Assembly: GCA_016176605.1 (NCBI GenBank)
Contig: JACOWW010000002.1
Coordinates: 64,846-128,845 of the forward strand
DNA from: Candidatus Saccharimonadota bacterium
Lineage (GTDB): Bacteria > Patescibacteriota > Saccharimonadia > Saccharimonadales > UBA10212
DNA: 64,000 bases
Reading direction: 5' to 3'
Shown: one piece after another, positions 1 to 64,000 of the stretch
Numbering within the stretch: the first letter of the stretch is position 1
Layout: the number at the start of each line of letters is the position of its first letter
The notes under the pieces: model-generated
What the model was told of the DNA's origin: nothing
The model's input: only the letters and a program-made list of their open reading frames with translations
Databases searched by the model: none
Made by a program: the position numbers and the translations under genes

Positions 1-1
1 A

Positions 2-418
2 GTCCAGCACTACGGCGAAGAAATCGAAGAGATGAACCACCTCTATGGCGGTATCAAAGAACTGCACGCTAGGCCCGGTGCTGTTTTTGTAGTTGATATG
101 CAAAACGATGAGATAGCCGTCAAAGAAGCCCGCAAGTTAGGTGTTCCAGTTGTCGGTCTGACCGACACCAATGTTGACCCCACCATTGCCGACTATCCAA
201 TCCCATGTAACGATGATGCGACTAAGACCATAAATTTAGTTTTGGATTATGTGCAACAAGCTATTGCTGATGGCCAAACCAAGGTCAAAAAAACAGCCAC
301 AGACGAAAAACCAGAAGCGGCCGGCGCTAAAATTGCAGCCGCGACCAAAGAAACAGATGGCAAAGAACAGAAGACAGAAAAAGAAACTGTAACTGCGCCA
401 GTGAAAGGTATAGGCTAG
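2..418 (+). CDS. rpsB: 30S ribosomal protein uS2, C-terminal part (cut by window edge)
   Basis: The reading frame is open from base 2, so the gene begins outside the window. The visible part matches the C-terminal half of uS2: a stretch with FVVDMQNDEIAVKEARKLG, then PVVGLTDTNVDP and DYPIPCNDDA, which are the family's hallmark segments. uS2 binds the 30S subunit and is needed for initiation. The last 50 residues are a Lys/Glu/Ala-rich tail beyond the normal fold, which is common in this family. The stop lies 4 bases before the tsf start, so rpsB and tsf form the usual two-gene unit. Identity is secure; only the true start is unseen. Confidence 0.95.
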   Translation, partial: VQHYGEEIEEMNHLYGGIKELHARPGAVFVVDMQNDEIAVKEARKLGVPVVGLTDTNVDPTIADYPIPCNDDATKTINLVLDYVQQAIADGQTKVKKTATDEKPEAAGAKIAAATKETDGKEQKTEKETVTAPVKGIG

Positions 419-422
419 AATC

Positions 423-887
423 ATGACAAATATTGATATTAGCGAAGTAAAGCGTTTGCGCGAGCTGACAGGAGTCGGCATCACTGACGCGAAGGCTGCG
501 CTGGTGGAAGCCGAAGGTGATTTTGACAAGGCGCTGGCAGCCATGCGCAAAAAAGGCTTAACGAAGGCAGATAAACGCAGCGAGCGCGAGGCCAGAGCGG
601 GGCTAATTGGCGGCTACGTGCATGATGGCCGCATCGGCGTTTTGGTAGAAGTAAATTGCGAGACCGACTTTGTGGCTAAAACTGATGAATTTAAAGAATT
701 AGTCAAGGATTTGTGCCTACATATCGCCGCCAGCGAACCCGAAGATGTAAAAATGCTCCTTGACCAACCTTTCGTCAAAAATCCAGAAATTACCGTAGGC
801 GATTATATTAAAGAACATGTCGCTAAACTGGGCGAAAACATTGTCATTAGGCGCTTTGCACGCATGGCGCTAGGCGAGGTAAATTAA
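423..887 (+). CDS. tsf: Elongation factor Ts (short form)
   Basis: EF-Ts recycles EF-Tu by exchanging GDP for GTP. The N-terminal UBA-like domain (residues 5-50, with VKRLRELTGVGITDAKAAL) and the core segment VEVNCETDFVAKTDEF are clear. The protein is only 154 residues, against about 280 in E. coli, so the second core repeat and coiled coil are absent, as in other compact EF-Ts proteins. It follows rpsB directly. The expected next gene, pyrH, is not present here; two inverted small genes and then frr follow. Confidence 0.95.
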   Translation: MTNIDISEVKRLRELTGVGITDAKAALVEAEGDFDKALAAMRKKGLTKADKRSEREARAGLIGGYVHDGRIGVLVEVNCETDFVAKTDEFKELVKDLCLHIAASEPEDVKMLLDQPFVKNPEITVGDYIKEHVAKLGENIVIRRFARMALGEVN

Positions 888-929
888 AAAGACGGGTGCT
901 CTCGGAGCAGTTTTTCAACTGCTACCACG

Positions 930-983
930 AAGGTGCACCCGCCATTATCCCGACGGGTGCACCTTGGGGTGCGTTCCCGTCGG
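930..983. repeat. Overlapping inverted repeats after tsf
   Basis: Two mutually exclusive hairpins can form. One pairs 930-940 with 955-965 (arm AAGGTGCACCC, 11 bp). The other pairs CCCGACGGG near 949 with CCCGTCGGG near 975 and contains an inner GGTGC-type stem. The region lies between the convergent ends of tsf (+) and the small minus-strand gene ending at 1010, so it may act as a two-way stop for transcription. There is no T-run, so it is not a classical intrinsic terminator. Confidence 0.5.
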
Positions 984-1009
984 GGGCGGAGGAGAAACCG
1001 AAAAGGCGA

Positions 1010-1195
1010 TCATGCTCGCTTCTTTCGACCTAATCGGCGACTGATGGCGTCTGGTAGCGCCAGGAGTATGACTATGAGTCCGACTCCTGTGCAAGCAAGT
1101 CCGATAAGCATGTTGCGAGCATCCTGGTCGCCATTGAGCGCATCAGCGATCGTGTCCGTAAAGGCGTTCTCTGCGTAGTACGGCTTCTTTATCAT
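1010..1195 (-). CDS. Small single-pass membrane protein, unknown
   Basis: A 61-residue protein starting at the ATG at 1195, not at the longer upstream start in the ORF track. A strong ribosome-binding site (AGGAGA) lies about 7 bases upstream of this ATG. It has one hydrophobic segment (LIGLACTGVGLIVILLALP) followed by a basic tail RRLGRKKRA, so the C-terminus should be cytoplasmic. I do not recognise a family. It lies 11 bases downstream of another small membrane gene on the same strand, so the two are probably co-transcribed against their neighbours. Confidence 0.6.
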   Translation of the reverse strand: MIKKPYYAENAFTDTIADALNGDQDARNMLIGLACTGVGLIVILLALPDAISRRLGRKKRA

Positions 1196-1206
1196 CACGT
1201 CTCCTG

Positions 1207-1530
1207 CTAGTAGGGTCGTGGCTCGAAGAAGCCCTGCCAATCCATGAGAACCAGGGCGAACAGGCCAGCAAATGCCAATCCACCGCCACTGGCAGCGATC
1301 ACAAACTCCCACGACAGGCTCGTAATCGCGACCGCGGAACCGGCAGCGCAAGCTGCCGATACTCCAGTCGCAACCACGGCACGCCGGAGAAGCTTCACCT
1401 TCATTTCGCGGGGCAGAATTTCGCTGTTGCCAGGGTCATCGCACCAACCGGAGCCATTGGCGAAGCCCAATGCGGCCACAGCGAGCGCGATGAGCGCGAA
1501 AAGTGACAGTCCTACAGCCAGGAATTCCAC
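1207..1530 (-). CDS. Small multi-pass membrane protein, unknown
   Basis: A 107-residue protein starting with GTG at 1530, preceded directly by a near-perfect Shine-Dalgarno AGGAGGAG, which settles the start. Three hydrophobic stretches are visible: the first 20 residues, a segment around AVVATGVSAACAAG, and one around GGGLAFAGLFALVL. No family was recognised. With the 61-residue gene downstream it forms a two-gene unit on the minus strand, in the slot between tsf and frr where pyrH usually lies. The strong Shine-Dalgarno sites differ from most window genes and suggest later acquisition. Confidence 0.6.
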   Translation of the reverse strand: MEFLAVGLSLFALIALAVAALGFANGSGWCDDPGNSEILPREMKVKLLRRAVVATGVSAACAAGSAVAITSLSWEFVIAASGGGLAFAGLFALVLMDWQGFFEPRPY

Positions 1531-1556
1531 TTCTCCTCCTTAAACCGGAAAGAACA

Positions 1557-1578
1557 GGCCAACACGGATGTGTTGGCC
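1557..1578. repeat. Perfect 9-bp hairpin between divergent genes
   Basis: GGCCAACAC and GTGTTGGCC are separated by four bases. It sits between the minus-strand membrane pair and frr and would lie in the 5' leader of the minus-strand transcript. It has no T-tail. It could be an operator or a leader hairpin; the sequence alone does not decide. Confidence 0.45.
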
Positions 1579-1642
1579 CGCGTTGACGATAAAGTAATTA
1601 ACCCACAAAAGCGTAAATTATTCAATCTGATAAAATTTAAAC

Positions 1643-2206
1643 ATGAGCCCCAGTCAGATTTTGGAGGAAGTCAGAAGAAAAATAGACGCCGCTACGGCGC
1701 ATTTACAAGATGAGTTAAAAAAACTGCGCACCGGCCGGGCCCACCCCAGCATGCTCGATAGCGTAATGGTCGAGGCTTACGGACAAACTATGCCGCTTAG
1801 AAGCGTGGCGGGAATAACCGCGCCTGAACCGCAGCTGCTGCAAATCAGTCCCTTTGATCCAAGTAACTTACAGCCCATCGCCGAAGCCATCAGAAATGAC
1901 CAGTCACTCGGATTAACACCAACCGACGACGGCCGGGTAGTACGCATTAATCTACCCCCTATGACAGCTGAAAACCGCCAAGCTATGGTTAAAGTTCTAA
2001 ACCAAAAAGTCGAAGATTGCTTTGTGGCGGTGCGCCAAGCCCGCCACGACGCTTTTCACAAGGCGGAACAAGCCGAAAAAGCCAAAGAAATCGGTAAAGA
2101 TGAGCTAGAACGGTTCAAAAAACAAGCCGATGAATTAGTTGCCCAACAAAAGACCCAAGTCGAACAACTATCAAAATCAAAAGAACAAGAAATTCTAACA
2201 GTCTAG
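1643..2206 (+). CDS. frr: Ribosome recycling factor
   Basis: RRF works with EF-G to split the post-termination ribosome. The 187-residue length is typical. The diagnostic start of the long helical domain, LKKLRTGRAHPSMLD, is present near residues 26-40, followed by the small beta domain (AYGQTMPLRSVAGI) and a long charged helix at the C-terminus. A -10-like TAAAAT ends 6 bases before the ATG, so the transcript probably has almost no leader. The usual partner pyrH is missing upstream. Confidence 0.96.
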   Translation: MSPSQILEEVRRKIDAATAHLQDELKKLRTGRAHPSMLDSVMVEAYGQTMPLRSVAGITAPEPQLLQISPFDPSNLQPIAEAIRNDQSLGLTPTDDGRVVRINLPPMTAENRQAMVKVLNQKVEDCFVAVRQARHDAFHKAEQAEKAKEIGKDELERFKKQADELVAQQKTQVEQLSKSKEQEILTV

Positions 2207-2290
2207 GGGGGCAGTGGTCAGTAATCAGTGGTCAGTATTCAAAAACTGGACCCTGAACCCTGACAACTGAGCCCTGATATACTAGAGCAT
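2207..2290. repeat. Iterated-word inverted array before rseP
   Basis: The left part repeats variants of CAGTGGTCAGTAATCAGTGG. The right part repeats CTGAACCCTGACAACTGAG, roughly the reverse complement. This is one of a set of intergenic blocks in the window with the same layout but a different repeated word. The rseP -10 box (TATACT, 2278-2283) lies at its right edge. Confidence 0.6.
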
Positions 2291-3460
2291 ATGCAGATTC
2301 TTCTGGCTATTTTAGGTTTTGCCCTTTTTATCGGACTGGTCTTAATCCACGAGTGGGGGCACTTTATCATCGCCCGCCGCAATGGCGTGGAAGTAGAAGA
2401 GTTTGGCCTAGGTTTGCCGCCCAGAGCCTGGCGCAAAAAACTAAAGTCTGGCATGGTGATTAGCCTAAATTGGTTGCCGCTGGGCGGCTTTGTGAAGTTA
2501 AAAGGCGAACACGACAGTGATGACCGGCCCGGCAGTCTCGGCGCTGCCAGTTTATGGGCAAAGACCAAAATTATGATGGCCGGGGTTACTATGAATCTTA
2601 TTGCCGGCCTGGTATTGCTAACAACTTTAGCTTTTATTGGCATTCCCAAACTGATTGATAACCAATTCTCAGTTCCTAGTGACACTAAAGTCATCCACCG
2701 CCAGCTGCTAGTAGGTTATATAGAACCGGATTCGCCTGCCCAAAAAGCCGGACTTTCCGGCCGCGACACCATTAAGTCGATAAGTGCTGGCGGCCAGACC
2801 CGAAATATTACGACTGCCGAAGACATGAACAAGGCTACGACCGCTTTTGCCGGCCAAATGGTACAGCTGACAATTAGCCGCAGTGGGAAAGAGCAGGTAA
2901 AAGATATAACTCTGCGCAGCGCGGCGGAAGTTGAACCAACCAAAAACACGGACAATCCCAAAGGCTATTTGGGTATCAGCCCCAACGAACTTTCGGCCTA
3001 CCGGGCCACGTGGAGCGCGCCGATCGTCGCGCTTGGTTTTACAAAACAGCTAGTGGTACTAACCATCCAGGGGCTAGGCCATGCGCTTAGCGGGCTAGGG
3101 TCGGCAATCGCCGGAACTGTGACTGGCAATGAACAAGCTCGCATCAAAGGCCAGACACAGGCTACTGACCAAGTTGGCGGGCCGGTGGCCATCGGCGCAA
3201 TTCTTTGGGGCGGCGGCAGTTTGGGTTTTAACTTCGTAATTATGGTCATAGCTGTGTTATCGTTGACCCTCGCCTTGATGAACGTGCTGCCGCTGCCTGT
3301 TCTTGATGGTGGCCGGTTAGTTATGATGCTAATCAGCCGCGGCGTCCTGCACCGGCCGCTTAGCAAAAAGACCGAGGAACGCCTAGTGGGCGCCAGCATG
3401 GCATTATTGTTAGTGCTGTTCGCTTTAATTACTATTGTCGATGTCCGCAGATTTTTCTAA
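2291..3460 (+). CDS. rseP: Site-2 intramembrane zinc protease (RseP/M50 family)
   Basis: A membrane metalloprotease that cuts transmembrane substrates such as anti-sigma factors or signal-peptide remnants. The zinc motif HEWGH is at residues 20-24 in the first membrane helix. A PDZ domain lies near residues 135-200 (VGYIEPDSPAQKAGLSGRD), and the second active-site motif NVLPLPVLDGG is near residue 335. Length 389 is normal. TATACT ends 7 bases before the ATG, suggesting a leaderless mRNA. Its 3' end overlaps the next protease gene, so the two are probably co-expressed. The substrate is unknown. Confidence 0.92.
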   Translation: MQILLAILGFALFIGLVLIHEWGHFIIARRNGVEVEEFGLGLPPRAWRKKLKSGMVISLNWLPLGGFVKLKGEHDSDDRPGSLGAASLWAKTKIMMAGVTMNLIAGLVLLTTLAFIGIPKLIDNQFSVPSDTKVIHRQLLVGYIEPDSPAQKAGLSGRDTIKSISAGGQTRNITTAEDMNKATTAFAGQMVQLTISRSGKEQVKDITLRSAAEVEPTKNTDNPKGYLGISPNELSAYRATWSAPIVALGFTKQLVVLTIQGLGHALSGLGSAIAGTVTGNEQARIKGQTQATDQVGGPVAIGAILWGGGSLGFNFVIMVIAVLSLTLALMNVLPLPVLDGGRLVMMLISRGVLHRPLSKKTEERLVGASMALLLVLFALITIVDVRRFF

Positions 3461-4229
3461 GGAGCCAAAAGCTAAAAGCCACCCTTCGACTTCGCTCAGG
3501 GCTGGAAAGCTAACAGCTGATCTCGGGGGGCCGGTTCGGGTAATTCTGGCGGCCTTTGGAATATTTCTTGCAAGCCAGTTTATTGCCGTGCTCTTGATAG
3601 GAATCGGTCTGAATTTTGCCGGCGTGCAGCAAAACATAGACCAGTCCGCCGCCGCCCAATTTTTTTATATTTTGCTAGCCGAGGGCGTGGCTATTGGCAG
3701 TATCTATTGGTTGCTCAAGCGGCGGGGGCTTACATTATCTGCCATCGGCCTAGGGCAGAAGCTGGCCTGGCGTGACTTCAAGTGGGCTGCGGCTGGTTTT
3801 TTGGCATTTTACGGCCTGGCGGTGGCCGTGACGGTGCTTTTAACCATATTTATTCCTAGTTTTGACGCGGACCAAGCCCAAGATGTTGGCTTTAATTATT
3901 TATCAACCCCGCTAGATCAAATTATCGCCCTGGTGGCTTTGGTAGCACTGCCATCAATCGGCGAGGAAATACTTATGCGGGGGTATCTCTACTCCGGACT
4001 ACGCCTGCGCATGACCTTTTTTCCGGCGATGATTATAACCAGCCTGCTTTTTGGTGCGGCCCACCTAACTACCGGCGTCAAAGGCGCCCTGTGGGCCGCC
4101 GGTGTATCGACATTTATTTTGTCTGTGGTTTTAGTCTATTTGCGCGAGCGCACTGGCGCGCTATATGCACCGATTATGGTCCACGGGTTTAATAATTTAG
4201 TCGCCTTTTTGGTCCACTTCCACTCCTAG
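3441..4229 (+). CDS. CPBP family intramembrane protease
   Basis: A polytopic membrane protein with the CPBP (Abi/CAAX-protease-like) motifs: EExxxR in GEEILMRG, FxxxH in FGAAH and HxxxN in HGFNN. Family members cleave prenylated or other membrane peptides. The start is uncertain: ATG 3441 overlaps rseP by 20 bases, and a TTG lies 6 bases earlier. The N-terminal 15-25 residues are odd: they carry SHPSTSLRAGK, encoded by a 35-bp repeat also present in prfB, so the N-terminus was probably extended by an inserted element. The stop lies inside an inverted-repeat arm. Confidence 0.85.
   Translation: MSADFSKEPKAKSHPSTSLRAGKLTADLGGPVRVILAAFGIFLASQFIAVLLIGIGLNFAGVQQNIDQSAAAQFFYILLAEGVAIGSIYWLLKRRGLTLSAIGLGQKLAWRDFKWAAAGFLAFYGLAVAVTVLLTIFIPSFDADQAQDVGFNYLSTPLDQIIALVALVALPSIGEEILMRGYLYSGLRLRMTFFPAMIITSLLFGAAHLTTGVKGALWAAGVSTFILSVVLVYLRERTGALYAPIMVHGFNNLVAFLVHFHS
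3477..3511 (+). repeat. 35-bp in-frame repeat encoding SHPSTSLRAGK (copy 1)
   Basis: The 35-bp stretch contains CCCTTCGACTTCGCTCAGGG. It matches 24883-24917 inside prfB with a single mismatch and is read in the same frame in both genes. A shorter relative occurs at the 3' end of mraZ (about 55966-55990). It behaves like an element tolerated in coding regions. Confidence 0.85.
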
Positions 4230-4398
4230 ACTTTGCACCGCGATTAGCCTGCCAGCCAGCGAAGCTGCCAGCATCGCTAATCGCTTGTGGCGCATTACTT
4301 CGTTAGAGCCTCCGCTACTCGTTCTCTGTATTTTCCTATACAGTTCGCTTCGTTGCTCGGCTCTTCCTTGTACTGCATCCACATGCAAAGCCTAGGAG
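4223..4398 (-). repeat. About 175-bp element with 15-bp terminal inverted repeats
   Basis: CTCCTAGACTTTGCA (4223-4237) pairs with 4384-4398 with one mismatch, and the stop codon of the CPBP gene lies inside the left arm. The interior has a further hairpin (GCGATTAG with CTAATCGC) and, on the minus strand, the motif AGTACAAGGAAGAG followed by a GAGCAACG-type word, shared with copies near 25.6, 31.9, 32.4 and 40.3 kb. There is no coding capacity of its own that I would defend. It resembles a MITE-like or palindromic repeat. Confidence 0.65.
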
Positions 4399-4418
4399 CA
4401 AGCGGCTAGAATTTCTAC

Positions 4419-4447
4419 TTGCCAATTTTCAAACAAACAGATTTAAT
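4419..4447 (+). promoter_or_regulatory. Promoter for the proS leader and operon
   Basis: TTGCCA (4419-4424), a 17-base spacer and TTTAAT (4442-4447) match the sigma-70 consensus at 4/6 and 5/6 positions or better. The predicted start is near 4454, two bases before the leader-peptide ATG at 4456. Confidence 0.6.
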
Positions 4448-4455
4448 TAAGTGTA

Positions 4456-4506
4456 ATGAGATACCAAAGTACGTTTTCTGTTCTGCCCATCCCGCGACCT
4501 GCCTAG
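4456..4506 (+). CDS. Proline-rich leader peptide of the proS attenuator
   Basis: A 16-codon ORF ending in LPIPRPA and a TAG. Three of its last seven sense codons are proline (CCC, CCG, CCT). It starts within about 2 bases of the predicted transcription start. It lies upstream of a terminator and antiterminator pair and of prolyl-tRNA synthetase two genes downstream, which is the expected layout for ribosome-stalling control by charged tRNA-Pro. Too short for the ORF track; its translation is inferred, not shown. Confidence 0.65.
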   Translation: MRYQSTFSVLPIPRPA

Positions 4507-4508
4507 CA

Positions 4509-4563
4509 GTCGGGGTATCTTGTATTTCATTAACGCAGGCGGCCCCGACGAAGGGGCATTTTT
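4509..4563 (+). promoter_or_regulatory. Terminator and antiterminator of the proS leader
   Basis: The terminator is GCCCC-GACGAA-GGGGC followed by ATTTTT (4542-4563). A competing 7-bp pairing joins GTCGGGG (4509-4515) to CCCCGAC (4543-4549), helped by CCTGC near 4498 with GCAGG near 4536. A ribosome finishing the leader peptide would cover 4509-4515 and allow termination. A ribosome stalled on the Pro codons would leave it free and favour read-through. Confidence 0.65.
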
Positions 4564-4603
4564 AATGCTCGCCGTCTGCGAACATCATTGAAAGGATTAA
4601 AAA

Positions 4604-4936
4604 ATGGCAACGTACGAAGATTTTGAAAAACTAGACATTAGGGTCGGTAAGATTGTAGGAGTAGAAAATTTTCCTCAGGCGCGCAAGCCCACTTTTAAGC
4701 TAACGGTTGATTTTGGTCCTGAAATTGGAACCAAAAAATCATGCGCCCAATTGCCGCAAAACTATTCCGAAGCCGAACTTAAGAACAAATTAGTTCTTGG
4801 TGTGGTTAATTTTCCGGCTCGGCAAATTGGGCCGGCCGTATCTGAAGTTTTGACGTTAGGCGTGCCGGACCAAGAAGGTAACTGCATTTTAGTCACACCT
4901 GACAAAGATGTGCCCATTGGCGGCAAACTGTACTAG
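4604..4936 (+). CDS. CsaA-like tRNA-binding domain protein
   Basis: A 110-residue single OB-fold protein of the EMAP/Trbp111/CsaA group. It has LDIRVGKIVGVE near the N-terminus, a SCAQLPQNY-type turn, and GVVNFPARQIGP toward the middle. CsaA is described as a secretion-related chaperone, and related domains bind tRNA; which role applies here is not visible. It is 15 bases upstream of proS and downstream of the proposed proline attenuator, so it is probably co-regulated with prolyl-tRNA charging. Confidence 0.85.
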   Translation: MATYEDFEKLDIRVGKIVGVENFPQARKPTFKLTVDFGPEIGTKKSCAQLPQNYSEAELKNKLVLGVVNFPARQIGPAVSEVLTLGVPDQEGNCILVTPDKDVPIGGKLY

Positions 4937-4951
4937 AATGTAAGTTAAGCG

Positions 4952-6202
4952 ATGCGTAGATCACAAATATTTCTGAAAACCCGTAAAGAGGCGCCGGCTG
5001 ATGAGAAGGCTAGTAACGCCCAACTGCTTATTCGGGCCGGCTACATTCATAAAGACGCCGCTGGCGTTTATGCCTTGCTGCCTTTGGGGCTGAAAGTCGT
5101 TGAGAACATTAAGCAAGTAGTGCGCGAGGAGATGAACGCTATCGGCGGTGAAGAGTTGTTAATGACTACCCTGCAGCGAAAGGAACTTTGGTCTAAGACT
5201 GAGCGTTGGGACGATAAGGCCGTTGATATCTGGTTTAAAACCAAACTTAAAAACAATTCGGAAGTTGGACTAGCTTGGTCGCACGAAGAGCCAATCTCTG
5301 AAATGATGAGCGCATTCATTGCCAGTTACCGCGATTTGCCGGCTTATGTTTATCAGTTCCAGACCAAACTACGCAACGAACCTCGGGCCAAAAGCGGAAT
5401 TTTAAGATCCCGCGAGTTTATCATGAAAGACCTTTACTCTTTCAGTCGCGATGCCAAAGAGCACGAAGCCTATTACCAAAGAGTAATCGCTGCCTACCAC
5501 AAAATTTTTAAGCGGCTTGGGCTGGATGATATTACATATCTAACATTTGCCTCAGGCGAACCATTTACTCAATTTAGCCACGAGTTTCAAACAATCTTGC
5601 CAGCAGGTGAGGATGTAATTTATCTAGATAAGGTTAAAAAAACGGCTATCAACGAAGAAGTAATGAGCGACGAAGTTATAAAACAGCTGGGTCTTGATAA
5701 AAATAAACTGGCGAAAACTACTGCTGCAGAGGTTGGTAATATCTTTAACTTCGGCACCGCTAAAAGCCAAAAACTGGGCTTAACCTACACAGATGAGCGC
5801 GGAGCAGAAAAAGCAGTGGCATTAGGCTCTTATGGTATCGGCATAACGCGTTTGATGGGGGTTATGGCTGAACATTTCGCTGATGATAAAGGCTTGGTTT
5901 GGCCGGCGCTTGTAGCACCATTTGATGTTTATTTAGCCCGTTTGTCGGACAAAAAAACAGTGGTAGAAGCGGCCGATAAAGCCTATAGCCTATTGACAGA
6001 TTCTGGAGTTTCGGTACTATATGATGACCGTAGTGCGCGACCCGGCGAAATGTTCGCCGACGCCGATTTGATCGGGCTGCCCCAAAGGGTAGTGGTGAGT
6101 GAACAAACAATCAAAAAAGACTCGTTCGAGCTAAAGTCCCGCCAGGATCCAAAAGTGCACCTGTTTAAACTTGACGAACTGGCCGGAGCTTTACACGCTT
6201 GA
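4952..6202 (+). CDS. proS: Prolyl-tRNA synthetase (short bacterial form)
   Basis: Charges tRNA-Pro. At 416 residues it is shorter than the E. coli enzyme and lacks the large insertion (editing) domain between motifs 2 and 3. Class II motifs are present: LPLGLKVVENIKQVVREEM (motif 1), TKLRNEPRAKSGILRSREFIMKD (motif 2) and GSYGIGITRLMGV (motif 3). The C-terminal anticodon-binding domain carries YDDRSARPGEMFADADLIGLP. The gene follows the CsaA-like gene in one operon behind a Pro-codon leader peptide. Confidence 0.95.
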   Translation: MRRSQIFLKTRKEAPADEKASNAQLLIRAGYIHKDAAGVYALLPLGLKVVENIKQVVREEMNAIGGEELLMTTLQRKELWSKTERWDDKAVDIWFKTKLKNNSEVGLAWSHEEPISEMMSAFIASYRDLPAYVYQFQTKLRNEPRAKSGILRSREFIMKDLYSFSRDAKEHEAYYQRVIAAYHKIFKRLGLDDITYLTFASGEPFTQFSHEFQTILPAGEDVIYLDKVKKTAINEEVMSDEVIKQLGLDKNKLAKTTAAEVGNIFNFGTAKSQKLGLTYTDERGAEKAVALGSYGIGITRLMGVMAEHFADDKGLVWPALVAPFDVYLARLSDKKTVVEAADKAYSLLTDSGVSVLYDDRSARPGEMFADADLIGLPQRVVVSEQTIKKDSFELKSRQDPKVHLFKLDELAGALHA

Positions 6203-6270
6203 TATAATTAAGGCCCAGCCACAATTAGGAGACGTGACTCTTTGAAAGAAAGGTCTGTATTTAGACTCTC

Positions 6271-6732
6271 ATGAAGAAACTATTCAATTTAACCCAAAAC
6301 GGGCTAGACGAGCTAAAAAAGGAGCTCAAACACCTGCTGGATCAGCGCCACGGGATTGCTGATCGGATTAAACAAGCCCGCGAGCTGGGGGATCTATCCG
6401 AAAATGCCGAATACCAGACGGCCCGCGAAGAACAGGATAGATTAGAGACGCGCATAGGCGAGCTGGAACATGTGGTGTTTAATAGTAAACTAATCAAAAA
6501 ACCCAAAAGTAATGGTCGTGTAAAGTTAGGCTCCACTGTTAAGTTAAGAAGCGCTGATGGCAAATCTAAAGAATTTCAAGTAGTCGGCACTATGGAAGCC
6601 GACCCGCTCAGCGGCAAAATCAGCGACGAATCACCAATTGGCAAAGTCCTAATCGACAATAAAGTCGGCGACAAGGTAGTAATAAAGCTCCCAAACGAAA
6701 ATTCCACCTACAAAATCACCTCCATCTCCTAG
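6271..6732 (+). CDS. greA: Transcription elongation factor GreA
   Basis: Stimulates transcript cleavage by stalled RNA polymerase. The 153-residue length, the N-terminal coiled coil with ARELGDLSENAEYQTAREEQ, and the C-terminal FKBP-like domain (SPIGKVLIDNKVGD) are standard. The acidic tip residues of the coiled coil (GDLSENAEY) are intact. A TATAAT-type box lies at about 6204, leaving a leader of some 55 bases before the ATG. Confidence 0.96.
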   Translation: MKKLFNLTQNGLDELKKELKHLLDQRHGIADRIKQARELGDLSENAEYQTAREEQDRLETRIGELEHVVFNSKLIKKPKSNGRVKLGSTVKLRSADGKSKEFQVVGTMEADPLSGKISDESPIGKVLIDNKVGDKVVIKLPNENSTYKITSIS

Positions 6733-6829
6733 AGAAGCAACTAGAAACTAGGAATTAGTAACTAGGTACGAAAAATCATCGTGATATTTTTATACTAGTT
6801 TCTATTTACTAATTACTATTTACTAGTAG
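6733..6829. repeat. Iterated-word inverted array before lysS
   Basis: The left half repeats variants of AACTAGAAACTAGG and the right half repeats variants of CTATTTACTAATTACTATT, its approximate reverse complement. The two halves could form one long imperfect hairpin ending just before the lysS ATG. The same word family recurs at 21.96 and 27.54 kb. Confidence 0.65.
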
Positions 6830-6830
6830 T

Positions 6831-8345
6831 ATGAAGTGGCTGAATAAAATCGCCGATGAGGTAATTACCAGGCACCCTAAAGGTGAAATATTAGTTTCTT
6901 CCGGCGCATCACCGTCAGGCAGCTATCATATTGGCCACCTGCGCGAAATTATCATCTGTGACGCCATAAAAAGGGAACTTCAAAATAGGGACAGACAGGC
7001 TAAACACCTGCACTATGTCGATGATCTCGACGGCCTGCGAAAAACTCCTGTGGACATTCCGGCTGAGCATGAAAAATATCTCGGACAATCTCTTTGTGAT
7101 ATACCGGCTCCAGGCGGCAAAGGTTCATATGCCGACTATTTTTTTGACAGCTTTTTGCGTAGCGCCAAAGCCCTCGGCGTCGATATGGAAGTCATCCGCA
7201 GCCACGAAAAATACCGCGCCGGTTTTTTTACTGATGCCATTGAAAAGTCACTGGCCAAAGCTCTCGAAGCCAAAAAAATACTAGAAACGGTTTCGGGGCG
7301 GAAACTAGGCAAAGAATGGTCGCCGATCCAGGTAAATGAAGGCGGCTATTTAAAAAAAAGAGCTTTCCAGTCAATCGACACAAACGCCAAAACCATAACT
7401 TATTTTGATAAAGATGGCGCGAAAAAAACGACTAGCTATCAAAAGGGCGAAGTCAAACTCGATTGGCGAATTGACTGGCCGGCGCGCTGGTGGTTACTGG
7501 GCGTTGATGTGGAGCCTTTTGGCCGCGACCATGCTTCGGCCGGCGGCAGTTACGACACTGGCGAAGCGCTAGTTAGAGAAATTTTCGGTGGCCAGGCTCC
7601 GCTGCCGGTACCCTATGATTTTGTAAACCGGGCCGGCGACACTAAAAAAATGAGCGCCAGTCAAGGTACCGGCCTAAGCGCAGCTGAGGTTGTCGATGTC
7701 TTACCGCCCGAAATAGTTCGTTTCTTTATGTTGCGCTTTCCGCCGGAGAAACGTTTATATTTTGACAGCGAAAAAGGCGTAGCCCAATTGATTGATGATT
7801 TTGCCGAACTGATGCAAAAAGAACCCGATTCAAAAGTTATCAGTCTTTCCCAAGCCGGATCTGCGCCAGTGATAAGCAGCGTGCCTTTTTCGCACCTGGT
7901 TGGCAGTTATCAAGCATCCTTGCGCGATAGCGAAAAAACGATTGAAGTGATTAAGCGTACAGAACATGCCGATGTGGCCGGCGCCCAAGCAGGCATTATT
8001 AAAAAAGAACTGGCTTATATTGATAACTGGCTGGATAAGTGGGCGCCGGAAGATATTAAATTTGAACTAAGAAAAAAAATTAATAAAGATGATTTTTCGG
8101 CAAAGCAACAAAAGTTTCTAAAAGCATTAGCAGAGAAAATAGCTGCCGTGCCAGCTAATGCCGATGGCGATTGGTTTCACAAAACCATTTACGACCTTAA
8201 AGACACTGTCGGTATGGAGCCTAAAGCCATGTTCGAAACGCTTTATAGAGCCCTCATTGGTAAAACTAGCGGCCCGCGGGCTGGCTGGTTTCTCTCCATC
8301 TTACCCCGCGACTGGCTTATGAAAAGATTAAAATTAGAAGGTTGA
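6831..8345 (+). CDS. lysS: Class I lysyl-tRNA synthetase
   Basis: Charges tRNA-Lys with the class I (archaeal-type) Rossmann-fold enzyme, not the usual class II LysU type. HIGH is exact at residues 33-36 (GSYHIGHLRE), and the KMSKS loop reads KKMSASQG near residue 274. Length 504 fits, with a helical anticodon-binding C-terminus. Class I LysRS occurs in archaea, spirochetes, some alphaproteobacteria and some candidate phyla. It is followed by a consensus promoter overlapping its stop codon. Confidence 0.94.
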   Translation: MKWLNKIADEVITRHPKGEILVSSGASPSGSYHIGHLREIIICDAIKRELQNRDRQAKHLHYVDDLDGLRKTPVDIPAEHEKYLGQSLCDIPAPGGKGSYADYFFDSFLRSAKALGVDMEVIRSHEKYRAGFFTDAIEKSLAKALEAKKILETVSGRKLGKEWSPIQVNEGGYLKKRAFQSIDTNAKTITYFDKDGAKKTTSYQKGEVKLDWRIDWPARWWLLGVDVEPFGRDHASAGGSYDTGEALVREIFGGQAPLPVPYDFVNRAGDTKKMSASQGTGLSAAEVVDVLPPEIVRFFMLRFPPEKRLYFDSEKGVAQLIDDFAELMQKEPDSKVISLSQAGSAPVISSVPFSHLVGSYQASLRDSEKTIEVIKRTEHADVAGAQAGIIKKELAYIDNWLDKWAPEDIKFELRKKINKDDFSAKQQKFLKALAEKIAAVPANADGDWFHKTIYDLKDTVGMEPKAMFETLYRALIGKTSGPRAGWFLSILPRDWLMKRLKLEG

Positions 8346-8370
8346 CCAGCGTTGATAGGTTTGCTATAAA
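8342..8370 (+). promoter_or_regulatory. Consensus promoter overlapping the lysS stop
   Basis: TTGACC (8342-8347), exactly 17 bases, then TATAAA (8365-8370). The predicted start near 8377 falls immediately before the ATG of the 17-codon leader peptide, so that peptide would be read from a leaderless transcript. Confidence 0.7.
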
Positions 8371-8377
8371 TAAACGC

Positions 8378-8431
8378 ATGGTTCGCATAGCTATCACGAT
8401 TAAGACAACAACAATCGCGCATTGGTCGTGA
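8378..8431 (+). CDS. Thr/Ile-rich leader peptide
   Basis: A 17-residue ORF reading MVRIAITIKTTTIAHWS with three tandem ACA threonine codons at 8405-8413 after one lysine codon. Its stop overlaps the upstream antiterminator arm (8424-8432). Composition resembles classical amino-acid leader peptides of the thr type. It precedes a terminator and a small unknown gene plus lysA. Translation is inferred. Confidence 0.55.
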   Translation: MVRIAITIKTTTIAHWS

Positions 8432-8479
8432 CAGGCTTTTAATTAGAAAATAACCGCCCGGTCACGACCGGGCGGTTTT
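8424..8479 (+). terminator. Attenuator: strong terminator with perfect antiterminator arm
   Basis: The terminator is CCGCCCGGTC-AC-GACCGGGCGG followed by TTTTAAT (8454-8479). GGTCGTGAC (8424-8432) is an exact 9-base complement of GTCACGACC (8461-8469) inside the terminator stem, so the two structures exclude each other. The upstream arm overlaps the end of the leader peptide. Confidence 0.75.
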
Positions 8480-8498
8480 AATAACTTGGGAGAAAATT

Positions 8499-8711
8499 AT
8501 GTCCAACGAAGCAGCTGTAGAAAAGTCAGAGCAACCAGATCCAGAAATACCAGTAAGTGGCGTACCTTCTTTTTCTTGGGAGCATCCTAGATCGCTAGAT
8601 AAACCTGCGCCCGAGAAAAAAATGACGACTTTGGAAGTCTTGGGTCTGCGTACGCTCGCAGACTTTATAAAGGTCGCTAGACAAGGTGACGATGAAGCCA
8701 GCTATCGATGA
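8499..8711 (+). CDS. Hypothetical 70-residue soluble protein
   Basis: Preceded by a reasonable ribosome-binding site (GGGAGA, 8 bases before the ATG) and by the attenuator, so it is probably the first regulated gene. The N-terminal 45 residues are acidic and proline-rich (PDPEIPVSGVPSFSWEHP) and probably unstructured. The C-terminal part, LEVLGLRTLADFIKVARQGDD, could form a helix or short helical hairpin. No family recognised. The 82-base gap to lysA suggests it may be co-transcribed with it. Confidence 0.5.
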   Translation: MSNEAAVEKSEQPDPEIPVSGVPSFSWEHPRSLDKPAPEKKMTTLEVLGLRTLADFIKVARQGDDEASYR

Positions 8712-8793
8712 AATCCTCAGGCTATCTTTATTAAAAGCAGTACTTTTATTGCTGGGCTTGGCTTGTACCAAAAAACCGTAGACAATGTAAACA

Positions 8794-9978
8794 ATGTCTA
8801 GCGCTATCTTTTTAGATCAACAAAGAGCTAAAACTCTGATTGCTAAACACGGCTCGCCGCTATATGTTTATGACCTAAATGCTTTAGAGAACAGGGCAAA
8901 AGAGCTGTTGAGATATTGTCAGTCCTTAAGCTGCACGCCGCGTTACGCCATAAAGGCCAATCCACATCGAGATATTATTAAATTATTTAGCAGACTTGAC
9001 CTGCACTTTGATGCCAGCTCAGATTACGAAGCTGATGAAGCTATCGCCGCGGGAGTACATCCTGCAAAAATCAGTCTCAGCTCACAACAGCCTCCGCGTG
9101 ACATGAAAAAAACACTGCAAAGCGGCATTAAATTCGTGGCGACCTCATTTCATCAACTGGGAATAGTTGAGCAAACGGGCTGGAAAGACAACATTGCCGT
9201 TAGATTAAACCCTGGTCTTGGGACAGGCCACAATCGTCGGACAACTACCGGCGGGATAACTTCTAGCTTTGGTATCTGGCACGAATACATACCAGAGGTT
9301 TTGGACTGGCAATCTAAATCCGGAATTAATATTAATCGGGTCCATATCCACATTGGCTCTGGTGGTGACAGCAAAATCTGGCGTACGGCAATCAGGCTGT
9401 CGCTAGAATTAATACAACAACTACCATCCGTCGAAATATTGAATATGGGCGGCGGCTACAAAATTGCACGCCTAGAAGACGAGAAATCAGCCGATATTGG
9501 CAGAATAATAATAATTTTTGGGTCTGAAATTAAAAATTTCGCTACGCGGACAGGTCGTAAACTGCGGCTGGAAATCGAACCAGGCACTTGGCTGGTGGGC
9601 AATGCCGGCCTGCTGCTGAGCCGGATAGTCGACATAGTTGATACCGGCAAAAATGGTTTTAATTTTATTAAGCTGGACAGCGGTATGAATGATCTGCTGC
9701 GGCCGGCGATGTATGGCGCCCAGCACGAGGTCAAAATATTAAACGATTCCATAAAAACAGCGGATTACGTTGTGGTCGGCCATAACTGCGAAACAGGCGA
9801 TATATTTACGCCCGCGCCGGGCGACCCTGAAGCAATTAAGCCCCGCAAACTTAATCGGGCAAGCATCGGCGATTTAGTGGTTGTCGGCGGCGCCGGTGCA
9901 TACGGCGCCAGTATGCGGGCCGTCGGCTACAACAGTTTTCCCTCAGCCGCCGAAATTTTTATCAATGGATCCCGTTAG
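8794..9978 (+). CDS. lysA: Fold-type III PLP decarboxylase, diaminopimelate decarboxylase-like
   Basis: Resembles LysA, which converts meso-diaminopimelate to lysine. The PLP lysine is in RYAIKANPH (K54), the TIM-barrel His/Gly motif is HIHIGSGGDS, the phosphate-binding GGG is in NMGGGYK, and the catalytic cysteine motif is VVGHNCETGD near the C-terminus. At 394 residues the length fits. No other lysine-pathway gene is in the window, so it could act on another amino acid. The stop lies inside a 16-base inverted-repeat arm shared with the mpg start. Confidence 0.82.
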   Translation: MSSAIFLDQQRAKTLIAKHGSPLYVYDLNALENRAKELLRYCQSLSCTPRYAIKANPHRDIIKLFSRLDLHFDASSDYEADEAIAAGVHPAKISLSSQQPPRDMKKTLQSGIKFVATSFHQLGIVEQTGWKDNIAVRLNPGLGTGHNRRTTTGGITSSFGIWHEYIPEVLDWQSKSGININRVHIHIGSGGDSKIWRTAIRLSLELIQQLPSVEILNMGGGYKIARLEDEKSADIGRIIIIFGSEIKNFATRTGRKLRLEIEPGTWLVGNAGLLLSRIVDIVDTGKNGFNFIKLDSGMNDLLRPAMYGAQHEVKILNDSIKTADYVVVGHNCETGDIFTPAPGDPEAIKPRKLNRASIGDLVVVGGAGAYGASMRAVGYNSFPSAAEIFINGSR

Positions 9979-10076
9979 AACTCACTTAACTTCCGCAATT
10001 TGGTTAACGTCTGGATCTCGGTGCTTACTTCGAAACGCGCGACTAATTTTGGAGGCTCTATGAGTTCTAACGGGAT
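9969..10076. repeat. 16-bp inverted repeat joining lysA stop and mpg start
   Basis: ATCCCGTTAGAACTCA (9969-9984), which contains the lysA stop, is exactly complementary to 10061-10076, which contains two bases of the mpg ATG and its first codons. The 76-base loop carries the mpg ribosome-binding site GGAGG. On a lysA-mpg transcript this pairing would occlude mpg initiation. Confidence 0.75.
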
Positions 10077-10692
10077 GGATAAACAGTTGCGGGCAATTTT
10101 ACAAAAAAACTCGCTGCAGGCGGCCCCGCTGCTATTGGGGTGGACATTAGTTCGCCAAACTCAGGCAGGAACAATAAAATTACGCATTGTTGAAACGGAG
10201 GCCTATCATCAAGATGACCCGGCCAGCCACAGTTTCCGCGGCCCAACAATCCGTACGGCGCCGATGTTTCAAGCCGGCGGCCGGCTGTATATTTATTTCA
10301 CTTACGGCAGGCATTTTTGCCTGAATATTGTAACTGGCGCACGGGGCAGGGGTGAGGCTGTTTTGATCCGAGTCGCTGAGCCAATCGAAGGAATTGAAAT
10401 CATAATAAAGAACCGTTTTGGAAATGTGAAAGGTCCGTCCTTTCACAACTTGGCGAATGGGCCTGGAAAGTTAACACAAGCGCTGGGCATAAAAGACACC
10501 AGCCTGTCGGGGAAAAAGCTTGACTTGTCAAGTATTTTCCTCGAGCCGCCACAAAAACCGGTCAAAGCCCAAGAGATTGTCGCCAGCTCCCGGATTGGCA
10601 TTCGCCAAGCTACCGAAATGCCCTGGCGCTTTTATATAAAAAACAACCCTTGTGTTTCAAAACATCCCAAAGCCCGTCACTTAGGATTATAA
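10060..10692 (+). CDS. mpg: 3-methyladenine DNA glycosylase (AAG/Mpg type)
   Basis: Base-excision repair enzyme removing alkylated purines. I place the start at ATG 10060, preceded by GGAGG, instead of the ORF-track start at 10000. Family hallmarks: RIVETEAYHQDDPASHSFRG with the catalytic Glu, a YIYFTYGRHFCLNIV strand, and NGPGKLTQALGI. The stretch NVKGPSFH before the NGPGK motif is encoded by a 23-bp palindrome found again in the methyltransferase at 32.7 kb, so it looks like an inserted loop. Length about 210 is normal. Confidence 0.92.
   Translation: MSSNGMDKQLRAILQKNSLQAAPLLLGWTLVRQTQAGTIKLRIVETEAYHQDDPASHSFRGPTIRTAPMFQAGGRLYIYFTYGRHFCLNIVTGARGRGEAVLIRVAEPIEGIEIIIKNRFGNVKGPSFHNLANGPGKLTQALGIKDTSLSGKKLDLSSIFLEPPQKPVKAQEIVASSRIGIRQATEMPWRFYIKNNPCVSKHPKARHLGL
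10425..10447. repeat. 23-bp coding palindrome (copy 1)
   Basis: The core GTGAAAGGTCCGTCC is followed by its mirror arm TTTCAC. The identical 23 bp occur at 32735-32757 inside an unrelated gene on the other strand. Read in opposite directions it gives NVKGPSFH here and NVKGRTFH there, in frame in both. Confidence 0.85.
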
Positions 10693-10701
10693 TTAGGCCC
10701 A

Positions 10702-11610
10702 ATGATAGACAGCGCGCCGGCGATAGCTACCTTCGGCCTGGGCAAACGCTACCCGAGCAGCGATAGATATGCTGTTAAAGACCTAAACCTTAACATTCTG
10801 CCCGGCGAAATTTACGGCTTTTTGGGCCCTAACGGTGCCGGAAAATCAACGACCATCCGCCTGCTGATGAATTTTATCCAGCCAACCGAGGGACACGCGC
10901 TGGTCAGTAACCTCAATGTTGTCAGCCAGTCGCCGGCAGTTAAAAAAGCCGTTGGTTATCTGGCTGGCGAAGTCGCGCTTTATAACAAAATGACCGGCGC
11001 CCAATTTCTGGAGTATATGGCCGCCCTGCAGCCGCCAAAACACCGTCGCTATCAGCGCGACTTGGCGCGCCTATTCCGCCTTGACCTTAACATGAAAATC
11101 GGTCAGCTAAGCAGGGGCAACCGGCAAAAAATCGGTTTGATTCAGGCTTTAATGCACGAGCCTGAGGTTCTAATCCTGGACGAACCCACGGCCGGGCTCG
11201 ACCCGTTGATGCAGGAAGTATTTTTCGAGATGGTGCGGGCTGGCAAAAAACAAGGTGCGACATTTTTTATCAGCAGTCACAATTTGAGCGAAGTGCAAAA
11301 AATGTGCGACAGGGTTGGTTTTATTCGCGATGGTAAACTGATAGCCGAGCAAACTATCGTTGAACTCGCCAGCCAAGCGCTGCAAACCTATAATATTTCT
11401 TTTGCCGACGCTACCCCGCTGGCCGAGCTGCGCGCAATACCTACGGCACGTCTTAAAATTAACACGCCGCGTCATGTGACAGTCCGCATAAAGGGTGATT
11501 TAAAACCTTTGTTTTTGGTGTTGGCGCGCCACAAAGTGATCGGCTTGGGGCGCGAAGAGGCCAACCTGGAAGAAGAATTCTTGAGATTTTACCGCGGAGG
11601 CAAAAGATGA
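10702..11610 (+). CDS. ABC-2 type transporter, ATP-binding protein
   Basis: Walker A GPNGAGKST near residue 48, signature LSRGNRQK, and Walker B LILDEPTAGLDP are all present, followed by the H-loop SSHNLSEV. The C-terminal 70 residues resemble the extension of exporters of the CcmA/YadH type. It pairs with the permease that overlaps it by 4 bases. TATAAT (10688-10693) ends 8 bases before the ATG, so the transcript is probably leaderless. The exported substrate cannot be told from sequence. Confidence 0.92.
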   Translation: MIDSAPAIATFGLGKRYPSSDRYAVKDLNLNILPGEIYGFLGPNGAGKSTTIRLLMNFIQPTEGHALVSNLNVVSQSPAVKKAVGYLAGEVALYNKMTGAQFLEYMAALQPPKHRRYQRDLARLFRLDLNMKIGQLSRGNRQKIGLIQALMHEPEVLILDEPTAGLDPLMQEVFFEMVRAGKKQGATFFISSHNLSEVQKMCDRVGFIRDGKLIAEQTIVELASQALQTYNISFADATPLAELRAIPTARLKINTPRHVTVRIKGDLKPLFLVLARHKVIGLGREEANLEEEFLRFYRGGKR

Positions 11611-12407
11611 AGCATATTATTCGCTGGAACTTTTGGCAGCGCCGCTGGTCAGTTTTTTGGTGGTGTCTTGGTATTACAGCTTTTGTCAGCTTGGAACTAG
11701 GGGTGTATCCTTCCGTAAAAAGCCAAGCGGCGCAGCTAAACGAAGCGTTATCACACCTGCCGGAATCTGTTCGGGCCTTGATTGGTGGCAGCAGCGACCT
11801 TTTTTCACCGGTGGGCTATCTTAATTCGCGGCTGTTTTACTTACTATTGCCGCTGCTTTTGAGCATTTTAATAATTGGTCTCGGTAGTTCATTAATTGCT
11901 CGCGAAGAAACAGATGGAACCATTGAGCTGCTGCTAGGCCGTCCGGTTTCACGCGGCAAATTGCTGCTGGCTAAAGCTTTGGCGGGACTTTTAGTCAGTG
12001 CGGTTGTCGTTTTGGTATCAGCGATTAGTATAACTGCACTTGTCAAATTGGTTGGTTTGGTTGTTCCTTTGCCGCGCATTTTATTCGCCGTTTTATTGGC
12101 CGCTTTACTGGCACTGTTTTTTGGCATGATAGCCTTTTGCCTGGCGGCGATGGGCGCCGCCGGCCGCGGTGCCAGTATTGGTGTGGCGAGCTTGGTTGGG
12201 CTCGGCAGTTACATCATTGCTTCGTTGGAAAGCGTCGTGGACTGGCTTAGCTGGCCGGCAAAAATCTTACCGTATCATTATTACAACCCGACTGAGGTTT
12301 TAAATGGTTTTTACGCTTGGAAAGTAGCCTCGATCTTCACAATTGCCATCTTGATTTTGGGAGTAATTTCTTGGTTAAGTTTTAGAAGGCGCGACATAAA
12401 TGTCTAA
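11607..12407 (+). CDS. ABC-2 type transporter permease
   Basis: A 266-residue membrane protein with about six hydrophobic helices, including LLLPLLLSILIIGLG, AGLLVSAVVVLVSAISI and IFTIAILILGVISWLSF. The segment AREETDGTIELLLGRPVSR between helices is typical of ABC-2 permeases. It starts in an ATGA overlap with the ATPase gene, so the two are translated together as an exporter. Substrate unknown; antibiotic, lipid or peptide export are all possible. Confidence 0.88.
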   Translation: MKHIIRWNFWQRRWSVFWWCLGITAFVSLELGVYPSVKSQAAQLNEALSHLPESVRALIGGSSDLFSPVGYLNSRLFYLLLPLLLSILIIGLGSSLIAREETDGTIELLLGRPVSRGKLLLAKALAGLLVSAVVVLVSAISITALVKLVGLVVPLPRILFAVLLAALLALFFGMIAFCLAAMGAAGRGASIGVASLVGLGSYIIASLESVVDWLSWPAKILPYHYYNPTEVLNGFYAWKVASIFTIAILILGVISWLSFRRRDINV

Positions 12408-12849
12408 CAATAAAAAGACGATCGTAATCTGTTCCAGCGCTAATTTTTATAAACACGCACTTGAAGTCTCAGAACAACTTAAGGAGATGGGCTATAAAAC
12501 GCTCGTCCCAATAACTATTAAAAAGATGAAACGTTCCGGAAATTTTAATGCTTCGGATTATCGAATTTGGTTCAAAAACCCAGATGCCTTTAAGCGAAAA
12601 ACCTATTTAATGCGCAACCATTTTAATAAAATCGCTAAAAGCGATGCGGTCTTAGTCGTTAACGATGAAAAGCGAGGCATAAAAGGCTACATCGGAGCCA
12701 ATGTTCTAATGGAAATGGGACTGGCGCTTCATTTAGGCAAGTTAATTTACATCTTTAACGGCGTTCCTGCGGACAGCCCGATATACGAAGAAGTACGAGC
12801 CATGCAATCCAAGATTATTAACGGGGATTTAAGCAAAATAAAACTCTAA
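12400..12849 (+). CDS. Nucleoside 2-deoxyribosyltransferase-like / TIR-like fold protein
   Basis: A 149-residue alpha/beta protein. The N-terminal strand and helix TIVICSSANFYKHALEVSEQL, the segment SDAVLVVNDEKRGIKGYIGANVLMEMGLAL and the following strand LIYIFNG give the layout of the nucleoside 2-deoxyribosyltransferase-like fold. The GANVLMEMG acidic residue would be in the usual active-site place. It may hydrolyse or transfer nucleoside or NAD-like substrates, but this is inference from fold only. It overlaps the permease gene by 8 bases. Confidence 0.6.
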   Translation: MSNNKKTIVICSSANFYKHALEVSEQLKEMGYKTLVPITIKKMKRSGNFNASDYRIWFKNPDAFKRKTYLMRNHFNKIAKSDAVLVVNDEKRGIKGYIGANVLMEMGLALHLGKLIYIFNGVPADSPIYEEVRAMQSKIINGDLSKIKL

Positions 12850-12860
12850 GTAACCGATCA

Positions 12861-12892
12861 TTATTCCAATATTCTGCAGAATATTGGAATAA
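12861..12892. promoter_or_regulatory. Perfect 32-bp palindrome upstream of ArsR-like gene
   Basis: Two 16-base arms with no loop; the left arm is TTATTCCAATATTCTG. Its right 22 bases recur exactly at 13160-13181, forming the last codons and stop of the ArsR-like gene. It is a plausible operator for the regulator, or the end of a small mobile cassette. Confidence 0.7.
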
Positions 12893-12911
12893 ATATGCTA
12901 TGGTTTGATGG

Positions 12912-13181
12912 ATGATGAATGCTAAGTACCTGGAAAAAATAGTTAAGGGTTTTGCTAATCACCACCGCATAAGGATTCTTGAATTGGTAGCTAAGGAGCC
13001 CAACCTGACACTTCTTGATATTACCGATAAGCTTAAAATTAACTTTAGAACTGCTAGCGAACATACTAGAAAATTAGTGGGAGCAGGGCTCTTGTTGAAA
13101 AAATATAAAGGTACGTCAGTTGAGCATAGGATTACTGACAGAGGCAAACTAATTCTCAAATTCTGCAGAATATTGGAATAA
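12912..13181 (+). CDS. ArsR-like winged-helix transcription regulator
   Basis: An 89-residue winged helix. The HTH spans about residues 15-65, with HHRIRILELVAKEPNLTLLDITDKLKINFRTASEHTRKL, then a wing containing GTSVEHRITDRG. No metal-binding cysteine pair is seen, apart from one Cys in the last residues. The last seven codons (FCRILE and stop) are encoded by half of the palindrome located upstream of the gene, so the original C-terminus may have been replaced. Likely autoregulatory at the palindrome. Confidence 0.78.
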   Translation: MMNAKYLEKIVKGFANHHRIRILELVAKEPNLTLLDITDKLKINFRTASEHTRKLVGAGLLLKKYKGTSVEHRITDRGKLILKFCRILE

Positions 13182-13195
13182 GGACGGAGTTTATT

Positions 13196-13237
13196 ATGGG
13201 GGAGATTGCTATTTTGGCGGCGGGGTGTTTCTGGGGC
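13196..13237 (+). pseudogene. 5' stub of a second msrA-like gene
   Basis: Starts with ATG after a GGACGGAG site and reads MGEIAILAAGCFWG, parallel to MKDIAIFAAGCFWG of the intact msrA at 13354. About half of the codons differ from it, many silently, so this is a diverged homologue and not a recent duplicate. The frame is broken immediately after the catalytic-Cys motif by a palindromic element (13238-13333). Confidence 0.7.
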
Positions 13238-13333
13238 GATCGGCGGCTTCGCCTTATGAGACAAACTACGTTTTTCTCATCGCGCCGGGCACGAAATGAA
13301 TTCGGTGCTCGGGCTGCTCTTTTCCTAGTTTGT
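13238..13333 (+). repeat. Palindromic element P, copy A
   Basis: Contains CGGCTTCGCCTTATGAGAC followed by CTCATCGCGCCGGGC and a GCTCGGGCTGCTCTT segment. It shares these with copies at 16031-16122 and 56042-56123 (reverse). The conserved part folds as CCGGGCG-CGGA against TCCG-A-CGCTCGG. In this copy the outer bases ACAAACTA and TAGTTTGT also pair. Confidence 0.7.
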
Positions 13334-13353
13334 AGTAAACTGGACATCGGTGT

Positions 13354-13869
13354 ATGAAAGATATAGCTATATTCGCAGCTGGGTGTTTCTGGGGAGTCCA
13401 GTATTATTTCGACCAAGTGCCGGGCGTGCTGGAGACAGAAACGGGCTATACGGGTGGTAATGTCGAAAATCCAACCTACGAACAAGTTTGCGGACATAAA
13501 ACGGGACATGCTGAGGCCGTCAGAATTGTTTTCGACCCAAGGAAAGTCAGTTACGAAAAGTTGCTGAGGCATTTTTTTCGGATGCACGACCCGACTCAGC
13601 TAAATAGGCAAGGTCCGGATATTGGCGACCAGTACCGCTCGGCTATTTTTTACACTGACGAAGCACAAAAAAAGACTGCCCAAATAATAATTAACGAGTT
13701 GAACGAGCAGAAATTTAAGAACAAAATAGTTACGACGCTAGAACCCGCCTTCGCTGAAGCTTCGGTGGACAGGCCGGCCGGTAGGTGGTGGCCGGCCGAA
13801 GAGTACCACCAAAAATATACCCAAAAGACAGGTATGGGTGCCTGTCACACTCCGTACCAACCAATCTAG
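13354..13869 (+). CDS. msrA: Peptide methionine sulfoxide reductase A
   Basis: Repairs methionine-S-sulfoxide in proteins. The catalytic motif GCFWGVQYYF is at residues 10-19, and ETGYTGG, GHAEAVRI and WPAEEYHQKY are all present. An unusual insertion, FAEASVDRPAG, lies just before the conserved WWPAEEYHQ; it is encoded by a GAAGCTTC-centred palindromic stretch and is absent from ordinary MsrA, so it looks like an in-frame element. The gene follows a diverged 5' stub of a homologous gene and element P. Confidence 0.94.
   Translation: MKDIAIFAAGCFWGVQYYFDQVPGVLETETGYTGGNVENPTYEQVCGHKTGHAEAVRIVFDPRKVSYEKLLRHFFRMHDPTQLNRQGPDIGDQYRSAIFYTDEAQKKTAQIIINELNEQKFKNKIVTTLEPAFAEASVDRPAGRWWPAEEYHQKYTQKTGMGACHTPYQPI
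13744..13786 (+). repeat. In-frame palindromic insert in msrA
   Basis: The stretch centres on CTTCGCTGAAGCTTCGG and encodes FAEASVDRPAG between the normal MsrA segments ending TTLEP and beginning RWWPAEEY. The second half (GGCCGGCCGG) is also self-complementary. Confidence 0.55.
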
Positions 13870-13876
13870 TCGGCTT

Positions 13877-13951
13877 GCCCAGCTCTAATTCCTGAAGCGC
13901 ACATGTCGGGGGAATATCCCTATTTGGCGCATCAAGATATTAGGGCTGGGC
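13877..13951 (-). repeat. Long stem with GGGATATTC apex after the PEBP gene
   Basis: The arms GCCCAGC...GCGC and GCGC...GCTGGGC pair almost throughout, and the apex on the minus strand is AAATAGGGATATTCCCCC. The apex matches the motif upstream of mraZ and rsmH. The PEBP stop codon lies in the arm. It separates two convergent genes and may terminate both. Confidence 0.6.
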
Positions 13952-14518
13952 GGCGAATAGTCCGGTTAGAATTGTTTGGTCTAATATGTGGCCCTGCATG
14001 GCGCTCTTAAGCTGGTCACGATTAGTATCACTTTTTAACCCCAAAGACTTATCTAGTGCATAAAGTTCAAAAATATAGTGGTGTGTACCGGTACCGGCCG
14101 GCGGGCAGGGGCCCATATAACCAGCTCGGCCGGCGCTGTTGATGCCTTGGACAGTCCCGGCTGGCACGCTGTTGACGGCGATAGTTTCAGCAGAAGCAGA
14201 AATGTCCCACGCCGTCCAGTGGACAAAATCTCCACCAACAGCGTCAGGATCATGGATGATCAGCGCTAAACTTTTCGCACCATCCGGCACGTCCACAATA
14301 TTAAGCGGCGGATTGACATTTTGGCCCTTACAGGTGTACTGGACAGGAATGGCTGCGCCGTCACGAAAAACCTGACTGAATAACTTTAAGCTAGATTTCG
14401 GATTGTTAGTTTGGGTTTCCATAGTTTTTGGTGCCTCCTTTTTAGCAAATAACAATACTGTGGCGGCCGCTACAACCAGCAAGCCGATAATAATCAACCT
14501 AAGCGACTTTGGCCGCAT
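13940..14518 (-). CDS. PEBP family protein (YbhB/YbcL-like), membrane-anchored
   Basis: Phosphatidylethanolamine-binding-protein fold. An N-terminal hydrophobic segment (LRLIIIGLLVVAAATVLLF) anchors or exports it. The PEBP signature follows: SLALIIHDPDAVGGDFVHWTAWDI with the D-P-D and H-W ligand-pocket residues, then GPCPPAGTGTHHYIFELYALD. Bacterial PEBPs have no firmly known role. Length 192 is normal with the anchor. Divergent or isolated; the upstream gene on the same strand is a Crp/Fnr regulator. Confidence 0.88.
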   Translation of the reverse strand: MRPKSLRLIIIGLLVVAAATVLLFAKKEAPKTMETQTNNPKSSLKLFSQVFRDGAAIPVQYTCKGQNVNPPLNIVDVPDGAKSLALIIHDPDAVGGDFVHWTAWDISASAETIAVNSVPAGTVQGINSAGRAGYMGPCPPAGTGTHHYIFELYALDKSLGLKSDTNRDQLKSAMQGHILDQTILTGLFAAQP

Positions 14519-14567
14519 AAATAAATAATACCTGTTATAGCCAATCTATGTCTGTAAAAAATTCAGG

Positions 14568-15224
14568 TTATTTTTTCTTCTTTTTAGTATAGATTATCAG
14601 CCGTCCTTTAATTTGCTCCAGTATCCCCCGTTTTTCCAACTGCTTGACAAGAGTGGTGGTAGTTTCGCGGGTGACACCGGACAAGTCGGCAATTTCTTGG
14701 TGCGACAATTTAATTTTTAGGCGGTAAGCATTGGGACGGATGCGCTCGCCGAACTTAGAAATGAAGTAAGGCAGCAGCATAACTACCTTATTGATGGCTT
14801 TTTTGCTCTTCATAACTTCTAGCTGCTTCATAATGGCTTCGTTGGTGGCCGATACATAAGCCAAATAAACTTTCATACTTTCAGTGCTGGCCTCAATAAT
14901 TTCTTTAAAGGTGTCGCGAGACAGAACGCGCATCGTAACATCGGTAAGCGATTGGTAAAAATACTTAACCTTGTAGTTATGCCAATCTAATGAGACGGAA
15001 AAAGCAATAGGAAAAATATCGCCGGGGCCTAAGAGAAAAATAGTCCGGGTGTCGCCACTGTCTAGTATAGTGTAAGCCTTCACATACCCTTCCTTTATGA
15101 GGTAAAAATGCGTAAGTTCATCGCCCTCGTAATAAATTAGCTGATTTTTTGGGTATTTCTTGGTGCTAGCTTTAGCAAAGAGCTTTTCAATCCTTGCCTG
15201 ATACGTTGATATCTGCTCTGCCAT
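14568..15224 (-). CDS. Crp/Fnr family transcription regulator
   Basis: 218 residues. The cyclic-nucleotide-binding-like beta roll covers residues 15-120 (NQLIYYEGDELTHFYLIKEGYVKAY), then a long dimerisation helix, then a Crp-type winged helix with LSHQEIADLSGVTRETTTTLVKQLEKRGILE. No FNR-type cysteine cluster is visible, and the canonical cAMP-contact Arg-Ser pair is not obvious, so the ligand is unknown. The C-terminus is a lysine run. A 13-bp inverted repeat lies just upstream. Confidence 0.88.
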   Translation of the reverse strand: MAEQISTYQARIEKLFAKASTKKYPKNQLIYYEGDELTHFYLIKEGYVKAYTILDSGDTRTIFLLGPGDIFPIAFSVSLDWHNYKVKYFYQSLTDVTMRVLSRDTFKEIIEASTESMKVYLAYVSATNEAIMKQLEVMKSKKAINKVVMLLPYFISKFGERIRPNAYRLKIKLSHQEIADLSGVTRETTTTLVKQLEKRGILEQIKGRLIIYTKKKKK

Positions 15225-15238
15225 ATCTTTAGTATTTC

Positions 15239-15302
15239 ATATCCACAGCCCAAACCCAAGCTCTGCCTCCGGGGCGTCTAAGTGTCGACGGGCTGTGGAT
15301 AT
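15239..15302. promoter_or_regulatory. 13-bp inverted repeat upstream of Crp/Fnr gene
   Basis: ATATCCACAGCCC (15239-15251) is the exact reverse complement of 15290-15302. It lies between the divergent Crp/Fnr and YggT genes, so it may be an operator or a leader hairpin. Each arm resembles a DnaA box with a mismatch, but two isolated boxes do not make an origin. Confidence 0.5.
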
Positions 15303-15361
15303 GTATTGATAATTTGCGGAGTGAGGCATATCATGAAGTCATTACTAATTAAGGAGGATCT

Positions 15362-15670
15362 ATGGATCTTGCTAAGGTCAATAGGCAAATGGTGGAGCAG
15401 CTTGTCAGCCTTTTTGTAGTGCTGGCGGAAGCTTTACTAATAGTGCGGGTTGTGCTTCGGTTCTTCAATGGCAATCCGGACGCGACGTTCGTGCACTGGG
15501 TTTACACCAATACGCAAGTATTGCTTGAGCCGCTGCGCAACGTCTTTACTTCGGTAGACGTGGTTAGCCGTGGCTGGGTGGTAGACTATGTCGCCTTGGC
15601 TGCGATGGCTTTCTGGGTCGTCGTCGGCTACCTGGTAGTTGGCTTAGCTAGCCGCTGGGTGCGTAAATAG
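15362..15670 (+). CDS. YggT family membrane protein
   Basis: A 102-residue two-helix membrane protein. It has FVVLAEALLIVRVVLRFFNGNP, the conserved segment LLEPLRNVF, and a second helix VDYVALAAMAFWVVVGYLVVG, as in YggT proteins. YggT is linked to osmotic shock and, in some bacteria, to cell division; its function is not settled. An excellent Shine-Dalgarno AAGGAGG precedes the ATG. A terminator follows the stop. Confidence 0.8.
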   Translation: MDLAKVNRQMVEQLVSLFVVLAEALLIVRVVLRFFNGNPDATFVHWVYTNTQVLLEPLRNVFTSVDVVSRGWVVDYVALAAMAFWVVVGYLVVGLASRWVRK

Positions 15671-15706
15671 CCCGATAGTAATAAATTAAAACGAAAACAG
15701 ATTTAT

Positions 15707-15739
15707 CCAGCTCCAGTTTTTAACTGGGGCTGGATTTTT
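15707..15739 (+). terminator. Intrinsic terminator after the YggT gene
   Basis: CCAGCTCCAGTT and AACTGGGGCTGG form an almost perfect stem, followed by ATTTTTG. Confidence 0.8.
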
Positions 15740-15753
15740 GTTAGACTAAGCAT

Positions 15754-15849
15754 ATGCAGAATCCGTTTCAAAGCACCGGCATTCTAATCCTGGTTATAGC
15801 GGCCGCTTTAGCCTTGGTATCCTTGCTGGCTGTCATTCTCGCCCAGTAG
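15754..15849 (+). CDS. 31-residue single-helix membrane peptide
   Basis: A small ORF below the track cut-off. It begins MQNPFQSTG and continues as one hydrophobic helix (ILILVIAAALALVSLLAVIL) ending AQ. The composition is that of a real membrane peptide and not random translation. There is no clear ribosome-binding site; an ATTTTTGTTAGACTA stretch upstream may hold a -10 box. Its stop codon lies in an inverted-repeat arm. No family recognised. Confidence 0.5.
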   Translation: MQNPFQSTGILILVIAAALALVSLLAVILAQ

Positions 15850-15927
15850 TGAGCTTTCGAGATTATTCGTATACAATGAATATTTAGTTCGCCGGCAGCG
15901 GACTGACTCGAAAGTCTACTACTGGGC
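15841..15927. repeat. Inverted repeat covering the small-ORF stop
   Basis: GCCCAGTAGT and CTTTCGAG (15841-15861) pair with 15907-15927 at 18 of 21 positions. The TAG of the 31-residue ORF is within the left arm. No T-tail follows. Confidence 0.6.
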
Positions 15928-15938
15928 TCACTGGCTAG

Positions 15939-15956
15939 TCTGCCTGCCGGCAGGCA
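15939..15956. repeat. REP-like palindrome
   Basis: TGCCTGCCGGCAGGCAGG, a short GC-rich palindrome of the kind scattered through environmental bacterial genomes. Only one copy was noticed in the window. Confidence 0.5.
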
Positions 15957-15975
15957 GGCCTGCTAAAATAGGGTG

Positions 15976-16035
15976 ATGGCATATCATAGATGGCGCAGTC
16001 CACCTTACGAACCTGGGCAAAAAACACCTTATAAG
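15976..16035 (+). pseudogene. 5' stub of a second RecB-like nuclease gene
   Basis: Begins MAYHRWRSPPYEPGQKTPYK, parallel to the start of the intact nuclease at 16131 (RKFRTAPYQPGQRVPYK). The nucleotide match is weak while the peptide match is clear, so it is a diverged homologue. Its frame runs straight into palindromic element P copy B. Confidence 0.65.
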
Positions 16036-16122
16036 CGGCTTCGCCTTATAAGACACCCCTTTGGGGTTTCTCATCGCGCCGGGCGCGGAATAAATCCGAC
16101 GCTCGGGTTGCTCTTCCCGAGG
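16031..16122 (+). repeat. Palindromic element P, copy B
   Basis: Shares GCGGCTTCGCCTTATAAGAC, CTCATCGCGCCGGGC and a GACGCTCGGGTTGCTCTT segment with copy A. TTATAAGCGG and its mirror CCTTATAA form an extra local hairpin, as do ACCCC and GGGGT. It ends 8 bases before the intact nuclease gene start. Confidence 0.7.
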
Positions 16123-16130
16123 AGCTGCTT

Positions 16131-16922
16131 GTGAATGAGTGGAGAAAATTTAGAACGGCGCCGTACCAACCAGGACAAAGAGTACCGTACAAGGTTAGTC
16201 GGAGCAAAATTGACCTATTTGTGCAGTGCCCACGCTGTTTTTGGCTGGACACAAGGCTTAAAATCAGCAGGCCCAAAGGCCCGCCTTTTACGCTAAATTC
16301 AGCTGTCGATCAGTTGTTAAAACAGGAATTTGATGCACTGCGTAAAACCGGCAAACAACACCACCTACAGGTTGAGTATGACATTGACGCTAAACCGGTT
16401 GATCATGACAAACTAAATGTTTGGCGGCATAACTTTACAGGGGTTCAGTATCTGCATGAACCGACAAGTCTGCTGGTTTTTGGTGCTATCGACGATTTGT
16501 GGCAAAACTCCAAAGGCGAATACATAGTTTTGGATTATAAGTCTACCTCTAAAGTCGAAAAGATCGATAAGCTCGGCAATGAAAAATGGCATGACCAATA
16601 TCGGCGCCAACTGGCGGTCTATCAATGGCTGCTTAGGCAAAACGGCCTAAAAGTTTCTAATACTGGTTATTGGGTTTATTGCAATGCCATCAAAAATAAC
16701 AAAATATTTGATAAAAAACTGGAGTTCGAGCTTACCCTAATTGCTGAGAAAATTGATGACAAATGGGTAGAGCCAACGATTAAAAAAATCAAAAGCTGCC
16801 TGGAAGACGACATCCCCAAAGAGGCCGCCGACTGTGAACACTGCGCTTACGCCAAATCGCGCACTAAACTTACTCTGGAAGCTCTGCAATCAAAGCCGAA
16901 GAAATTATATATCGACACCTAG
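16131..16922 (+). CDS. PD-(D/E)XK nuclease, RecB/Cas4-like
   Basis: 263 residues. The N-terminus has SKIDLFVQCPRCFWLDTRL, with two cysteines. The nuclease core shows GAIDDLW, VLDYKST (the D-x-K motif) and RRQLAVYQWLL (the QxxxY motif). The C-terminus has ADCEHCAYAK with two more cysteines. Four cysteines split this way suggest an iron-sulphur cluster, as in Cas4/AddB-type nucleases. With no CRISPR genes nearby, a DNA-repair or general exonuclease role is more likely. GTG precedes ATG in frame nearby; I kept ATG-like start 16131. Confidence 0.82.
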   Translation: MNEWRKFRTAPYQPGQRVPYKVSRSKIDLFVQCPRCFWLDTRLKISRPKGPPFTLNSAVDQLLKQEFDALRKTGKQHHLQVEYDIDAKPVDHDKLNVWRHNFTGVQYLHEPTSLLVFGAIDDLWQNSKGEYIVLDYKSTSKVEKIDKLGNEKWHDQYRRQLAVYQWLLRQNGLKVSNTGYWVYCNAIKNNKIFDKKLEFELTLIAEKIDDKWVEPTIKKIKSCLEDDIPKEAADCEHCAYAKSRTKLTLEALQSKPKKLYIDT

Positions 16923-17768
16923 ATAACTAAATCTCTCTGTAACTAAATCAATTTCCTCTTTTGTCGGTTCAAATGCTTCGAGCGTGGTTAGTGCACCTAT
17001 TTTTACAGCATTTTTAAGAACCCTTTGTCTTTTTTCTAATCGCCTTATTGTTTTTGAAGGTCTTATTTCTTCTATTTCTACATCAGATTTAAGTACAGAT
17101 CTTGGGTATTTGAGTTTTTTATCGTTACCTCTGAAGATAATAACGTGAGTTGGATTTTGGGCTGCGACAACCTCAAGGCCATTACTCATGTGATCCCAAT
17201 AGGGATGCCCGTTATGGACATGAGGTCTCCAGCCGGCAATTCGGGGCATCCAGGCAGCAGCCTTCAGCGATCCAAATACATCTTCCCTGGAATTGAAATC
17301 ACTAAAAATTACCGATTCTTTCGTGACTGCCGATCTCGCAATGACATTGACAGGTATTTCCGAATCCCGCACACCTTCCCATTCTATACATGGATCACCG
17401 GCTAGGATTTCATCTACGAGGTAATTAATATCAGCAATATTACCTCGAAGAACTCGTCTTAGATTAATAAATTTTGGAGATGGCACTTTTTCCAAGAAAA
17501 CCTTCATCATATCATCGGCTTGTCCAGTAGCTACACACATGGCAATTATCCCCCCGCTGGAAGTACCAGATAGCCTATCGAAAGCTTTGTGCCGCTGTAG
17601 GAAGCAGGTAGTTGCTGCCTCAGCAGCAACTACGATACTACCCATTGCGCCACCTTCAAAGAGAGCAGACACGCTATAGTTGTCTGTTCTTTGTAGCGGT
17701 GAAGAGCCCTCATTAAAGCGTTGATTAATGATTGAAAGGGTTGGATTACTCTCCACATGTTCAGACAT
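16905..17768 (-). CDS. Patatin-like phospholipase
   Basis: 287 residues. The patatin elements are present: a glycine-rich oxyanion loop (FEGGAMGS), the nucleophile elbow GTSSGG, and an Asp in PYWDHMSNGLEV where the D-G/A motif of the Ser-Asp dyad should be, in altered form. Predicted to hydrolyse acyl lipids; in a host-associated small genome it could act on host or envelope lipids. Its 3' end overlaps the nuclease gene by 18 bases tail to tail. A TATAATATAA stretch lies just upstream of the ATG. Confidence 0.85.
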   Translation of the reverse strand: MSEHVESNPTLSIINQRFNEGSSPLQRTDNYSVSALFEGGAMGSIVVAAEAATTCFLQRHKAFDRLSGTSSGGIIAMCVATGQADDMMKVFLEKVPSPKFINLRRVLRGNIADINYLVDEILAGDPCIEWEGVRDSEIPVNVIARSAVTKESVIFSDFNSREDVFGSLKAAAWMPRIAGWRPHVHNGHPYWDHMSNGLEVVAAQNPTHVIIFRGNDKKLKYPRSVLKSDVEIEEIRPSKTIRRLEKRQRVLKNAVKIGALTTLEAFEPTKEEIDLVTERFSYLGVDI

Positions 17769-17855
17769 ACTTTTTATATAATATAAAGATAGTTTATCCT
17801 CTCGCCAACTACCACAACTTTATCTTTTAGAGCCCTAGAGGATATAATTAGGTTT

Positions 17856-19148
17856 ATGTTAGATATCCGGTTTATTCGGGAAAATGCCGAGCTGGTGGCC
17901 GAAAAAGCCAAACAAAAGGGTTTTGATGTTAATATCTCGAAATTGCTCGAAGTTGATAAAAAGTGGAAATCGATTCTTGAAGATCTCGAAGCTGCGAGGA
18001 GTTTTAGGAATGAATTTGCCAAACAAAAGGGTAAAACTGATGTTGAGCTTCGCGCTGAGGCAAAAAAACTTCGAGGAAAAATCAAAGGCCTCGAGGCTAG
18101 ATTGAAGTCAGTTGAGGAAGAACGTTTTAAGCTGCTTAAGGCCGTGCCGAACATGCCGGCTGATGATGTGCCGATTGGCACAACCGAAGCTGACAGTGTA
18201 GTCACTAAAGAATGGGGCGAGAAATCACGCTTTGATTTTGAGCCAAAAAATCACTGGGAAATTGCAGAGACACGCGGCCTGATTGACAAAGAGCGAGCCG
18301 CCAAAGTCGCCGGCAGCCGCTTCGCTTACGTCATGGGTGATTTGGTAAAGCTGCAATTCGCGCTTATTCAGTTTGCACTTGAAGTTTTAACAAACGAAGA
18401 AACGCTTAAAAAAATTATTCAGGAATTTGAGATTAAAAATGTTTCATCGAAACCTTTTGTGCCCGTGCTACCGCCAGCTATGGCCAGAACTGATGTTTAC
18501 GAAGCTACCGGAAGGCTAAATAGGGAAGAGCAAACTTATAAAATCGAAGATGGTGACCTGTGGCTTAACGCTAGTGCTGAACATACTTTGGCGCCAATGT
18601 TTATGCGGGAAATTTTAAATGAAAAAGACATGCCGCTACGTTATGTTGGCTATACGACAGCCTTTCGACGTGAAGCTGGGACTTACGGCAAAGACATGGA
18701 GGGTGTTTTGCGTCTTCACCAGTTCGACAAACTAGAAATGGAAAGTTTCACACTGCCAGAAGACGGTATGAACGAGCACCTTTTTATGATTGCCATCCAG
18801 GAATATCTGATGCAACAACTCAAACTGCCGTATCATGTACTCAATAAGTGCACAGCTGATATTGGATTTCCTAATGCGCGCGGAGTGGATATTGAGGTAT
18901 GGCTGCCCGGCCAAAATAAATACCGCGAGACACATACCGCCGATTTTATCAGTGATTTCCAGGCCGAAGGCACTCAAACGCGCGTCAAGACAACCAATGG
19001 CATTGTATATGTATACAATAATGATGCAACTGCTTTCGCAATGGGCCGCACCTTAATTGCGATTATTGAAAATTACCAGACGGCTGGCGGTAAAGTTGGT
19101 ATCCCGACAGTTCTTAGGCCCTATATGGGAGGCCAACTTGCCATTTAA
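17856..19148 (+). CDS. serS: Seryl-tRNA synthetase
   Basis: Charges tRNA-Ser. The N-terminal long coiled-coil arm (residues 30-105) is followed by a class II catalytic core with TAFRREAGTYGKDMEGVLRLHQFDKLEME (motif 2) and NNDATAFAMGRTLIAIIENYQ (motif 3). Length 430 is typical. TATAAT (17843-17848) ends 7 bases before the ATG, so the mRNA is probably leaderless; there is no leader peptide or terminator here, unlike proS. Confidence 0.96.
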   Translation: MLDIRFIRENAELVAEKAKQKGFDVNISKLLEVDKKWKSILEDLEAARSFRNEFAKQKGKTDVELRAEAKKLRGKIKGLEARLKSVEEERFKLLKAVPNMPADDVPIGTTEADSVVTKEWGEKSRFDFEPKNHWEIAETRGLIDKERAAKVAGSRFAYVMGDLVKLQFALIQFALEVLTNEETLKKIIQEFEIKNVSSKPFVPVLPPAMARTDVYEATGRLNREEQTYKIEDGDLWLNASAEHTLAPMFMREILNEKDMPLRYVGYTTAFRREAGTYGKDMEGVLRLHQFDKLEMESFTLPEDGMNEHLFMIAIQEYLMQQLKLPYHVLNKCTADIGFPNARGVDIEVWLPGQNKYRETHTADFISDFQAEGTQTRVKTTNGIVYVYNNDATAFAMGRTLIAIIENYQTAGGKVGIPTVLRPYMGGQLAI

Positions 19149-19257
19149 ATTACCTGCTAAGTTAAGTAATTTTTTACGGAGTTAAGTATTTTCGGCTCTT
19201 GGGGTGATAATTTGAACATCAGGTTAGATTTTGATACAAAATTGCGCTAAAATAATA

Positions 19258-19318
19258 AGCTAGCAGATAGCACATAGTTCAGAAATTTTTAGCTAATGGC
19301 TAACGGCTACTAATTGGA
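19258..19318. repeat. Iterated-word inverted array before secA
   Basis: The left half, AGCTAGCAGATAGCACATAG, is mirrored on the right by AGCTAATGGCTAACGGCTAC. It is a shorter and weaker example of the class seen at 2.2, 6.7 and 27.5 kb. Confidence 0.45.
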
Positions 19319-19329
19319 GGTTTATTTTT

Positions 19330-21954
19330 TTGTTCAAATTTAAACTAAGCACTAAGCCGCTGAAGCGTGTCCTGGGCGATCCCCAGGCATCAACTATCAA
19401 ACGCCTAAAAAAGCGCGTTAAAGAAGTTAACGCGCTAGCCGATAAGTATAAAAAAATGACCGACGCCAAGCTCAAGGGCCAAACAGCGGAGTTTAAGAAA
19501 AGGCTGGAAAAAGGCGCAACCCTCGACAAAATTTTGCCAGAGGCATATGCAGCAGTGCGCGAAGCGGCCACCCGTACGCTTAAACAGCGCCACTTCGATG
19601 TCCAGCTAATTGGCGGCATGGTTTTGCACGAGGGCGGCGTGTCCGAAATGAAGACTGGCGAAGGCAAAACCCTGGTTGCCACCCTGCCCATTTATTTAAA
19701 TGCTTTAGAGGGCCAGGGCGCCCATGTGGTAACGGTCAACGATTATTTGGCTCAGCGCGACGCCGGCTGGATGGGCCAGATTTATCATTTTTTGGGTCTC
19801 AGCGTCGGTGTTATTATCCCCGACGAATCCTATGTTTATGACCCGAGTTATGAAAATAAAGAACACTTTGACGAACGTTTTCGTCACTTACGTCCAGCCA
19901 CCCGCCAGGAAGCTTACCAAGCTGACGTGACGTATGGGACAAACAACGAATTTGGCTTTGACTACCTGCGCGATAACATGGTGCGCGAAACCGACCAGCT
20001 GCGCCAGCGTGAGCTACACTACGGTATCGTCGACGAAGTTGACTCTATACTAATTGACGAAGCCCGTACGCCGCTGATTATCAGCGCGCCGTCGGCCGCC
20101 AGTGGCGCTGCTTATGACCAGTTCGCCCGCGTGGTGCGTCAGCTTAAAGAAACCGAGCACTTTGAAAAGGACGAAAAACGCCGCAGTGTAGTTTTGACCG
20201 ACGCCGGCGTGGAATTTGTTGAAAAAATCTTGGGCATCCAAGGTCTGTATTCAACCGAAAACCTGCGTACCATCTACCATCTTGAACAAGCCCTAAAGGC
20301 CCAGGCACTTTTCCACCGCGACAAAGATTACGTCGTCACCCGCGAGGGCGAAATCGTCATCGTCGATGACTTTACCGGCCGGCTGTTGCGTGGTCGCCGT
20401 TATAACGAGGGCCTGCACCAGGCCATTGAAGCCAAAGAAGGGGTTGAAGTCCAAGAAGAGAGCATGACTCTGGCCACCATATCCTTCCAAAACTACTTCC
20501 GTTTGTATAAAAAACTAGCCGGAATGACCGGTACAGCCATGACCGAAAGCGAGGAATTTCACCAGATTTATAAACTTAACGTGGTAGAAATCCCGACCAA
20601 CCGGCCGATGGTGCGCGAAGACCTGCCCGACCGTATTTATAAATCCGAAGCCGGCAAGATGCGGGCCATCACCCGTGAAGTCGCTGCTTTGCAAAAGCGC
20701 GGCCAGCCAATTTTGATTGGCACCGTTAGCGTCGAAAAGAACGAACTTTTAAGCTCACTGCTTAAAAAGAGTAAAATTCCGCACGAAGTCTTAAATGCCA
20801 AGAATAACGAGCGCGAAGCGGCGATAGTCGCCAAAGCCGGCCAAAAGGGCGCCGTTACGCTGGCCACTAACATCGCCGGCCGCGGTACTGATATTGTGCT
20901 GGGCCAAGGAGTGGTTAAGCTTGGCGGCCTGTTCGTCCTTGGCAGTGAACGCCATGAATCGCGCCGCATTGATAACCAATTGCGCGGCCGCACCGGCCGC
21001 CAGGGCGATCCGGGCATGACCCAGTTTTATGTATCCTGCCAAGACGATCTAATGCGTATTTACGGCGGCGAGCGCATTGCTTCAATCATGGACCGGCTCA
21101 AGGTTGATGAAGACACACCTATCGAAAGCCGCATGATTAGCAAAAGCTTGGAAGGCGCCCAGAAAAAAGTCGAAGGCTTTAACTTTGACGCCCGCAAAAA
21201 CGTCGTCCAGTACGACGACGTCATGAACCGGCACCGCCGGGCGACCTACGCCTTGCGGCGCGAAGTCTTGCGGGCGCAGGACATCAGCGTCCGGATTAAG
21301 AAATTCATTTCCGAAGAAGCCGGATTCTTGGCCAACCATCCAGACTCACTAAGCGAACATTTCGAAGCTATCCTGACCGAAACATTTCCGCTTGACGAGA
21401 AAACACTCGATAAACTTTTTGACACCGATGCCAGCCAGTTCGAAGCCGCGCTGGACCAAGCCGCCAGCAAGCTTTATAAAAAACAAGAAAGAGTTTTTGG
21501 CGCGGAAATCATGCGCAAAGTCGAGCGCGACGTATATCTGCAGATTCTTGATAATCTTTGGATGCAGCACCTGGAAAATATGGACCATCTGCGCGAAGGG
21601 ATCCATTGGATGAGTGTCGGCCAGCGCGACCCGTTGGTGGAATATCGCCGCCAAGGCGGCCTGTTGTTTGACGAAATGCAGACAGACTTGCGCCACGAAA
21701 TCGTCAGGGCAATTATGCACGCCCAGCCGCTGGAGTCCCAACTAGAGGAAACTGTCGAAACCGACCTGACGCGGGCGGCCGGCCGCTCCGTCGACAATGC
21801 TACACAAATCAGCCACGCCGAAACTTTTGAGGAATCGGACTTTTCTGCGTCAAAGGACGAAAAGGTGGCTCAGGCCCGTTTGCATAACCAGCGCAAAAAA
21901 GCCCGCAAGGCCGAGCGCCAGCGCAAAAAAACGGCTAAACGCCGTAGAAAATAG
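19330..21954 (+). CDS. secA: Protein translocase ATPase SecA
   Basis: Motor of the Sec pathway. 874 residues with TTG start, supported by GGAGG 12 bases upstream. Walker A is MKTGEGKTLVA near residue 100; DEVDSILIDEARTPLIIS marks the DEAD-type box; the second nucleotide-binding domain has TNIAGRGTDIVLG and QLRGRTGRQGDPG. The helical wing and scaffold domains are present. The C-terminal cysteine zinc motif that binds SecB is missing, replaced by a basic tail rich in Lys/Arg, consistent with absence of SecB. Confidence 0.97.
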   Translation: MFKFKLSTKPLKRVLGDPQASTIKRLKKRVKEVNALADKYKKMTDAKLKGQTAEFKKRLEKGATLDKILPEAYAAVREAATRTLKQRHFDVQLIGGMVLHEGGVSEMKTGEGKTLVATLPIYLNALEGQGAHVVTVNDYLAQRDAGWMGQIYHFLGLSVGVIIPDESYVYDPSYENKEHFDERFRHLRPATRQEAYQADVTYGTNNEFGFDYLRDNMVRETDQLRQRELHYGIVDEVDSILIDEARTPLIISAPSAASGAAYDQFARVVRQLKETEHFEKDEKRRSVVLTDAGVEFVEKILGIQGLYSTENLRTIYHLEQALKAQALFHRDKDYVVTREGEIVIVDDFTGRLLRGRRYNEGLHQAIEAKEGVEVQEESMTLATISFQNYFRLYKKLAGMTGTAMTESEEFHQIYKLNVVEIPTNRPMVREDLPDRIYKSEAGKMRAITREVAALQKRGQPILIGTVSVEKNELLSSLLKKSKIPHEVLNAKNNEREAAIVAKAGQKGAVTLATNIAGRGTDIVLGQGVVKLGGLFVLGSERHESRRIDNQLRGRTGRQGDPGMTQFYVSCQDDLMRIYGGERIASIMDRLKVDEDTPIESRMISKSLEGAQKKVEGFNFDARKNVVQYDDVMNRHRRATYALRREVLRAQDISVRIKKFISEEAGFLANHPDSLSEHFEAILTETFPLDEKTLDKLFDTDASQFEAALDQAASKLYKKQERVFGAEIMRKVERDVYLQILDNLWMQHLENMDHLREGIHWMSVGQRDPLVEYRRQGGLLFDEMQTDLRHEIVRAIMHAQPLESQLEETVETDLTRAAGRSVDNATQISHAETFEESDFSASKDEKVAQARLHNQRKKARKAERQRKKTAKRRRK

Positions 21955-22052
21955 TAACTAGGAAATAGGAACTAGTATGAGCTATAATCTAAATCTACCA
22001 AGTATCAATAAGCCAGCTAATTTCTATTTACTAATTTCTAATTACTATTTTT
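21955..22052. repeat. Iterated-word inverted array before the M16 peptidase gene
   Basis: The left half AACTAGGAAATAGGAACTAG is mirrored on the right by CTATTTACTAATTTCTAATT. It uses the same repeated word as the arrays before lysS and after ftsX. It ends 4 bases before the next ATG. Confidence 0.6.
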
Positions 22053-23336
22053 ATGAAGCATAGCGTCGCAGAGGTTCAGTTAAAAAACGGTGCGCGAGGC
22101 CTGCTAATTGATGTTCCCGGCGCGTCAGTGACTAGCTATGAACTTAATTTTAGGGCTGGTGAGTTTTTGATGCCGCGCAGTAAATGGGAAACACCGCACA
22201 TTTTGGAGCACATGGTTTCAGCCGGTGCCAACGAGCGATATCCCGACCGCAATCTTTTTAATGCCGAGATGAGTAAAAATGGTGCCTACATCAATGCCTA
22301 CACCAGTTATTACTCGGTGGCCTATGTTGGCGAGGTTGCCGATTTTGAGTGGGAGCGCGTTATGCGGCTGCAGCAGCTATCGCTAGCCAAGCCGCTGTTT
22401 TTGCAGGCCGAATTTAATGCCGAGTTTGGCAATATACATGATGAATTAATCAGTTTATCTAATAACCATTTTCGGGCGCTGTCGGGCAAAATGAGCCAAG
22501 CCTTTGGCTTCAAAATTGCTACGGATTTTGAGCGTTCAAAACTTATGAACAATGTTGTTCGAGAAGATTTACTGAAACATTATAAGCGCACACATTTTAC
22601 CCGCAACCTGCGCTTCATCATTGCCGGCAGTCTGCGCGGCCGCCGCACTTCAGTTAAACGTTTGCTGGAAGAACTCGATCTGCCAACTGGCTCATCACGC
22701 TTAAGGCTGCCGAAAGAAAGTGCTAGCAAACCGAGAGGGCCGACATTTGTCGCCAACGAAACGGTGCCAAATATATATTTAACTATCAGCACACATTTCA
22801 ACGACATCATCGGCCAAAAAGATGATGACGCGCTGGGGCTAGCCCGCATCATGCTGACAGAGACGTTATATTCCAAGATATTTGGACAGGCACGCGACAA
22901 AGGACTGGTTTACCACGTTAGCTCCGGGCACCATATTTCTTCAAAGGTGACAGAGTGGTGGCTAAGCGCCCAGGTACTGCCGGATAATGCGCTGGCCCTA
23001 GCCGACATCGTACTGGCCGAGATTAAAAAAGTCCAAAACGCCGTTATGGATGAAGCCGAACTGGAAAACACCAAGCAATACGCACTGGGCTCCTTCCAGC
23101 GCTCGCTGCAGACCGTGCAAAATGTGTCTAATGCTTACTCGCGCTACTTTTTTGATGGCTATATTGAGGACATGCGCTTCATACCGGTACGAATCCGCGC
23201 CATCACCAAGCGTGACATTGCCCGCGCAATGCGCAAACTGTTTGCCGAAAATTTGGGCGGAGTAGGGGTGCTGGGCGGCACCGACCCCAAAATTGCCGAA
23301 AAACTAAACGAACATTTGCAGCCACTCTGGAAGTAG
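22053..23336 (+). CDS. M16 family zinc metallopeptidase
   Basis: 427 residues. The inverted zinc motif HILEH is at about residues 49-53, with a downstream Glu in the FNAEFGNIHDELIS helix as third ligand. The usual two-domain M16 layout is visible: an active N-domain and a C-domain with the RDKGLVYHVSSG segment. Family members degrade peptides, including signal or presequence peptides. It follows secA, so clearance of exported-protein peptides is possible. Soluble; no signal peptide seen. Confidence 0.9.
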   Translation: MKHSVAEVQLKNGARGLLIDVPGASVTSYELNFRAGEFLMPRSKWETPHILEHMVSAGANERYPDRNLFNAEMSKNGAYINAYTSYYSVAYVGEVADFEWERVMRLQQLSLAKPLFLQAEFNAEFGNIHDELISLSNNHFRALSGKMSQAFGFKIATDFERSKLMNNVVREDLLKHYKRTHFTRNLRFIIAGSLRGRRTSVKRLLEELDLPTGSSRLRLPKESASKPRGPTFVANETVPNIYLTISTHFNDIIGQKDDDALGLARIMLTETLYSKIFGQARDKGLVYHVSSGHHISSKVTEWWLSAQVLPDNALALADIVLAEIKKVQNAVMDEAELENTKQYALGSFQRSLQTVQNVSNAYSRYFFDGYIEDMRFIPVRIRAITKRDIARAMRKLFAENLGGVGVLGGTDPKIAEKLNEHLQPLWK

Positions 23337-23474
23337 CTCCCCCATCTTTTTCCAAACGCTCCGTTCACTTGATGCAGCTGTAGCTAAAACCAGTCTTTGA
23401 CTTTGGAACTCCTCACAAACTTGCCACTGGCAACTGCTTCAGGCTCGCTGCGCACGTTTGTAAAAAGATGAGGG
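23335..23474. repeat. Inverted repeat downstream of the M16 gene
   Basis: CATCTTTTTCCAAACG near 23344 pairs with CGTTTGTAAAAAGATG near 23455. The left arm begins at the end of the stop codon. The loop holds no gene. The rest of the 254-base gap to the next gene shows only a TATATGG-type -10 candidate near 23543. Confidence 0.5.
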
Positions 23475-23590
23475 CTCGCTCCGGCTGCTTATTTAGCTCA
23501 ATTTCAAAAAAAGAATAAAAGTACTTGTATTTTTGGAAGATATATGGTTTAATAACAAAAGTTCGTAAATAATTAAAGGATTTTAGAAAT

Positions 23591-24121
23591 ATGGATCCCA
23601 ACAAACCTGTCGAAGGCCTATTCTCTCCGGAACAGCGTCAGCAGGTGGAGGCCGTGATTACGGCTCTAGCTGAAAAATTTGAGCGCCCGGCAGAAGACTT
23701 TAGTGTGGTATTAGTCGAGTCTGTAGAGGGTGAGCCACGAGCAGTTGTTATGCTGACGGCCGGTAACGGCATTTATAAAGGTAGCTACAACGCCGTTATG
23801 GCTAATAAAAACAGCGATGACTTCATGTTAGAAATTGATGGCCGCCAGGTTGATACCCGCACGGCTATGACTTGGGATGTCTATCAGGCTTTTATCAACG
23901 GCGAAAAGGTCCGCGGCACCAATCCGCTACCGGACAGCCCACAATTAGCTGACCAAAACAATCAGCCCTGGACTGAAACTTGGTTAACCGGCGAACCGGC
24001 GGACGACTTCAATGCCTATTCCGGCCTCGTTAATCTGGACGGCTACCCGAATTACGTTTGGGGCCCTCGTGACTATGCCGACGACGCTCTGCGTTTTCGT
24101 CCCGCAGTGGTGTTGGAATAA
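23591..24121 (+). CDS. Hypothetical protein with a C-type-lectin-like C-terminus
   Basis: 176 residues, not confidently recognised. The N-terminal 55 residues are helical and acidic (SPEQRQQVEAVITALAEKFE). The C-terminal half is rich in Trp, Tyr, Asp and Gly (WTETWLTGEPADDFNAYSG) and ends LRFRPAVVLE, reminiscent of the terminal strand of C-type-lectin/FGE-type domains used as variable proteins of diversity-generating retroelements. No signal peptide. A reverse-transcriptase remnant follows in the same frame 22 bases later. AAAGGA about 11 bases before the ATG serves as ribosome-binding site. Confidence 0.5.
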   Translation: MDPNKPVEGLFSPEQRQQVEAVITALAEKFERPAEDFSVVLVESVEGEPRAVVMLTAGNGIYKGSYNAVMANKNSDDFMLEIDGRQVDTRTAMTWDVYQAFINGEKVRGTNPLPDSPQLADQNNQPWTETWLTGEPADDFNAYSGLVNLDGYPNYVWGPRDYADDALRFRPAVVLE

Positions 24122-24142
24122 AACTGAGTCTTTAATTTCTAA

Positions 24143-24400
24143 AACTTTCTTTTAACGCAAGAATTATCTTTAACTATCAACCCTCAAATTGACCGCCAAA
24201 GGCCAACCTATAAAGGTATTTCCTATCTCGGTGTTGATTTCAGGCCAAATGGAAAGAGGCTTCAGCTAAGAGTCCGGCGTCAAATTAATAGACGGCTAAG
24301 TAGCCGCAATGTGGCTAGCTACCGGGCCTTAATTTTAGCCCACGAGAAGAATAAGAAACTTAAAGAGTTGGATTGGCGTTTTCTCAGCCAGGACAATTGA
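24143..24400 (+). pseudogene. Reverse transcriptase C-terminal remnant
   Basis: An 85-codon open stretch without a start codon, absent from the ORF track. It reads FLLTQELSLTINPQ, then YKGISYLGVDFRPNGKRL, then RVRRQINRRL. This is the layout of the RT palm-to-thumb junction (FL..ELgLtlNp, GidFLGyv.rPng), as in group II intron and diversity-generating-retroelement RTs. The catalytic palm with the YxDD box is missing, so it is not functional. It ends 32 bases before prfB. Confidence 0.65.
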
Positions 24401-24432
24401 GCTTGAAAATAACCTAGTACAATATAGGAGTT

Positions 24433-25536
24433 ATGGATAATCTTAAAAAACGGGTTGATGCGCTTCAAAATGAGGTTAAGAAAACAGCCGAAAAGATTAG
24501 TTTGGACCAGCTTGAGGTTGAACAAAAAAATTTACTGGCGCAGATGCAGAAATCGGATTTTTGGCAAGATGCCCAAAAAGCCCAGGAGATAAGTAAGCGC
24601 GAAGCAGCCCTTAATTCCAGGGTGGCACCCTGGAAAGAATTGCAAAAAGAAGTTGACGATTTGCTTGAGCTTGTCAATATTGGCGACACCAAGATAACAG
24701 AGGAACTCGAGGAGCAACTCTCCACTCTTAACTCTCAACTCTCAGCTCTTATGCGCGATTTGCGCTTTAGCGGTCCGTTTGACGACCACGACGTAATTTT
24801 AAGCATATACGCTGGCGCTGGCGGCACTGACGCCCAAGATTGGGCACAGATGCTGCTGCGAATGTACTTAAGATGGGCTGAGAGCCACCCTTCGACTTCG
24901 CTCAGGGCAGGAAAGCTTAAGGTTGAGGTTTTGGAGCAAAGCAGCGGCGAGGAGGCTGGAATAAAAAGCGCGACTGTAAAAATCAGTGGTGGAGATTTTT
25001 TGTACGGTAAGCTGGCCGGCGAACACGGTGTGCATCGATTAGTTCGTTTAAGCCCGTTCAATGCCGACCATTTGCGCCAAACCAGTTTTGCTAAAGTCGA
25101 AGTTATGCCGGCGATTGATAAGCCAAGCGAAGTCCAGCTTGATGAAAAAGATTTAAAAATTGATGTTTTTCGCGCCGGCGGCCATGGCGGCCAATCGATC
25201 AATACCACAGATTCAGCCGTTCGTGTGACCCACATTCCAACCGGCATCACGACGTCTATCCAAAACGAGCGCTCGCAGCTGCAAAATAAAGAAACAGCGC
25301 TTGGAATTTTGCGCTCAAAACTTATTCAACTGCAGCTAGAACAACATGCCGAGAACCTGAGCCAGCTCAAGGGGCCCAGCCAATCGGCGCAGTGGGGCAA
25401 CCAAATCCGCAGCTACGTCCTGCATCCCTATAAACAAGTCAAAGACAACCGCACTGGTTTTGAGTCTACCGAACCCGACAAAATCCTCGACGGTAACCTC
25501 GACCCCCTCATTGACGCCTGTCTCGAAAAGCTATAG
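24433..25536 (+). CDS. prfB: Peptide chain release factor 2
   Basis: Terminates translation at UGA/UAA. 367 residues with the RF2 anticodon-like SPF motif (VRLSPFNADHLR) and the GGQ peptide-release motif (AGGHGGQSINTTDSAVR, near residue 251). No +1 programmed frameshift site is present; the frame is continuous. Two unusual inserts occur: EQLSTLNSQLSALM, encoded by an iterated CTC-AACTCT-type word (24716-24752), and SHPSTSLRAGK from the 35-bp repeat, replacing a short loop before the KVEVLEQSSGEEAGIKSA core. TACAAT ends 9 bases before the ATG. Confidence 0.96.
   Translation: MDNLKKRVDALQNEVKKTAEKISLDQLEVEQKNLLAQMQKSDFWQDAQKAQEISKREAALNSRVAPWKELQKEVDDLLELVNIGDTKITEELEEQLSTLNSQLSALMRDLRFSGPFDDHDVILSIYAGAGGTDAQDWAQMLLRMYLRWAESHPSTSLRAGKLKVEVLEQSSGEEAGIKSATVKISGGDFLYGKLAGEHGVHRLVRLSPFNADHLRQTSFAKVEVMPAIDKPSEVQLDEKDLKIDVFRAGGHGGQSINTTDSAVRVTHIPTGITTSIQNERSQLQNKETALGILRSKLIQLQLEQHAENLSQLKGPSQSAQWGNQIRSYVLHPYKQVKDNRTGFESTEPDKILDGNLDPLIDACLEKL
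24883..24917 (+). repeat. 35-bp in-frame repeat encoding SHPSTSLRAGK (copy 2)
   Basis: Matches 3477-3511 with one mismatch and in the same reading frame. It lies in a surface loop of RF2 between the RMYLRWAE helix and the KVEVLE strand. Confidence 0.85.
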
Positions 25537-25558
25537 CTGTTTGTTATAATAAGTCAGA

Positions 25559-25711
25559 TGTTCAGGGCTAACGCATTTGGATGCAGAAGGCTATTTCTCC
25601 TTGAGGAGCGGACTGAGGCGTATACAGAAATACGTCAAAGGAGTACCGCAGAGGAAAATAGTTCTGATGCGCCAAAAGCCGCCGCGGCGCAGCCCCGACT
25701 GGTCGGGGCTG
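25559..25711 (+). repeat. Structured leader before ftsE with E-family repeat
   Basis: A TATAAT box (about 25546-25551) starts a leader of some 180 bases. It holds an imperfect inverted repeat, the words GAGCGGACTGAGGCGTATA and GATGCGCCAAA shared with the repeat at 31.9 kb, and a perfect 10-bp hairpin CAGCCCCGAC/GTCGGGGCTG (25690-25711). The ORF track entry 25558-25743 over this region is not a convincing gene. Confidence 0.5.
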
Positions 25712-25739
25712 GCAGGTGGTGGCGATGCGGAGGCCTGAA

Positions 25740-26420
25740 ATGATTTTACTCGACAGAGTAACAAAAACTTATGGTAGCAATGAGCCGGCGCTGGAACGTG
25801 TCAGCTTGCATGTTGAGCCTAAGGAATTTGTAATTATCGTTGGCCAAAGCGGCGCTGGTAAATCCACTTTATTCAAACTGCTGACCAGGGAAGAAAAGCC
25901 CACCTCCGGCAAGATAATTGTTGGTGGTATGGACTACGATAAGTTGCGGGACAAGGACATCCCGCTGCTGAGGCGCAAAATCGGCGTGGTTTTCCAGGAT
26001 TTTAAATTGCTGCCAGCCAGAAACGTTTATGAAAACGTCGCCTTTGCGCTGGAAATTGCCGGTTTGCCAACCACCGAAATTAAACACACTATACCGAAGG
26101 TTTTGGACGTGGTAGGTCTAGGCGGTAAAGAAAAAAACTACCCGCGCGAACTATCCGGTGGTGAAAAACAGCGCGTGGCTATTGCTCGGGCGATTGTCCG
26201 CCAGCCAAAAATCTTGATTGCTGATGAACCGACCGGCAACCTGGACCTTAAGCATGCCTGGGATGTTATAAAAGTGCTAGAAAAAATCAACCAATTTGGC
26301 ACCACCGTACTGCTAACGACCCATAATCAGGAAATCGTCAATTATCTAAAGCGCCGGGTAGTAACCATTAAAGACGGCAAAATCGTGTCCGACCACGCAG
26401 TAGGGAAATACAAAATATGA
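25740..26420 (+). CDS. ftsE: Cell division ATPase FtsE
   Basis: ABC ATPase that drives FtsX and through it a wall hydrolase. I use ATG 25740, preceded by GGAGG, instead of the GTG at 25716. Walker [11 protein letters not shown]-loop VFQDFKLL, signature [14 protein letters not shown] and Walker [13 protein letters not shown] are intact. Length 226 is typical. ftsX follows after an iterated-word array, then a CHAP hydrolase. Confidence 0.95.
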
Positions 26421-26568
26421 CGAAGTCATTACCGTTTACCGTTTACCGTTTACCGTTTACCGTGCCTTATCCGTTTACCATTATCGATGAACAATGGTTA
26501 ACAGCTAATGGTGGATGCACTGTAAACAGAAAATGGCTAACTGTTAATGGTGCCAGAGAGGCTTTGGT
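26421..26568. repeat. Iterated-word inverted array between ftsE and ftsX
   Basis: The left half repeats CCGTTTAC (TTACCGTTTACCGTTTACC) four to five times. The right half holds AATGGTTAACAGCTAATGG and AAAATGGCTAACTGTTAATGG, its degenerate mirror. A similar word set appears before pyrG and after the GH1 gene. It ends just before the ftsX start. Confidence 0.65.
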
Positions 26569-27540
26569 ATGAGATTGAAAAAGAAGGCCGAGCCGGCACT
26601 GAAACAGGACCATAAGTTTGTAACGCTTGAGCGTATTGTTAGAAACGGTTTTGTTAATTTTGGCCGCAACATTTGGCTGGCTATTGCCGCCATCGCCATG
26701 ATGGGAATCACGCTGACCATACTGCTTTTTGCGGTTGTCGCTAATGCCACTTTTAGCCACACTATTTCTGATATCACCAGCCATATCGACGTATCCGTGT
26801 ATTTGAAAGATGATGTTACTGATGGGCAGCGTACCAATCTGATTGAAAACCTAAAGGGCATTGAAAATGTGCAGGCTGTGGCGTACATCTCCAAAGAACA
26901 GGCTCTAAAAAATTATCGGGCTCAAAATATCAATAACAAAGAGCTGCAGGCCGCCATTTCGGAAACCGACAACCCTCTGCCGGCGTCGCTGGTTATCTCG
27001 CCCAAAGACCCCAATAAGCTGGAGACTATAAAAGAGTACCTGGATAAACCGGAAATTTCGTCCCTGCAGTCTGATCCCACTAGTTATAGTGGCGACCGGA
27101 AGGCCGCCATCGATAAGATAGCCAAAGCCACAGACTTTTTCCGCCAAGCCGGTATTGTCGGAATTATCATATTTATAATCATTTCGATACTCATTATTTT
27201 TAATACTATCCGTATGACAATTTTTAATCGGCGTGATGAACTGGTAATCATGCGCCTGCTGGGGGCTACCCCTGGCTATATCCGCGGGCCGTTCATCGTA
27301 GAGACTATGCTTTACGGTGTGGTAGCGGCTGCTATATCTTTAGCTATCAGCGGTGCCTTGTTCGCCGTAGCCAGCTCGACATTGCAGGCCAGCGCCCTAG
27401 GTCTCTTAGACATCAAATACTCTGGCGAGTACTTTAAGAAAAACTTATGGCTAATTTTGACTACTCAAATCCTCGCCGGTATAATAATCGGAGCCGCCAG
27501 TTCCGCCGTTGCTGCCAGGCGGTACCTGAAACTCAAATAG
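26569..27540 (+). CDS. ftsX: Cell division protein FtsX
   Basis: Membrane partner of FtsE. 323 residues with an N-terminal helix (IWLAIAAIAMMGITLTILLFAVV), a large extracellular domain (HIDVSVYLKDDVTD, residues about 60-190), then three helices, with the conserved RRDELVIMRLLGATPGYIRGPFIVE segment between the second and third. It transmits ATP hydrolysis outward to the coiled-coil hydrolase encoded next. Confidence 0.93.
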   Translation: MRLKKKAEPALKQDHKFVTLERIVRNGFVNFGRNIWLAIAAIAMMGITLTILLFAVVANATFSHTISDITSHIDVSVYLKDDVTDGQRTNLIENLKGIENVQAVAYISKEQALKNYRAQNINNKELQAAISETDNPLPASLVISPKDPNKLETIKEYLDKPEISSLQSDPTSYSGDRKAAIDKIAKATDFFRQAGIVGIIIFIIISILIIFNTIRMTIFNRRDELVIMRLLGATPGYIRGPFIVETMLYGVVAAAISLAISGALFAVASSTLQASALGLLDIKYSGEYFKKNLWLILTTQILAGIIIGAASSAVAARRYLKLK

Positions 27541-27628
27541 AAACTAGTAAATAGTAACTAGTAATTAGTAAATAGAAACTAGCAAAAAGGGATTAATATT
27601 TTCTAACGCCTAGTTGCTAGTTGCTTGA
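27541..27628. repeat. Iterated-word inverted array after ftsX
   Basis: The left part repeats AACTAGTAAATAGTAACTAG and the right part has CTAGTTGCTAGTTGC. It is the same word family as the arrays before lysS and the M16 gene. It runs up to the hydrolase ribosome-binding site. Confidence 0.6.
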
Positions 27629-27656
27629 CGGAGGTGCTATTATTGGTAAAGCTTTT

Positions 27657-28772
27657 ATGCTAAAACAAAAATTCAAAATTAAGCATTCTATCAGCACCAT
27701 TTTTGTTGGTTCTATCTTAATTTTGGGCCTCATTGCTGGCGGTTTGGCGCGGGCCGACCAGTTTGACGAACAAATAAGAGCGCTTCAGCAGCAAAACGAT
27801 ACCAATCAGGTGGCGGTCAATCAGTTAGCGGCTGAAGCAGCTAGCTATCAAGATGCGATTGATAAACTATCGGCCCAGATTAATAATTTACGCCAAGCAA
27901 TACTAGACAACCAGCGCCAAAGTAGCGAACTTCAAAAACAGATAGAAGAGCAGCAGGTAGAGCTGGCGCACCAGAGGCAGGTTCTTGGCATAAACATTAA
28001 AACCATGTACCTGGAAGGGGAAATCTCCACCCTCGAGATTTTGGCCGCCAGCAAGGACTTAAGCGAGTTTGTTGATAGGCAACAATACCGAAATTCCGTC
28101 CAAAGCAAGATTAAGGCGACGGTAGAAAAAATTACTCAGCTGAAACTAGAGCTGGAGGAAAAACAACGCCAAATCCAGGTTTTGATTAAGGAACAGCAGT
28201 CACAGCAAGCAATCTTAAGTGCCGACCAAAACCAGCAAAACGAAATGCTGGCTTATACCGAAGGACAAAAGGCGGCTTATAACCAGCAGATCAAAGATAA
28301 CCAAACTAAGATTAGCGACTTACGCCGACAACAAATTATCATTAACGCCCGGCTTTACGGCGGCGGTGAGATAATCCAAAACAGCCGCTGTGATATATAC
28401 CCTCAAAATTGGTGTAACGCGCCGATGGACAGCATTGTCGACACCTGGGGTATGTACAACCGCGAATGTGTGTCGTGGACGGCTTACCGCGTAGCCGCGT
28501 CGGGGCGCTATATGCCTTATTGGGGCGGGCGGGGTAACGCTAACCAGTGGGACGATAACGCTATAGCCGCCGGCATTCCGGTAGACCGCAATCCAAGAGT
28601 TGGGGACGTAGGTATTAGCAACAGCGGTTATTACGGACATAGCGTTTACGTCGAAGCTGTGAATGGCGACGGTACTATTGCCGTCAGTCAGTTTAATCAT
28701 GACTGGAACGGCACCTATTCATTTGCGCCGCGGATGCCTATTGGCAATCTTGTTTTCATCCATTTCCCCTGA
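27657..28772 (+). CDS. PcsB-like peptidoglycan hydrolase (coiled coil + CHAP)
   Basis: Secreted wall hydrolase of the FtsEX system. The signal peptide is IFVGSILILGLIAGGLARA. A long coiled coil covers residues about 35-240 (Gln/Glu-rich). A CHAP domain ends the protein, with the Cys nucleophile in NRECVSWTAYRVA and the His in GHSVYVEAV. Start uncertain: a GGAGG lies about 20 bases upstream of ATG 27657, better spaced for an in-frame ATT codon. The placement after ftsEX strongly supports a division-site role. Confidence 0.9.
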   Translation: MLKQKFKIKHSISTIFVGSILILGLIAGGLARADQFDEQIRALQQQNDTNQVAVNQLAAEAASYQDAIDKLSAQINNLRQAILDNQRQSSELQKQIEEQQVELAHQRQVLGINIKTMYLEGEISTLEILAASKDLSEFVDRQQYRNSVQSKIKATVEKITQLKLELEEKQRQIQVLIKEQQSQQAILSADQNQQNEMLAYTEGQKAAYNQQIKDNQTKISDLRRQQIIINARLYGGGEIIQNSRCDIYPQNWCNAPMDSIVDTWGMYNRECVSWTAYRVAASGRYMPYWGGRGNANQWDDNAIAAGIPVDRNPRVGDVGISNSGYYGHSVYVEAVNGDGTIAVSQFNHDWNGTYSFAPRMPIGNLVFIHFP

Positions 28773-28830
28773 TCTCTTGATCTTAGAAAACACTCAGACT
28801 TCTACGGTATAATTAAGCGTAAGTAAAATT

Positions 28831-30114
28831 ATGGAAAATACGGAGCCAATAAACCCTACTGTTCCTGTGGCGCAGAAATCCAAAATAAAGTGGACACTGC
28901 CTAAAATTTTCGCGGTTCTTGTTCTAACTGTTATAGTTTTTGCCGGCGGCGTAGCCGTAGGTAGGGGCGATCTGCGGCTGAAAGGGCTCAGCGTGACAAA
29001 AACAAAACCCGGTCCGACCAGCCTCGACTATAGCTCGATTGACCAGATTTACGGTCTGCTTAAGAGTGATTTTGATGGCACCTTGGATGACCAAAAAATA
29101 ATCGACGGGCTCAAGGCCGGCCTGGTTGAAGCCGCCGGCGACCCCTATACCGTTTACTTTAATGCGCAGGAGGCCAAGACTTTCAATGAAGAGCTAAGTG
29201 GCAGCTTCACCGGTATCGGCGCCGAACTCGGAACTGACGAAGATAATAATATTCTCATTGTTGCGCCGCTTAGCGGCTATCCGGCTGAAAAGGCCGGTTT
29301 GAAATCACGGGATATTATCGGCGCCATTGATGGTGAAACTACCGCCGGCTTGTCTGTAGACAAAGCCGTCCAAAAAATAAGGGGCCCGGCCGGTACGCAG
29401 GTCAAATTAACCATCTTGCGGGGGGCAGACAAGCCGTTTGAGGTAACTATTACCCGCCAGCAAATTAATATCGATACCGTTAAATCATCGGTGGACGCCG
29501 GTATCGGCTACTTAAAGATAACTCAATTTACTGACGACACTACCAAGTTGGCAAAAGCCGCCGTTGCCGACTTCCAAAACAAAGGTGTCAAAGCTGTCAT
29601 CTTAGACCTACGCGGTAACCCGGGGGGTTATTTGAGCGGTGCGGTTGATATTGCCAGTTTTTGGCTGGACAAAAAACAAGTTGTAGTTTCCCAAAAACGC
29701 GGTGGACAGACTTTGAGCACGGAGTACGCCAAAAGCGGCGCCACCCTCAAAGACATCCCGACAGTAGTCTTGATCGACGGCGGCAGCGCCAGCGCCAGCG
29801 AAATAACCGCCGGAGCGCTGCGCGATAACGGCGCGGCGACGATAATTGGCGAAAAAAGCTTCGGTAAGGGAAGTGTCCAGCAAGTAGAATGCCTCGGTAT
29901 CGCCAGCCTTAGCATAACCAAAACCAGCGATTCCTGTGTGGGACCAATGCTTAAAGTAACTATCGCCCGCTGGTATACCCCCAAGGGCGTAAATATAGAT
30001 AAACAGGGCATAACACCCGACACGGCTGTTAGCCTCAGCGACGAGGACCAAAAAGCCGGCCGTGACCCGCAAAAAGACAAAGCCATTGAGATTTTACGTA
30101 GTAAAATCCAATAG
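28831..30114 (+). CDS. ctpA: S41 C-terminal processing protease
   Basis: 427 residues: one N-terminal membrane helix (IFAVLVLTVIVFAGGVAVG), a PDZ domain (residues about 125-200, with NNILIVAPLSGYPAEKAGLKSRD) and the S41 core. The catalytic Ser is in GGSASASEI and the Lys in EKSFGKG. Such proteases trim exported proteins and can regulate wall hydrolases. It follows the FtsEX/PcsB genes with its own TATAAT (28808-28813). Substrate not known. Confidence 0.92.
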   Translation: MENTEPINPTVPVAQKSKIKWTLPKIFAVLVLTVIVFAGGVAVGRGDLRLKGLSVTKTKPGPTSLDYSSIDQIYGLLKSDFDGTLDDQKIIDGLKAGLVEAAGDPYTVYFNAQEAKTFNEELSGSFTGIGAELGTDEDNNILIVAPLSGYPAEKAGLKSRDIIGAIDGETTAGLSVDKAVQKIRGPAGTQVKLTILRGADKPFEVTITRQQINIDTVKSSVDAGIGYLKITQFTDDTTKLAKAAVADFQNKGVKAVILDLRGNPGGYLSGAVDIASFWLDKKQVVVSQKRGGQTLSTEYAKSGATLKDIPTVVLIDGGSASASEITAGALRDNGAATIIGEKSFGKGSVQQVECLGIASLSITKTSDSCVGPMLKVTIARWYTPKGVNIDKQGITPDTAVSLSDEDQKAGRDPQKDKAIEILRSKIQ

Positions 30115-30260
30115 CCGTTCACCGTTCACCGTTCACCGTTCACCGTTTTCCGTTAACTATACGTTCACCGTTCACCGTTATCCATGGTAAATGGACCTGA
30201 GGCTAACGCACGGTAAATGGTAAACAGTAAATGGCTGATGTCTGGGCATCTGTGGTAGAA
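30115..30260. repeat. Iterated-word inverted array before pyrG
   Basis: The left part repeats GTTCACC (CCGTTCACCGTTCACC) several times; the right part is CGGTAAATGGTAAACAG and ATGGTAAATGG, its approximate reverse complement. It lies between ctpA and pyrG. Confidence 0.65.
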
Positions 30261-30288
30261 TCTAATCAGTTATTAAGCGGAGAATGGC

Positions 30289-31902
30289 GTGGCGGTAAAT
30301 GCCAAGCAGACTAAATATATATTTGTGATCGGCGGTGTCTTGTCAGGGGTAGGCAAAGGTATTACCGCTGCCTCCATTGGCAACATCTTAAAAGCCCGCG
30401 GCCTGTCTATAAACATCCAAAAGTACGACCCATATCTGAATGTTGATGCCGGTTTGCTAAACCCCCGGGAGCACGGTGAGATTTTTGTTACCAAAGACGG
30501 CGCCGAAACTGACCTGGACGTCGGCCATTACGAGCGTTTCTTGGATGAAGATTTAACCCAGTCTAGCAGCTTAATGAGCGGCCGGGTACTGCTAAAAGTA
30601 ATTCAAGACGAAAGGGCAGGCAAGTATCAAGGTGAAGATGTTCAGATAATTCCACATCTAACAGCTGCCATACAGGATTTTATAAGTGAGGCCGGCAAGG
30701 GATTTGATGTCCACATTGTCGAAGTTGGCGGCACGGTTGGCGATATTGAAAGCCTTAGTTTCTTGGAAGCCATCCGCGAGATGAACCTCAGGCTCGGCCG
30801 GGATGACTGCCTGTTTGTCCAGGTTGTATACTTACCGTATCTAGGTACCAGCGGCGAATATAAAACCAAACCGGCCCAAAACGCCGTACGCGGACTGTTG
30901 AGCCTGGGTATTGCACCCGACATTTTAATAGCCCGCTCGGAAAGTAAACCCCCGGCGCGGGCGGTTATACCCAAACTTAGCCTGTTTAGCGGCGTTGAAC
31001 AAAGAGCGATAGTCCTGATACCTAATGCGCCAACTATTTATCAGGTACCGCTGACACTGGAAGACGCTAAAATTGCCGATTTTATTACCGAACGTTTGAG
31101 TTTGCGCAGCCACAAACCGGATATGAATAGCTGGAAAAGAGTGGTCAAAAACGCATTGACGCGTTACCGCAGAACAGTAAGCATCGGCGTGATTGCAAAA
31201 TACACCGATAACCAGGATACCTACTATTGTGTCTTCGAAGCTTTACGGACAGCGGCTTGGGACCAGCAAGTAAATGTTGATATCGTCTGGGTCAATGCCG
31301 AAAATTTGCTTCGCGACAAAAAAGAGCAGGCTAAAATGCAAGCGGTTGACGCCATAGTTGTCCCCGGCGGCTTCGGCAGGCGCGGTCTGGAGGGTAAGAT
31401 ATACGCTGCGGGCTACGCCCTCACGAACAAGATTCCCTATTTAGGGCTTTGTTTAGGGCTGCAAATGGCCGTTATTGCCGCCGCCCGTTGGGCCGGATTA
31501 AAAGGGGCTACTTCCGTTGAGCTGGACGAAGACAGTCCGCACAAAGTCATTGATTACATGGCCGACCAAAAGGATAAAGCCAACACTGGCGGTAGCATGC
31601 GCTTAGGCGATTATCCTTGTGTTCTGGAAAGGGGCACTTTAGCGCGTAAAATTTACGGTCAAGAAAAAATTGTTGAACGCCACCGCCACCGTTGTGAGTG
31701 TGCTAACGCTTACCGCGACCAGTATGAAGGTTGGGGCATCAAAGCCAGCGGCACCAGCCCCGACGGGCATCTTGTAGAAGTCATTGAAGCTATTGATCAC
31801 CCATACTTCATTGCCACTCAAGCCCATCCAGAGCTTCTCTCCCGCCCAACCCGTCCACACCCCCTATTCGTCGGCCTCATCAAAGCCGTCCTCAATAAGT
31901 AA
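30289..31902 (+). CDS. pyrG: CTP synthase
   Basis: Converts UTP to CTP with glutamine. 537 residues with GTG start and an upstream GCGGAG. The synthase domain begins FVIGGVLSGVGKGITAASIG, and the glutamine amidotransferase domain has GLCLGLQMAVI (catalytic Cys near 388) and the C-terminal TQAHPELLSRP. Complete and well conserved. The last step of pyrimidine triphosphate synthesis is thus present, alongside pyrDBC at 48 kb. Confidence 0.97.
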   Translation: MAVNAKQTKYIFVIGGVLSGVGKGITAASIGNILKARGLSINIQKYDPYLNVDAGLLNPREHGEIFVTKDGAETDLDVGHYERFLDEDLTQSSSLMSGRVLLKVIQDERAGKYQGEDVQIIPHLTAAIQDFISEAGKGFDVHIVEVGGTVGDIESLSFLEAIREMNLRLGRDDCLFVQVVYLPYLGTSGEYKTKPAQNAVRGLLSLGIAPDILIARSESKPPARAVIPKLSLFSGVEQRAIVLIPNAPTIYQVPLTLEDAKIADFITERLSLRSHKPDMNSWKRVVKNALTRYRRTVSIGVIAKYTDNQDTYYCVFEALRTAAWDQQVNVDIVWVNAENLLRDKKEQAKMQAVDAIVVPGGFGRRGLEGKIYAAGYALTNKIPYLGLCLGLQMAVIAAARWAGLKGATSVELDEDSPHKVIDYMADQKDKANTGGSMRLGDYPCVLERGTLARKIYGQEKIVERHRHRCECANAYRDQYEGWGIKASGTSPDGHLVEVIEAIDHPYFIATQAHPELLSRPTRPHPLFVGLIKAVLNK

Positions 31903-31906
31903 TGAT

Positions 31907-32093
31907 CCGTCGAAAACAAAACGGCTGCGCTTGAGCGCAGTACAAGGAAGAGTTGAGCAGCGGACTGAGGCGTATATGTAATACGATGAAGGAGCAGCGT
32001 AAATTCTGACGCAGTAATGTGCCAAGAGCACCAGCGGAGCTGCTAGCTTGGCTAGCAGGTAGGTTGGTGCGGCGCAGTCGTTTTATTCGACGG
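31907..32093 (+). repeat. E-family element with inverted ends at the rpmA/pyrG gap
   Basis: The ends CCGTCGAAAAC...CTGCGC (31907-31930) and GCGCAGTCG...TTCGACGG (32072-32093) pair with few changes. The rpmA stop codon lies in the right arm. The interior carries AGTACAAGGAAGAG and GAGCAGCGGACTGAGGCG, shared with repeats near 4.3, 25.6, 32.4 and 40.3 kb, plus a TGCTAGCTTGGCTAGCA hairpin. Confidence 0.65.
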
Positions 32094-32355
32094 TGACTTC
32101 GGTGCGGGGTATACTGCGGCCGCTAAACTTTTTGAATTTTCGGTCGTTGAATTTGACCACACCGTCTTTGGCGGCATGGATTGTGTAGTTTCGGCTCATG
32201 AACGTGCCGGTACCGGCTCTCTTGGTCATGCCGATTTGGCGGACAATTACATCACCAGTCTTAACACTTTGGCCGCCAAAGACTTTAACGCCCAACCGCT
32301 GGCCGGGACTATCGTGTACATTTTTGGCTGTACCGCCTGCTTTAGTCTTACTCAT
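32083..32355 (-). CDS. rpmA: 50S ribosomal protein bL27
   Basis: Component of the large subunit close to the peptidyl-transferase centre. I start at ATG 32355 (MSKTKAGGTAKNVHDS), 22 codons inside the ORF-track call, with AGAGG upstream. The typical GGQSVKTGDVIVRQ and G-T-x-F segments are present. The N-terminus MSKTKAGGTAKN resembles the normal mature start, with Thr where AGGSTKN is usual. The partner bL21 (rplU) is not adjacent. The stop codon sits in an element arm. Confidence 0.93.
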   Translation of the reverse strand: MSKTKAGGTAKNVHDSPGQRLGVKVFGGQSVKTGDVIVRQIGMTKRAGTGTFMSRNYTIHAAKDGVVKFNDRKFKKFSGRSIPRTEVTVE

Positions 32356-32384
32356 TTGAACCTCTTGCCAGCCAGCCTGCTTGC

Positions 32385-32520
32385 CTGCGGAGCACGCAAC
32401 TCCGCTGGCTTCTCGGCGCACTACTGCGTCAAAAGCTCCGTTGCTCGTTCACCCCGACGGTACGTCGGGACTCACTCCGCTACTCGCTCTTTCCTTGTAT
32501 TACATCCGAGCAAGAGGCTC
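32385..32520 (-). repeat. E-family repeat copy between rpmA and the methyltransferase gene
   Basis: Read on the minus strand it has TAATACAAGGAAAGAGCGAG, then AGCGGAGTGAG, a CCCGACGTACCGTCGGG hairpin, then GAGCAACGGAGC and GACGCAGTAGTGCGCC. These words are shared with the other E-family copies. It lies in the leader of rpmA. Confidence 0.6.
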
Positions 32521-32534
32521 AAATGGCTGGATTG

Positions 32535-33815
32535 TTAACGTTTCTCTAATATCAAAAGTTCGCGGGCGACGATTTGGTCTTCGCGGAAATAGACTAGCTC
32601 ATCGTTTTTAACATGGACGAAATCTACCCGATTATACCCGAGAGAAGTTAAATTATCAACCCATTCGACTTTTTTGCTCAGGGTTGATGCTGAGCGGCGC
32701 GTAGCGCCGTCGAACGCATCAAGCAGCGGCAGTCTGTGAAAGGTCCGTCCTTTCACATTGCGCCAGGCCGGTACGGCTAACGCAACTTTTTGGCCGGCTC
32801 TCAGTTGCGGCGCCAGGTTTTGCAGGAATTTCTTGATGATCGTATTTACGTCATTAACTATTTCTTTTAGTTTGTCAGATGGTGGCAGGGAATTAAGTGG
32901 CCGGCCAAGATACACTTCGCTGGCCACTGCACTGAAACGCGGCCACTGGTAGTTTGTGGCATCACCTTGTTCGATAACCACATGGCCCTCTATTCGCGGA
33001 TATTTCTTAAATAGCCATTGGATATTCACCTTAGAATATTCGACCATCCTGGGTTCAATGTCGGTGCCAACGACGTGATAGCCCATCAAAAGTGCCTCTT
33101 GTAATATCACTCCCGTCCCAGCGAAGGGGTCGAGAATCCTTATTGGTCTGGGTTTACTGTTTACTGTTTTCTGCTTTCTGTTTTCTGGCGAGCTCAAATT
33201 TATCAAAATTTGAGCGAGCTTCGGCGGCAGCATGCCGACCCTTGCATCCCGCTTTGGCCGCACTTGGTCACGTGCCGCGTAAGCTTCAATATCCTGAACA
33301 AAAAATGTCTGCGCTAGATATGTTTGCCTGCCGTGGCGCAGCACTAGCAACTCCCAAGCGCCTCGCTTAGTTAAATTATTGTATAGCACCTGCGCGGTGT
33401 TCAGCTGGAGTGTTTTATTCGGGACGATACGGGCTGGCCGGCCTTGGCTGCGAATAATTTTTTTAAGCGACAGCAAATCGGTGTTCAATTTTTTTACACT
33501 CAGATCAAGGCCATAAACGCTAACCCCTAAAGTAAATTTTCCGCCGCGCTGGTTCTGCAAATGCTTTGGGATATTTTCCGCTAAATATTCATAGGCCGAT
33601 TCCCAATTAGAGGAGGGAAGAACGCTAAGCAGCTGCGCGACTTTTAGCGTGCCGCCGAGCTTTTTAAAATTAATTTCACCGGCTGGAGTGTCCAACAGGG
33701 CGGCATTAGCCAGTGGCTTAACATGCTCAGCGCCATACAAACTCTCCAGCTCGGCCAGCCCCAAAGCCGGCTGGCGCCCCAAAATACAAAGGCTCTTGGC
33801 TTCAAACTCGTTCAT
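32535..33815 (-). CDS. THUMP/UPF0020-type tRNA guanine-N2 methyltransferase, Trm11-like
   Basis: About 426 residues from ATG 33815. The N-terminal half is THUMP-like; the C-terminal half is a Rossmann methyltransferase with motif I RILDPFAGTGVILQEALLMGY and VVGTDIEPRMVEYSKVN. The catalytic motif reads ASEVYLGRPLN, closer to Trm11 (ASEPYLG type) than to DPPY enzymes. Two in-frame repeats interrupt it: ENRKQKTVNSK from an iterated word (33158-33190), and NVKGRTFH from the 23-bp palindrome. A TTATAC box just upstream suggests a leaderless mRNA. Confidence 0.82.
   Translation of the reverse strand: MNEFEAKSLCILGRQPALGLAELESLYGAEHVKPLANAALLDTPAGEINFKKLGGTLKVAQLLSVLPSSNWESAYEYLAENIPKHLQNQRGGKFTLGVSVYGLDLSVKKLNTDLLSLKKIIRSQGRPARIVPNKTLQLNTAQVLYNNLTKRGAWELLVLRHGRQTYLAQTFFVQDIEAYAARDQVRPKRDARVGMLPPKLAQILINLSSPENRKQKTVNSKPRPIRILDPFAGTGVILQEALLMGYHVVGTDIEPRMVEYSKVNIQWLFKKYPRIEGHVVIEQGDATNYQWPRFSAVASEVYLGRPLNSLPPSDKLKEIVNDVNTIIKKFLQNLAPQLRAGQKVALAVPAWRNVKGRTFHRLPLLDAFDGATRRSASTLSKKVEWVDNLTSLGYNRVDFVHVKNDELVYFREDQIVARELLILEKR
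32735..32757. repeat. 23-bp coding palindrome (copy 2)
   Basis: Identical to 10425-10447 in mpg; here it is read from the other strand as NVKGRTFH within the methyltransferase. Confidence 0.85.
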
Positions 33816-33842
33816 CTTATAAAAGTATAACTGAGAGTCGCT

Positions 33843-33953
33843 CGCACCATGCATAAAACAAACCGCTTGAGCGCGGGGCGGCTACACTGGCGTACGCCGC
33901 TCCGGCTGCACTCAGCAGAAAGTCTGTTTTATGTAAGGTGCTCGCTCTCAGCT
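33843..33953. repeat. Large inverted repeat between divergent genes
   Basis: CGCTCGCACCATGCATAAAA near 33839-33860 pairs with TTTTATGTAAGGTGCTCGC near 33928-33948 with few mismatches, flanked by CTGAGAG and CTCTCAG. It separates the divergent methyltransferase and flippase-like genes and lies next to both start regions. Confidence 0.6.
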
Positions 33954-33966
33954 ATAATAATTTCAG

Positions 33967-35007
33967 ATGAGAGAGCAGAAAAGATCTAAGTGGCGACTTT
34001 ACGTTACAATTGCAACCTTCGTGGCTTTGGGTGTTCTAATTTATAGCCTGCGCCAACAGATTGCCGATGTTATCAAAGAACTTGGCCGGATTAACGCTGC
34101 GGCCTTGCTGCTAATTATCCCTCTCAAGGTGATTAATTTTGATTCTTACGCCCGTTTGTATAAGGACCTGTTTAAAACCTTAGGTAATAAAGTTAGCCAC
34201 TGGGCAATGTATAAATTGTCACTGGAATTAAATTTTGTAAATTACATTTTACCGAGCGGTGGAGTAAGCGGTATATCTTACTTCACTATTAGGGCGCGCA
34301 GCGAAGGTGTCAGCGCCGCCAAGGCTACGCTGGCCCAGATTACTAAGCTATTTTTATTATTCGTTAGCTACCAGCCGCTACTGGTTTTGGGCGTATTTAT
34401 TTTAGCTTTGCGCGATCATGCCAATAATCTCGTTTTAGTAATTTCTACCTCACTTATCACTCTTTTAGTTGTCGGTACGCTGCTGGGTATTTACATTATC
34501 GAAAGCCGGCGGCGCATCAATAGCTTCCTGACTTTCATAACGAGGCTATTAAATAAGGTGGTCAAGCTCGTCCAGCCGCGCAACGGCGAAGTTATAAACA
34601 TTGAGCGGGCCCAAAAAGTTTTTGGCGAACTGCACGATAATTACGAAATATTAAAATCTAATTGGCAGGCGCTGAGGCTTCCGTTTTGGCATACCACAAT
34701 GGCGAATATCACTGAGATCGCCGCCCTTTATGTCGTTTATATAGCGTTTGGCAATTACGTAAATATCGGAGCTGTAATTTTAGCCTACGCCGTGGCTAAT
34801 TTTGCCGGTTTGATTTCTGTTTTACCAGCCGGCATTGGAATTTATGAGGGCCTTATGACGGCCGTTTTAGTAGCCACGGGCATACCGGCAGGACTAAGCA
34901 TTTCGGTAACAATCATGTTCCGCATTGTAACTATGTTCATCCAACTGCCGCCGGGATATTTCTTTTACCAACGCGCTGTCCGTTCGGGGCTGGGCGCCAA
35001 AGTATGA
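33967..35007 (+). CDS. Flippase-like membrane protein (LPG synthase TM / UPF0104 family)
   Basis: 346 residues with about eight hydrophobic helices. The family's conserved region LPSGGVSGISYFTIRARSEGVS and the later NFAGLISVLPAGIGIYEGLM are clear. Relatives are the membrane part of lysylphosphatidylglycerol synthase and polyprenyl-linked sugar flippases. No soluble aminoacyl-transferase domain is present, so lipid or glycolipid translocation is the more likely role. TATAAT (33953-33958) ends 8 bases before the ATG. Confidence 0.82.
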   Translation: MREQKRSKWRLYVTIATFVALGVLIYSLRQQIADVIKELGRINAAALLLIIPLKVINFDSYARLYKDLFKTLGNKVSHWAMYKLSLELNFVNYILPSGGVSGISYFTIRARSEGVSAAKATLAQITKLFLLFVSYQPLLVLGVFILALRDHANNLVLVISTSLITLLVVGTLLGIYIIESRRRINSFLTFITRLLNKVVKLVQPRNGEVINIERAQKVFGELHDNYEILKSNWQALRLPFWHTTMANITEIAALYVVYIAFGNYVNIGAVILAYAVANFAGLISVLPAGIGIYEGLMTAVLVATGIPAGLSISVTIMFRIVTMFIQLPPGYFFYQRAVRSGLGAKV

Positions 35008-35138
35008 ACCGTCAAAAAACTTCAAACTTCAAAGTTCAAACTTCAGATAAACTTCAAATATTAAAGTTCAGAGTTTGGTGTTTGATGTTTGGTTTTTCTT
35101 TGATTTTTGATTTTTGTTGTTTGAATTTTTGCCTCCAA
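35008..35138. repeat. Iterated-word inverted array before xseA
   Basis: The left part repeats ACTTCAA (CTTCAAACTTCAAAGTTC), and the right part repeats TTTGGTGTTTGATGTTTGG, its mirror. It ends in front of the xseA ribosome-binding site. Confidence 0.6.
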
Positions 35139-35149
35139 AGGAGGCTTTT

Positions 35150-36268
35150 ATGGAAGAATTAGTCTTTACGCCGACTGATTTTGTAGCGGTCTTCAACCAG
35201 ACTTTGGAGCTGGCTTATCCGGTCGTGACAATCGAAGGCGAGCTGGCCAACTTCCACGTTAGCCGAGGCCGCTGGGTTTACTTTGGTATTAAAGACGAGC
35301 TAGCCAGCATTAAATTTTTTGGCAGTGTCTACCAATTACCGGGACCGCTTCAAGACGGTCTCAAACTGCGCGTTATTGGAACGCCGCGCCTGCATCCGCA
35401 ATTTGGTTTTAGCATTACATTCCAGTCCATTCAGCCGGTTGGCGAAGGCGCCATAAAAAAAGCCGCCGATTTGCTGCGCGTCAAGCTGGAAGCCGAAGGC
35501 TTATTCGCGCCGCAGCGCAAGCGGCCGCTGCCAGAGATTCCCAGAAGTATTGGCTTAATAACTGCCGCCAACTCCGCAGCATGTGCCGACTTCATAAAAA
35601 TTCTTAACGAGCGCTGGGGCGGGGTAGAAATAATTTTGGCCGACGTTTTGGTGCAAGGTATGGAAGCGCCAGAAGCAATCGTGGGCGCGCTGGATCATTT
35701 TGAACAAATAAGCCCGCTGGTTGACGTTTTGGTAATAACGCGCGGCGGCGGCAGCGCCGAAGATTTGGTGGCCTTTAATGACGAACGCGTGGTGCGCGCC
35801 GTGGCCGGCAGCCGCACACCGACACTGGTGGCAATTGGCCATGAGGTCGATATCAGCCTGGCCGAGCTGGCGGCTGATAGGCGCGCCAGCACACCGACTA
35901 ACGCCGCCCAAATCGTTGTACCCGACCGCCAGCACGTTATTGCCCAGCTCGATAGTGTAGGATCGGGCCTGCAAAAATTTTTGATGGACACCATTGGCAC
36001 GATACAGACTGATTTAGCAGGCGAGCGAAAATACTTAACAAGTCAAGTATTTTCGTCATTTGACCAAGCCAAACATAATACGGAAGCCAGCCGTAAGCTA
36101 ATCAAAGTCTTTGACCCGCGCGCCGCACTGAAACGCGGTTACGCCATTATTAGCAAGGGCAGGGAACACGTGCGCAGCGTCCGGCAAGTCGCAAAAGGCG
36201 ACAACCTGGGCGTTGAGATGAGTGATGGCAAGATAAACGTCACCGCCACCACCATCCACGAGGTCTAA
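35150..36268 (+). CDS. xseA: Exodeoxyribonuclease VII large subunit
   Basis: Single-strand exonuclease subunit. The start at ATG 35150 has AAAGGAGG upstream, better than the ORF-track start. An OB-fold N-domain (VEGELANFHVSRGRWVYFGIKD-like, residues about 22-50) precedes the catalytic domain with RPLPEIPRSIGLITAANSAA, VLVITRGGGSAEDLVAFND and AIGHEVDISLAELAADRRASTPTNAA. Length 372 is slightly short. The small subunit gene follows. The stop codon lies inside an inverted-repeat arm (36260-36321). Confidence 0.95.
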   Translation: MEELVFTPTDFVAVFNQTLELAYPVVTIEGELANFHVSRGRWVYFGIKDELASIKFFGSVYQLPGPLQDGLKLRVIGTPRLHPQFGFSITFQSIQPVGEGAIKKAADLLRVKLEAEGLFAPQRKRPLPEIPRSIGLITAANSAACADFIKILNERWGGVEIILADVLVQGMEAPEAIVGALDHFEQISPLVDVLVITRGGGSAEDLVAFNDERVVRAVAGSRTPTLVAIGHEVDISLAELAADRRASTPTNAAQIVVPDRQHVIAQLDSVGSGLQKFLMDTIGTIQTDLAGERKYLTSQVFSSFDQAKHNTEASRKLIKVFDPRAALKRGYAIISKGREHVRSVRQVAKGDNLGVEMSDGKINVTATTIHEV

Positions 36269-36321
36269 CCCTGAGAAAAGCCGCCGCCAGTTTTACATAA
36301 CTTTTCTCAAGGTCGGACCTC
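36260..36321. repeat. Inverted repeat covering the xseA stop
   Basis: GAGGTCTAACC and TGAGAAAAG (36260-36280) pair with 36301-36321 at 18 of 21 positions. The xseA TAA is in the left arm. It shares the AGGTCCRACCTTG word with the hairpin at 37.8 kb. Confidence 0.65.
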
Positions 36322-36336
36322 TAGTAATATAAGAGA

Positions 36337-36537
36337 ATGGCCAAAGAAACAAAGCGGGATTATCAGGCAATGGACGCCGAACTGGCGGAGATTATTGATT
36401 GGTTTGAAAGTGACAAAGTTAACCTAGATGAAGCGATCGTTAAGTATGAAAAGGCCCTAGCGCTCATAGCCGAAATTGAAAAATATCTAAAAACCGCCGA
36501 AAACAAAATCAAAAAAATCACCACCAAATACAAATAA
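36337..36537 (+). CDS. xseB: Exodeoxyribonuclease VII small subunit
   Basis: A 66-residue helical-hairpin protein that binds XseA. MDAELAEIIDWFESDKVNLDEAIVKYEKALALI is the family signature, followed by a Lys-rich second helix. TAATAT ends 6 bases before the ATG, which suggests a separate, nearly leaderless transcript besides read-through from xseA. Confidence 0.9.
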   Translation: MAKETKRDYQAMDAELAEIIDWFESDKVNLDEAIVKYEKALALIAEIEKYLKTAENKIKKITTKYK

Positions 36538-36647
36538 AATGATCAATGCTCAATGCTCAATGTTCAATGAATGCAGCAATAAGCAATGTATTAATGTATT
36601 GAATCATTTAAGCATTGACTATTCATTGACACTTCATTTTAATAATC
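36538..36647. repeat. Iterated-word inverted array after xseB
   Basis: The left part repeats CAATGCT (ATCAATGCTCAATGCTCAATG); the right part repeats CATTGACTATTCATTGAC. It separates xseB from a methyltransferase gene. Confidence 0.6.
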
Positions 36648-37100
36648 TTGGCATACGCATTTGTGCTGCCTTTTGGCGCTCCGTATCTGCCGACAATGAA
36701 AAGCCAGAAGGAAAACGCCCTGGACCTGCTTGGCTTAAAGCCTGGCCAAACACTAGTTGACCTGGGCAGCGGCGATGGCGGCATCCTGGTTTTGGCGGCC
36801 GAGCGGGGGTTGAAAGCTGTCGGTTATGAAATCAACCCATTCTTATGGCTTATCTCACGCCTGCGGACGCTGCGCTACGGGCGCAGAGTCAAAATTAAAC
36901 TCCGCTCATTTTGGGGCGCAGATTTGAGCCAGGCCGATGGCGTGTTTGTTTTTCTGATAACCCACAAAATGGAACAGTTGGACAGGCTACTTTCGGTTCG
37001 AAAATCAAAAAAATCACTTCCAGTTGTTAGCTACGCCTTCAAAATCCCGGGCAAAAAACACCTCAAAAAATCCGGCGCCCTGTTTTTATACCAATACTAA
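36648..37100 (+). CDS. Small class I SAM-dependent methyltransferase
   Basis: 150 residues from a TTG, or about 134 from the internal ATG at 36696. Motif I is VDLGSGDGGILVLAAERG, with VGYEINPFLWL as the acidic strand-2 motif. The remainder is short (one Rossmann domain, no clear substrate domain). Such minimal methyltransferases near DNA-repair genes are common in small genomes. Substrate unknown. A TAATAAT box lies just upstream. Confidence 0.75.
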   Translation: MAYAFVLPFGAPYLPTMKSQKENALDLLGLKPGQTLVDLGSGDGGILVLAAERGLKAVGYEINPFLWLISRLRTLRYGRRVKIKLRSFWGADLSQADGVFVFLITHKMEQLDRLLSVRKSKKSLPVVSYAFKIPGKKHLKKSGALFLYQY

Positions 37101-37139
37101 TACCTTGCGCACCCAAGGGAAGTCTATTACCATAAGCGT

Positions 37140-37808
37140 ATGCGAAATAGAAACCAAAATGGGTCGGTTGCGTCTTTTGTTACTATTTTTATTTTAGCCT
37201 TAGCATTGCTAGGAACAGCAGTTTTTGCCGGCTGGGCATTCATGGGCCGCCAGGATTTCAAAAACAATTCGGACAAAAAGGTTGAAGCAGCAGTAGAGAA
37301 CGCCAAAAAAGTCCAGGAATCGGACTTGAAATTAAAGTTTGACGAAGATGAAAAGAAACCGAACGAAACCTACAAAGGTTCTACAACATATGGCACGGTA
37401 ACGTTCGATTATCCAAAGACCTGGAGCGGCTATGTTGACGAGACTTCTACCAGCCAGCCGATTAACGGTTATTTCCATCCTCATATAGTGCCCGGCTTGC
37501 AAAGTAAAACAGCTTATGCCCTTCGTGTGGAATTGGTAAATACCGACTACAGCTCGATTGTTAAGCAGCATGATTCGCAAATAAAGGACGGCACCGTTAC
37601 AGCTAACGCTTATGTCCCGCCTAAACTTGTAGGCGTAGCTAATGTCCAGCCGGGCACCAAACTGGACGGAGCCTTGGACCAAGACACCACCGGCTCGATG
37701 GTGATCATCAAAGTCCGCGACAAAACCCTGCAAATTTATACACAGAGCAGCGATTTCCTTAAAGACTTCAACGATACTATCCTCGCCTCTTTAACCTTCG
37801 CCCCCTAG
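37140..37808 (+). CDS. Membrane-anchored extracytoplasmic protein, unknown
   Basis: 222 residues. One N-terminal helix (FVTIFILALALLGTAVFAGWAFMG) then a charged linker rich in Lys and Glu, then a globular domain beginning TYGTVTFDYPKTWSGYVDE. The beta-rich domain with the FDYPKTWS opening resembles PsbP-like or lipoprotein domains often seen in Gram-positive-type secreted proteins, but I cannot assign a family. It probably faces the outside. Followed by a strong hairpin. Confidence 0.6.
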   Translation: MRNRNQNGSVASFVTIFILALALLGTAVFAGWAFMGRQDFKNNSDKKVEAAVENAKKVQESDLKLKFDEDEKKPNETYKGSTTYGTVTFDYPKTWSGYVDETSTSQPINGYFHPHIVPGLQSKTAYALRVELVNTDYSSIVKQHDSQIKDGTVTANAYVPPKLVGVANVQPGTKLDGALDQDTTGSMVIIKVRDKTLQIYTQSSDFLKDFNDTILASLTFAP

Positions 37809-37819
37809 CCCCTCTGCAT

Positions 37820-37901
37820 AAGGTCCAACCTTGGATAAAACAAAGAGTTTTTAGTAAAAACGACTACGTTTTACCTATTTTTATCCAAGGTTAGACCTTC
37901 C
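37820..37901. repeat. Strong 20-bp inverted repeat
   Basis: AAGGTCCAACCTTGGATAAA near 37820 pairs with TTTATCCAAGGTTAGACCTT near 37882 with one mismatch. The loop holds a second small repeat of AAAACG-type words. It may end the upstream transcript. A TATAAT box for the next gene follows at about 37911. Confidence 0.65.
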
Positions 37902-37940
37902 AGTAAGTGCTATAATTTGATTATTAACTTTTAGGGGTAT

Positions 37941-38696
37941 GTGTTCTGGATGAGGAAAAATAAAATCGGCAATGACGCCGCAAAAATCGCCCCGATGTAC
38001 GCACTGCTTTCCGCTTTGAGCGACGATTTAAGCCTGCCGCTGCTGCAGATTAAAAACAGCGTTGAGGCATTGCAGCAGGTCAGTTTTGCCAGAGCGGCCG
38101 CCCGCCTGCAGGCCGAAAAGATTAATTTAAGCGCCGACAACGGTTTGCAATTAATAGAAGCCTATAAACTGGTACTCAAGGCCGGCGAAATGGCCCACGA
38201 GGAGTTTGAACCAGTAGCCATTGGCGCCGTACTGCAAGAAGTGGCGCATCAGCTGACTCCATACGCTAAAAAATACGACACTGATCTTTTGGTTGATGTA
38301 CAACATCGTCTAACGCCGGTCCTGGCCCACCAGCCCAGTTTGAGCGCTGCCCTGCAAGTTTTGAGCGCCAGTATGATCCGTGCCCAAGCCGCCCAGGTCC
38401 AACAAAAGCGCTACAAGTTGTTGCTCGGCGCACATAGGAGCGCCGACTACGCCATATCAACCGGAGTATTTAGCAGTATCCACGGTTTAAGTGACAAGAC
38501 CCTGCGTAGCGCCCGTGGGCTGGTCGGCAAAGCCCGCCAACCCCTGCCGGCTATTCCGGCCGGCGCTGCCAGCGGCGTATTGATTGCCGATATGCTCTGC
38601 AGTGCCATGTGGCAGCCGCTGCGCGCCGCCGCCCATGGCGGCTTGCATGGCTTGGCAACAGCCGTGCCGATCAGTAAACAACTGCAATTCGTCTAA
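37941..38696 (+). CDS. Degenerate histidine-kinase-like protein
   Basis: 251 residues. The segment SALSDDLSLPLLQIKNSVEAL aligns with a DHp H-box (SHDLRTPLTAIKGYLEAL type), with Asp in place of the phospho-accepting His. The next region (EPVAIGAVLQEVAHQLTPYAKKYDTDL) has the DHp-to-ATPase transition layout, but no N, G1 or G2 ATP-binding boxes are visible. It is probably a scaffold or pseudokinase. A lone receiver-domain gene follows, so the two may form an atypical signalling pair. No sensor or membrane part. Confidence 0.6.
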   Translation: MFWMRKNKIGNDAAKIAPMYALLSALSDDLSLPLLQIKNSVEALQQVSFARAAARLQAEKINLSADNGLQLIEAYKLVLKAGEMAHEEFEPVAIGAVLQEVAHQLTPYAKKYDTDLLVDVQHRLTPVLAHQPSLSAALQVLSASMIRAQAAQVQQKRYKLLLGAHRSADYAISTGVFSSIHGLSDKTLRSARGLVGKARQPLPAIPAGAASGVLIADMLCSAMWQPLRAAAHGGLHGLATAVPISKQLQFV

Positions 38697-38699
38697 AAA

Positions 38700-38790
38700 T
38701 GCTGCGGATTAAGCAAATAGTAATTAGCAATCAGAAATTAGCAAAAATGCTTGTTCCTAGTTCCTATTTCCTACTTTCTGCTCCTGAAAG
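38700..38790. repeat. Iterated-word inverted array before the receiver gene
   Basis: The left part AATAGTAATTAGCAATCAG is mirrored on the right by TTCCTAGTTCCTATTTCC. It ends at the GAAAGGAG ribosome-binding site of the receiver gene. Confidence 0.55.
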
Positions 38791-38799
38791 GAGCTTCTA

Positions 38800-39186
38800 G
38801 TGGCTCGCATATTATTTATTGAGCCGGATCGCATATTGGGCGCCAACGCCAAAAGGATTATGAAGCGGGCAGGGCACGGCGTTGATTGGCACGTCGACCC
38901 GCAGGCAGCCATGGATAGCGCGGATTCGATTCGGCCGGATATCGTTATCCTAGACTTGATGCTTGCCAGCCGTTCCGGCGTGGAGTTTTTGTACGAATTC
39001 CGCAGCTACCCGGAGTGGTCGGAGGTGCCTGTTATAATTTATAGCAGTGTCCCAGCCGAAGAGTTTAACGCCGACTATATCGGCTTTAACCAGTTGGATA
39101 TCGCCGCCTACCACTACAAACCGGCGGCCACGATTGCCGAACTCTTACGATCCGTCGACCGTATCTTGCAGCCAGTTTCACGATGA
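38800..39186 (+). CDS. Stand-alone response regulator receiver domain
   Basis: 128 residues, GTG start with GAAAGGAG upstream. Receiver hallmarks: acidic EPD near residues 7-9, the phospho-acceptor Asp in DIVILDLMLAS, a Ser in VIIYSS, and the Lys in YHYKPA. No output domain. Its apparent partner upstream lacks a phospho-donor His. It overlaps recO in an ATGA arrangement, so it is co-translated with it. Confidence 0.85.
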   Translation: MARILFIEPDRILGANAKRIMKRAGHGVDWHVDPQAAMDSADSIRPDIVILDLMLASRSGVEFLYEFRSYPEWSEVPVIIYSSVPAEEFNADYIGFNQLDIAAYHYKPAATIAELLRSVDRILQPVSR

Positions 39187-39887
39187 AACATCGTCAATTC
39201 ACTACAAAAGGCATAATCCTGGCCCGGACAGACTTCGGTGAAGCTGATCGTATCTTAACTTTCCTGACGCCGGACCATGGAAAGGTGCAGGCTATCGCTA
39301 AAAGCGTGCGCAAAAGTCAAAGTAAATTAGCTGGCGGCATCGAATTATTTTCTGTCAGTGACCTGACGTTGATTGTTGGACGCGGCGAAATCAACACGCT
39401 TATTTCTTCGCGGCTAGTTAGACACTGCGGAAATATCGTCAAAGACCTTGGGCGCACCAAGCTGGCCTACGAATTCCTAAGGGTTATAAACAAGGCCACC
39501 GAGGACAAACCAGAAGAGGCTTACTTTAAACTGCTGGGCGGGAGCCTAGAAGCGCTCGATGATCTGGAGCTCGAGCCAGAACTAACAGCGCTTTGGTTCG
39601 ACATGCAGCTTTTGAAGCTAGCCGGCCATATGCCTAACTTACGCACCGATTCTTACGGCGCCAAGCTGACGAAGGTAAAATCGTATAGTATTGATTTGGA
39701 AAAAATGCGCTTCGAACCCCGCCCGCAAGGAACCGGTTCATTTACTGCGAATGATATTAAATTTTTGCGTCTCGGTTTTAGTGCGTCTAAACCTCAGACT
39801 ATTCATAGAATAAATGGCGCGGACAAAGTAGCTGTTGTCTGCCAGCCCCTTATCCAAACCATGCTCAAATCCCACGTTCGCACATAA
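39183..39887 (+). CDS. recO: DNA repair protein RecO
   Basis: Mediator that loads RecA with RecR/RecF. 234 residues: an N-terminal OB fold with KGIILARTDFGEADRILTFLTPDHGKVQAIAKSVRKSQSKLAG, then a helical domain. The zinc-binding cysteines of some RecO proteins are absent. Starts in an ATGA overlap with the receiver gene. Confidence 0.9.
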   Translation: MKHRQFTTKGIILARTDFGEADRILTFLTPDHGKVQAIAKSVRKSQSKLAGGIELFSVSDLTLIVGRGEINTLISSRLVRHCGNIVKDLGRTKLAYEFLRVINKATEDKPEEAYFKLLGGSLEALDDLELEPELTALWFDMQLLKLAGHMPNLRTDSYGAKLTKVKSYSIDLEKMRFEPRPQGTGSFTANDIKFLRLGFSASKPQTIHRINGADKVAVVCQPLIQTMLKSHVRT

Positions 39888-39891
39888 ACTT

Positions 39892-39982
39892 AATTCGCAA
39901 TAAGATTCCGCGTTAGGTCGGTGGATCTAATTGTTGTTTGCTAAGCCACTCTTCGGGATTCGGGCGCAGAATTATTGCGGAC
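39892..39982. repeat. Inverted repeat after recO
   Basis: TTCGCAATAA near 39892 and CAGAATTATTGCGGA near 39967 pair imperfectly, placed between convergent recO and a small minus-strand ORF. Possible shared termination structure. Confidence 0.4.
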
Positions 39983-40162
39983 AAGCACTAGTCGAGCGAC
40001 AGCTTGCTTGCCAACATCATGCGCAAATTCAGCTCTATCTTGTTCTACAGCTACTGTTGGAGGTTCATTAGCTTCTCGTCGAGCTCTAGTCTCTTTATGC
40101 TCTAGTTGATGATTAACGCTGTCAAAAAAGTTATGTTGTATACGGTTGCCTGGTGAGCGCAT
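39941..40162 (-). CDS. Hypothetical 73-residue protein
   Basis: An uncertain small gene. In its favour: a TATAAT-type box (GATATAATG, minus strand, near 40200) and an AAGAAA stretch before the ATG, and a hydrophilic helix-forming composition (QLEHKETRARREANEPP). Against it: no family recognised. The last 15 codons also read well in another frame (RPNPEEWLSKQQLDPPT and stop), so a frameshift near 39975 is possible. The remaining 100 bases up to the glyS leader hold nothing else I can name. Confidence 0.4.
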   Translation of the reverse strand: MRSPGNRIQHNFFDSVNHQLEHKETRARREANEPPTVAVEQDRAEFAHDVGKQAVARLVLVRNNSAPESRRVA

Positions 40163-40271
40163 GTTTATTTTCTTTCAATCTTACAATATGTTTCATTATA
40201 TCACTTATGCATTGCTAATGCAAGGCAAAAATAGCCGTAATTTACTAAAACGTTTATAATCTGTGCTTAAG

Positions 40272-40367
40272 ATGATTAAAGTAGGAACGAAACGCTTGCA
40301 TTTGGATTTAGAAGCTGTTTTCTTGGCGAGCAACGGAGTGAGACGTACGGGAAGGTACGTTGAATGA
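40272..40367 (+). CDS. Upstream ORF coupled to glyS
   Basis: A 31-residue ORF beginning MIKVGTKRLHLDLEAVFLAS, preceded by TATAAT (40255-40260). Its TGA overlaps the glyS ATG (ATGA). It includes three Gly codons. The last third runs through E-family repeat sequence with an ACGTAC/GTACGT hairpin right before the glyS start. It may couple ribosome flow to glyS; no terminator with T-run is present, so it is not a classical attenuator. Confidence 0.45.
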   Translation: MIKVGTKRLHLDLEAVFLASNGVRRTGRYVE

Positions 40368-40385
40368 GTAGCGCAGACAAAAAAC
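40320..40385 (+). repeat. Partial E-family repeat at the glyS start
   Basis: GAGCAACGGAGTGAGACG, a GTAC-centred hairpin and GAGTAGCGCAGAC match words of the E-family copies at 4.3 and 32.4 kb. The glyS start codon lies inside it, so the first residues of GlyRS derive from the repeat. Confidence 0.55.
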
Positions 40386-41782
40386 AACTTATGGACCAAA
40401 GGGCTGGCGGGTTTCAGGCTCCGCCTGGGAGCAGGTCAGCCGGTGCAAGTATTTCGCTTGAGGATATTGTGAGTTTATGTAAGCGGCGGGGCTTTATATA
40501 TCAGGGCAGTGAAATATATGGCGGCCTGGCCGGTACGTGGGATTATGGGCCGCTGGGCGCGCAGCTCAAGCGCAATATCGTTAATGAGTGGCTAAAGTAT
40601 TTTGTCGATGGCTGGGACGACATGTACCTCATCGACACCACGATAATTATGAATCCCAAAGTTTGGGAAGCTAGCGGCCATTTGGATACATTCCATGATC
40701 CGCTGGTGGAGTGCAGCAACTGCCACATGCGTTTCCGCGCCGACAAAGTCGATAAAAACAAGTGCCCAAATTGTGGCAAAGCCAAAACTTTTGGCAAACC
40801 GCGGCGGTTTAACCTGATGTTCAAAACCAATGTCGGCCCGCTGGATGACGAGGATTCGATGGCTTATTTACGGCCGGAAACAGCACAGGGCATGTTTACC
40901 AACTTCAAGAATATTATTGATAGTTTTCATCCGGACCTGCCGTTTGGTGTTGCCCAAGTTGGCCGCAGTTTCCGCAACGAAATTAGCCCGCGTGATTTTA
41001 TCTTCCGCGTCCGTGAGTTTGAAATTATGGAGTTCGAATGGTTCCTTAATGAAAAAGACTGGGAAAAATATTTCGAAAAATGGCGCAAAGACATGAACGC
41101 TTGGTTCAAAAAACTAGGGCTCGATAGTTCGAAAGTTAAAGAACATGAAGTTCCGCCATCAGACCGCGCGCATTACAGCAAACGCACAATTGATTTTTAT
41201 TACGATTTTCCTTCCATTGGTTTTGATGAAATTGCTGGACTGGCTTACCGCACGGATTTTGATCTTAAAAACCACCAAAAAAAGTCCGGTAAGAATTTAG
41301 AGTACCGGCCAAAAGATGGGGGCAAGCCGTTCATCCCGCACGTCATTGAACCGACCTTTGGTCTAGACCGGCATGTCATGGCCGTCATTTCAAACGCCTA
41401 CTCAGAAGACGTGCAGGCTGAGGAGAAACGCATTTTCCTAAAACTGCCGGCCTATTTGGCGCCAGTCAAAGTCGCCGTCTTTCCACTACTTAAAAACAAA
41501 CCGGAGCTGGTCAAAAAAGCCCGCGAAGTTTATGACATGCTAAAGAAGGCAAACCGAGAAGGAATGCCTGGAGCTCGAAGCCTTGGCGAAGTGCTCTGGG
41601 ACGACAACGGCAATATTGGCAAGCGCTACCGCCGCCAAGACGAAATCGGCACTCCTCACACCATCACCATCGACTTCGATACATTAAAGGATGATGCAGT
41701 AACGATTCGTGACAGGGATACAACCAAACAAGAAAGAGTCAAAATAACAGATCTGGTGGGCACTTTAAGTGCCCACCAATGA
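40364..41782 (+). CDS. glyS: Glycyl-tRNA synthetase (alpha2 type)
   Basis: Single-chain class II GlyRS, 472 residues. The catalytic core starts at LEDIVSLCKRRGFIYQGSEIYGG, near residue 28; the first 27 residues are an unusual low-complexity extension arising from a repeat. A zinc ribbon (CSNCHMRF...KCPNCGKAK), motif 2 (VGRSFRNEISPRDFIFRVREFE) and motif 3 (EPTFGLDRHVMAVI) are intact. The last codons lie in a perfect hairpin, and the stop overlaps a toxin gene start. Confidence 0.95.
   Translation: MSSADKKQLMDQRAGGFQAPPGSRSAGASISLEDIVSLCKRRGFIYQGSEIYGGLAGTWDYGPLGAQLKRNIVNEWLKYFVDGWDDMYLIDTTIIMNPKVWEASGHLDTFHDPLVECSNCHMRFRADKVDKNKCPNCGKAKTFGKPRRFNLMFKTNVGPLDDEDSMAYLRPETAQGMFTNFKNIIDSFHPDLPFGVAQVGRSFRNEISPRDFIFRVREFEIMEFEWFLNEKDWEKYFEKWRKDMNAWFKKLGLDSSKVKEHEVPPSDRAHYSKRTIDFYYDFPSIGFDEIAGLAYRTDFDLKNHQKKSGKNLEYRPKDGGKPFIPHVIEPTFGLDRHVMAVISNAYSEDVQAEEKRIFLKLPAYLAPVKVAVFPLLKNKPELVKKAREVYDMLKKANREGMPGARSLGEVLWDDNGNIGKRYRRQDEIGTPHTITIDFDTLKDDAVTIRDRDTTKQERVKITDLVGTLSAHQ
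41756..41776 (+). repeat. Perfect hairpin at the glyS end, before the toxin start
   Basis: GTGGGCACTT and AAGTGCCCAC pair fully around one base. It encodes GlyRS residues VGTLSAH and ends 2 bases before the toxin ATG (41779), so it covers the place of a ribosome-binding site. Confidence 0.75.
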
Positions 41783-42126
41783 ACCGATATCAAGTCATAT
41801 TCTATAAGGATAGTCGCGGCAGGCAGCTGGTCCAAGAATTTATTAACGCTCAGGACACTTCAACCCGGTCAAAATTTGCCAAGTTATTCAACTTACTACA
41901 GATCTACGGTCCAGAATTAATGATGCCGTATGCCAAGTACCTTAAGGACGGCATGTATGAACTCCGCTTGCGCGGTAAAAATGAAGTCCGTATTTTCTAC
42001 ATTTGGATTTCGGGCAATCAGCAAAAAGTTGTGTTACTGCATGCGTTCAAAAAACAATCTCAAAAAATCCCAGCTAAAGAACTTGCCGTAGCCAGAACCA
42101 GACAAAAAGAGTTGACAGGAATATAA
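41779..42126 (+). CDS. HigB/RelE-type toxin (phage Gp49-like)
   Basis: 115 residues. YQVIFYKDSRGRQLVQEFI, then GMYELRLRGKNEVRIFYIWISGNQQKVVLLHAFKKQSQKIP are the hallmarks of the HigB/Gp49-like RelE superfamily, which are ribosome-associated mRNA interferases. The catalytic basic residues (Arg in ELRLR and VRIFY, Lys in KKQSQK) are present. It overlaps the glyS stop by 4 bases and is followed by its antitoxin gene. HigBA order (toxin first) is typical of this type. Confidence 0.88.
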   Translation: MNRYQVIFYKDSRGRQLVQEFINAQDTSTRSKFAKLFNLLQIYGPELMMPYAKYLKDGMYELRLRGKNEVRIFYIWISGNQQKVVLLHAFKKQSQKIPAKELAVARTRQKELTGI

Positions 42127-42141
42127 CACATACGTTATACT
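42112..42141 (+). promoter_or_regulatory. Internal promoter for the antitoxin
   Basis: TTGACA (42112-42117), an 18-base spacer and TATACT (42136-42141). The predicted start is about 3 bases before the antitoxin ATG. The spacer region holds repeated TATAAC words that could be an operator. Confidence 0.65.
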
Positions 42142-42150
42142 ATAACAGAT

Positions 42151-42453
42151 ATGAGTAAACTAAAGAATAGACTAAAGACATTTACGACATTTGATGATTG
42201 GCGAAAAGAACAAATGAAGGACCCGGAGTTCGTTCGGGAATATCATAAGCTTGACGAAGAATTTGAGCTACTGGAGATGATACTTGCGGCCCGACTTGAA
42301 GCAGAGTTAACACAAACTCAGCTGGCTAAAAAAGCCGGTATGAAGCAGGAAGCGATTGCAAGAATAGAGAGTGGACAATCGAACCCAAGCTATCGAACGC
42401 TCAGACGGGTGGCTGCCGCTATGGATAAAAAAATCGCCTTTGTTAAAAAATAA
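42151..42453 (+). CDS. HigA-type XRE antitoxin
   Basis: 100 residues. The Cro/C1-type helix-turn-helix occupies residues 45-95: LEAELTQTQLAKKAGMKQEAIARIESGQSNPSYRTLRRVAAAM. The N-terminal 40 residues (KTFTTFDDWRKEQMKDPEFVREYHKL) are the toxin-interacting part seen in HigA proteins. Expressed from its own promoter, which would secure antitoxin excess. Confidence 0.88.
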   Translation: MSKLKNRLKTFTTFDDWRKEQMKDPEFVREYHKLDEEFELLEMILAARLEAELTQTQLAKKAGMKQEAIARIESGQSNPSYRTLRRVAAAMDKKIAFVKK

Positions 42454-42488
42454 TTGAATTCGTTAAGGGCAGCGTAAAATAAAACCAG

Positions 42489-43049
42489 ATGAAAAGGGTT
42501 TTACGGAGAAAGCAATTTGGCAATCCAATACTTCGCCAAAAGACGGCTGAGTTATCGGAAGAACAAATTTTGTCCGAACCAATCCAAGAGTTGATAGGTA
42601 GCATGCGACACACTTTGGAAAATCGTAAGTATGGCGTAGGCCTGGCTGCTCCCCAAGTCGGGCACAATATTTGCTTAAGTGTAATCCATATCAGGCCAAC
42701 CAAAACCCGGCCCAATCTGCCTAAGGCTAAATGGGCCGACTTAGTTATTATTAATCCTAAAATTATCAAAACTTATGGAGCCAAAATACCGACATGGGAA
42801 GGCTGCATTAGTCTGGCTGAAGTTTTTGCAAAAGTGTCTCGCTATAAAAAGGTCGAGTTGGAATATCTAGACGAAAATGCTATGAGGCACAAAAAAATTT
42901 TCAATAGCCTCTTGGCCCAGGTTATCCAGCACGAAATAGATCATCTGCATAGTATTTTGTTTGTAGATAAAGTCAAAGACACAAGCACTTTTATGTCCGG
43001 TTCTGAGTACAGAAAGCGGATAGTAAGTAAAAACCCGACCGGAGAGTAA
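42489..43049 (+). CDS. def: Peptide deformylase
   Basis: Removes the N-formyl group from new proteins. Motif 1 GVGLAAPQVG, motif 2 EGCISL (zinc Cys near residue 105) and motif 3 QHEIDH (near 147) are exact or nearly so. Length 186. TAAAAT ends 8 bases before the ATG, so the mRNA is probably leaderless. Confidence 0.95.
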   Translation: MKRVLRRKQFGNPILRQKTAELSEEQILSEPIQELIGSMRHTLENRKYGVGLAAPQVGHNICLSVIHIRPTKTRPNLPKAKWADLVIINPKIIKTYGAKIPTWEGCISLAEVFAKVSRYKKVELEYLDENAMRHKKIFNSLLAQVIQHEIDHLHSILFVDKVKDTSTFMSGSEYRKRIVSKNPTGE

Positions 43050-43058
43050 AATTAGAGC

Positions 43059-44078
43059 ATGAAAGCTGTTTTTATTGAAAAACAGGGTGGGCTGGAAGTT
43101 CTGAAGTATGGCAATCTGCCGAAACCTAAACCTAAAAAGGGCGAGGTGTTGATTAAGATCAAAGCGGCCGCACTAAATCATCTGGATTTACATCTTAGAA
43201 ATGCCAAGCTCAATATACCGTTGCCGCATGTAAGCGGCTCAGACGTAGCTGGTATCATTGAGGAAATCAACGGACCTAGTAAGCTCAAAATCGGGCAAGC
43301 TGTGGTGGTAAATCCGGCTATTCCATGCGGCATCTGCGCCAGATGTAAAAAGAGCTTATCGTGCGAAATCGTTACAATTTTCGGCTACAAAACTCCCGGC
43401 GGCTTTGCAGAATACGTTACAGCTCCAATTAGTCAAGTATATCCTGTGCCGAAGAACCTATCATTCGTTGAAGCCGCGGCTTTTCCGCTGACTTTCCTAA
43501 CCGCTTGGCACATGTTAGTAGGCCGCGCTGAGCTACAAAAGGGCGAAACGGTATTTATTTGGGGAGCATCAGGCGGGTTAGGGTCTGCCGCAATTCAAAT
43601 TGCTAAACACTTAGACGCGAAAGTCATTGCCGCAGCCAAGACCGAGGAAGATGCCAAAAAAATTAAAGCTATAGGTGCTGACAAAGTCGTTATATACACT
43701 AAGGGCAATGTAGTCGAGGAAGTTAAGAAGCTTAACGACAGCACATTGATGGATGTTGTTTTTGAAAGTGTCGGTGCTAAAACTTGGGCCAAAACTTTAG
43801 CCATACTCCGTCCACACGGCAGAGTGGTTATTGCCGGTACGACCAGCGGCGAAATAGCCAGTCAGGATCTGAGCGACATTTATTATTACCAGCAGACGAT
43901 TTTAGGGTCTCGGATGGGCACGCCCGAAGAGTTTGAACAGGTATTGAAACTTGTTGACGAGGGTAAACTAAAACCCGTTATAGATAAAGTATTCCCATTG
44001 AAAAACTTCCGCAAAGCTGAACAACGGCTAGAGGCAAGCAAACAGATGGGCAAGATAGTAATCGAAGTGAAGAAATGA
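43059..44078 (+). CDS. Zinc-type alcohol dehydrogenase / quinone oxidoreductase family
   Basis: MDR superfamily, 339 residues. Catalytic-domain features are HVSGSDVAGIIEEI and a CGICARCKKSLSC structural-zinc loop with four cysteines. The NAD(P)-binding Rossmann motif is WGASGGLGSAAIQIAK. The catalytic zinc Cys of true alcohol dehydrogenases is not clear, so a quinone/enoyl-reductase-like activity is possible. Substrate unknown. It overlaps the next gene by 4 bases. Confidence 0.85.
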   Translation: MKAVFIEKQGGLEVLKYGNLPKPKPKKGEVLIKIKAAALNHLDLHLRNAKLNIPLPHVSGSDVAGIIEEINGPSKLKIGQAVVVNPAIPCGICARCKKSLSCEIVTIFGYKTPGGFAEYVTAPISQVYPVPKNLSFVEAAAFPLTFLTAWHMLVGRAELQKGETVFIWGASGGLGSAAIQIAKHLDAKVIAAAKTEEDAKKIKAIGADKVVIYTKGNVVEEVKKLNDSTLMDVVFESVGAKTWAKTLAILRPHGRVVIAGTTSGEIASQDLSDIYYYQQTILGSRMGTPEEFEQVLKLVDEGKLKPVIDKVFPLKNFRKAEQRLEASKQMGKIVIEVKK

Positions 44079-44473
44079 CTAGGTTGTTTAGGTTCGATAC
44101 TGTTTCAGTTTCAATCAATGCCAAGCCGGAAAGGGTTTGGGAATTTGTAGCTGACCTCAATAACTGGAAGCAGTTTAGTGATTTTGGGAAAAACCTAGAA
44201 AAAATTAACGAAAACGAATGGGTCACTCATACATCTCAAGGGGACATTAAAGTAATTCCGAAGTTTGATAAAGGACACTTACTGCTTGACCAAATATGTA
44301 TTATCCCCAGCGGCGAGGAGCAATTTATTCCATACCGTGTCGTACCAAACGGCGAGGGCAGTGAACTTATTATGACCAATCAGCAAACAGCCACCGTTAG
44401 CAACAAAGATTACGCCGAGCAGCTTAAATGGGTGAAGGATGAGTTGAATAACATCAAGAAGATTATGGAATAA
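44075..44473 (+). CDS. SRPBCC (START-like) domain protein
   Basis: 132 residues. The opening DTVSVSINAKPERVWEFVADLNNWKQFSDFG is the typical first strand and helix pair of SRPBCC/polyketide-cyclase-like proteins, which have a hydrophobic ligand cavity. The C-terminal helix (DYAEQLKWVKDELNNIKKI) closes the cavity. It is translationally coupled to the dehydrogenase, suggesting a common small-molecule substrate, but none can be named. Confidence 0.75.
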   Translation: MTRLFRFDTVSVSINAKPERVWEFVADLNNWKQFSDFGKNLEKINENEWVTHTSQGDIKVIPKFDKGHLLLDQICIIPSGEEQFIPYRVVPNGEGSELIMTNQQTATVSNKDYAEQLKWVKDELNNIKKIME

Positions 44474-44475
44474 AA

Positions 44476-45153
44476 ATGAGCAACCAAACAGAAAAGAAAA
44501 TCACGAAAATTGCGTGGTCACTTATAAATAAGGGCGCACTTTCGGTTTTCCTCTATGGCTCGCGGGTAATTGGTGACGCGTTGGCAAACAGCGATTGGGA
44601 ATTGGGCGTAATTTTTGAAGATACCAAGTATGTGCAACGATCCAAGCTGGCAGCATTGGCGCCGGAGGGCATATCAATTTATCCGTTCAAACTCAGTGAT
44701 ATCACGAACGCTGACCCAGAAACCCCCTTCATAAAATCGGTCTGGATGAACGAAATTATCAGGACAGCTAAGACGATTGCTGGACAAGATATCGTATCAA
44801 CGATACCAGCTCCAGAAATCACCAAAGAAGACCTAGCTAAGGACATTGCATTTCATAAAGCACGAGCCCTGGATGCGATGCTAGCCAAAAGACATGAACA
44901 CGAAGAGCTGGCAAAGAATCTGTTCGTGAAGTCATGTCTATTCGGCCTGCGCGATCTGATATTGCAAAAAGGCGGTGATTTTCCAACTAGCTATAAAGAG
45001 ATTTCTGAGAACGCAGAAAAATATTTACCCGAAGAGTATAAGAAACTTTCGAGTCTGGCCCTTTCTGTGCGTAATGGAGAGGCAGAACTTACACTCGATC
45101 TTACCTTTAAGAATATTGGTCTATTTACTGAGGTAATAGAATTTGAAAGTTAA
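44476..45153 (+). CDS. Nucleotidyltransferase-like plus HEPN-like protein
   Basis: 225 residues. The N-terminal part has SVFLYGSRVIGDALANSDWELGVIFED, which resembles the minimal nucleotidyltransferase signature GS-x-G-x-SD-x-D, but with Glu instead of the second Asp. The C-terminal part (KDIAFHKARALDAMLAKRHEHEELAKNLFVKSCLFGLRDLI) looks like a HEPN four-helix domain. Separate MNT and HEPN proteins often form toxin-antitoxin pairs; here they appear fused. The canonical HEPN RxxxxxH is not evident. Activity uncertain. Confidence 0.6.
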   Translation: MSNQTEKKITKIAWSLINKGALSVFLYGSRVIGDALANSDWELGVIFEDTKYVQRSKLAALAPEGISIYPFKLSDITNADPETPFIKSVWMNEIIRTAKTIAGQDIVSTIPAPEITKEDLAKDIAFHKARALDAMLAKRHEHEELAKNLFVKSCLFGLRDLILQKGGDFPTSYKEISENAEKYLPEEYKKLSSLALSVRNGEAELTLDLTFKNIGLFTEVIEFES

Positions 45154-45364
45154 TGTTCGGGTAAAGCCTGGAAGTAAAAAGGGACCCTTGGTTGAGTCAG
45201 CCGAAAACAGAAAGCTGGTTGTTTATGTGCGCGAGGCGGCGGTGGACGGTAAAGCCAATGAGGCGGTCATAAAAATTTTGGCCGACCATTTCGATGTAGC
45301 CAAAACGCGCATTAAAATTATTCGCGGTTTTTCAAGCAAGACAAAAACGATTGAGATAAACTAA
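45143..45364 (+). CDS. DUF167 (YggU) family protein
   Basis: 73 residues with the family pattern NVRVKPGSKKG, KLVVYVREAAVDGKANEAVIKILADHF and TRIKIIRGFSSKTKTIEI. It is a small alpha/beta protein of unknown function, widespread in bacteria and archaea. It overlaps the preceding gene by 11 bases. Confidence 0.88.
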   Translation: MKVNVRVKPGSKKGPLVESAENRKLVVYVREAAVDGKANEAVIKILADHFDVAKTRIKIIRGFSSKTKTIEIN

Positions 45365-45428
45365 AATTTGCCCCAGTAAAAACCATGCAGTATAATTAAA
45401 TGATTTAATTGTCTAGGGTAAACTAACC

Positions 45429-46577
45429 ATGAGCGAAACCGCAGCTGAACAAGATCGCCAAAAAGACCGCTTAGTTCAGGGTCTCATACTACAGGGCTAC
45501 GCCAAGGAGCTTTTAATATCTGATTCAGAAAATACGGACGGGTTGATCGTCACGGACGCAAGAATGGTCGGGAAAATAGCTTGGGACCATGATATCCAAG
45601 AACCTCGCTTCGTTACCAACGGCTTTAATCGCTTGACAGATCATTTTTATAATTTTCACCGGCAAGGAGTGGAAGAGCTTTGTCCATGCCCGCTCCAAGG
45701 CCGGTACCAAGAGGGTAGTTTAGCAGAGTTTACACCCGATTCGCTCGTTGAAGTCGTCGAGAGGTTAAAGGCTGATCCAGATGCGCTGGGAAGATATGGC
45801 ATATTTGCTACTGGTGCTCAAAATGTGATTAAGATTGCTGAGCTGCTGGACTACGTAACAGATTTTGAGCGCCGCCGGCGGGAGTATAATGAACGCGAAA
45901 AAATTCGCGGCGAATGCAGTTTGCTGGAAAACGATTCCGACAAAATAGAAATTATTCAAGAAAAAGCCAAGGGACATTTTGACCCGGGCTTACTTATCAG
46001 GGAGTTACAAGGCATTGGGTCGACTAAAAGAGGCGAAGACGGCGAAAATCCTGATGCGCAGGTGAGGGAGATGACGCCTGACGAGGTTCATGAACTGGGT
46101 AATATCCTAAGGATCCATCCCGGCTATCGTGAAACATATGCGCAACGGATAAGAAATCATCAAATTAAAATGTTCGCGGCGTATTCAGATAATCGACCAG
46201 TTGCTGTGGGCACTATAACGTACGAAGGTCCTTTAGAAACGACTGAAGATCAGGATAAAATCACCGAAACTGACGTTATCCGCCTGCTGGGCAAAGGGCC
46301 GTGGGCTCACAATATGTGGACTTGCGAAGGTTACAGGGGCAGAGGCTTGGCACCGTGCGTTATGCTGGCGCGTATAGAGGAAATCAGGCAACGCGGCGGT
46401 GTTCGTATAGCAATGTGCGTGAAACCTGATAATCAAGCCTCAATAAAAGCCAATAGCCGGCTTGGTTTTAAGCCCTATCTCTTAAATGGCAAGCCTTTTG
46501 TTTTTCTGGCTCATCCAGAAGGCGACGAGCCAAGTGAAACCATATTAATGGTGAAAAATCTCACGTGTGGAGAGTAA
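45429..46577 (+). CDS. GNAT family N-acetyltransferase with unknown N-terminal domain
   Basis: 382 residues. The C-terminal 180 residues form a GNAT domain: QVREMTPDEVHELGNIL, then MWTCEGYRGRGLAPCVMLARIEE (the acetyl-CoA loop motif A) and PDNQASIKANSRLGFKPY. The N-terminal 200 residues (charged, with FNRLTDHFYNFHRQGVEELCPCPLQGRY) are not recognised; a Cys pair CPCP is notable. The acceptor is unknown. Overlaps the next gene if the GTG start is used. Confidence 0.75.
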   Translation: MSETAAEQDRQKDRLVQGLILQGYAKELLISDSENTDGLIVTDARMVGKIAWDHDIQEPRFVTNGFNRLTDHFYNFHRQGVEELCPCPLQGRYQEGSLAEFTPDSLVEVVERLKADPDALGRYGIFATGAQNVIKIAELLDYVTDFERRRREYNEREKIRGECSLLENDSDKIEIIQEKAKGHFDPGLLIRELQGIGSTKRGEDGENPDAQVREMTPDEVHELGNILRIHPGYRETYAQRIRNHQIKMFAAYSDNRPVAVGTITYEGPLETTEDQDKITETDVIRLLGKGPWAHNMWTCEGYRGRGLAPCVMLARIEEIRQRGGVRIAMCVKPDNQASIKANSRLGFKPYLLNGKPFVFLAHPEGDEPSETILMVKNLTCGE

Positions 46578-46590
46578 AATAGAAGCAAAG

Positions 46591-46824
46591 ATGGAAGACC
46601 CGTATAGATGCAGAGAAAGTTGCGGTCCGTCCTACGTTAGTGACGGCTGGGGCTGGGTTGAAAATGGCTTCGGACAAGAATTGCTTGTGAAATTGCCGCT
46701 ATCACCCGAAGAACCCGAAGCGCCGAACGAACATTTGGTTAATACATATGCTCGAGCTGAACGGCAATATCGGTCGCGTTGGCGCGAAGTGGCAAGCAGA
46801 TTAATACTCGCAATAAAAGAATGA
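46591..46824 (+). CDS. Hypothetical small protein
   Basis: About 77 residues from ATG 46591 (an in-frame GTG at 46567 would overlap the GNAT gene). It begins MEDPYRCRESCGPSYVSDGWGWVENGFG, has two nearby cysteines, and ends with a basic helix (ARAERQYRSRWREVASRLILA). No family recognised. Its TGA overlaps the next ATG, so it is part of the same translated run. Confidence 0.5.
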   Translation: MEDPYRCRESCGPSYVSDGWGWVENGFGQELLVKLPLSPEEPEAPNEHLVNTYARAERQYRSRWREVASRLILAIKE

Positions 46825-47501
46825 AACTTTTACTTACATCAAACGGTCTGTCGAATGATTCAATTGCACAAGCATTTGCAGAACTTATAGATAAGAAACC
46901 AGAAAAAGCAAAAGTTGCATTTATTCCCACGGCGGCCAATCCTGAACGAAACAACAAAAAATGGTTAATTGACGACCTTTATCGGATAAAAAGACTGGGC
47001 TACTTTGTTGATATTGTTGAATTAACGGCATTCAAATCTAGGGAATTGACCAAAATTTTAAAACCAATGGATGCTATCTTTGTGGGTGGCGGCAACACCT
47101 TTTATCTAAGCTATTGGATGCAACAAAGTGGTCTTTTTGATATGTTGCCGAAGTTTTTGAAAACTAAGGTTTATGCCGGTATTAGCGCCGGAAGCATAAT
47201 CGCTGGTACTAGTCTGCTACCATCTAAAGCCATTAAAAATGGCTACATAGATGAGCACTACTATGAAAAAAGTGTTCCGGGTGAAGGATCGGATAAAGCG
47301 CTAAAGCTGGTCAATATCATTTTCCGGCCACACCTAAATTCCGAATTTTCCCCAATGGTGACAGAAGAAAATCTAGCCAAAATTGCCCCAAAACTCGATT
47401 ACCCGATGTATGCACTCGACGATAATTCTGCCCTTAAAATCATTGACGGAAATATTGAAGTTATTTCTGAAGACAACTGGAAGCTGTATGAAAATAACTA
47501 G
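46821..47501 (+). CDS. Peptidase S51 family (dipeptidase E-like)
   Basis: 226 residues from ATG 46821 (inside the ORF-track call). VAFIPTAANPE, then MDAIFVGGGNTFYLSYWMQ and the nucleophile elbow YAGISAGSII are characteristic of S51 serine peptidases (alpha-aspartyl dipeptidase, cyanophycinase). The catalytic Ser is in GISAGS. Probably a cytoplasmic aspartyl-dipeptidase-like enzyme that helps recycle peptides. Overlaps both neighbours. Confidence 0.88.
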   Translation: MKLLLTSNGLSNDSIAQAFAELIDKKPEKAKVAFIPTAANPERNNKKWLIDDLYRIKRLGYFVDIVELTAFKSRELTKILKPMDAIFVGGGNTFYLSYWMQQSGLFDMLPKFLKTKVYAGISAGSIIAGTSLLPSKAIKNGYIDEHYYEKSVPGEGSDKALKLVNIIFRPHLNSEFSPMVTEENLAKIAPKLDYPMYALDDNSALKIIDGNIEVISEDNWKLYENN

Positions 47502-48102
47502 ATATACGCAGAGCTGTCTTTTGATTGAAGATGGCGGGAGTAAGATTCTGATTGATCCGAGCGGCGAAGATTCGGCAGTAGATTTTGGTAAGCTGGACGG
47601 CGTTTTATATACTCATGAACACGGCGATCATTTTGATCCGGCGCTTTGCAAAAAGTTCATGGAGCAGGGAATTGCCGTTTATGTCAACGCCAGCACAGCC
47701 AAGCAGATCGAGGGCAAGCCAAACGTAGTTAAAGATGGCCAAGAATTTAGCGCCGGCAGTTTCAAAATCAAAGTAATCGAACTGCCGCATTGCCCGATGC
47801 CCAATGGCAGCGCCGGTCCGCAAAACACAGGATATCTGATTAACCAAAAATTATTCCACCCTGGCGATGGAAAAGAACTGAAAGGCTTACAAGTAAATAA
47901 CCTAGCAGTTCCAATAACCGGGCCGGATATTTCAATGCGTGACGCCTTTGATTTTTTGAAGCAAGTCGACGCTAAAATTGGCATTCCTATTCACTACGAC
48001 AAACTTGGCGCCAATGCAGGCGTCTACGCAGAATTTGCCGAACGCCTGCAGATGCCATTTGAAATTCACGCCCTTCAAAACAACGAAAGTCTAAAAATCT
48101 AA
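47488..48102 (+). CDS. Metallo-beta-lactamase superfamily hydrolase
   Basis: 204 residues from ATG 47488, overlapping the S51 gene by 14 bases. The motif HEHGDHFD supplies the HxHxDH metal ligands; later His ligands are in ELPHCPMP and PIHYDK. The short UlaG/YtnP-like fold is compatible with a lactonase or phosphodiesterase-like enzyme. Substrate unknown. It is the last gene of the accessory run before the pyr leader. Confidence 0.85.
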   Translation: MKITRYTQSCLLIEDGGSKILIDPSGEDSAVDFGKLDGVLYTHEHGDHFDPALCKKFMEQGIAVYVNASTAKQIEGKPNVVKDGQEFSAGSFKIKVIELPHCPMPNGSAGPQNTGYLINQKLFHPGDGKELKGLQVNNLAVPITGPDISMRDAFDFLKQVDAKIGIPIHYDKLGANAGVYAEFAERLQMPFEIHALQNNESLKI

Positions 48103-48121
48103 ATGTAAAAAGATAAAAGGC

Positions 48122-48150
48122 TTGACAAATCTTTAAAACTTTCTGACAAT
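48122..48150 (+). promoter_or_regulatory. Promoter of the pyrDBC operon
   Basis: TTGACA (48122-48127), 17-base spacer, GACAAT (48145-48150). The predicted start near 48157 is one base before the ATG of the leader ORF. Confidence 0.65.
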
Positions 48151-48157
48151 AGTGCCA

Positions 48158-48274
48158 ATGTCTGAATCAGAAACCAGACAAAAATGGGAAGAGTTTAAAG
48201 GGCGGCAGCTCGAAGCAATAGCTCCGGTAACGGAGCTATTTTTTTATTCGCTGATCGGAATGGAGGACAAATGA
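48158..48274 (+). CDS. Leader peptide of the pyr operon
   Basis: A 38-residue ORF beginning MSESETRQKWEEFKGRQ. It reads through the intrinsic terminator, with ELFFYS encoded by the stem end and T-run, and ends in GMEDK with its TGA overlapping the pyrD ATG. This is the same arrangement as the pyrL leader of E. coli pyrBI, where translation through the terminator permits read-through. It also carries the pyrD ribosome-binding site GGAGG within its last codons. Confidence 0.65.
   Translation: MSESETRQKWEEFKGRQLEAIAPVTELFFYSLIGMEDK
48217..48245 (+). terminator. Intrinsic terminator inside the pyr leader ORF
   Basis: AATAGCTCCG-GTAA-CGGAGCTATT is a perfect 10-bp stem with a tetraloop, followed by a run of seven T (overlapping the stem end). 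It lies 25 bases upstream of pyrD and within the leader ORF. Confidence 0.85.
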
Positions 48275-49296
48275 GCGAAGCACTACAGCTGCCGTCGTTA
48301 GATGAGTGCGTATTCTCTGAATTTGAAATTAATTTTCCGTTTGGTCCGTCGGCTGGAACGATTAACGGTACCAATGAAGAACTGTTATTACATAGAGCAT
48401 TGGATTCACTTCGTTCGCCAGCTGATTTGACTAAAACCGGCTCCTTTACATGGAATCACCAAGAAGGTAACGAGGCTAAATACGGCCGCTGCTACTATCA
48501 CAACCCGATTACCGGTGAAACTGGCAACTGTATGGGAATGCCAAATATTGGTTACCGACGAGGGACAGAACTTCACCCACGTTTGCAAAATGTGGCAGAC
48601 CAGCTGGGCAAGCTGCTGATTCCCAGCATTTCGGTTGGTAAAGGAGCTATTGCTGTCGAGGCTTTGCCTAAAATGGCCTACGCTTTTGCCAAAGCCGGCG
48701 CAAAAATAATTGAGATTAACTACAACTGCCCGAATATTATCAGAGAAGATGGCTCACGTGAACCGGTTATGGGTTATGAGCCCGATATACTGTTTGGGGT
48801 ACACGACAAAGTTTTCGAAGAGGTTGGTTCCGAAGCTATTATTGTCATAAATCTGCCACCCTATATTGACCAATATCGGCATTTAATTCCGGCTGTTGTT
48901 AAGGGTCTTCACCAGGCACGGGGCAAAATAGCCGTAAACGTCTCAAATACAATCGGCGACCGACAAGTCTTTACCGAAAGTGGGGAACCAGCACTTGACG
49001 TACCTGGTAATCTAGGTGGTCTCAGCGGTCCAGCAACTGTAGACATGGCCAGAAACCAACTGGACATTTTTCGGCACGCCTTACCAAGGCGCATTGGTAT
49101 TATTAGCTGTAATGGCGTATTTAACGGACAAGAGGTATTTCACCGCGTCCATAATCAAGGGGCTGACCTAACGGCTGGAGCGACCGTATTTTTTGAGAAC
49201 GAAACAAGAGGCTTGAGTTACGGCGAGACAGCTTTCCGGATAGCTAAAGAATACGCCCATGTTCAAAACTCGGTGTTAGAGGAGGTACCTACATAA
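48271..49296 (+). CDS. pyrD: Dihydroorotate dehydrogenase-like protein (class 1 fold)
   Basis: FMN TIM-barrel enzyme that oxidises dihydroorotate. EINYNCPNI, NVSNTIGDR, GGLSGPA and GIISCNGVFNGQEV match the conserved FMN- and substrate-binding segments. At 341 residues it is slightly longer than class 1A enzymes. The catalytic base is not certain from sequence alone. First structural gene of pyrDBC behind a leader-ORF attenuator. Confidence 0.85.
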   Translation: MSEALQLPSLDECVFSEFEINFPFGPSAGTINGTNEELLLHRALDSLRSPADLTKTGSFTWNHQEGNEAKYGRCYYHNPITGETGNCMGMPNIGYRRGTELHPRLQNVADQLGKLLIPSISVGKGAIAVEALPKMAYAFAKAGAKIIEINYNCPNIIREDGSREPVMGYEPDILFGVHDKVFEEVGSEAIIVINLPPYIDQYRHLIPAVVKGLHQARGKIAVNVSNTIGDRQVFTESGEPALDVPGNLGGLSGPATVDMARNQLDIFRHALPRRIGIISCNGVFNGQEVFHRVHNQGADLTAGATVFFENETRGLSYGETAFRIAKEYAHVQNSVLEEVPT

Positions 49297-49364
49297 TATT
49301 TTCGAATTAGAGCGCAAAGGGGGTGGCGAATAATAAACGTAATTATTAAAGTAAAGGACATCAA

Positions 49365-50462
49365 ATGGCAGTAACACAAGAAACAATGATAGTGGATGTA
49401 GATGGTGAAACAATTGATATATCAGGTGTAATTCAGCCTATAGATGGTGATGCAAGCGGTAAAAATTTACTTTGCATGCAGCAGCTTAACGCTGAAGGTA
49501 TACAACCATACATTGACGAAGCCTACGCTGCCGAGTTAATCATTAAAAATCGCTCGCGAAACGGTATAAACTTATTGCCACATGTTGTTTTAAAAGCCGT
49601 CATGCGGCAGCCATCAACTAGAACTGGCGGAAGTATCACGACAGCCATGAGGAAGCTGGGCGGTACGGCCGAACTTATCAGTGGCATGCACAGCTCTTCG
49701 GAAGCTAAAGGGGAAACGTTAGCTGACTCGTGGGTAGCTTTCGCAACACAGGCCGATATTATAGGTACACGTACAGCAGAAGATTGGGGCCCGGCATTGG
49801 CCGCTCATGCCATTAATGAGGCGGTGGAGTATGGCCAACTTTGGCAACGCGTGCCGGTTATTAATTTAGGTGATGGCCGCAATGAGCATCCCACCCAAGC
49901 TCTTGGAGATTTATTTACTATTCACAAACGCTTTAAAAGATTTGAAGGATTAAGACTTGCCGTGGTTGGTGACCATGAGCGGTATCGTGCTCACCATTCT
50001 TTGATGCTTGGCGCCGCAGCAGTGGGCATGGAAATCATAGTAGTTGAATCGCCTGCCGCGCCCATACCTTCATCGTTAGTGGAATTACTTGGCGCTAATC
50101 TTGTTGCTCGCCATGGGGATTTGGACATAGCTATGGCTGACACTGATGTCTTGTACCTGGGTCGTAACCCTGATGAGTACACGAAAAAAGATGACGAAGA
50201 TGAAGAAATAGTCCGGAGAGAAAAGGCTCGGAGTGAGCAGTTGGCCGCAGACTATGAAGGCTGGATAGTTGATTATGACAGGCTCCAGCGGATGAAGCCT
50301 GGCTCCATTGTCATGCATCCACGGCCGAGGCGTGATGAGCTGAACCCCGATGCTGATAGCGACCCTAGAATGAAAGATGTAGAACAAATGGCCAATATGA
50401 TTCCTATGCGTATGGCTATTATCGCCCGGCATCTTGGCAAATCAATCGTAGAACACGTCTAA
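49365..50462 (+). CDS. pyrB: Aspartate carbamoyltransferase
   Basis: Forms carbamoyl-aspartate from carbamoyl phosphate and aspartate. RQPSTRTGGSITTAMRKLGG contains the STRT phosphate-binding motif, and EHPTQALGDLFTI the HPTQ motif. The usual HPGP loop is altered to HPRPRRDELN, and the protein is longer (365) than the typical 310, with an N-terminal extension and an acidic stretch (KKDDEDEE). No pyrI regulatory subunit is adjacent. AAAGGA precedes the ATG. Confidence 0.9.
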   Translation: MAVTQETMIVDVDGETIDISGVIQPIDGDASGKNLLCMQQLNAEGIQPYIDEAYAAELIIKNRSRNGINLLPHVVLKAVMRQPSTRTGGSITTAMRKLGGTAELISGMHSSSEAKGETLADSWVAFATQADIIGTRTAEDWGPALAAHAINEAVEYGQLWQRVPVINLGDGRNEHPTQALGDLFTIHKRFKRFEGLRLAVVGDHERYRAHHSLMLGAAAVGMEIIVVESPAAPIPSSLVELLGANLVARHGDLDIAMADTDVLYLGRNPDEYTKKDDEDEEIVRREKARSEQLAADYEGWIVDYDRLQRMKPGSIVMHPRPRRDELNPDADSDPRMKDVEQMANMIPMRMAIIARHLGKSIVEHV

Positions 50463-50477
50463 CACCTCCCATCACCT

Positions 50478-51599
50478 ATGCCGAAGTTGCCTGAAACCAT
50501 AACCATCCCCAGCGCGGTGGACATACACGTCCATTTGCGTGAGCCGAGTACTAATAAAGCTGAAACTATTGAGAGCGGTTCAAAGGCAGCTTTACTGGGA
50601 GGTTTTGCTCTAATTTGCGATATGTCTAATAATCCTGGCCGACCTACATGGACGCTCAGAAGAACTATGGATAAACACAATCGTATTTGGCGGACATCAT
50701 ATATTCCGGTAGCGACTTATGCCGGTTCGCAACCAGAATCAAATAACGAACGGGAACTGCCTAAAATGGCGCCTTTAAGTATAGGTCTTAAGTCTTACTT
50801 GGGAGAAACCACCGGCAACAGCAGAGAATATGCAGCTGCTGACTTTAAAGATATTTGGCAGCTTTGGGATTTGCTAGCCCCAGAAAAACCGATTATGATC
50901 CACCGCGGTAGCGCTGACCTAGATGAAATAATAAGCTTTACGGCTGGCGAACTGGGGCATCGCACCCATATTTGCCATACCAATCATCCAGATGAAGTCG
51001 AGATTGTACACCGAGCGAAGAGGGAAGGTCTACCGGTTACAATCGGCGTGTGTCCGCACCACATTTTTAAGACTTCGCATGATGTTCTGACGGAGGGCGA
51101 ATTCGCCAAAATGCAGCCGCCATTAGCCCACCAGACTGACACCGAAAAATTAATGCACCTGTTAGCAGAGGGGTACATTGATATAGTCGAATCCGACCAC
51201 GCACCGCACACTAAAGCCAAAAAATGGGGAGCAGAGCATACTAGTGGTTCGTGTTACGGTGTGCCGGGGATAGAATTTGTTATACCGCTTCTACTCCGTG
51301 CCGAGAAAAAAGGTCGAATTTCCCGAGAACGGATTGTCAACGCCACGTCCACTATGCCGGCATATATTGTTGGACTTAGTCTTTCACCCTATACAAAGGT
51401 TACTTGGGCAATGGAGGAATTTAGGATTGAGGACGAACAGGAGCAGGTGATATCTGGCTCAGGCTGGACGCCATACTTGGGTATGCTGGCTGTTGGAAAA
51501 GTTCAAAGAGCAACAGTGAAGGACAAAGAACTTATCTGCGATGGCCTAATTGTTGGCGAGAAGCCCCAAATCGTGACTCGCCGCGGTACCATAATCTAG
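50478..51599 (+). CDS. pyrC: Dihydroorotase
   Basis: Cyclises carbamoyl-aspartate to dihydroorotate. The amidohydrolase motifs are intact: DIHVHLREP (HxH), GLKSYLGE with the Lys to be carbamoylated, HRGSADLDE and THICHTN for the metal His residues, and IVESDHAPHT for the catalytic Asp. 373 residues, 15 bases after pyrB. Its 3' end overlaps the convergent unknown gene by 4 bases. Confidence 0.93.
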   Translation: MPKLPETITIPSAVDIHVHLREPSTNKAETIESGSKAALLGGFALICDMSNNPGRPTWTLRRTMDKHNRIWRTSYIPVATYAGSQPESNNERELPKMAPLSIGLKSYLGETTGNSREYAAADFKDIWQLWDLLAPEKPIMIHRGSADLDEIISFTAGELGHRTHICHTNHPDEVEIVHRAKREGLPVTIGVCPHHIFKTSHDVLTEGEFAKMQPPLAHQTDTEKLMHLLAEGYIDIVESDHAPHTKAKKWGAEHTSGSCYGVPGIEFVIPLLLRAEKKGRISRERIVNATSTMPAYIVGLSLSPYTKVTWAMEEFRIEDEQEQVISGSGWTPYLGMLAVGKVQRATVKDKELICDGLIVGEKPQIVTRRGTII

Positions 51600-53200
51600 A
51601 CAATCATAAATAACTCCGCATTATCAGTGCTCACTAGTCTTTCTGCTACTAATTTCTTAAAATTAGGGATACTGCCGCAGTACTTATAAATTGAATTCGT
51701 GCTGGGTAACTCGCTCGATGTTTCTGCTTCTTTATGTCCCGGTATCATACCGTCATTCTTCCGGGCATATCTTACGCCGGCGCTAATGCATGTTTCCAGA
51801 TTGACCCTTTGCCGATAGGTCCGCCTGCCTTCCTTGAGGAACTGTTCAAAGCCGCCGATTTTCTTTACCATCTTCCATGTAGGACCATCTCTACCGTCTT
51901 TTGTTCTTTGTCTTATTATTTTCCCTGAAACCTCACCATTATTTTCTTCCGCGATTTCATCTATCCATTGTGTCCACTCTTCAAACTCCCAGTGACTGAA
52001 GCGGCCCTTCTTCATTTTTGGACGATCAATTGCGGCATGGAAGCCATACACGCCTTCCTCGAATGAGTTTTCTATGGCGTGCTCTGAAGGTCCCTGATCA
52101 AACAACTGGTGAGCGCGGCGAATAATCCGCGCAGTAATCTCTCTATCATAAGGTTCGAGAATGTCGAGCAGCCATTTGCCGTATCGTATGTAGTCTTTTT
52201 TTCGCCACTCATGATATTTTAAAGGGTTACGATCCAAAGGGTCTAGTTTAACACTCTGATCGAGCAGCAATTCTCCGAGTTTACGGATATTCTTCCTCCA
52301 ATTTTTAGGCACACGTTCTGCCTGCTTCGGAGTTAAGAATTTTCGTGTCTTTGTATCATAGTATGAATTAGGGTCAGGTAGTTTAACGGGAGGTATGGGC
52401 GTCCCAGCCCTCTTAATATCCTCCAGCATCCTTTGCCTAATACCAGGGAAAATATAATCAAAATCTGGACCTACAGCCGCTAACTCAACATCATCTGCCG
52501 ATAAGCTAGAGTTACTTTTTATAATTTCTGATTGGAAGGAAGACAAAACAGCCTCGTTGCGTACGTTGACACCAAGTACAATGTTTAGCTTTCTGTCACG
52601 AATTTTCTGCTCATCTTCATTTTCAGAAAAATGGACTAGTTGTTCCACCAGCTGCCACCTTTTGTATCGGGTTATCTTTTCAGAGGGTGGTATTTCAATA
52701 TCCAGTAGTATTGCTCGATCCCATCGGGATTTATCGCCATTTGATTCTCTTTCCAGCTGCTGGAAGCTCTTATTTTTGAGGATGGCCATAAAGAGTTTAT
52801 CTGGCAATAACCCCTTTGACCTGCTTGCCAGTATCTCGTCTAGGACTTTAACTTCATAGTCTTGTCTTTGGGCGAGATCATCCTCGTAATAACTTTGGAT
52901 TAAAGATTGTAATTCCGCTGTGTTCTCACACTGAGTAGCCCGCATAATTTCTTCAGGAGGGTAGTCTACGTAGCTATTTTTATAGAGTGCTTCTAGGTTG
53001 TCTTCATTTGGCAGGACCCCGCCTGATGCAAGGGCGTAGTCTACCGCAGTTTGGATGCCTGAAATAAAAATGTACTGGTCTTTTTCCCACTGTTTTAGTT
53101 CCTCGGGTGTACGTTTAGAGAGGAGAGAGTTAAATTTTGGTTGTTTCGAAAAAGAGGGCTGTGGCAATTCCACCGTTTGGACCACGGGGTTTTTCTCCAT
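51596..53200 (-). CDS. Large hypothetical protein with helical DNA-binding-like C-terminus
   Basis: 534 residues, highly charged, no signal peptide or membrane segment. I do not recognise a family. The C-terminal region has two modules with the look of short HTH-like repeats: DGPTWKMVKKIGGFEQFLKEG and NSIYKYCGSIPNFKKLVAERL. A similar layout, ALASGGVLPNEDNLEALYKN, occurs near the N-terminus. Such GG-F or GS-F modules resemble the helix-turn-helix repeats attached to some homing or helicase-like proteins, but no nuclease motif is visible. Isolated on the minus strand between pyrC and a GH1 gene. Confidence 0.6.
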   Translation of the reverse strand: MEKNPVVQTVELPQPSFSKQPKFNSLLSKRTPEELKQWEKDQYIFISGIQTAVDYALASGGVLPNEDNLEALYKNSYVDYPPEEIMRATQCENTAELQSLIQSYYEDDLAQRQDYEVKVLDEILASRSKGLLPDKLFMAILKNKSFQQLERESNGDKSRWDRAILLDIEIPPSEKITRYKRWQLVEQLVHFSENEDEQKIRDRKLNIVLGVNVRNEAVLSSFQSEIIKSNSSLSADDVELAAVGPDFDYIFPGIRQRMLEDIKRAGTPIPPVKLPDPNSYYDTKTRKFLTPKQAERVPKNWRKNIRKLGELLLDQSVKLDPLDRNPLKYHEWRKKDYIRYGKWLLDILEPYDREITARIIRRAHQLFDQGPSEHAIENSFEEGVYGFHAAIDRPKMKKGRFSHWEFEEWTQWIDEIAEENNGEVSGKIIRQRTKDGRDGPTWKMVKKIGGFEQFLKEGRRTYRQRVNLETCISAGVRYARKNDGMIPGHKEAETSSELPSTNSIYKYCGSIPNFKKLVAERLVSTDNAELFMIV

Positions 53201-53270
53201 AGCTCCTTACATTATTTACACTTTGATTATAACATAAGTACAACTGTGCCTATTTGCTACAATAAAGCTA

Positions 53271-54611
53271 ATGTCGAAAGATAAAAATTTCAAATTTCCG
53301 GAAGGGTTTTTGTGGGGCGCGAGTGTTTCGTCTCACCAGGTGGAAGGGAATAATCACAACCAGTGGAGCGAGTGGGAGCTGGCTCACGCCAATGAGCTGG
53401 CAGCAACGGCCGAAAAAAGACTGGCCCACTGGCTGCCTACTTGGAACGAGATAAAAGACCAAGCAGAGAATCCGACCAACTATATCAGCGGCCAGGCCGT
53501 TGAGCATTATCAGCGCTACGAAGCCGATTTTGATCTAGTAAAAAAACTTAACCTTAATGCTCTACGGTTTGGCGTCGAGTGGTCGCGCATCGAGCCGCAG
53601 GAAGGCCAGTGGGATCAAGCTGCCATCGACTACTACAAAAAATATATTGCCGAGCTTAAAAACCGCGGCCTCCAGCCGGTGATTAATTTATGGCATTGGA
53701 CACTGCCGGTTTGGTTCGCAGATAAAGGCGGCTTTGTCCATCGTCGCAATACCGACTACTTTGTTCGGTTTGTAGAGCGGATCGCTAAAGATTTGATTGT
53801 GCCTTGCAAATGGGTGCTGACGGTTAACGAGCCCAATACTTATATCGGCATGAGTTATTTGGAAGGACACTGGCCACCCCAAAAATATAATCCGATTGAG
53901 GCCGCTCAAGTTTACTATAATTTGGCCATAGCCCACCGTCGTATATATCAGCTGCTTAAAAAAATGGAGCCACAGTTAATGGTTGGTGTAGCCACACAGT
54001 GCAACAACAACCAGCCTAAACGGCCGCGCAATCTTATAGATAAATTTGTTGCCGGCTCGGCTAATTATGTCTGGAACTGGTGGTTTTTGAATCGAGTCAG
54101 AAAACATCAGGACTTTGTCGGCTTTAATTATTATTTTACCGACTATTTCAAAGGGCTCATCAGAAAAAATCCGATGCGCCACTACCGAGATCCGCATCGA
54201 ACCGGTCGTTTAGGCCACCGAGGCCCATTTAAAGCAAGACGCCATAATCCACCGGGCCCTCTAAATGACCTAGGCTGGTACATGGAGCCTTCAAGCATTT
54301 ATAAGATTATTAGACAGATAGCCAAGAAGTATAAGCAGCCCGTTTTGGTAACAGAGAATGGCGTGGCCGATAGGCACGATCAGTACCGTAAGTGGTGGAT
54401 AGAAGAGACGCTATTGGCTATCGAGAAAGCTAATGCCCATGGCGCAAATGTTATCGGCTATTTCCATTGGAGCTTGCTGGATAACTTTGAATGGAACGCT
54501 GGTTGGTGGCCGAAGTTTGGGCTGGTCGCCGTTGACAGGGAACATGGCATGAAACGAACAATTCGGGAAAGCGCGAAATGGTACGCCGCTAAGATAAAGG
54601 AGTTATCTTAG
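53271..54611 (+). CDS. GH1 family beta-glucosidase
   Basis: Hydrolyses beta-linked disaccharides or glycosides, intracellular (no signal peptide). FPEGFLWGASVSSHQVEGNNHNQWSEWE is the GH1 N-terminal signature, the acid/base Glu is in LTVNEPNT (near residue 186), and the nucleophile Glu is in VTENGV (near 361). HWSLLDNFEWNAGW is also standard. 446 residues. TACAAT (53258-53263) ends 7 bases before the ATG. Specificity cannot be told from the sequence; phospho-glycoside binding residues are not obvious. Confidence 0.94.
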   Translation: MSKDKNFKFPEGFLWGASVSSHQVEGNNHNQWSEWELAHANELAATAEKRLAHWLPTWNEIKDQAENPTNYISGQAVEHYQRYEADFDLVKKLNLNALRFGVEWSRIEPQEGQWDQAAIDYYKKYIAELKNRGLQPVINLWHWTLPVWFADKGGFVHRRNTDYFVRFVERIAKDLIVPCKWVLTVNEPNTYIGMSYLEGHWPPQKYNPIEAAQVYYNLAIAHRRIYQLLKKMEPQLMVGVATQCNNNQPKRPRNLIDKFVAGSANYVWNWWFLNRVRKHQDFVGFNYYFTDYFKGLIRKNPMRHYRDPHRTGRLGHRGPFKARRHNPPGPLNDLGWYMEPSSIYKIIRQIAKKYKQPVLVTENGVADRHDQYRKWWIEETLLAIEKANAHGANVIGYFHWSLLDNFEWNAGWWPKFGLVAVDREHGMKRTIRESAKWYAAKIKELS

Positions 54612-54870
54612 CTGTTATCCGTTTACCCAGCACTTAGCTCGAGCCTCTAAGATACTTGAGCTAAGTGCTGGGTTTACCGTTATCGATGATCAATGGCTAA
54701 TGGCTAATGGTAAATGTATGGCCTGCCCCGCACTAAAGCCTGAGCGTAGTAGTCTGCAATCAGATTATAGAGCTTCAAGATTTAGTGCTGGGGTAAATGG
54801 TAAATTGTAAAGGGTAAATGGTGGACTTGTCCGCAATAAGCTTGATCTTTTTGATACTTTGTGCTAGTAT
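54612..54870. repeat. Iterated-word block with two hairpins after the GH1 gene
   Basis: A short GTTATCCGTTTACC word lies on the left and repeats of GGTAAATGG / TAATGGTAAATG on the right. Embedded are a perfect 15-bp stem CCCAGCACTTAGCTC/GAGCTAAGTGCTGGG (about 54625-54671) and a related CCCCGCACTAAA / TTTAGTGCTGGGG hairpin (about 54724-54794). The second hairpin is a diverged copy of the first. No gene is seen in this gap. Confidence 0.65.
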
Positions 54871-54880
54871 ATAAATTGTT

Positions 54881-55339
54881 ATGCGATATAACCCAAACGC
54901 CTATCAACGTCCAAATATCCTAGAGCGAGCAGTAGCAATAACAGTTGGTACTGTCGCAGTGTCTGCCGCCGGAGCAGTGCTGTTTGTTGGGGGAAACAAG
55001 CTGGTCGATCGTACCAGCGGGCTGGATGCAAGAATTGCCGCGGCCCCTAAAGAAGAAAAAGGGAAAACAGGTACGCCTCCAGACTCAGGTATTGTATATA
55101 GATCATTTACTTTCGGCCCCGGAAAAAACAGCTTGTCTTTCCCAGCAGCTAAATTCGGGAGTGCTCAGGACCCTCTTGAGGCAGCCGCTATCATTGATGA
55201 ATACCGAACACCAGACGGTGAAACTGACTATAATGTTCAAAACGGTGAAACCATAACTTTTGCAGTTGACACCGAAAAGCACAAAATAATTCCGCCGGAG
55301 CAGGCGCCTCGTTTGCCTCCTAGCGCAGAACGACCTTAA
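54881..55339 (+). CDS. Hypothetical membrane-anchored protein
   Basis: 152 residues: one N-terminal helix (AVAITVGTVAVSAAGAVLFVGG) after a short Asn/Pro-rich start, then an outward segment with SGIVYRSFTFGPG and a C-terminal part DYNVQNGETITFAVDTEKHKIIPPE that resembles a LysM-like or small beta domain. Proline-rich tail. No family recognised. A TATATAAAT box lies about 10 bases upstream, and a terminator follows. Confidence 0.55.
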   Translation: MRYNPNAYQRPNILERAVAITVGTVAVSAAGAVLFVGGNKLVDRTSGLDARIAAAPKEEKGKTGTPPDSGIVYRSFTFGPGKNSLSFPAAKFGSAQDPLEAAAIIDEYRTPDGETDYNVQNGETITFAVDTEKHKIIPPEQAPRLPPSAERP

Positions 55340-55395
55340 TCAAACACCACATATTGTGGAAAAGTAATAGGATTTGAAAAAACTGTGGAAAAGTT

Positions 55396-55420
55396 GTCCG
55401 CCGAAGGCGGACCTTTTCTT
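55396..55420 (+). terminator. Intrinsic terminator before mraZ
   Basis: GTCCGCC-GAA-GGCGGAC followed by CTTTTCTT. It ends the preceding transcript and isolates the mraZ promoter. Confidence 0.8.
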
Positions 55421-55429
55421 ATAAAACAC

Positions 55430-55482
55430 TTGCGCGTGGGTAGAAAAGGCCTGTACACTCAGCTCAGTGGGTAAAAGTGGGT
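55430..55482 (+). promoter_or_regulatory. mraZ promoter with GTGGGT repeats (putative MraZ boxes)
   Basis: GTGGGT occurs at 55436, 55467 and 55477; the last two are exactly 10 bases apart. MraZ is known to bind direct repeats of GTGGGN/TGGGN with about 10-bp period in the mraZ promoter. A weak promoter (TTGCGC, 18 bases, TACACT) spans 55430-55459, placing the boxes at or just after the start site, as expected for autorepression. Confidence 0.65.
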
Positions 55483-55506
55483 AGCCAAAATAGCTACTTA
55501 CAACAC

Positions 55507-55590
55507 TCAAACCCACGCACAAAAAATTCGATGTTTGGAAATAGGGATATTCTCCCTCTTCTACACTCGGATTTTAGTGTGTGGGCAAGA
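55507..55590 (+). ncRNA. Putative structured RNA motif, copy upstream of mraZ
   Basis: The outer stem CCCACGCAC/GTGTGTGGG, an inner stem AAAATTCGA/TCGGATTTT, and the apex GAAATAGGGATATTCTCCCT with an AGGGA/TCCCT hairpin, then GGGCAAG. The apex is shared with the copy before rsmH, while the outer stems differ in sequence but keep pairing. Confidence 0.6.
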
Positions 55591-55618
55591 CAAAAACCAC
55601 TATCAAAAGAAGGGACCA

Positions 55619-55984
55619 ATGGGAGACTACTTCGAAAGAAAACTCGACGACAAGCGCCGGCTTAGTATCCCGGCTGAACTTCGAGCCGAGTTTAAAAGCG
55701 GCGTAGTCATCACCAAAGGTTTTAAAAACTATCTACACCTCTATCCTAAGTCCGTCTGGGACGAGCAGGTTGAACCGCAGTTACAAGGTAATATCCTTGA
55801 TGAACAAACTGCGGATCTTAACGTGCAGCTGCGTCTGGGCAAGACAGAGGGCGCGCTTGACGCCAAACAGGGGCGAATCACGCTGGAACAGTCTTTGCTG
55901 GACCATGCCGGAATCGACCGCGACGTCATAGCCGTTAGGGCGGGGCGCTATTGGCGCTTGATGGCCCCTTCGACTCCGCTTTAG
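55619..55984 (+). CDS. mraZ: Transcriptional regulator MraZ
   Basis: DNA-binding protein that controls the division and wall cluster. The start at ATG 55619 gives MGDYFERKLDDKRRLSIPAELR, the standard MraZ opening; the ORF-track start upstream is in the leader. A second half-repeat (LEQSLLDHAGIDRDVIAVRAG) is present. At 121 residues it is shorter than usual (about 140): the end APSTPL and stop is encoded by a relative of the 35-bp CCCTTCGACT repeat, which probably truncated the C-terminus. Confidence 0.92.
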   Translation: MGDYFERKLDDKRRLSIPAELRAEFKSGVVITKGFKNYLHLYPKSVWDEQVEPQLQGNILDEQTADLNVQLRLGKTEGALDAKQGRITLEQSLLDHAGIDRDVIAVRAGRYWRLMAPSTPL

Positions 55985-56041
55985 GGCAGGCAAGTAGATA
56001 GGGCTTCTAGCACATTCACAAATCGGGCCAAAAAGTTTCTT

Positions 56042-56123
56042 CATCCGGAAAATAGCCCGAGTGTCGGATTCATTCCGCACCCGGCGCGATAAGAAACCGC
56101 GAAGGGGTTTCTTATTTTCTTCG
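56042..56123 (-). repeat. Palindromic element P, copy C
   Basis: On the minus strand it reads TTTCTTATCGCGCCGGGTGC and GAATCCGACACTCGGGCT, matching copies A and B. The rest of the 55985-56503 gap holds a gene-start-like stub, a CCTGCTC/GAGCAGG hairpin (about 56316-56336), an A-rich tract with AAACAAAAAC words, and the RNA motif before rsmH; I see no complete gene. Confidence 0.65.
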
Positions 56124-56191
56124 AGGTTAGCTAATTGGTAGTCAGCCGGTGGATATATTAGGGTCACACCGTTAAAAACACCCTCGTACAT
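56124..56191 (-). pseudogene. Gene-start-like stub next to element P copy C
   Basis: A minus-strand ATG at 56191, preceded by GGAGGTG at 12 bases, opens MYEGVFNGVTLIYPPADYQLAN and then runs into element P. As with copies A and B, the element follows a short N-terminal fragment. Here no intact homologue follows, and the parent gene is not recognised. Confidence 0.4.
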
Positions 56192-56417
56192 TCTTAAACG
56201 TAACACCTCCCAAAACTCCACCTCACAAAGTCTCTCACCCCGTCATCCGACAGGGCAAGCAAGAACTTTTAAGAGCTCAGAAGCAAGAAGCAATTCGCGC
56301 TCTAAGCTCCAAAACTCCTGCTCGAACTTGAGCAGGAAAACAAAAACAAAAAACAACCCAAAAACAAAAAGCTGGCTGCTGATTAGGTGATCTTGACACC
56401 AAAACAAAAAAGTTAGA

Positions 56418-56500
56418 CCAAAACCCCGCACAAAAAACTTGACGAGCCGAAATAGGGATATTCTCCCTCTTCTTACTCAGGTTCTTGTACGGGGCAAGCA
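56418..56500 (+). ncRNA. Putative structured RNA motif, copy upstream of rsmH
   Basis: The outer stem CCCCGCACAA/TTGTACGGGG, then CTTGA/TCAGG, and the apex GAAATAGGGATATTCTCCCT identical to the mraZ copy, followed by GGGCAAGCAAAA and directly the rsmH ATG. The outer stem's 3' arm holds the only G-rich stretch near the start, so folding could hide the ribosome-binding site. Confidence 0.6.
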
Positions 56501-56503
56501 AAA

Positions 56504-57385
56504 ATGTCAAAACCAAAACAAACACACATTCCTGTGCTGATGCAACAGGTTCTGGATCTATTAGCACCCCAAGCGGGCGAGTCGTTCTTGGACTTGACCG
56601 CCGGAGCAGGGGGCCATGCCGGAGCAGTTTTAGAGCTCACCATGGCGCCTGCCAAAGCCACGCTTATAGACCGGGACCCCGAGGCAATTGACGGACTGCG
56701 AAAGAAGTTCAAGGACACAAGCCTCCTGCAGTCGGACTTTTATTCAGCTGTCAAAGAGCTGAAAGGGCAGGGCAAGAAATATGACATAATTTTGGCCGAT
56801 CTTGGTGTAAGTTCACTGCACCTTGAGCACGGGTTGCGTGGCTTTTCTTTCAATCGCCCCGGGCCGCTAGACATGCGGATGGACCGGGGCCAAAGCTTGA
56901 GCGCCGAGGAGATAGTTAATACCTGGAGCGAAGCCGACCTCGCTAATATCTTAAAAAGGTACGGCGAGGAGAGAAAAAGCCGCCAAATTGCCAGAAAAAT
57001 TGTGGCACAGCGCCCGATCCATACCACTGACCAATTGGCCGCTGTTGTGACCAAAACCTACCGGATTCGAAGTCGTATCCATCCGGCGACCAGGACATTC
57101 CAGGCGCTGCGAGTAGCCGTTAATGACGAGCTGAACCAGCTAGAAAAAAGTCTGCCGCTAATGCTGGAACTGCTGGCACCAGGCGGCCGTTTGGCGATTA
57201 TCAGCTTCCATAGCTTGGAAGATCGCTTGATAAAACAATCGTTTAAAGCTGCGACCGAACAAGGTTACGAAGCCGAGATCTATGCGCTCACCAAAAAGCC
57301 CGTTACCGCCACGCCCGATGAAATTGTTTTGAACCCGCGTGCCCGCAGCGCTAAACTGCGAGCCGTAGCAAAAATAAAAAAATAG
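56504..57385 (+). CDS. rsmH: 16S rRNA m4C1402 methyltransferase
   Basis: Also called MraW. 293 residues beginning THIPVLMQQVLDLLAPQAGESFLDLTAGAGGHA, with the SAM motif and the family segments DLGVSSLHLEHGLRGFSFNRPGPLDMRMD, HPATRTFQALRVAVNDELNQLE and IISFHSLEDRLIKQ all present. Second gene of the division cluster. Start ATG 56504 follows the RNA motif by a few bases. Confidence 0.96.
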   Translation: MSKPKQTHIPVLMQQVLDLLAPQAGESFLDLTAGAGGHAGAVLELTMAPAKATLIDRDPEAIDGLRKKFKDTSLLQSDFYSAVKELKGQGKKYDIILADLGVSSLHLEHGLRGFSFNRPGPLDMRMDRGQSLSAEEIVNTWSEADLANILKRYGEERKSRQIARKIVAQRPIHTTDQLAAVVTKTYRIRSRIHPATRTFQALRVAVNDELNQLEKSLPLMLELLAPGGRLAIISFHSLEDRLIKQSFKAATEQGYEAEIYALTKKPVTATPDEIVLNPRARSAKLRAVAKIKK

Positions 57386-57402
57386 AAAGGGCAAAAAAAC
57401 TC

Positions 57403-57468
57403 ATGCCGATTAAGGTAGAGTACAAAAATTCCCGAGCCACCAAAGTGCCCGTAAGGGTCATACACTAG
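57403..57468 (+). CDS. 21-residue ORF between rsmH and ftsL
   Basis: Begins MPIKVEYKNSRATKVPVRV, 17 bases after the rsmH stop, with AAAGGG 11 bases upstream. It is followed by hairpins ATTCCCG/CGGGAAT and CCCCCGCCCG/CGGGCGGGGG (57489-57525). It could be a leader peptide for the downstream genes or a small conserved peptide. The GGGAATATCCC sequence in this gap is similar to the apex of the mraZ/rsmH motif, in reverse orientation. Confidence 0.4.
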   Translation: MPIKVEYKNSRATKVPVRVIH

Positions 57469-57547
57469 CGTTGAATCACCGGGAATATCCCCCGCCCGTC
57501 GCCCTAAAAATAAATCGGGCGGGGGAGCCAAGAAGAAAAACAAAAAT

Positions 57548-57922
57548 ATGACATACTCAAGTTCAATCGCCAACCGCCGCCAGGGCTATGCCCGCCGGGG
57601 GGTACCGTCTGGCACCCCCCGCCGCGGCCAAAATGCCGTTTCGTTCCTCGATGCCAGCCGCCCGCTTGGCCCGATTAGCAACACCATCATCTTGATAGTT
57701 TTAGCCTGTTTGATAGGCTTACTGTACCTGACGCAGGTCACTAAGACCAACAGCTACGGCTATACCATCAATAGCCTGCAGCAGCAGCAAACGCAGCTCA
57801 AAGACCAAAAGGCCAACCTAGAAGTTACATCCGCCCGCTTGCAGTCACTGGAACGGGTTTCCAGCAGTGACGTAGCTAAGGGCATGGTTTCGGTCGCGCC
57901 GGCTGGCAGCATTAACCAATGA
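57548..57922 (+). CDS. FtsL-like bitopic division protein
   Basis: 124 residues: a basic, Arg/Gly-rich cytoplasmic part (RRQGYARRGVPSGTPRRGQ), one helix (NTIILIVLACLIGLLYLTQV), then an external Gln/Leu-rich coiled coil (YTINSLQQQQTQLKDQKANLEV). This layout and the position between rsmH and the PBP gene fit FtsL, which recruits FtsB/Q and activates FtsWI. FtsL sequences diverge strongly, so the call rests on topology and place. Overlaps ftsI by 4 bases. Confidence 0.75.
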   Translation: MTYSSSIANRRQGYARRGVPSGTPRRGQNAVSFLDASRPLGPISNTIILIVLACLIGLLYLTQVTKTNSYGYTINSLQQQQTQLKDQKANLEVTSARLQSLERVSSSDVAKGMVSVAPAGSINQ

Positions 57923-59730
57923 TGGGACCGCGACTTCCTGCAGCCACGGCACCAAGTCAGCCTAAATCTAATCGCCGTCCTGAACCGTCTGGTACAGGGC
58001 GCCGTTTGACCATCTGGTACGGCGTTTTGATTTTTATATTAGCTATATTTATAGCCCGGCTTTTTTACCTGCAGGTTATCCGTCACGACTACTATCGTGC
58101 CCAAGCTCTGGCCGATCAACTTAAAGAATATACAATTGAGGCCGAGCGGGGAGTTATCAAAGCTAAAAGCGGCAGCGGACAAGTACCTTTGGTACTCAAC
58201 GAAAAACTTTATACACTGTACGCCGATCCGGTATTTATCAAAAACGCCCGTGACAGTGCTGATAAAGTAGCCGCTGTCATGGGAGCCAAGGCGGACGATT
58301 ATGAAAAGCTGATAAAAACTCCAAAAACCCGATACGTGGTATTGGAGCGCCGGCTTAGCGAAGACCAAAGAAAAAAGATTGAGGAACTTAAACTACCAGG
58401 TGTCGGCACCCAGCCGCAAAATTACCGGACCTATCCGCAGGGGAACCTGGCGGCCCAGGTGCTGGGCTTTGTCAACAACGATGGCGAAGGGGCTTACGGT
58501 GTAGAACAGGCGCTGGATGAAACCTTAAAGGGTGTCCCTGGAAAACTTAAGGCCATAACTGATGCCGAAGGTGTCCCCTTAGCGGCCAGCCGCGACAATG
58601 TCCAAATCGACCCTAGGACAGGCAAGGATATTGTCTTGAGCCTAGACCTTGGCATGCAAAAACAACTGGAAGCGATTTTAAAACAGGGCTTGGACAGCTC
58701 CAAAAGCGCCTCCGGCGGGGCGTTGATAATGGAGGCGGGTAACGGAGCTATTCGGGCCATGGCCAACTTCCCGACCTATGACCCGGCGAGCTATTTCAAA
58801 AATACCGACGCCCAGGTATTCAACAACGCCCTAGTTAGCTCGCCGCTGGAAGTCGGCTCGATTATGAAAGTACTGACAATTCCGGCCGCGCTTGACCAAG
58901 GCGTCGTTAAGCCTGACACTAGCTATAGCGACCCTAACCACTGGAACCTGGACGGTCATGAAATTACCAACATTGAAGAAATTGGTGGCCCGGGCACTCG
59001 CAGTATCACCGACATTTTGAACCGCTCGATCAACACTGGTGCGGTTTGGCTGCTGATGCAAATGGGTGGCCAAACCGGACAAGTTACTGACATTGCCCGC
59101 GAACGTTGGCACGACTACATGGTCAACCGCTACCGCTTGGGCCAGCCGACTGGCATAGAGCAGGGGTACGAGGCCGAAGGTTCTATCCCGGAGCCCAAAA
59201 AAGGTTACGCCCTGCAGTTGACATATGCCAATACCAGTTTTGGGCAAGCTATGACGGCCACGCCGCTGCAGATGGCAGCCGCCTTGGCGGCTATATTGAA
59301 TGGCGGCACTTATTACCGTCCGACACTGGTTGATAGCATCGTTGACGCCTCAGGTAAAGTCCAAATCCAAAAACCCGAAGCCCTGCGTAGCGGCGTAGTC
59401 AGCCCACAAGTAGGTCAAGAGCTTAAATCAATGATGGAATATGCCGTAGCCCACCACAGCTTTAAAAAACCTTTTCCGGCCAATTTTAGCGTCGGCGGCA
59501 AGACCGGTACGGCCCAAATCGCCAACCCGTCCGGCGGTTATTACGACGACCGCTTTAATGGTACCTATGTCGGTTTTGTCGGTGGCGACAAGGTCCAATA
59601 TGTCATTGCCGTACGCGTCAACGAGCCGAAAGTCGGCAAGTACGCCGGCAGCGGCGCTGCCCAGCCAATCTTCGGCGACCTGGCGCACATGTTGATAAAT
59701 GACTTTAACGTAATCCCTAGGAGCCGATGA
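57919..59730 (+). CDS. ftsI: Class B penicillin-binding protein (FtsI/PBP2-like)
   Basis: Septal peptidoglycan transpeptidase, 603 residues. One N-terminal helix (GVLIFILAIFIARLFYLQVI), the pedestal domain with RTYPQGNLAAQVLGFVNNDGEGAYGVE, then the transpeptidase: SxxK in EVGSIMKV (Ser near 313), SxN in SINTGAV and KTG in GGKTGTAQI (near 527). No PASTA domains. Partner of FtsW two genes downstream. Confidence 0.95.
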   Translation: MMGPRLPAATAPSQPKSNRRPEPSGTGRRLTIWYGVLIFILAIFIARLFYLQVIRHDYYRAQALADQLKEYTIEAERGVIKAKSGSGQVPLVLNEKLYTLYADPVFIKNARDSADKVAAVMGAKADDYEKLIKTPKTRYVVLERRLSEDQRKKIEELKLPGVGTQPQNYRTYPQGNLAAQVLGFVNNDGEGAYGVEQALDETLKGVPGKLKAITDAEGVPLAASRDNVQIDPRTGKDIVLSLDLGMQKQLEAILKQGLDSSKSASGGALIMEAGNGAIRAMANFPTYDPASYFKNTDAQVFNNALVSSPLEVGSIMKVLTIPAALDQGVVKPDTSYSDPNHWNLDGHEITNIEEIGGPGTRSITDILNRSINTGAVWLLMQMGGQTGQVTDIARERWHDYMVNRYRLGQPTGIEQGYEAEGSIPEPKKGYALQLTYANTSFGQAMTATPLQMAAALAAILNGGTYYRPTLVDSIVDASGKVQIQKPEALRSGVVSPQVGQELKSMMEYAVAHHSFKKPFPANFSVGGKTGTAQIANPSGGYYDDRFNGTYVGFVGGDKVQYVIAVRVNEPKVGKYAGSGAAQPIFGDLAHMLINDFNVIPRSR

Positions 59731-59770
59731 GTGCTATAATGGGAGCCGTTATGGCAAAAAAACAAACACC

Positions 59771-60814
59771 ATGGATAGCATGCTACAAATAGTCGCCGAT
59801 TTTTCCACTGTCGAACAGATATTTATGTTTGGCTTACTTAGCTTTTTGGTCAGTATGGTCCTGACCCCCCTTTACACCAGCGCGGCTTTTTCCGGCAAGT
59901 GGTGGAAGAAACAGCGTTCTACGGCTATGACCGGTGAAAAAGCCGCGGTTTACCAAAAATTGCACGCCGCCAAACACGCTAGGCACATCCCGACTATGGC
60001 CGGCATGATTTTTGTACTCTCGACTATTTTGGTCACGATTGCCGGTAACCTTAGCCGTTCCGAGACTTGGCTGCCGCTGGCCGCTATGGCCGGCGCCGGC
60101 TTGATTGGCCTATTTGACGACATTATTAATGTCAAAAGCCTCGCCAATGGTATTGCCGGCATGCGCGTCAAGGTCAAGTCATTGTTGCTGTTAGCCGTAT
60201 CGCTGGTTGGCGGCTGGTGGTTTTTTGCCAAGCTAGGCGTAACGGCCGTCCATATCCCATTTGTCGGCAGCTGGCACATCGGCTGGCTAATAGTGCCGCT
60301 ATTTATTTTGGTGGTTTTTGCCACGGCTAACGCCGTCAATATCACTGACGGTCTTGACGGCTTGGCCGGCGGCTTGGCCGTGTCGGCCTTTTCGGCTTAT
60401 GCTCTGATTGCTTTTATTGAACAAAAATACGGTATTGCTGGTTTTTGTATGACAATCGTCGGAGCGCTGCTTAGCTATACTTGGTTTAACATCTACCCGG
60501 CGCGGTTTTTTATGGGCGATGTCGGCTCTTTTGCCCTGGGTACAGCGTTGGGCGTGGTGGCGCTTTTGACCGATACCATATTTCTACTGCCTATCATTGG
60601 CTTGGTGTTTGTTATCGAAACTGGCTCGGTAGTAGTGCAAATAGCCAGTAAAAAACTCCGCGCTGGCAAAAAAATATTCCTGTCCAGCCCTATTCACCAC
60701 CACTTTGAAGCCATCGGCTGGCCGGAGACGAAGATTACCATGCGTTTTTGGGTCATCGGGCAGGTCGCGGCTATCATGGGCGTAATTCTGTTTGTACTCG
60801 ACGGAGTTTCGTAA
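59771..60814 (+). CDS. mraY: Phospho-MurNAc-pentapeptide translocase
   Basis: Makes lipid I. A polytopic membrane protein, 347 residues, with the conserved GLFDDI, NAVNITDGLDGLAGG, GDVGSFALG and SPIHHHFEAIGWPE segments. The N-terminus is uncertain (ATG 59771 or 59780). TATAAT (59735-59740) and a short out-of-frame 13-codon ORF from ATG 59751 lie just upstream and overlap the mraY start. Confidence 0.95.
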   Translation: MDSMLQIVADFSTVEQIFMFGLLSFLVSMVLTPLYTSAAFSGKWWKKQRSTAMTGEKAAVYQKLHAAKHARHIPTMAGMIFVLSTILVTIAGNLSRSETWLPLAAMAGAGLIGLFDDIINVKSLANGIAGMRVKVKSLLLLAVSLVGGWWFFAKLGVTAVHIPFVGSWHIGWLIVPLFILVVFATANAVNITDGLDGLAGGLAVSAFSAYALIAFIEQKYGIAGFCMTIVGALLSYTWFNIYPARFFMGDVGSFALGTALGVVALLTDTIFLLPIIGLVFVIETGSVVVQIASKKLRAGKKIFLSSPIHHHFEAIGWPETKITMRFWVIGQVAAIMGVILFVLDGVS

Positions 60815-60817
60815 ACT

Positions 60818-62029
60818 ATGCGCCGCCACCGACCCGACTATGTGATAGTCGTTCTTAGCGCGCTTTTGATGGTCATTGGCCTGGTCGTCGTTTACTCCAT
60901 CAGCCCCGGCCTGAGCGCCTCGCAGCACGTCAGCCAAAATTATTTCATAACCAAGCAGCTGATTGACGTGGGCTTAGGCGTAGTGGCCTTTGGCGTTGCT
61001 GCATATTTGCCGCTGCGCCGCTGGTCTGGACTGGCCGGACCGTTGGCCATAGCCGCGGTTGTTAGTTCGCTGGTTGTCATGTTTACGCCCATCAACGAAA
61101 TTTATCCGGCGCACCGCTGGATACGCTTTGGCGGCTTTTCGTTTCAGGTGGCCGAACTTATCAAGTTGTCGTTGGTCGTCGGCTTAGCCGTCTTTATGGG
61201 CCGGCAATGGCGTCGTGGCCAGTTAGCTGATTTCAACTCCACACTAAAGCCTTTAATAATTTTACTGTTGGCAGTTGGCGTAGTGGTCGCCAAGCTGCAA
61301 AGCGACCTCGGTTCGGCAGTCGTTATAATCGCCATTATGGCCGTTATGGCCTTTAGCGTCGGCATCCCGCTAAAGAAAATAGCCATGATCAGCGCTGTAA
61401 TTGCCGGAATCTTAGTACTGGCTATCGCTGGCACTGACTATCGGCGTGATCGCCTGAGCGCTTTTCTTCATCCCGGCATTGACTGCCAAGGCAGCAGCTA
61501 CCAAGCCTGCCAAGCTTTAACGGCCGTGGGTTCGGGCGGTGTTCTCGGCAAGGGTTTAGGTTTTGGTGCGGCTTCATACGGCTACCTGCCAGAAGCTTCC
61601 AACGATTCGATTTTCGCCATTATGGCCGAAAAGCTAGGTTTTATTGGCTCTAGTGCCATTATCGTTATTTATGGTGTATTCATTACCCGGCTCAAGCGGC
61701 TGGCACAGCGCACAGCTGACCAATTTAGCCGCTTGGTTGTAGTCGGTGTGCTCACTTGGTTATCTACCCAAATGATTATTAATGTCGGCGCCATGCTGGG
61801 GCTATTACCACTAAAGGGAATTACGCTACCGCTGGTTAGCCAAGGCGGGACCAGCCTCATCTTTTTGACGGCCGCCCTAGGGCTGGCTTTCCAGATTTCG
61901 CGTTATACTAGTTACAATGTCACAGAACCAAAAACAAGCTCTTCACAAGGGACCAACGACAATAATTTTAACGGGCGGCGGCTCCGGCGGGCATATAACC
62001 CCTCTCTTACCTCTCGCCCGCGCCCTTAA
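60818..62029 (+). CDS. ftsW: Lipid II polymerase FtsW
   Basis: SEDS-family glycosyltransferase of septal wall synthesis. About ten helices, with PAHRWIRFGGFSFQVAELIKL, LQSDLGSAVVI, the extracellular loop with GYLPEASNDSIFAIMAEKLGFIG, and LPLVSQGGTSLI. The tail after the last helix (from NVTEPKTSSS to RPRP) is hydrophilic and encoded over the start of murG, with a 113-base overlap. Confidence 0.94.
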   Translation: MRRHRPDYVIVVLSALLMVIGLVVVYSISPGLSASQHVSQNYFITKQLIDVGLGVVAFGVAAYLPLRRWSGLAGPLAIAAVVSSLVVMFTPINEIYPAHRWIRFGGFSFQVAELIKLSLVVGLAVFMGRQWRRGQLADFNSTLKPLIILLLAVGVVVAKLQSDLGSAVVIIAIMAVMAFSVGIPLKKIAMISAVIAGILVLAIAGTDYRRDRLSAFLHPGIDCQGSSYQACQALTAVGSGGVLGKGLGFGAASYGYLPEASNDSIFAIMAEKLGFIGSSAIIVIYGVFITRLKRLAQRTADQFSRLVVVGVLTWLSTQMIINVGAMLGLLPLKGITLPLVSQGGTSLIFLTAALGLAFQISRYTSYNVTEPKTSSSQGTNDNNFNGRRLRRAYNPSLTSRPRP

Positions 62030-63128
62030 AGACAAAAATCCCAGCTGCAAAGTCGTATACATTGGCTTAAAAGGGGATAAGATGGAAGCCGGCGTTCGCT
62101 ACGATATTTTCGATAAGGCTGTTTACGTTTCTTCGGGCAAATTCCGCCGTTACCACGGCGAGAGCTTAGTGTCACACCTTATCGACGTTAAGACACTATT
62201 GCAAAACTTTAGGGACTTTTTTAGAGTCGTGTCGGGCACAATTTCCGCTTGGAAGTTACTGCGAAAATACAAACCTAGCGTTGTCTTTAGCAAAGGCGGC
62301 TACGGGGTAGTGCCGGTTGGCCTCGCGGCGCGCCTACTTGGTATCCCGATTGTTACGCATGATTCAGACGCCGCTGCTGGCTTGGCTAATCGGATTATTG
62401 GTCGCTGGGCGAAACTTCACGCCACTGGTATGCCCTCGCGCTATTACCCATACGCCAAAGCCAGCACTCACTACGTCGGCATACCAGTAGATGAGAGAGT
62501 GAAACCGGTAAATGAGGCGCTCAAGCGTTCGCTAAGAAACCAAATTGACTTATCGGCTGATAGCTTAGTTCTCCTGGTGGCCGGCGGCGGCTTAGGCTCA
62601 CAAAAATTAAATGAATTAGTGATCCGAGTAGCGCCCCAGCTTCTAAAAAAGCACCCCAAATTGCACATTGTCCACTTCAGTGGTTCCGGGCATCAGGATT
62701 CGGTTGCTGAACATTACAGACGGGAACTGGGGGCGCAAATGCCCGATAAAGTTAGGGTTATCGGTTTTTCCAGTGACTTTTATGCTTACACCGGCGCGGC
62801 TGATGTGGTTTTAGCCAGGGCAGGGGCGACCACCCTAGCTGAGTTAGCCATCCAGCGCAAAGCGGCCGTCATTATTCCCAGCCCCTTTTTAACCGGCGGC
62901 CACCAATTGCGAAATGCTGAGCAATTAACAACATTAGGTGCAGCCAAAGTTCTGCCTAACGACGTAAGTCCACAAAAGTTATTCAAGGTTTTAGACGAGC
63001 TACTAGAAAATAAACAGATGAGGGCCGGACTAGCGCACAAAATTGGTTCGCTAGCCCGTCCTGATGCGGCTGACAAGTTAGCCGACATTTTATTGCAAAT
63101 AAGCCTGCGCAATGCGGTTGCTCAGTAG
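61917..63128 (+). CDS. murG: UDP-GlcNAc:lipid I GlcNAc-transferase
   Basis: Makes lipid II. GT28 family, 403 residues. The N-terminal Gly loop TGGGSGGHITPLLPLARAL, FSKGGYGVVPVGLAARLLGIP, and the C-terminal VLARAGATTLAELAIQRKAAVIIPSP and GGHQLRNAEQL are diagnostic. The start at 61917 lies well within ftsW. An insertion-like basic segment (VSSGKFRRYHGESLVSHLIDV) fits the membrane-binding face. It overlaps the next gene by 17 bases. Confidence 0.95.
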   Translation: MSQNQKQALHKGPTTIILTGGGSGGHITPLLPLARALKDKNPSCKVVYIGLKGDKMEAGVRYDIFDKAVYVSSGKFRRYHGESLVSHLIDVKTLLQNFRDFFRVVSGTISAWKLLRKYKPSVVFSKGGYGVVPVGLAARLLGIPIVTHDSDAAAGLANRIIGRWAKLHATGMPSRYYPYAKASTHYVGIPVDERVKPVNEALKRSLRNQIDLSADSLVLLVAGGGLGSQKLNELVIRVAPQLLKKHPKLHIVHFSGSGHQDSVAEHYRRELGAQMPDKVRVIGFSSDFYAYTGAADVVLARAGATTLAELAIQRKAAVIIPSPFLTGGHQLRNAEQLTTLGAAKVLPNDVSPQKLFKVLDELLENKQMRAGLAHKIGSLARPDAADKLADILLQISLRNAVAQ

Positions 63129-63990
63129 AAAAAATCGGCTGAATCGGCGTAAGTTTTCTGCCCAAGGTGGTCAAAAGCCGGCGCCGCGTTACTACTTTAG
63201 ATCATCTGGGCCAGCCGCTGCCAGCCCGTTTCAGAGACGACCAGCTGCCACTAAACCACGAAGCGGCATTCTTAAACGGATCAAAAATGCAGTTGTGGCG
63301 ATAGTTTTGGTTGCCGGCCTCGTATACAGTCTGATTATCAAACCTCGTCCTGAAGTGTTGGTGGCTGATACCAGCTATCATCCAGCCAGCGTCTATCAAT
63401 CGGCGGCCCAAGCGACGTTAATGCCACTGCGTAATCGCAATAAATTGACTTTGGATAAAAACGCCATCAGTTCCGCCATGAAGCGGCAATTTCCAGAAAT
63501 TTCCTTTGTCGAGTTGAAACTGCCGCTGCTGCGTCAAATACCGACTTTTAAAATTGACATTGCCGCGCCAACCTTCAATTTAAGCAGTGCCAATAATCTA
63601 TATATCGTCGGCGCTAATGGCGTCGTAGTAGCCGCCAGCGGCCAATTGCCAAATTTATCGAAGTTACCAACGGTCATTGACCAGTCGGGTTTTGAGGCCA
63701 GCCCTGGTAAGCAAGTGCTAAGCACCGAAGCGATCGCCTTTATCAACACCATACTTGTCCAGTGCCAGCGGGCCGGTGTTAATGTTCAATCGCTGACTTT
63801 ACCGGCGGCGCCCCAAGCCCTCGAACTGAGGGCCAGCGGCAGCCCCTATTTTGTTAAATTCGACCTTGGCGGTGACGCCACGCTCCAGGCAGGGCAGTAC
63901 CTAGCCGCCAAGCACCAGTTTGACAGCGAAAATACTCAGCCCAGCCAATATCTAGACGTCCGTGTGGCTGGAAAGATTTATTACAAGTAG
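63112..63990 (+). CDS. FtsQ/DivIB-like bitopic protein
   Basis: 292 residues: a basic cytoplasmic head (RLLSRKNRLNRRKFSAQGGQ), one helix (AVVAIVLVAGLVYSLII), then an external part with a POTRA-like region (LDKNAISSAMKRQFPEISFVELKLPL) and a beta domain. The position after murG and the topology suit FtsQ, but sequence similarity is weak. The usual murB/murC genes between murG and ftsQ are absent. It ends 10 bases before the window end. Confidence 0.7.
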   Translation: MRLLSRKNRLNRRKFSAQGGQKPAPRYYFRSSGPAAASPFQRRPAATKPRSGILKRIKNAVVAIVLVAGLVYSLIIKPRPEVLVADTSYHPASVYQSAAQATLMPLRNRNKLTLDKNAISSAMKRQFPEISFVELKLPLLRQIPTFKIDIAAPTFNLSSANNLYIVGANGVVVAASGQLPNLSKLPTVIDQSGFEASPGKQVLSTEAIAFINTILVQCQRAGVNVQSLTLPAAPQALELRASGSPYFVKFDLGGDATLQAGQYLAAKHQFDSENTQPSQYLDVRVAGKIYYK

Positions 63991-64000
63991 ATCACATACC

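Follow-up and report, generated by a model that had tools for sequence, protein, structure and literature searches.

On balance, and with modest confidence, we favor the view that a transcription attenuator, operated by a ribosome translating the leader, lies ahead of the pyrDBC genes in a Candidatus Saccharimonadota genome. The window analyzed here, a stretch of 64,000 nucleotides, lies within a 728-kb assembly (G000) of the order Saccharimonadales, which also includes UBA5170, a named Saccharibacterium. The organism is itself an ultra-small Saccharibacterium, and Saccharibacteria depend on hosts and have few known regulators. The elements on which this view is based are as follows.

48122..48150, + strand: sigma70-type promoter, TTGACA-17-GACAAT, 10/12 consensus match
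48157..48158, + strand: predicted transcription start (A) of a leaderless mRNA, 7-8 nt past the -10 box, judged from sequence
48158..48274, + strand: leader ORF of 38 codons, ATG to TGA, spanning the terminator (MSESETRQKWEEFKGRQLEAIAPVTELFFYSLIGMEDK)
48201..48212, + strand: weak match, on the 5' side of the hairpin, to the elemental RNA polymerase pause consensus (GGCGGCAGCTCG; RNA 3' end at 48211)
48217..48245, + strand: putative intrinsic terminator with a perfect stem of 10 bp, a loop of 4 nt, and seven U's
48262..48266, + strand: pyrD Shine-Dalgarno (SD) sequence GGAGG, downstream of the terminator and mostly unpaired in the fold
48271..49296, + strand: pyrD, dihydroorotate dehydrogenase (divergent; Pfam PF01180, E 2e-17)
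49365..50462, + strand: pyrB, aspartate carbamoyltransferase (divergent; TIGR00670, E 6e-49, below its cut-off)
50478..51599, + strand: pyrC, dihydroorotase (divergent; TIGR00857, E 5e-54, below its cut-off)

A leader ORF runs through a putative terminator ahead of pyrD

The two promoter boxes (TTGACA at 48122-48127 and GACAAT at 48145-48150, 17 nt apart) gave the top score in a 6-kb region, and the predicted start is either the A of the leader ATG itself or the base immediately upstream. A preliminary description of this DNA had claimed a 38-codon ORF that begins at the predicted transcription start, reads through a perfect 10-bp terminator with a T-run, and overlaps the pyrD ATG, and each of these points was borne out: the ATG at 48158 lies 7 nt past the -10 box; the hairpin (48217-48240; -15.4 kcal/mol, with 10 uninterrupted pairs closing a GUAA loop) and its seven U's (48239-48245) lie inside the ORF, with the hairpin starting 59 nt past the leader AUG; and the TGA of the ORF overlaps the pyrD ATG as ATGA. 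The 134-nt leader folds more stably than its shuffled counterparts (z -2.5), and stepwise folding of the growing leader yielded no strong antiterminator. Pairing of the U-run with the pyrD SD, seen in a partial fold, was discarded as a means of sequestration, its probability being just 0.1-0.2 in the full leader. From this arrangement we infer that the hairpin terminates transcription, that the ORF is translated, and that coupling of the two acts as the switch.

One alternative is that the leader ORF mainly feeds ribosomes to pyrD, the hairpin being either the terminator of the upstream hydrolase gene or of little effect. The ATGA overlap would fit this reading, as would the upstream gene, which is on the same strand and ends at 48102; however, pyrD has its own, mostly unpaired SD, and the strong promoter stands between the upstream gene and the hairpin, no second promoter having been found from the hairpin to pyrD, such that we consider plain coupling distinctly unlikely.

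A hairpin of this strength in the leader is beyond chance expectation

Perfect-stem terminators of comparable strength number only 17 in the 728-kb genome (both strands), from which we calculate that about 0.001 would be expected in a given 113-nt leader. In a scan of the genome, the pyrD hairpin alone, among attenuator-like hairpins ahead of genes, had both a clean promoter and a leader ORF. The ORF by itself is only modestly beyond chance and is weaker evidence than the rarity of the terminator: of the dinucleotide shuffles of the leader, 7% contained an ATG 5-8 nt after the -10 box and 2% contained such an ATG whose ORF also crossed the hairpin, and about 28% of the shuffles that already had such an ATG showed an open frame through the hairpin. 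In codon usage, the leader ORF resembles the beginning of a typical gene, ranking at the 54th percentile among genes and at the 88th among off-frame open stretches.

Leaderless starts and pyrimidine genes in the host genome

Of 615 first ATGs, 43 follow a hexamer with at most one mismatch from TATAAT at a distance of 6 nt, 24 at 7 nt, and 26 at 8 nt, compared to ~4 at other (background) distances, and no peak occurs before internal ATGs. Given this pile-up, an ATG at +1 appears to be a normal gene start here. These counts cover the whole genome (G000, L075-L115), and leaderless transcripts appear to be very common in the lineage.

PyrD, PyrB, and PyrC are all divergent members of their families, with scores under the NCBI curated cut-offs. 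Searching the assembly (89% complete) for PyrR returned nothing at E<=10. A carbamoyl-phosphate synthase large chain likewise had no match in the 89% complete G000 assembly, despite the presence of pyrDBC.

Terminators recur before pyrB in the order

The preliminary description had proposed searching related genomes for an ORF-spanned terminator upstream of pyrD. PyrD searches (100 relatives, all 16 genomes of the family, and GTDB contigs) gave a best match of 44% and no orthologous leader; in the closest, G003 and G015, no leader ending in a terminator was seen directly ahead of pyrD. Viral contigs yielded nothing. PyrB relatives of 65-72% identity occur in four genomes from two other families, and their leaders differ in sequence from that of the window. 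The same PyrB subfamily (72% identity) is also present, without the leader, on a contig of a high-GC Acidimicrobiaceae MAG (L069), suggesting transfer between phyla.

Sequences upstream of about 60 pyrB-like genes from the order were read as well; the ensuing comparisons rest on few, partly related leaders from sampled genomes. Nine other Saccharimonadales pyrB leaders comprise a promoter, a leader of 40-60 nt, and a terminator shortly before the gene, and eight of the nine have an SD-like AGGAG at the 5' end, about 8 nt past the -10 box, a sequence that points to ribosome binding in most of the related leaders. Upstream of pyrB at L032, L033, L035, L036, L067, L068, L125, and L141, the AGGAG and an A-rich leader are followed by a terminator 14-25 nt before the gene start. 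In the 65-72% PyrB relatives, a promoter and an AGGAG-like sequence are followed by an A-rich leader that carries a terminator a short distance upstream of the pyrB SD; two of the pyrB genes of these relatives, viewed in their wider context, stand outside a pyr operon. The same layout precedes unrelated PyrB types (G247, G089, G153, G265, and G018, the last without a 5' AGGAG). A C occupies position 7 past the -10 box in six of the eight AGGAG-type leaders.

An ORF with a canonical start reaches or crosses the hairpin in six of the nine pyrB leaders. In G153, the leader AGGAG-CUUU-AUG encodes MIGRGLKPQFN and ends 7 nt before the hairpin, whereas a UUG ORF terminates inside the hairpin in G265 and G466 and at the end of the U-run in G247 and G089. 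The remaining three leaders (G226, G474, and G149) have no ATG, GTG, or TTG ORF; AUU- or AUC-initiated ORFs in these three were left uncounted, such starts being unsupported and the G226-G474 frame being broken. When the window was pooled with the nine, a 5'-proximal ORF extended to the hairpin in 7 of 10 leaders versus 3.1 expected by shuffles (P 0.0015), an excess that is suggestive only, given the partial dependence among the leaders and the post hoc choice of criteria. G082, in which the ORF ends in the hairpin loop and no clear promoter is apparent, was excluded from the counts. An alignment of eight pyrB leaders revealed changes on both sides in four hairpin pairs.

A covariance model built from pyrB leaders (R1) did not match the window and, across the order, recovered six of its own training leaders, three weak and unrelated terminators, and no new member. 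The window leader lacks the combination that defines R1, i.e., a 5'-terminal AGGAG with a terminator just before the SD of the gene; it has only the layout in common with these leaders.

These leaders bear on two further explanations. The first holds that nothing is regulated and that a chance ORF overlies a constitutive weak terminator. An ORF with a leaderless ATG does arise by chance in about 2% of shuffles, and the leader has no orthologue, but such terminators are rare in the genome and recur just before pyrB in relatives, leaving this explanation very improbable. The second holds that the attenuator is independent of translation, the hairpin being governed by polymerase kinetics or by binding of a protein or small molecule and the ORF being incidental. 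It draws on the close pair G226 and G474, in which a 1-nt indel disrupts the frame and no usual start codon is present, yet both the hairpin and the 5' AGGAG are retained, and also on the sizeable chance probability of the window ORF. Against it, the window leader has no alternative fold and no known element: an Rfam search identified no family or known RNA element. Among Rfam models, no match of the PyrR-binding type appeared at the gathering score or below. PyrR itself was not found in the assembly, and the SD-like 5' sequence of most related leaders points to ribosomes. We regard a translation-independent attenuator as possible, though not likely.

Ribosome occlusion of the hairpin as the proposed mechanism

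With neither an antiterminator nor PyrR found, the mechanism with the best support is that a ribosome occludes the hairpin, as happens at pyrBI of E. coli. In this scheme, RNA polymerase would start at 48157/48158, such that the message opens with the AUG of the 38-codon leader. If the first ribosome were close behind the polymerase at 48217-48245, it would cover the 5' arm of the hairpin, preventing termination and allowing pyrDBC to be made, and the same ribosome would continue to the ATGA overlap, from which it could move onto pyrD. If the ribosome lagged, the hairpin would fold and transcription would end before pyrD. The simplest candidate for the signal is the relative pace of polymerase and ribosome; a shortage of any NTP would slow the polymerase and thereby favor read-through.

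Work in E. coli bears on this proposal from two sides. Ribosomes can repress a terminator when a translated ORF overlaps it, and the pyrBI terminator itself lies inside its 135-bp leader gene (PMC4824070). However, when the terminator falls within the first 100 bp of the ORF, translation represses it by only ~10% unless the polymerase pauses (PMC4824070), which counts against occlusion here, as the hairpin starts 59 nt past the AUG and the pause-like site (GGCGGCAGCTCG), a single site identified by consensus match only, is weak.

The preliminary description likened the leader to the pyrBI attenuator while conceding that a UTP-pausing sensor was not obvious. The likeness in layout stands: as with pyrL of E. 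coli, a pyrimidine operon is preceded by a short ORF that passes through a putative intrinsic terminator immediately ahead of the first structural gene, pyrBI works without an antiterminator and no competing one appears in the pyrD leader folds, and terminators recur before pyrB in relatives. The differences are that the pyrD leader ORF is predicted to be leaderless, with its AUG at the 5' end, that it overlaps the first gene, and that this first gene is pyrD. The likeness does not extend to a U-rich, UTP-sensitive pause region, and the doubt about the sensor was well placed: U makes up 15% of the stretch from AUG to hairpin (13% of its last 30 nt), compared to 49% in the pyrL template (PMC10135430). 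True pyrBI-type sensing, in which low UTP stalls the polymerase in the leader so that the ribosome catches up and prevents termination, would agree with the layout, the kind of operon, and the ORF through the terminator. Nevertheless, the lack of a U-rich stretch makes pyrBI-style pausing unlikely, and the other pyrB leaders are A-rich (36-52% A) with 17-31% U. Our verdict on the pyrD leader is that it probably represents pyrBI-type attenuation in a new form, i.e., a translation-coupled attenuator working like that of pyrBI, for which we claim neither UTP control nor membership of the pyrBI class.

Other known systems are less similar. In attenuators of the trp/his/thr type, the position of the ribosome on a leader peptide also decides termination, but these carry regulatory codons in runs, can form an antiterminator, and end their leader ORF upstream of the terminator. 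All three are absent from the pyrD leader, the ORF of which has no regulatory-codon runs and continues through the hairpin. The pyr genes of Bacillus are controlled by PyrR-dependent attenuation at a terminator in the leader. The pyrD leader shares the terminator, whereas PyrR is missing from the 89% complete assembly and the folds contain no antiterminator.

Enteric pyrC and pyrD rely on SD sequestration and are not known to use a terminator. Start-site selection operates at these genes in E. coli and Salmonella (Wilson 1992, Sorensen 1993; as cited in PMC5730371). A resemblance may lie in the position of the 5' end relative to the translation signal, since two C's (48155-48156) directly precede the A's at 48157-48158, although variation in start choice is hypothetical here. 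Under such a scheme, plentiful CTP would favor initiation at C48155/C48156, placing the AUG away from the 5' terminus, with poor translation and termination as the result, whereas scarce CTP would shift the start to A48157/A48158, allowing translation of the leaderless ORF and read-through into pyrDBC. We see this as a long shot; if true, it would join start-site switching of the enteric type to an attenuator of the pyrBI type.

If ribosome occlusion proves correct, pyrimidine synthesis in Saccharibacteria is controlled through direct coupling of ribosome and polymerase, the ribosome entering at a leaderless ORF, and pyrBI-like logic operates without a U-rich sensor. In E. coli, a terminator this early in an ORF is repressed only with polymerase pausing; the 59-nt leaderless leader would also test whether leaderless initiation speeds ribosome catch-up. 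A limited literature search found no published account of attenuation by leader peptides in the candidate phyla radiation.

Leaders of proS and lysA and other elements

The preliminary description extended the leaderless design to proS and lysA in the same window. We read both leaders by eye from the sequence; the leaderless start was retained in this reading, but their leader peptides stop about 20-35 nt before the terminators. In amino-acid attenuators, more than 20 bp separate the leader stop from the terminator, a spacing through which the ribosome avoids direct repression of the terminator (PMC4824070). By this measure, the pyrD leader would work like pyrBI and those of proS and lysA like the amino-acid kind.

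Ahead of csaA-proS (window 4456-4566), a leader peptide with Pro codons is followed by alternative hairpins. The peptide, MRYQSTFSVLPIPRPA (4456-4506), starts at an ATG 8 nt after the -10-like TTTAAT, and CGGGG (4511-4515) can pair with the 5' arm of a GCCCC/GGGGC-ATTTTT hairpin (4542-4563). Its counterpart in G006 (L168) is MNHICQYTISVLPTPPLT. The proS leader thus looks like a proline-responsive, ribosome-mediated attenuator.

The lysA leader peptide, MVRIAITIKTTTIAHWS (8378-8431), precedes a 70-aa ORF (8499-8711) and lysA, and an antiterminator arm, GGTCGTGAC (8424-8432), faces GTCACGACC (8461-8469) within the terminator (8452-8479). Counterparts are MCLSQISFESKKKVTKPWS in G013 and, with a GTG start, VCALFYQPNLKKKAIKL in G002. 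Lysine-rich leaders precede lysA in relatives (L177, ...ESKKKVTKPWS; L176, ...NLKKKAIKL), and the window's own leader has Thr and Ile codons and one Lys. It looks like a lysine attenuator, the codons of which have changed in this genome. Together, the recurrent pyrB leader and the putative attenuators of proS and lysA suggest that members of the order use attenuation as a general means of regulation.

Two minor observations concern other parts of the genome. A dispersed element around TTGACTTGTTAAGTATTTT has a core, TGTTAAGTATT, present in 12 copies in G000 (e.g., C7:4913, C7:323241, and C3:61803), and its long form occurs as two inexact copies in the window versus 0.01 expected (window 36027-36046, - strand). 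In addition, a terminator-like hairpin (G000 C7:233759-233787, - strand) lies 45 nt upstream of a gene resembling that of ribosomal protein L10 and is a possible attenuator.
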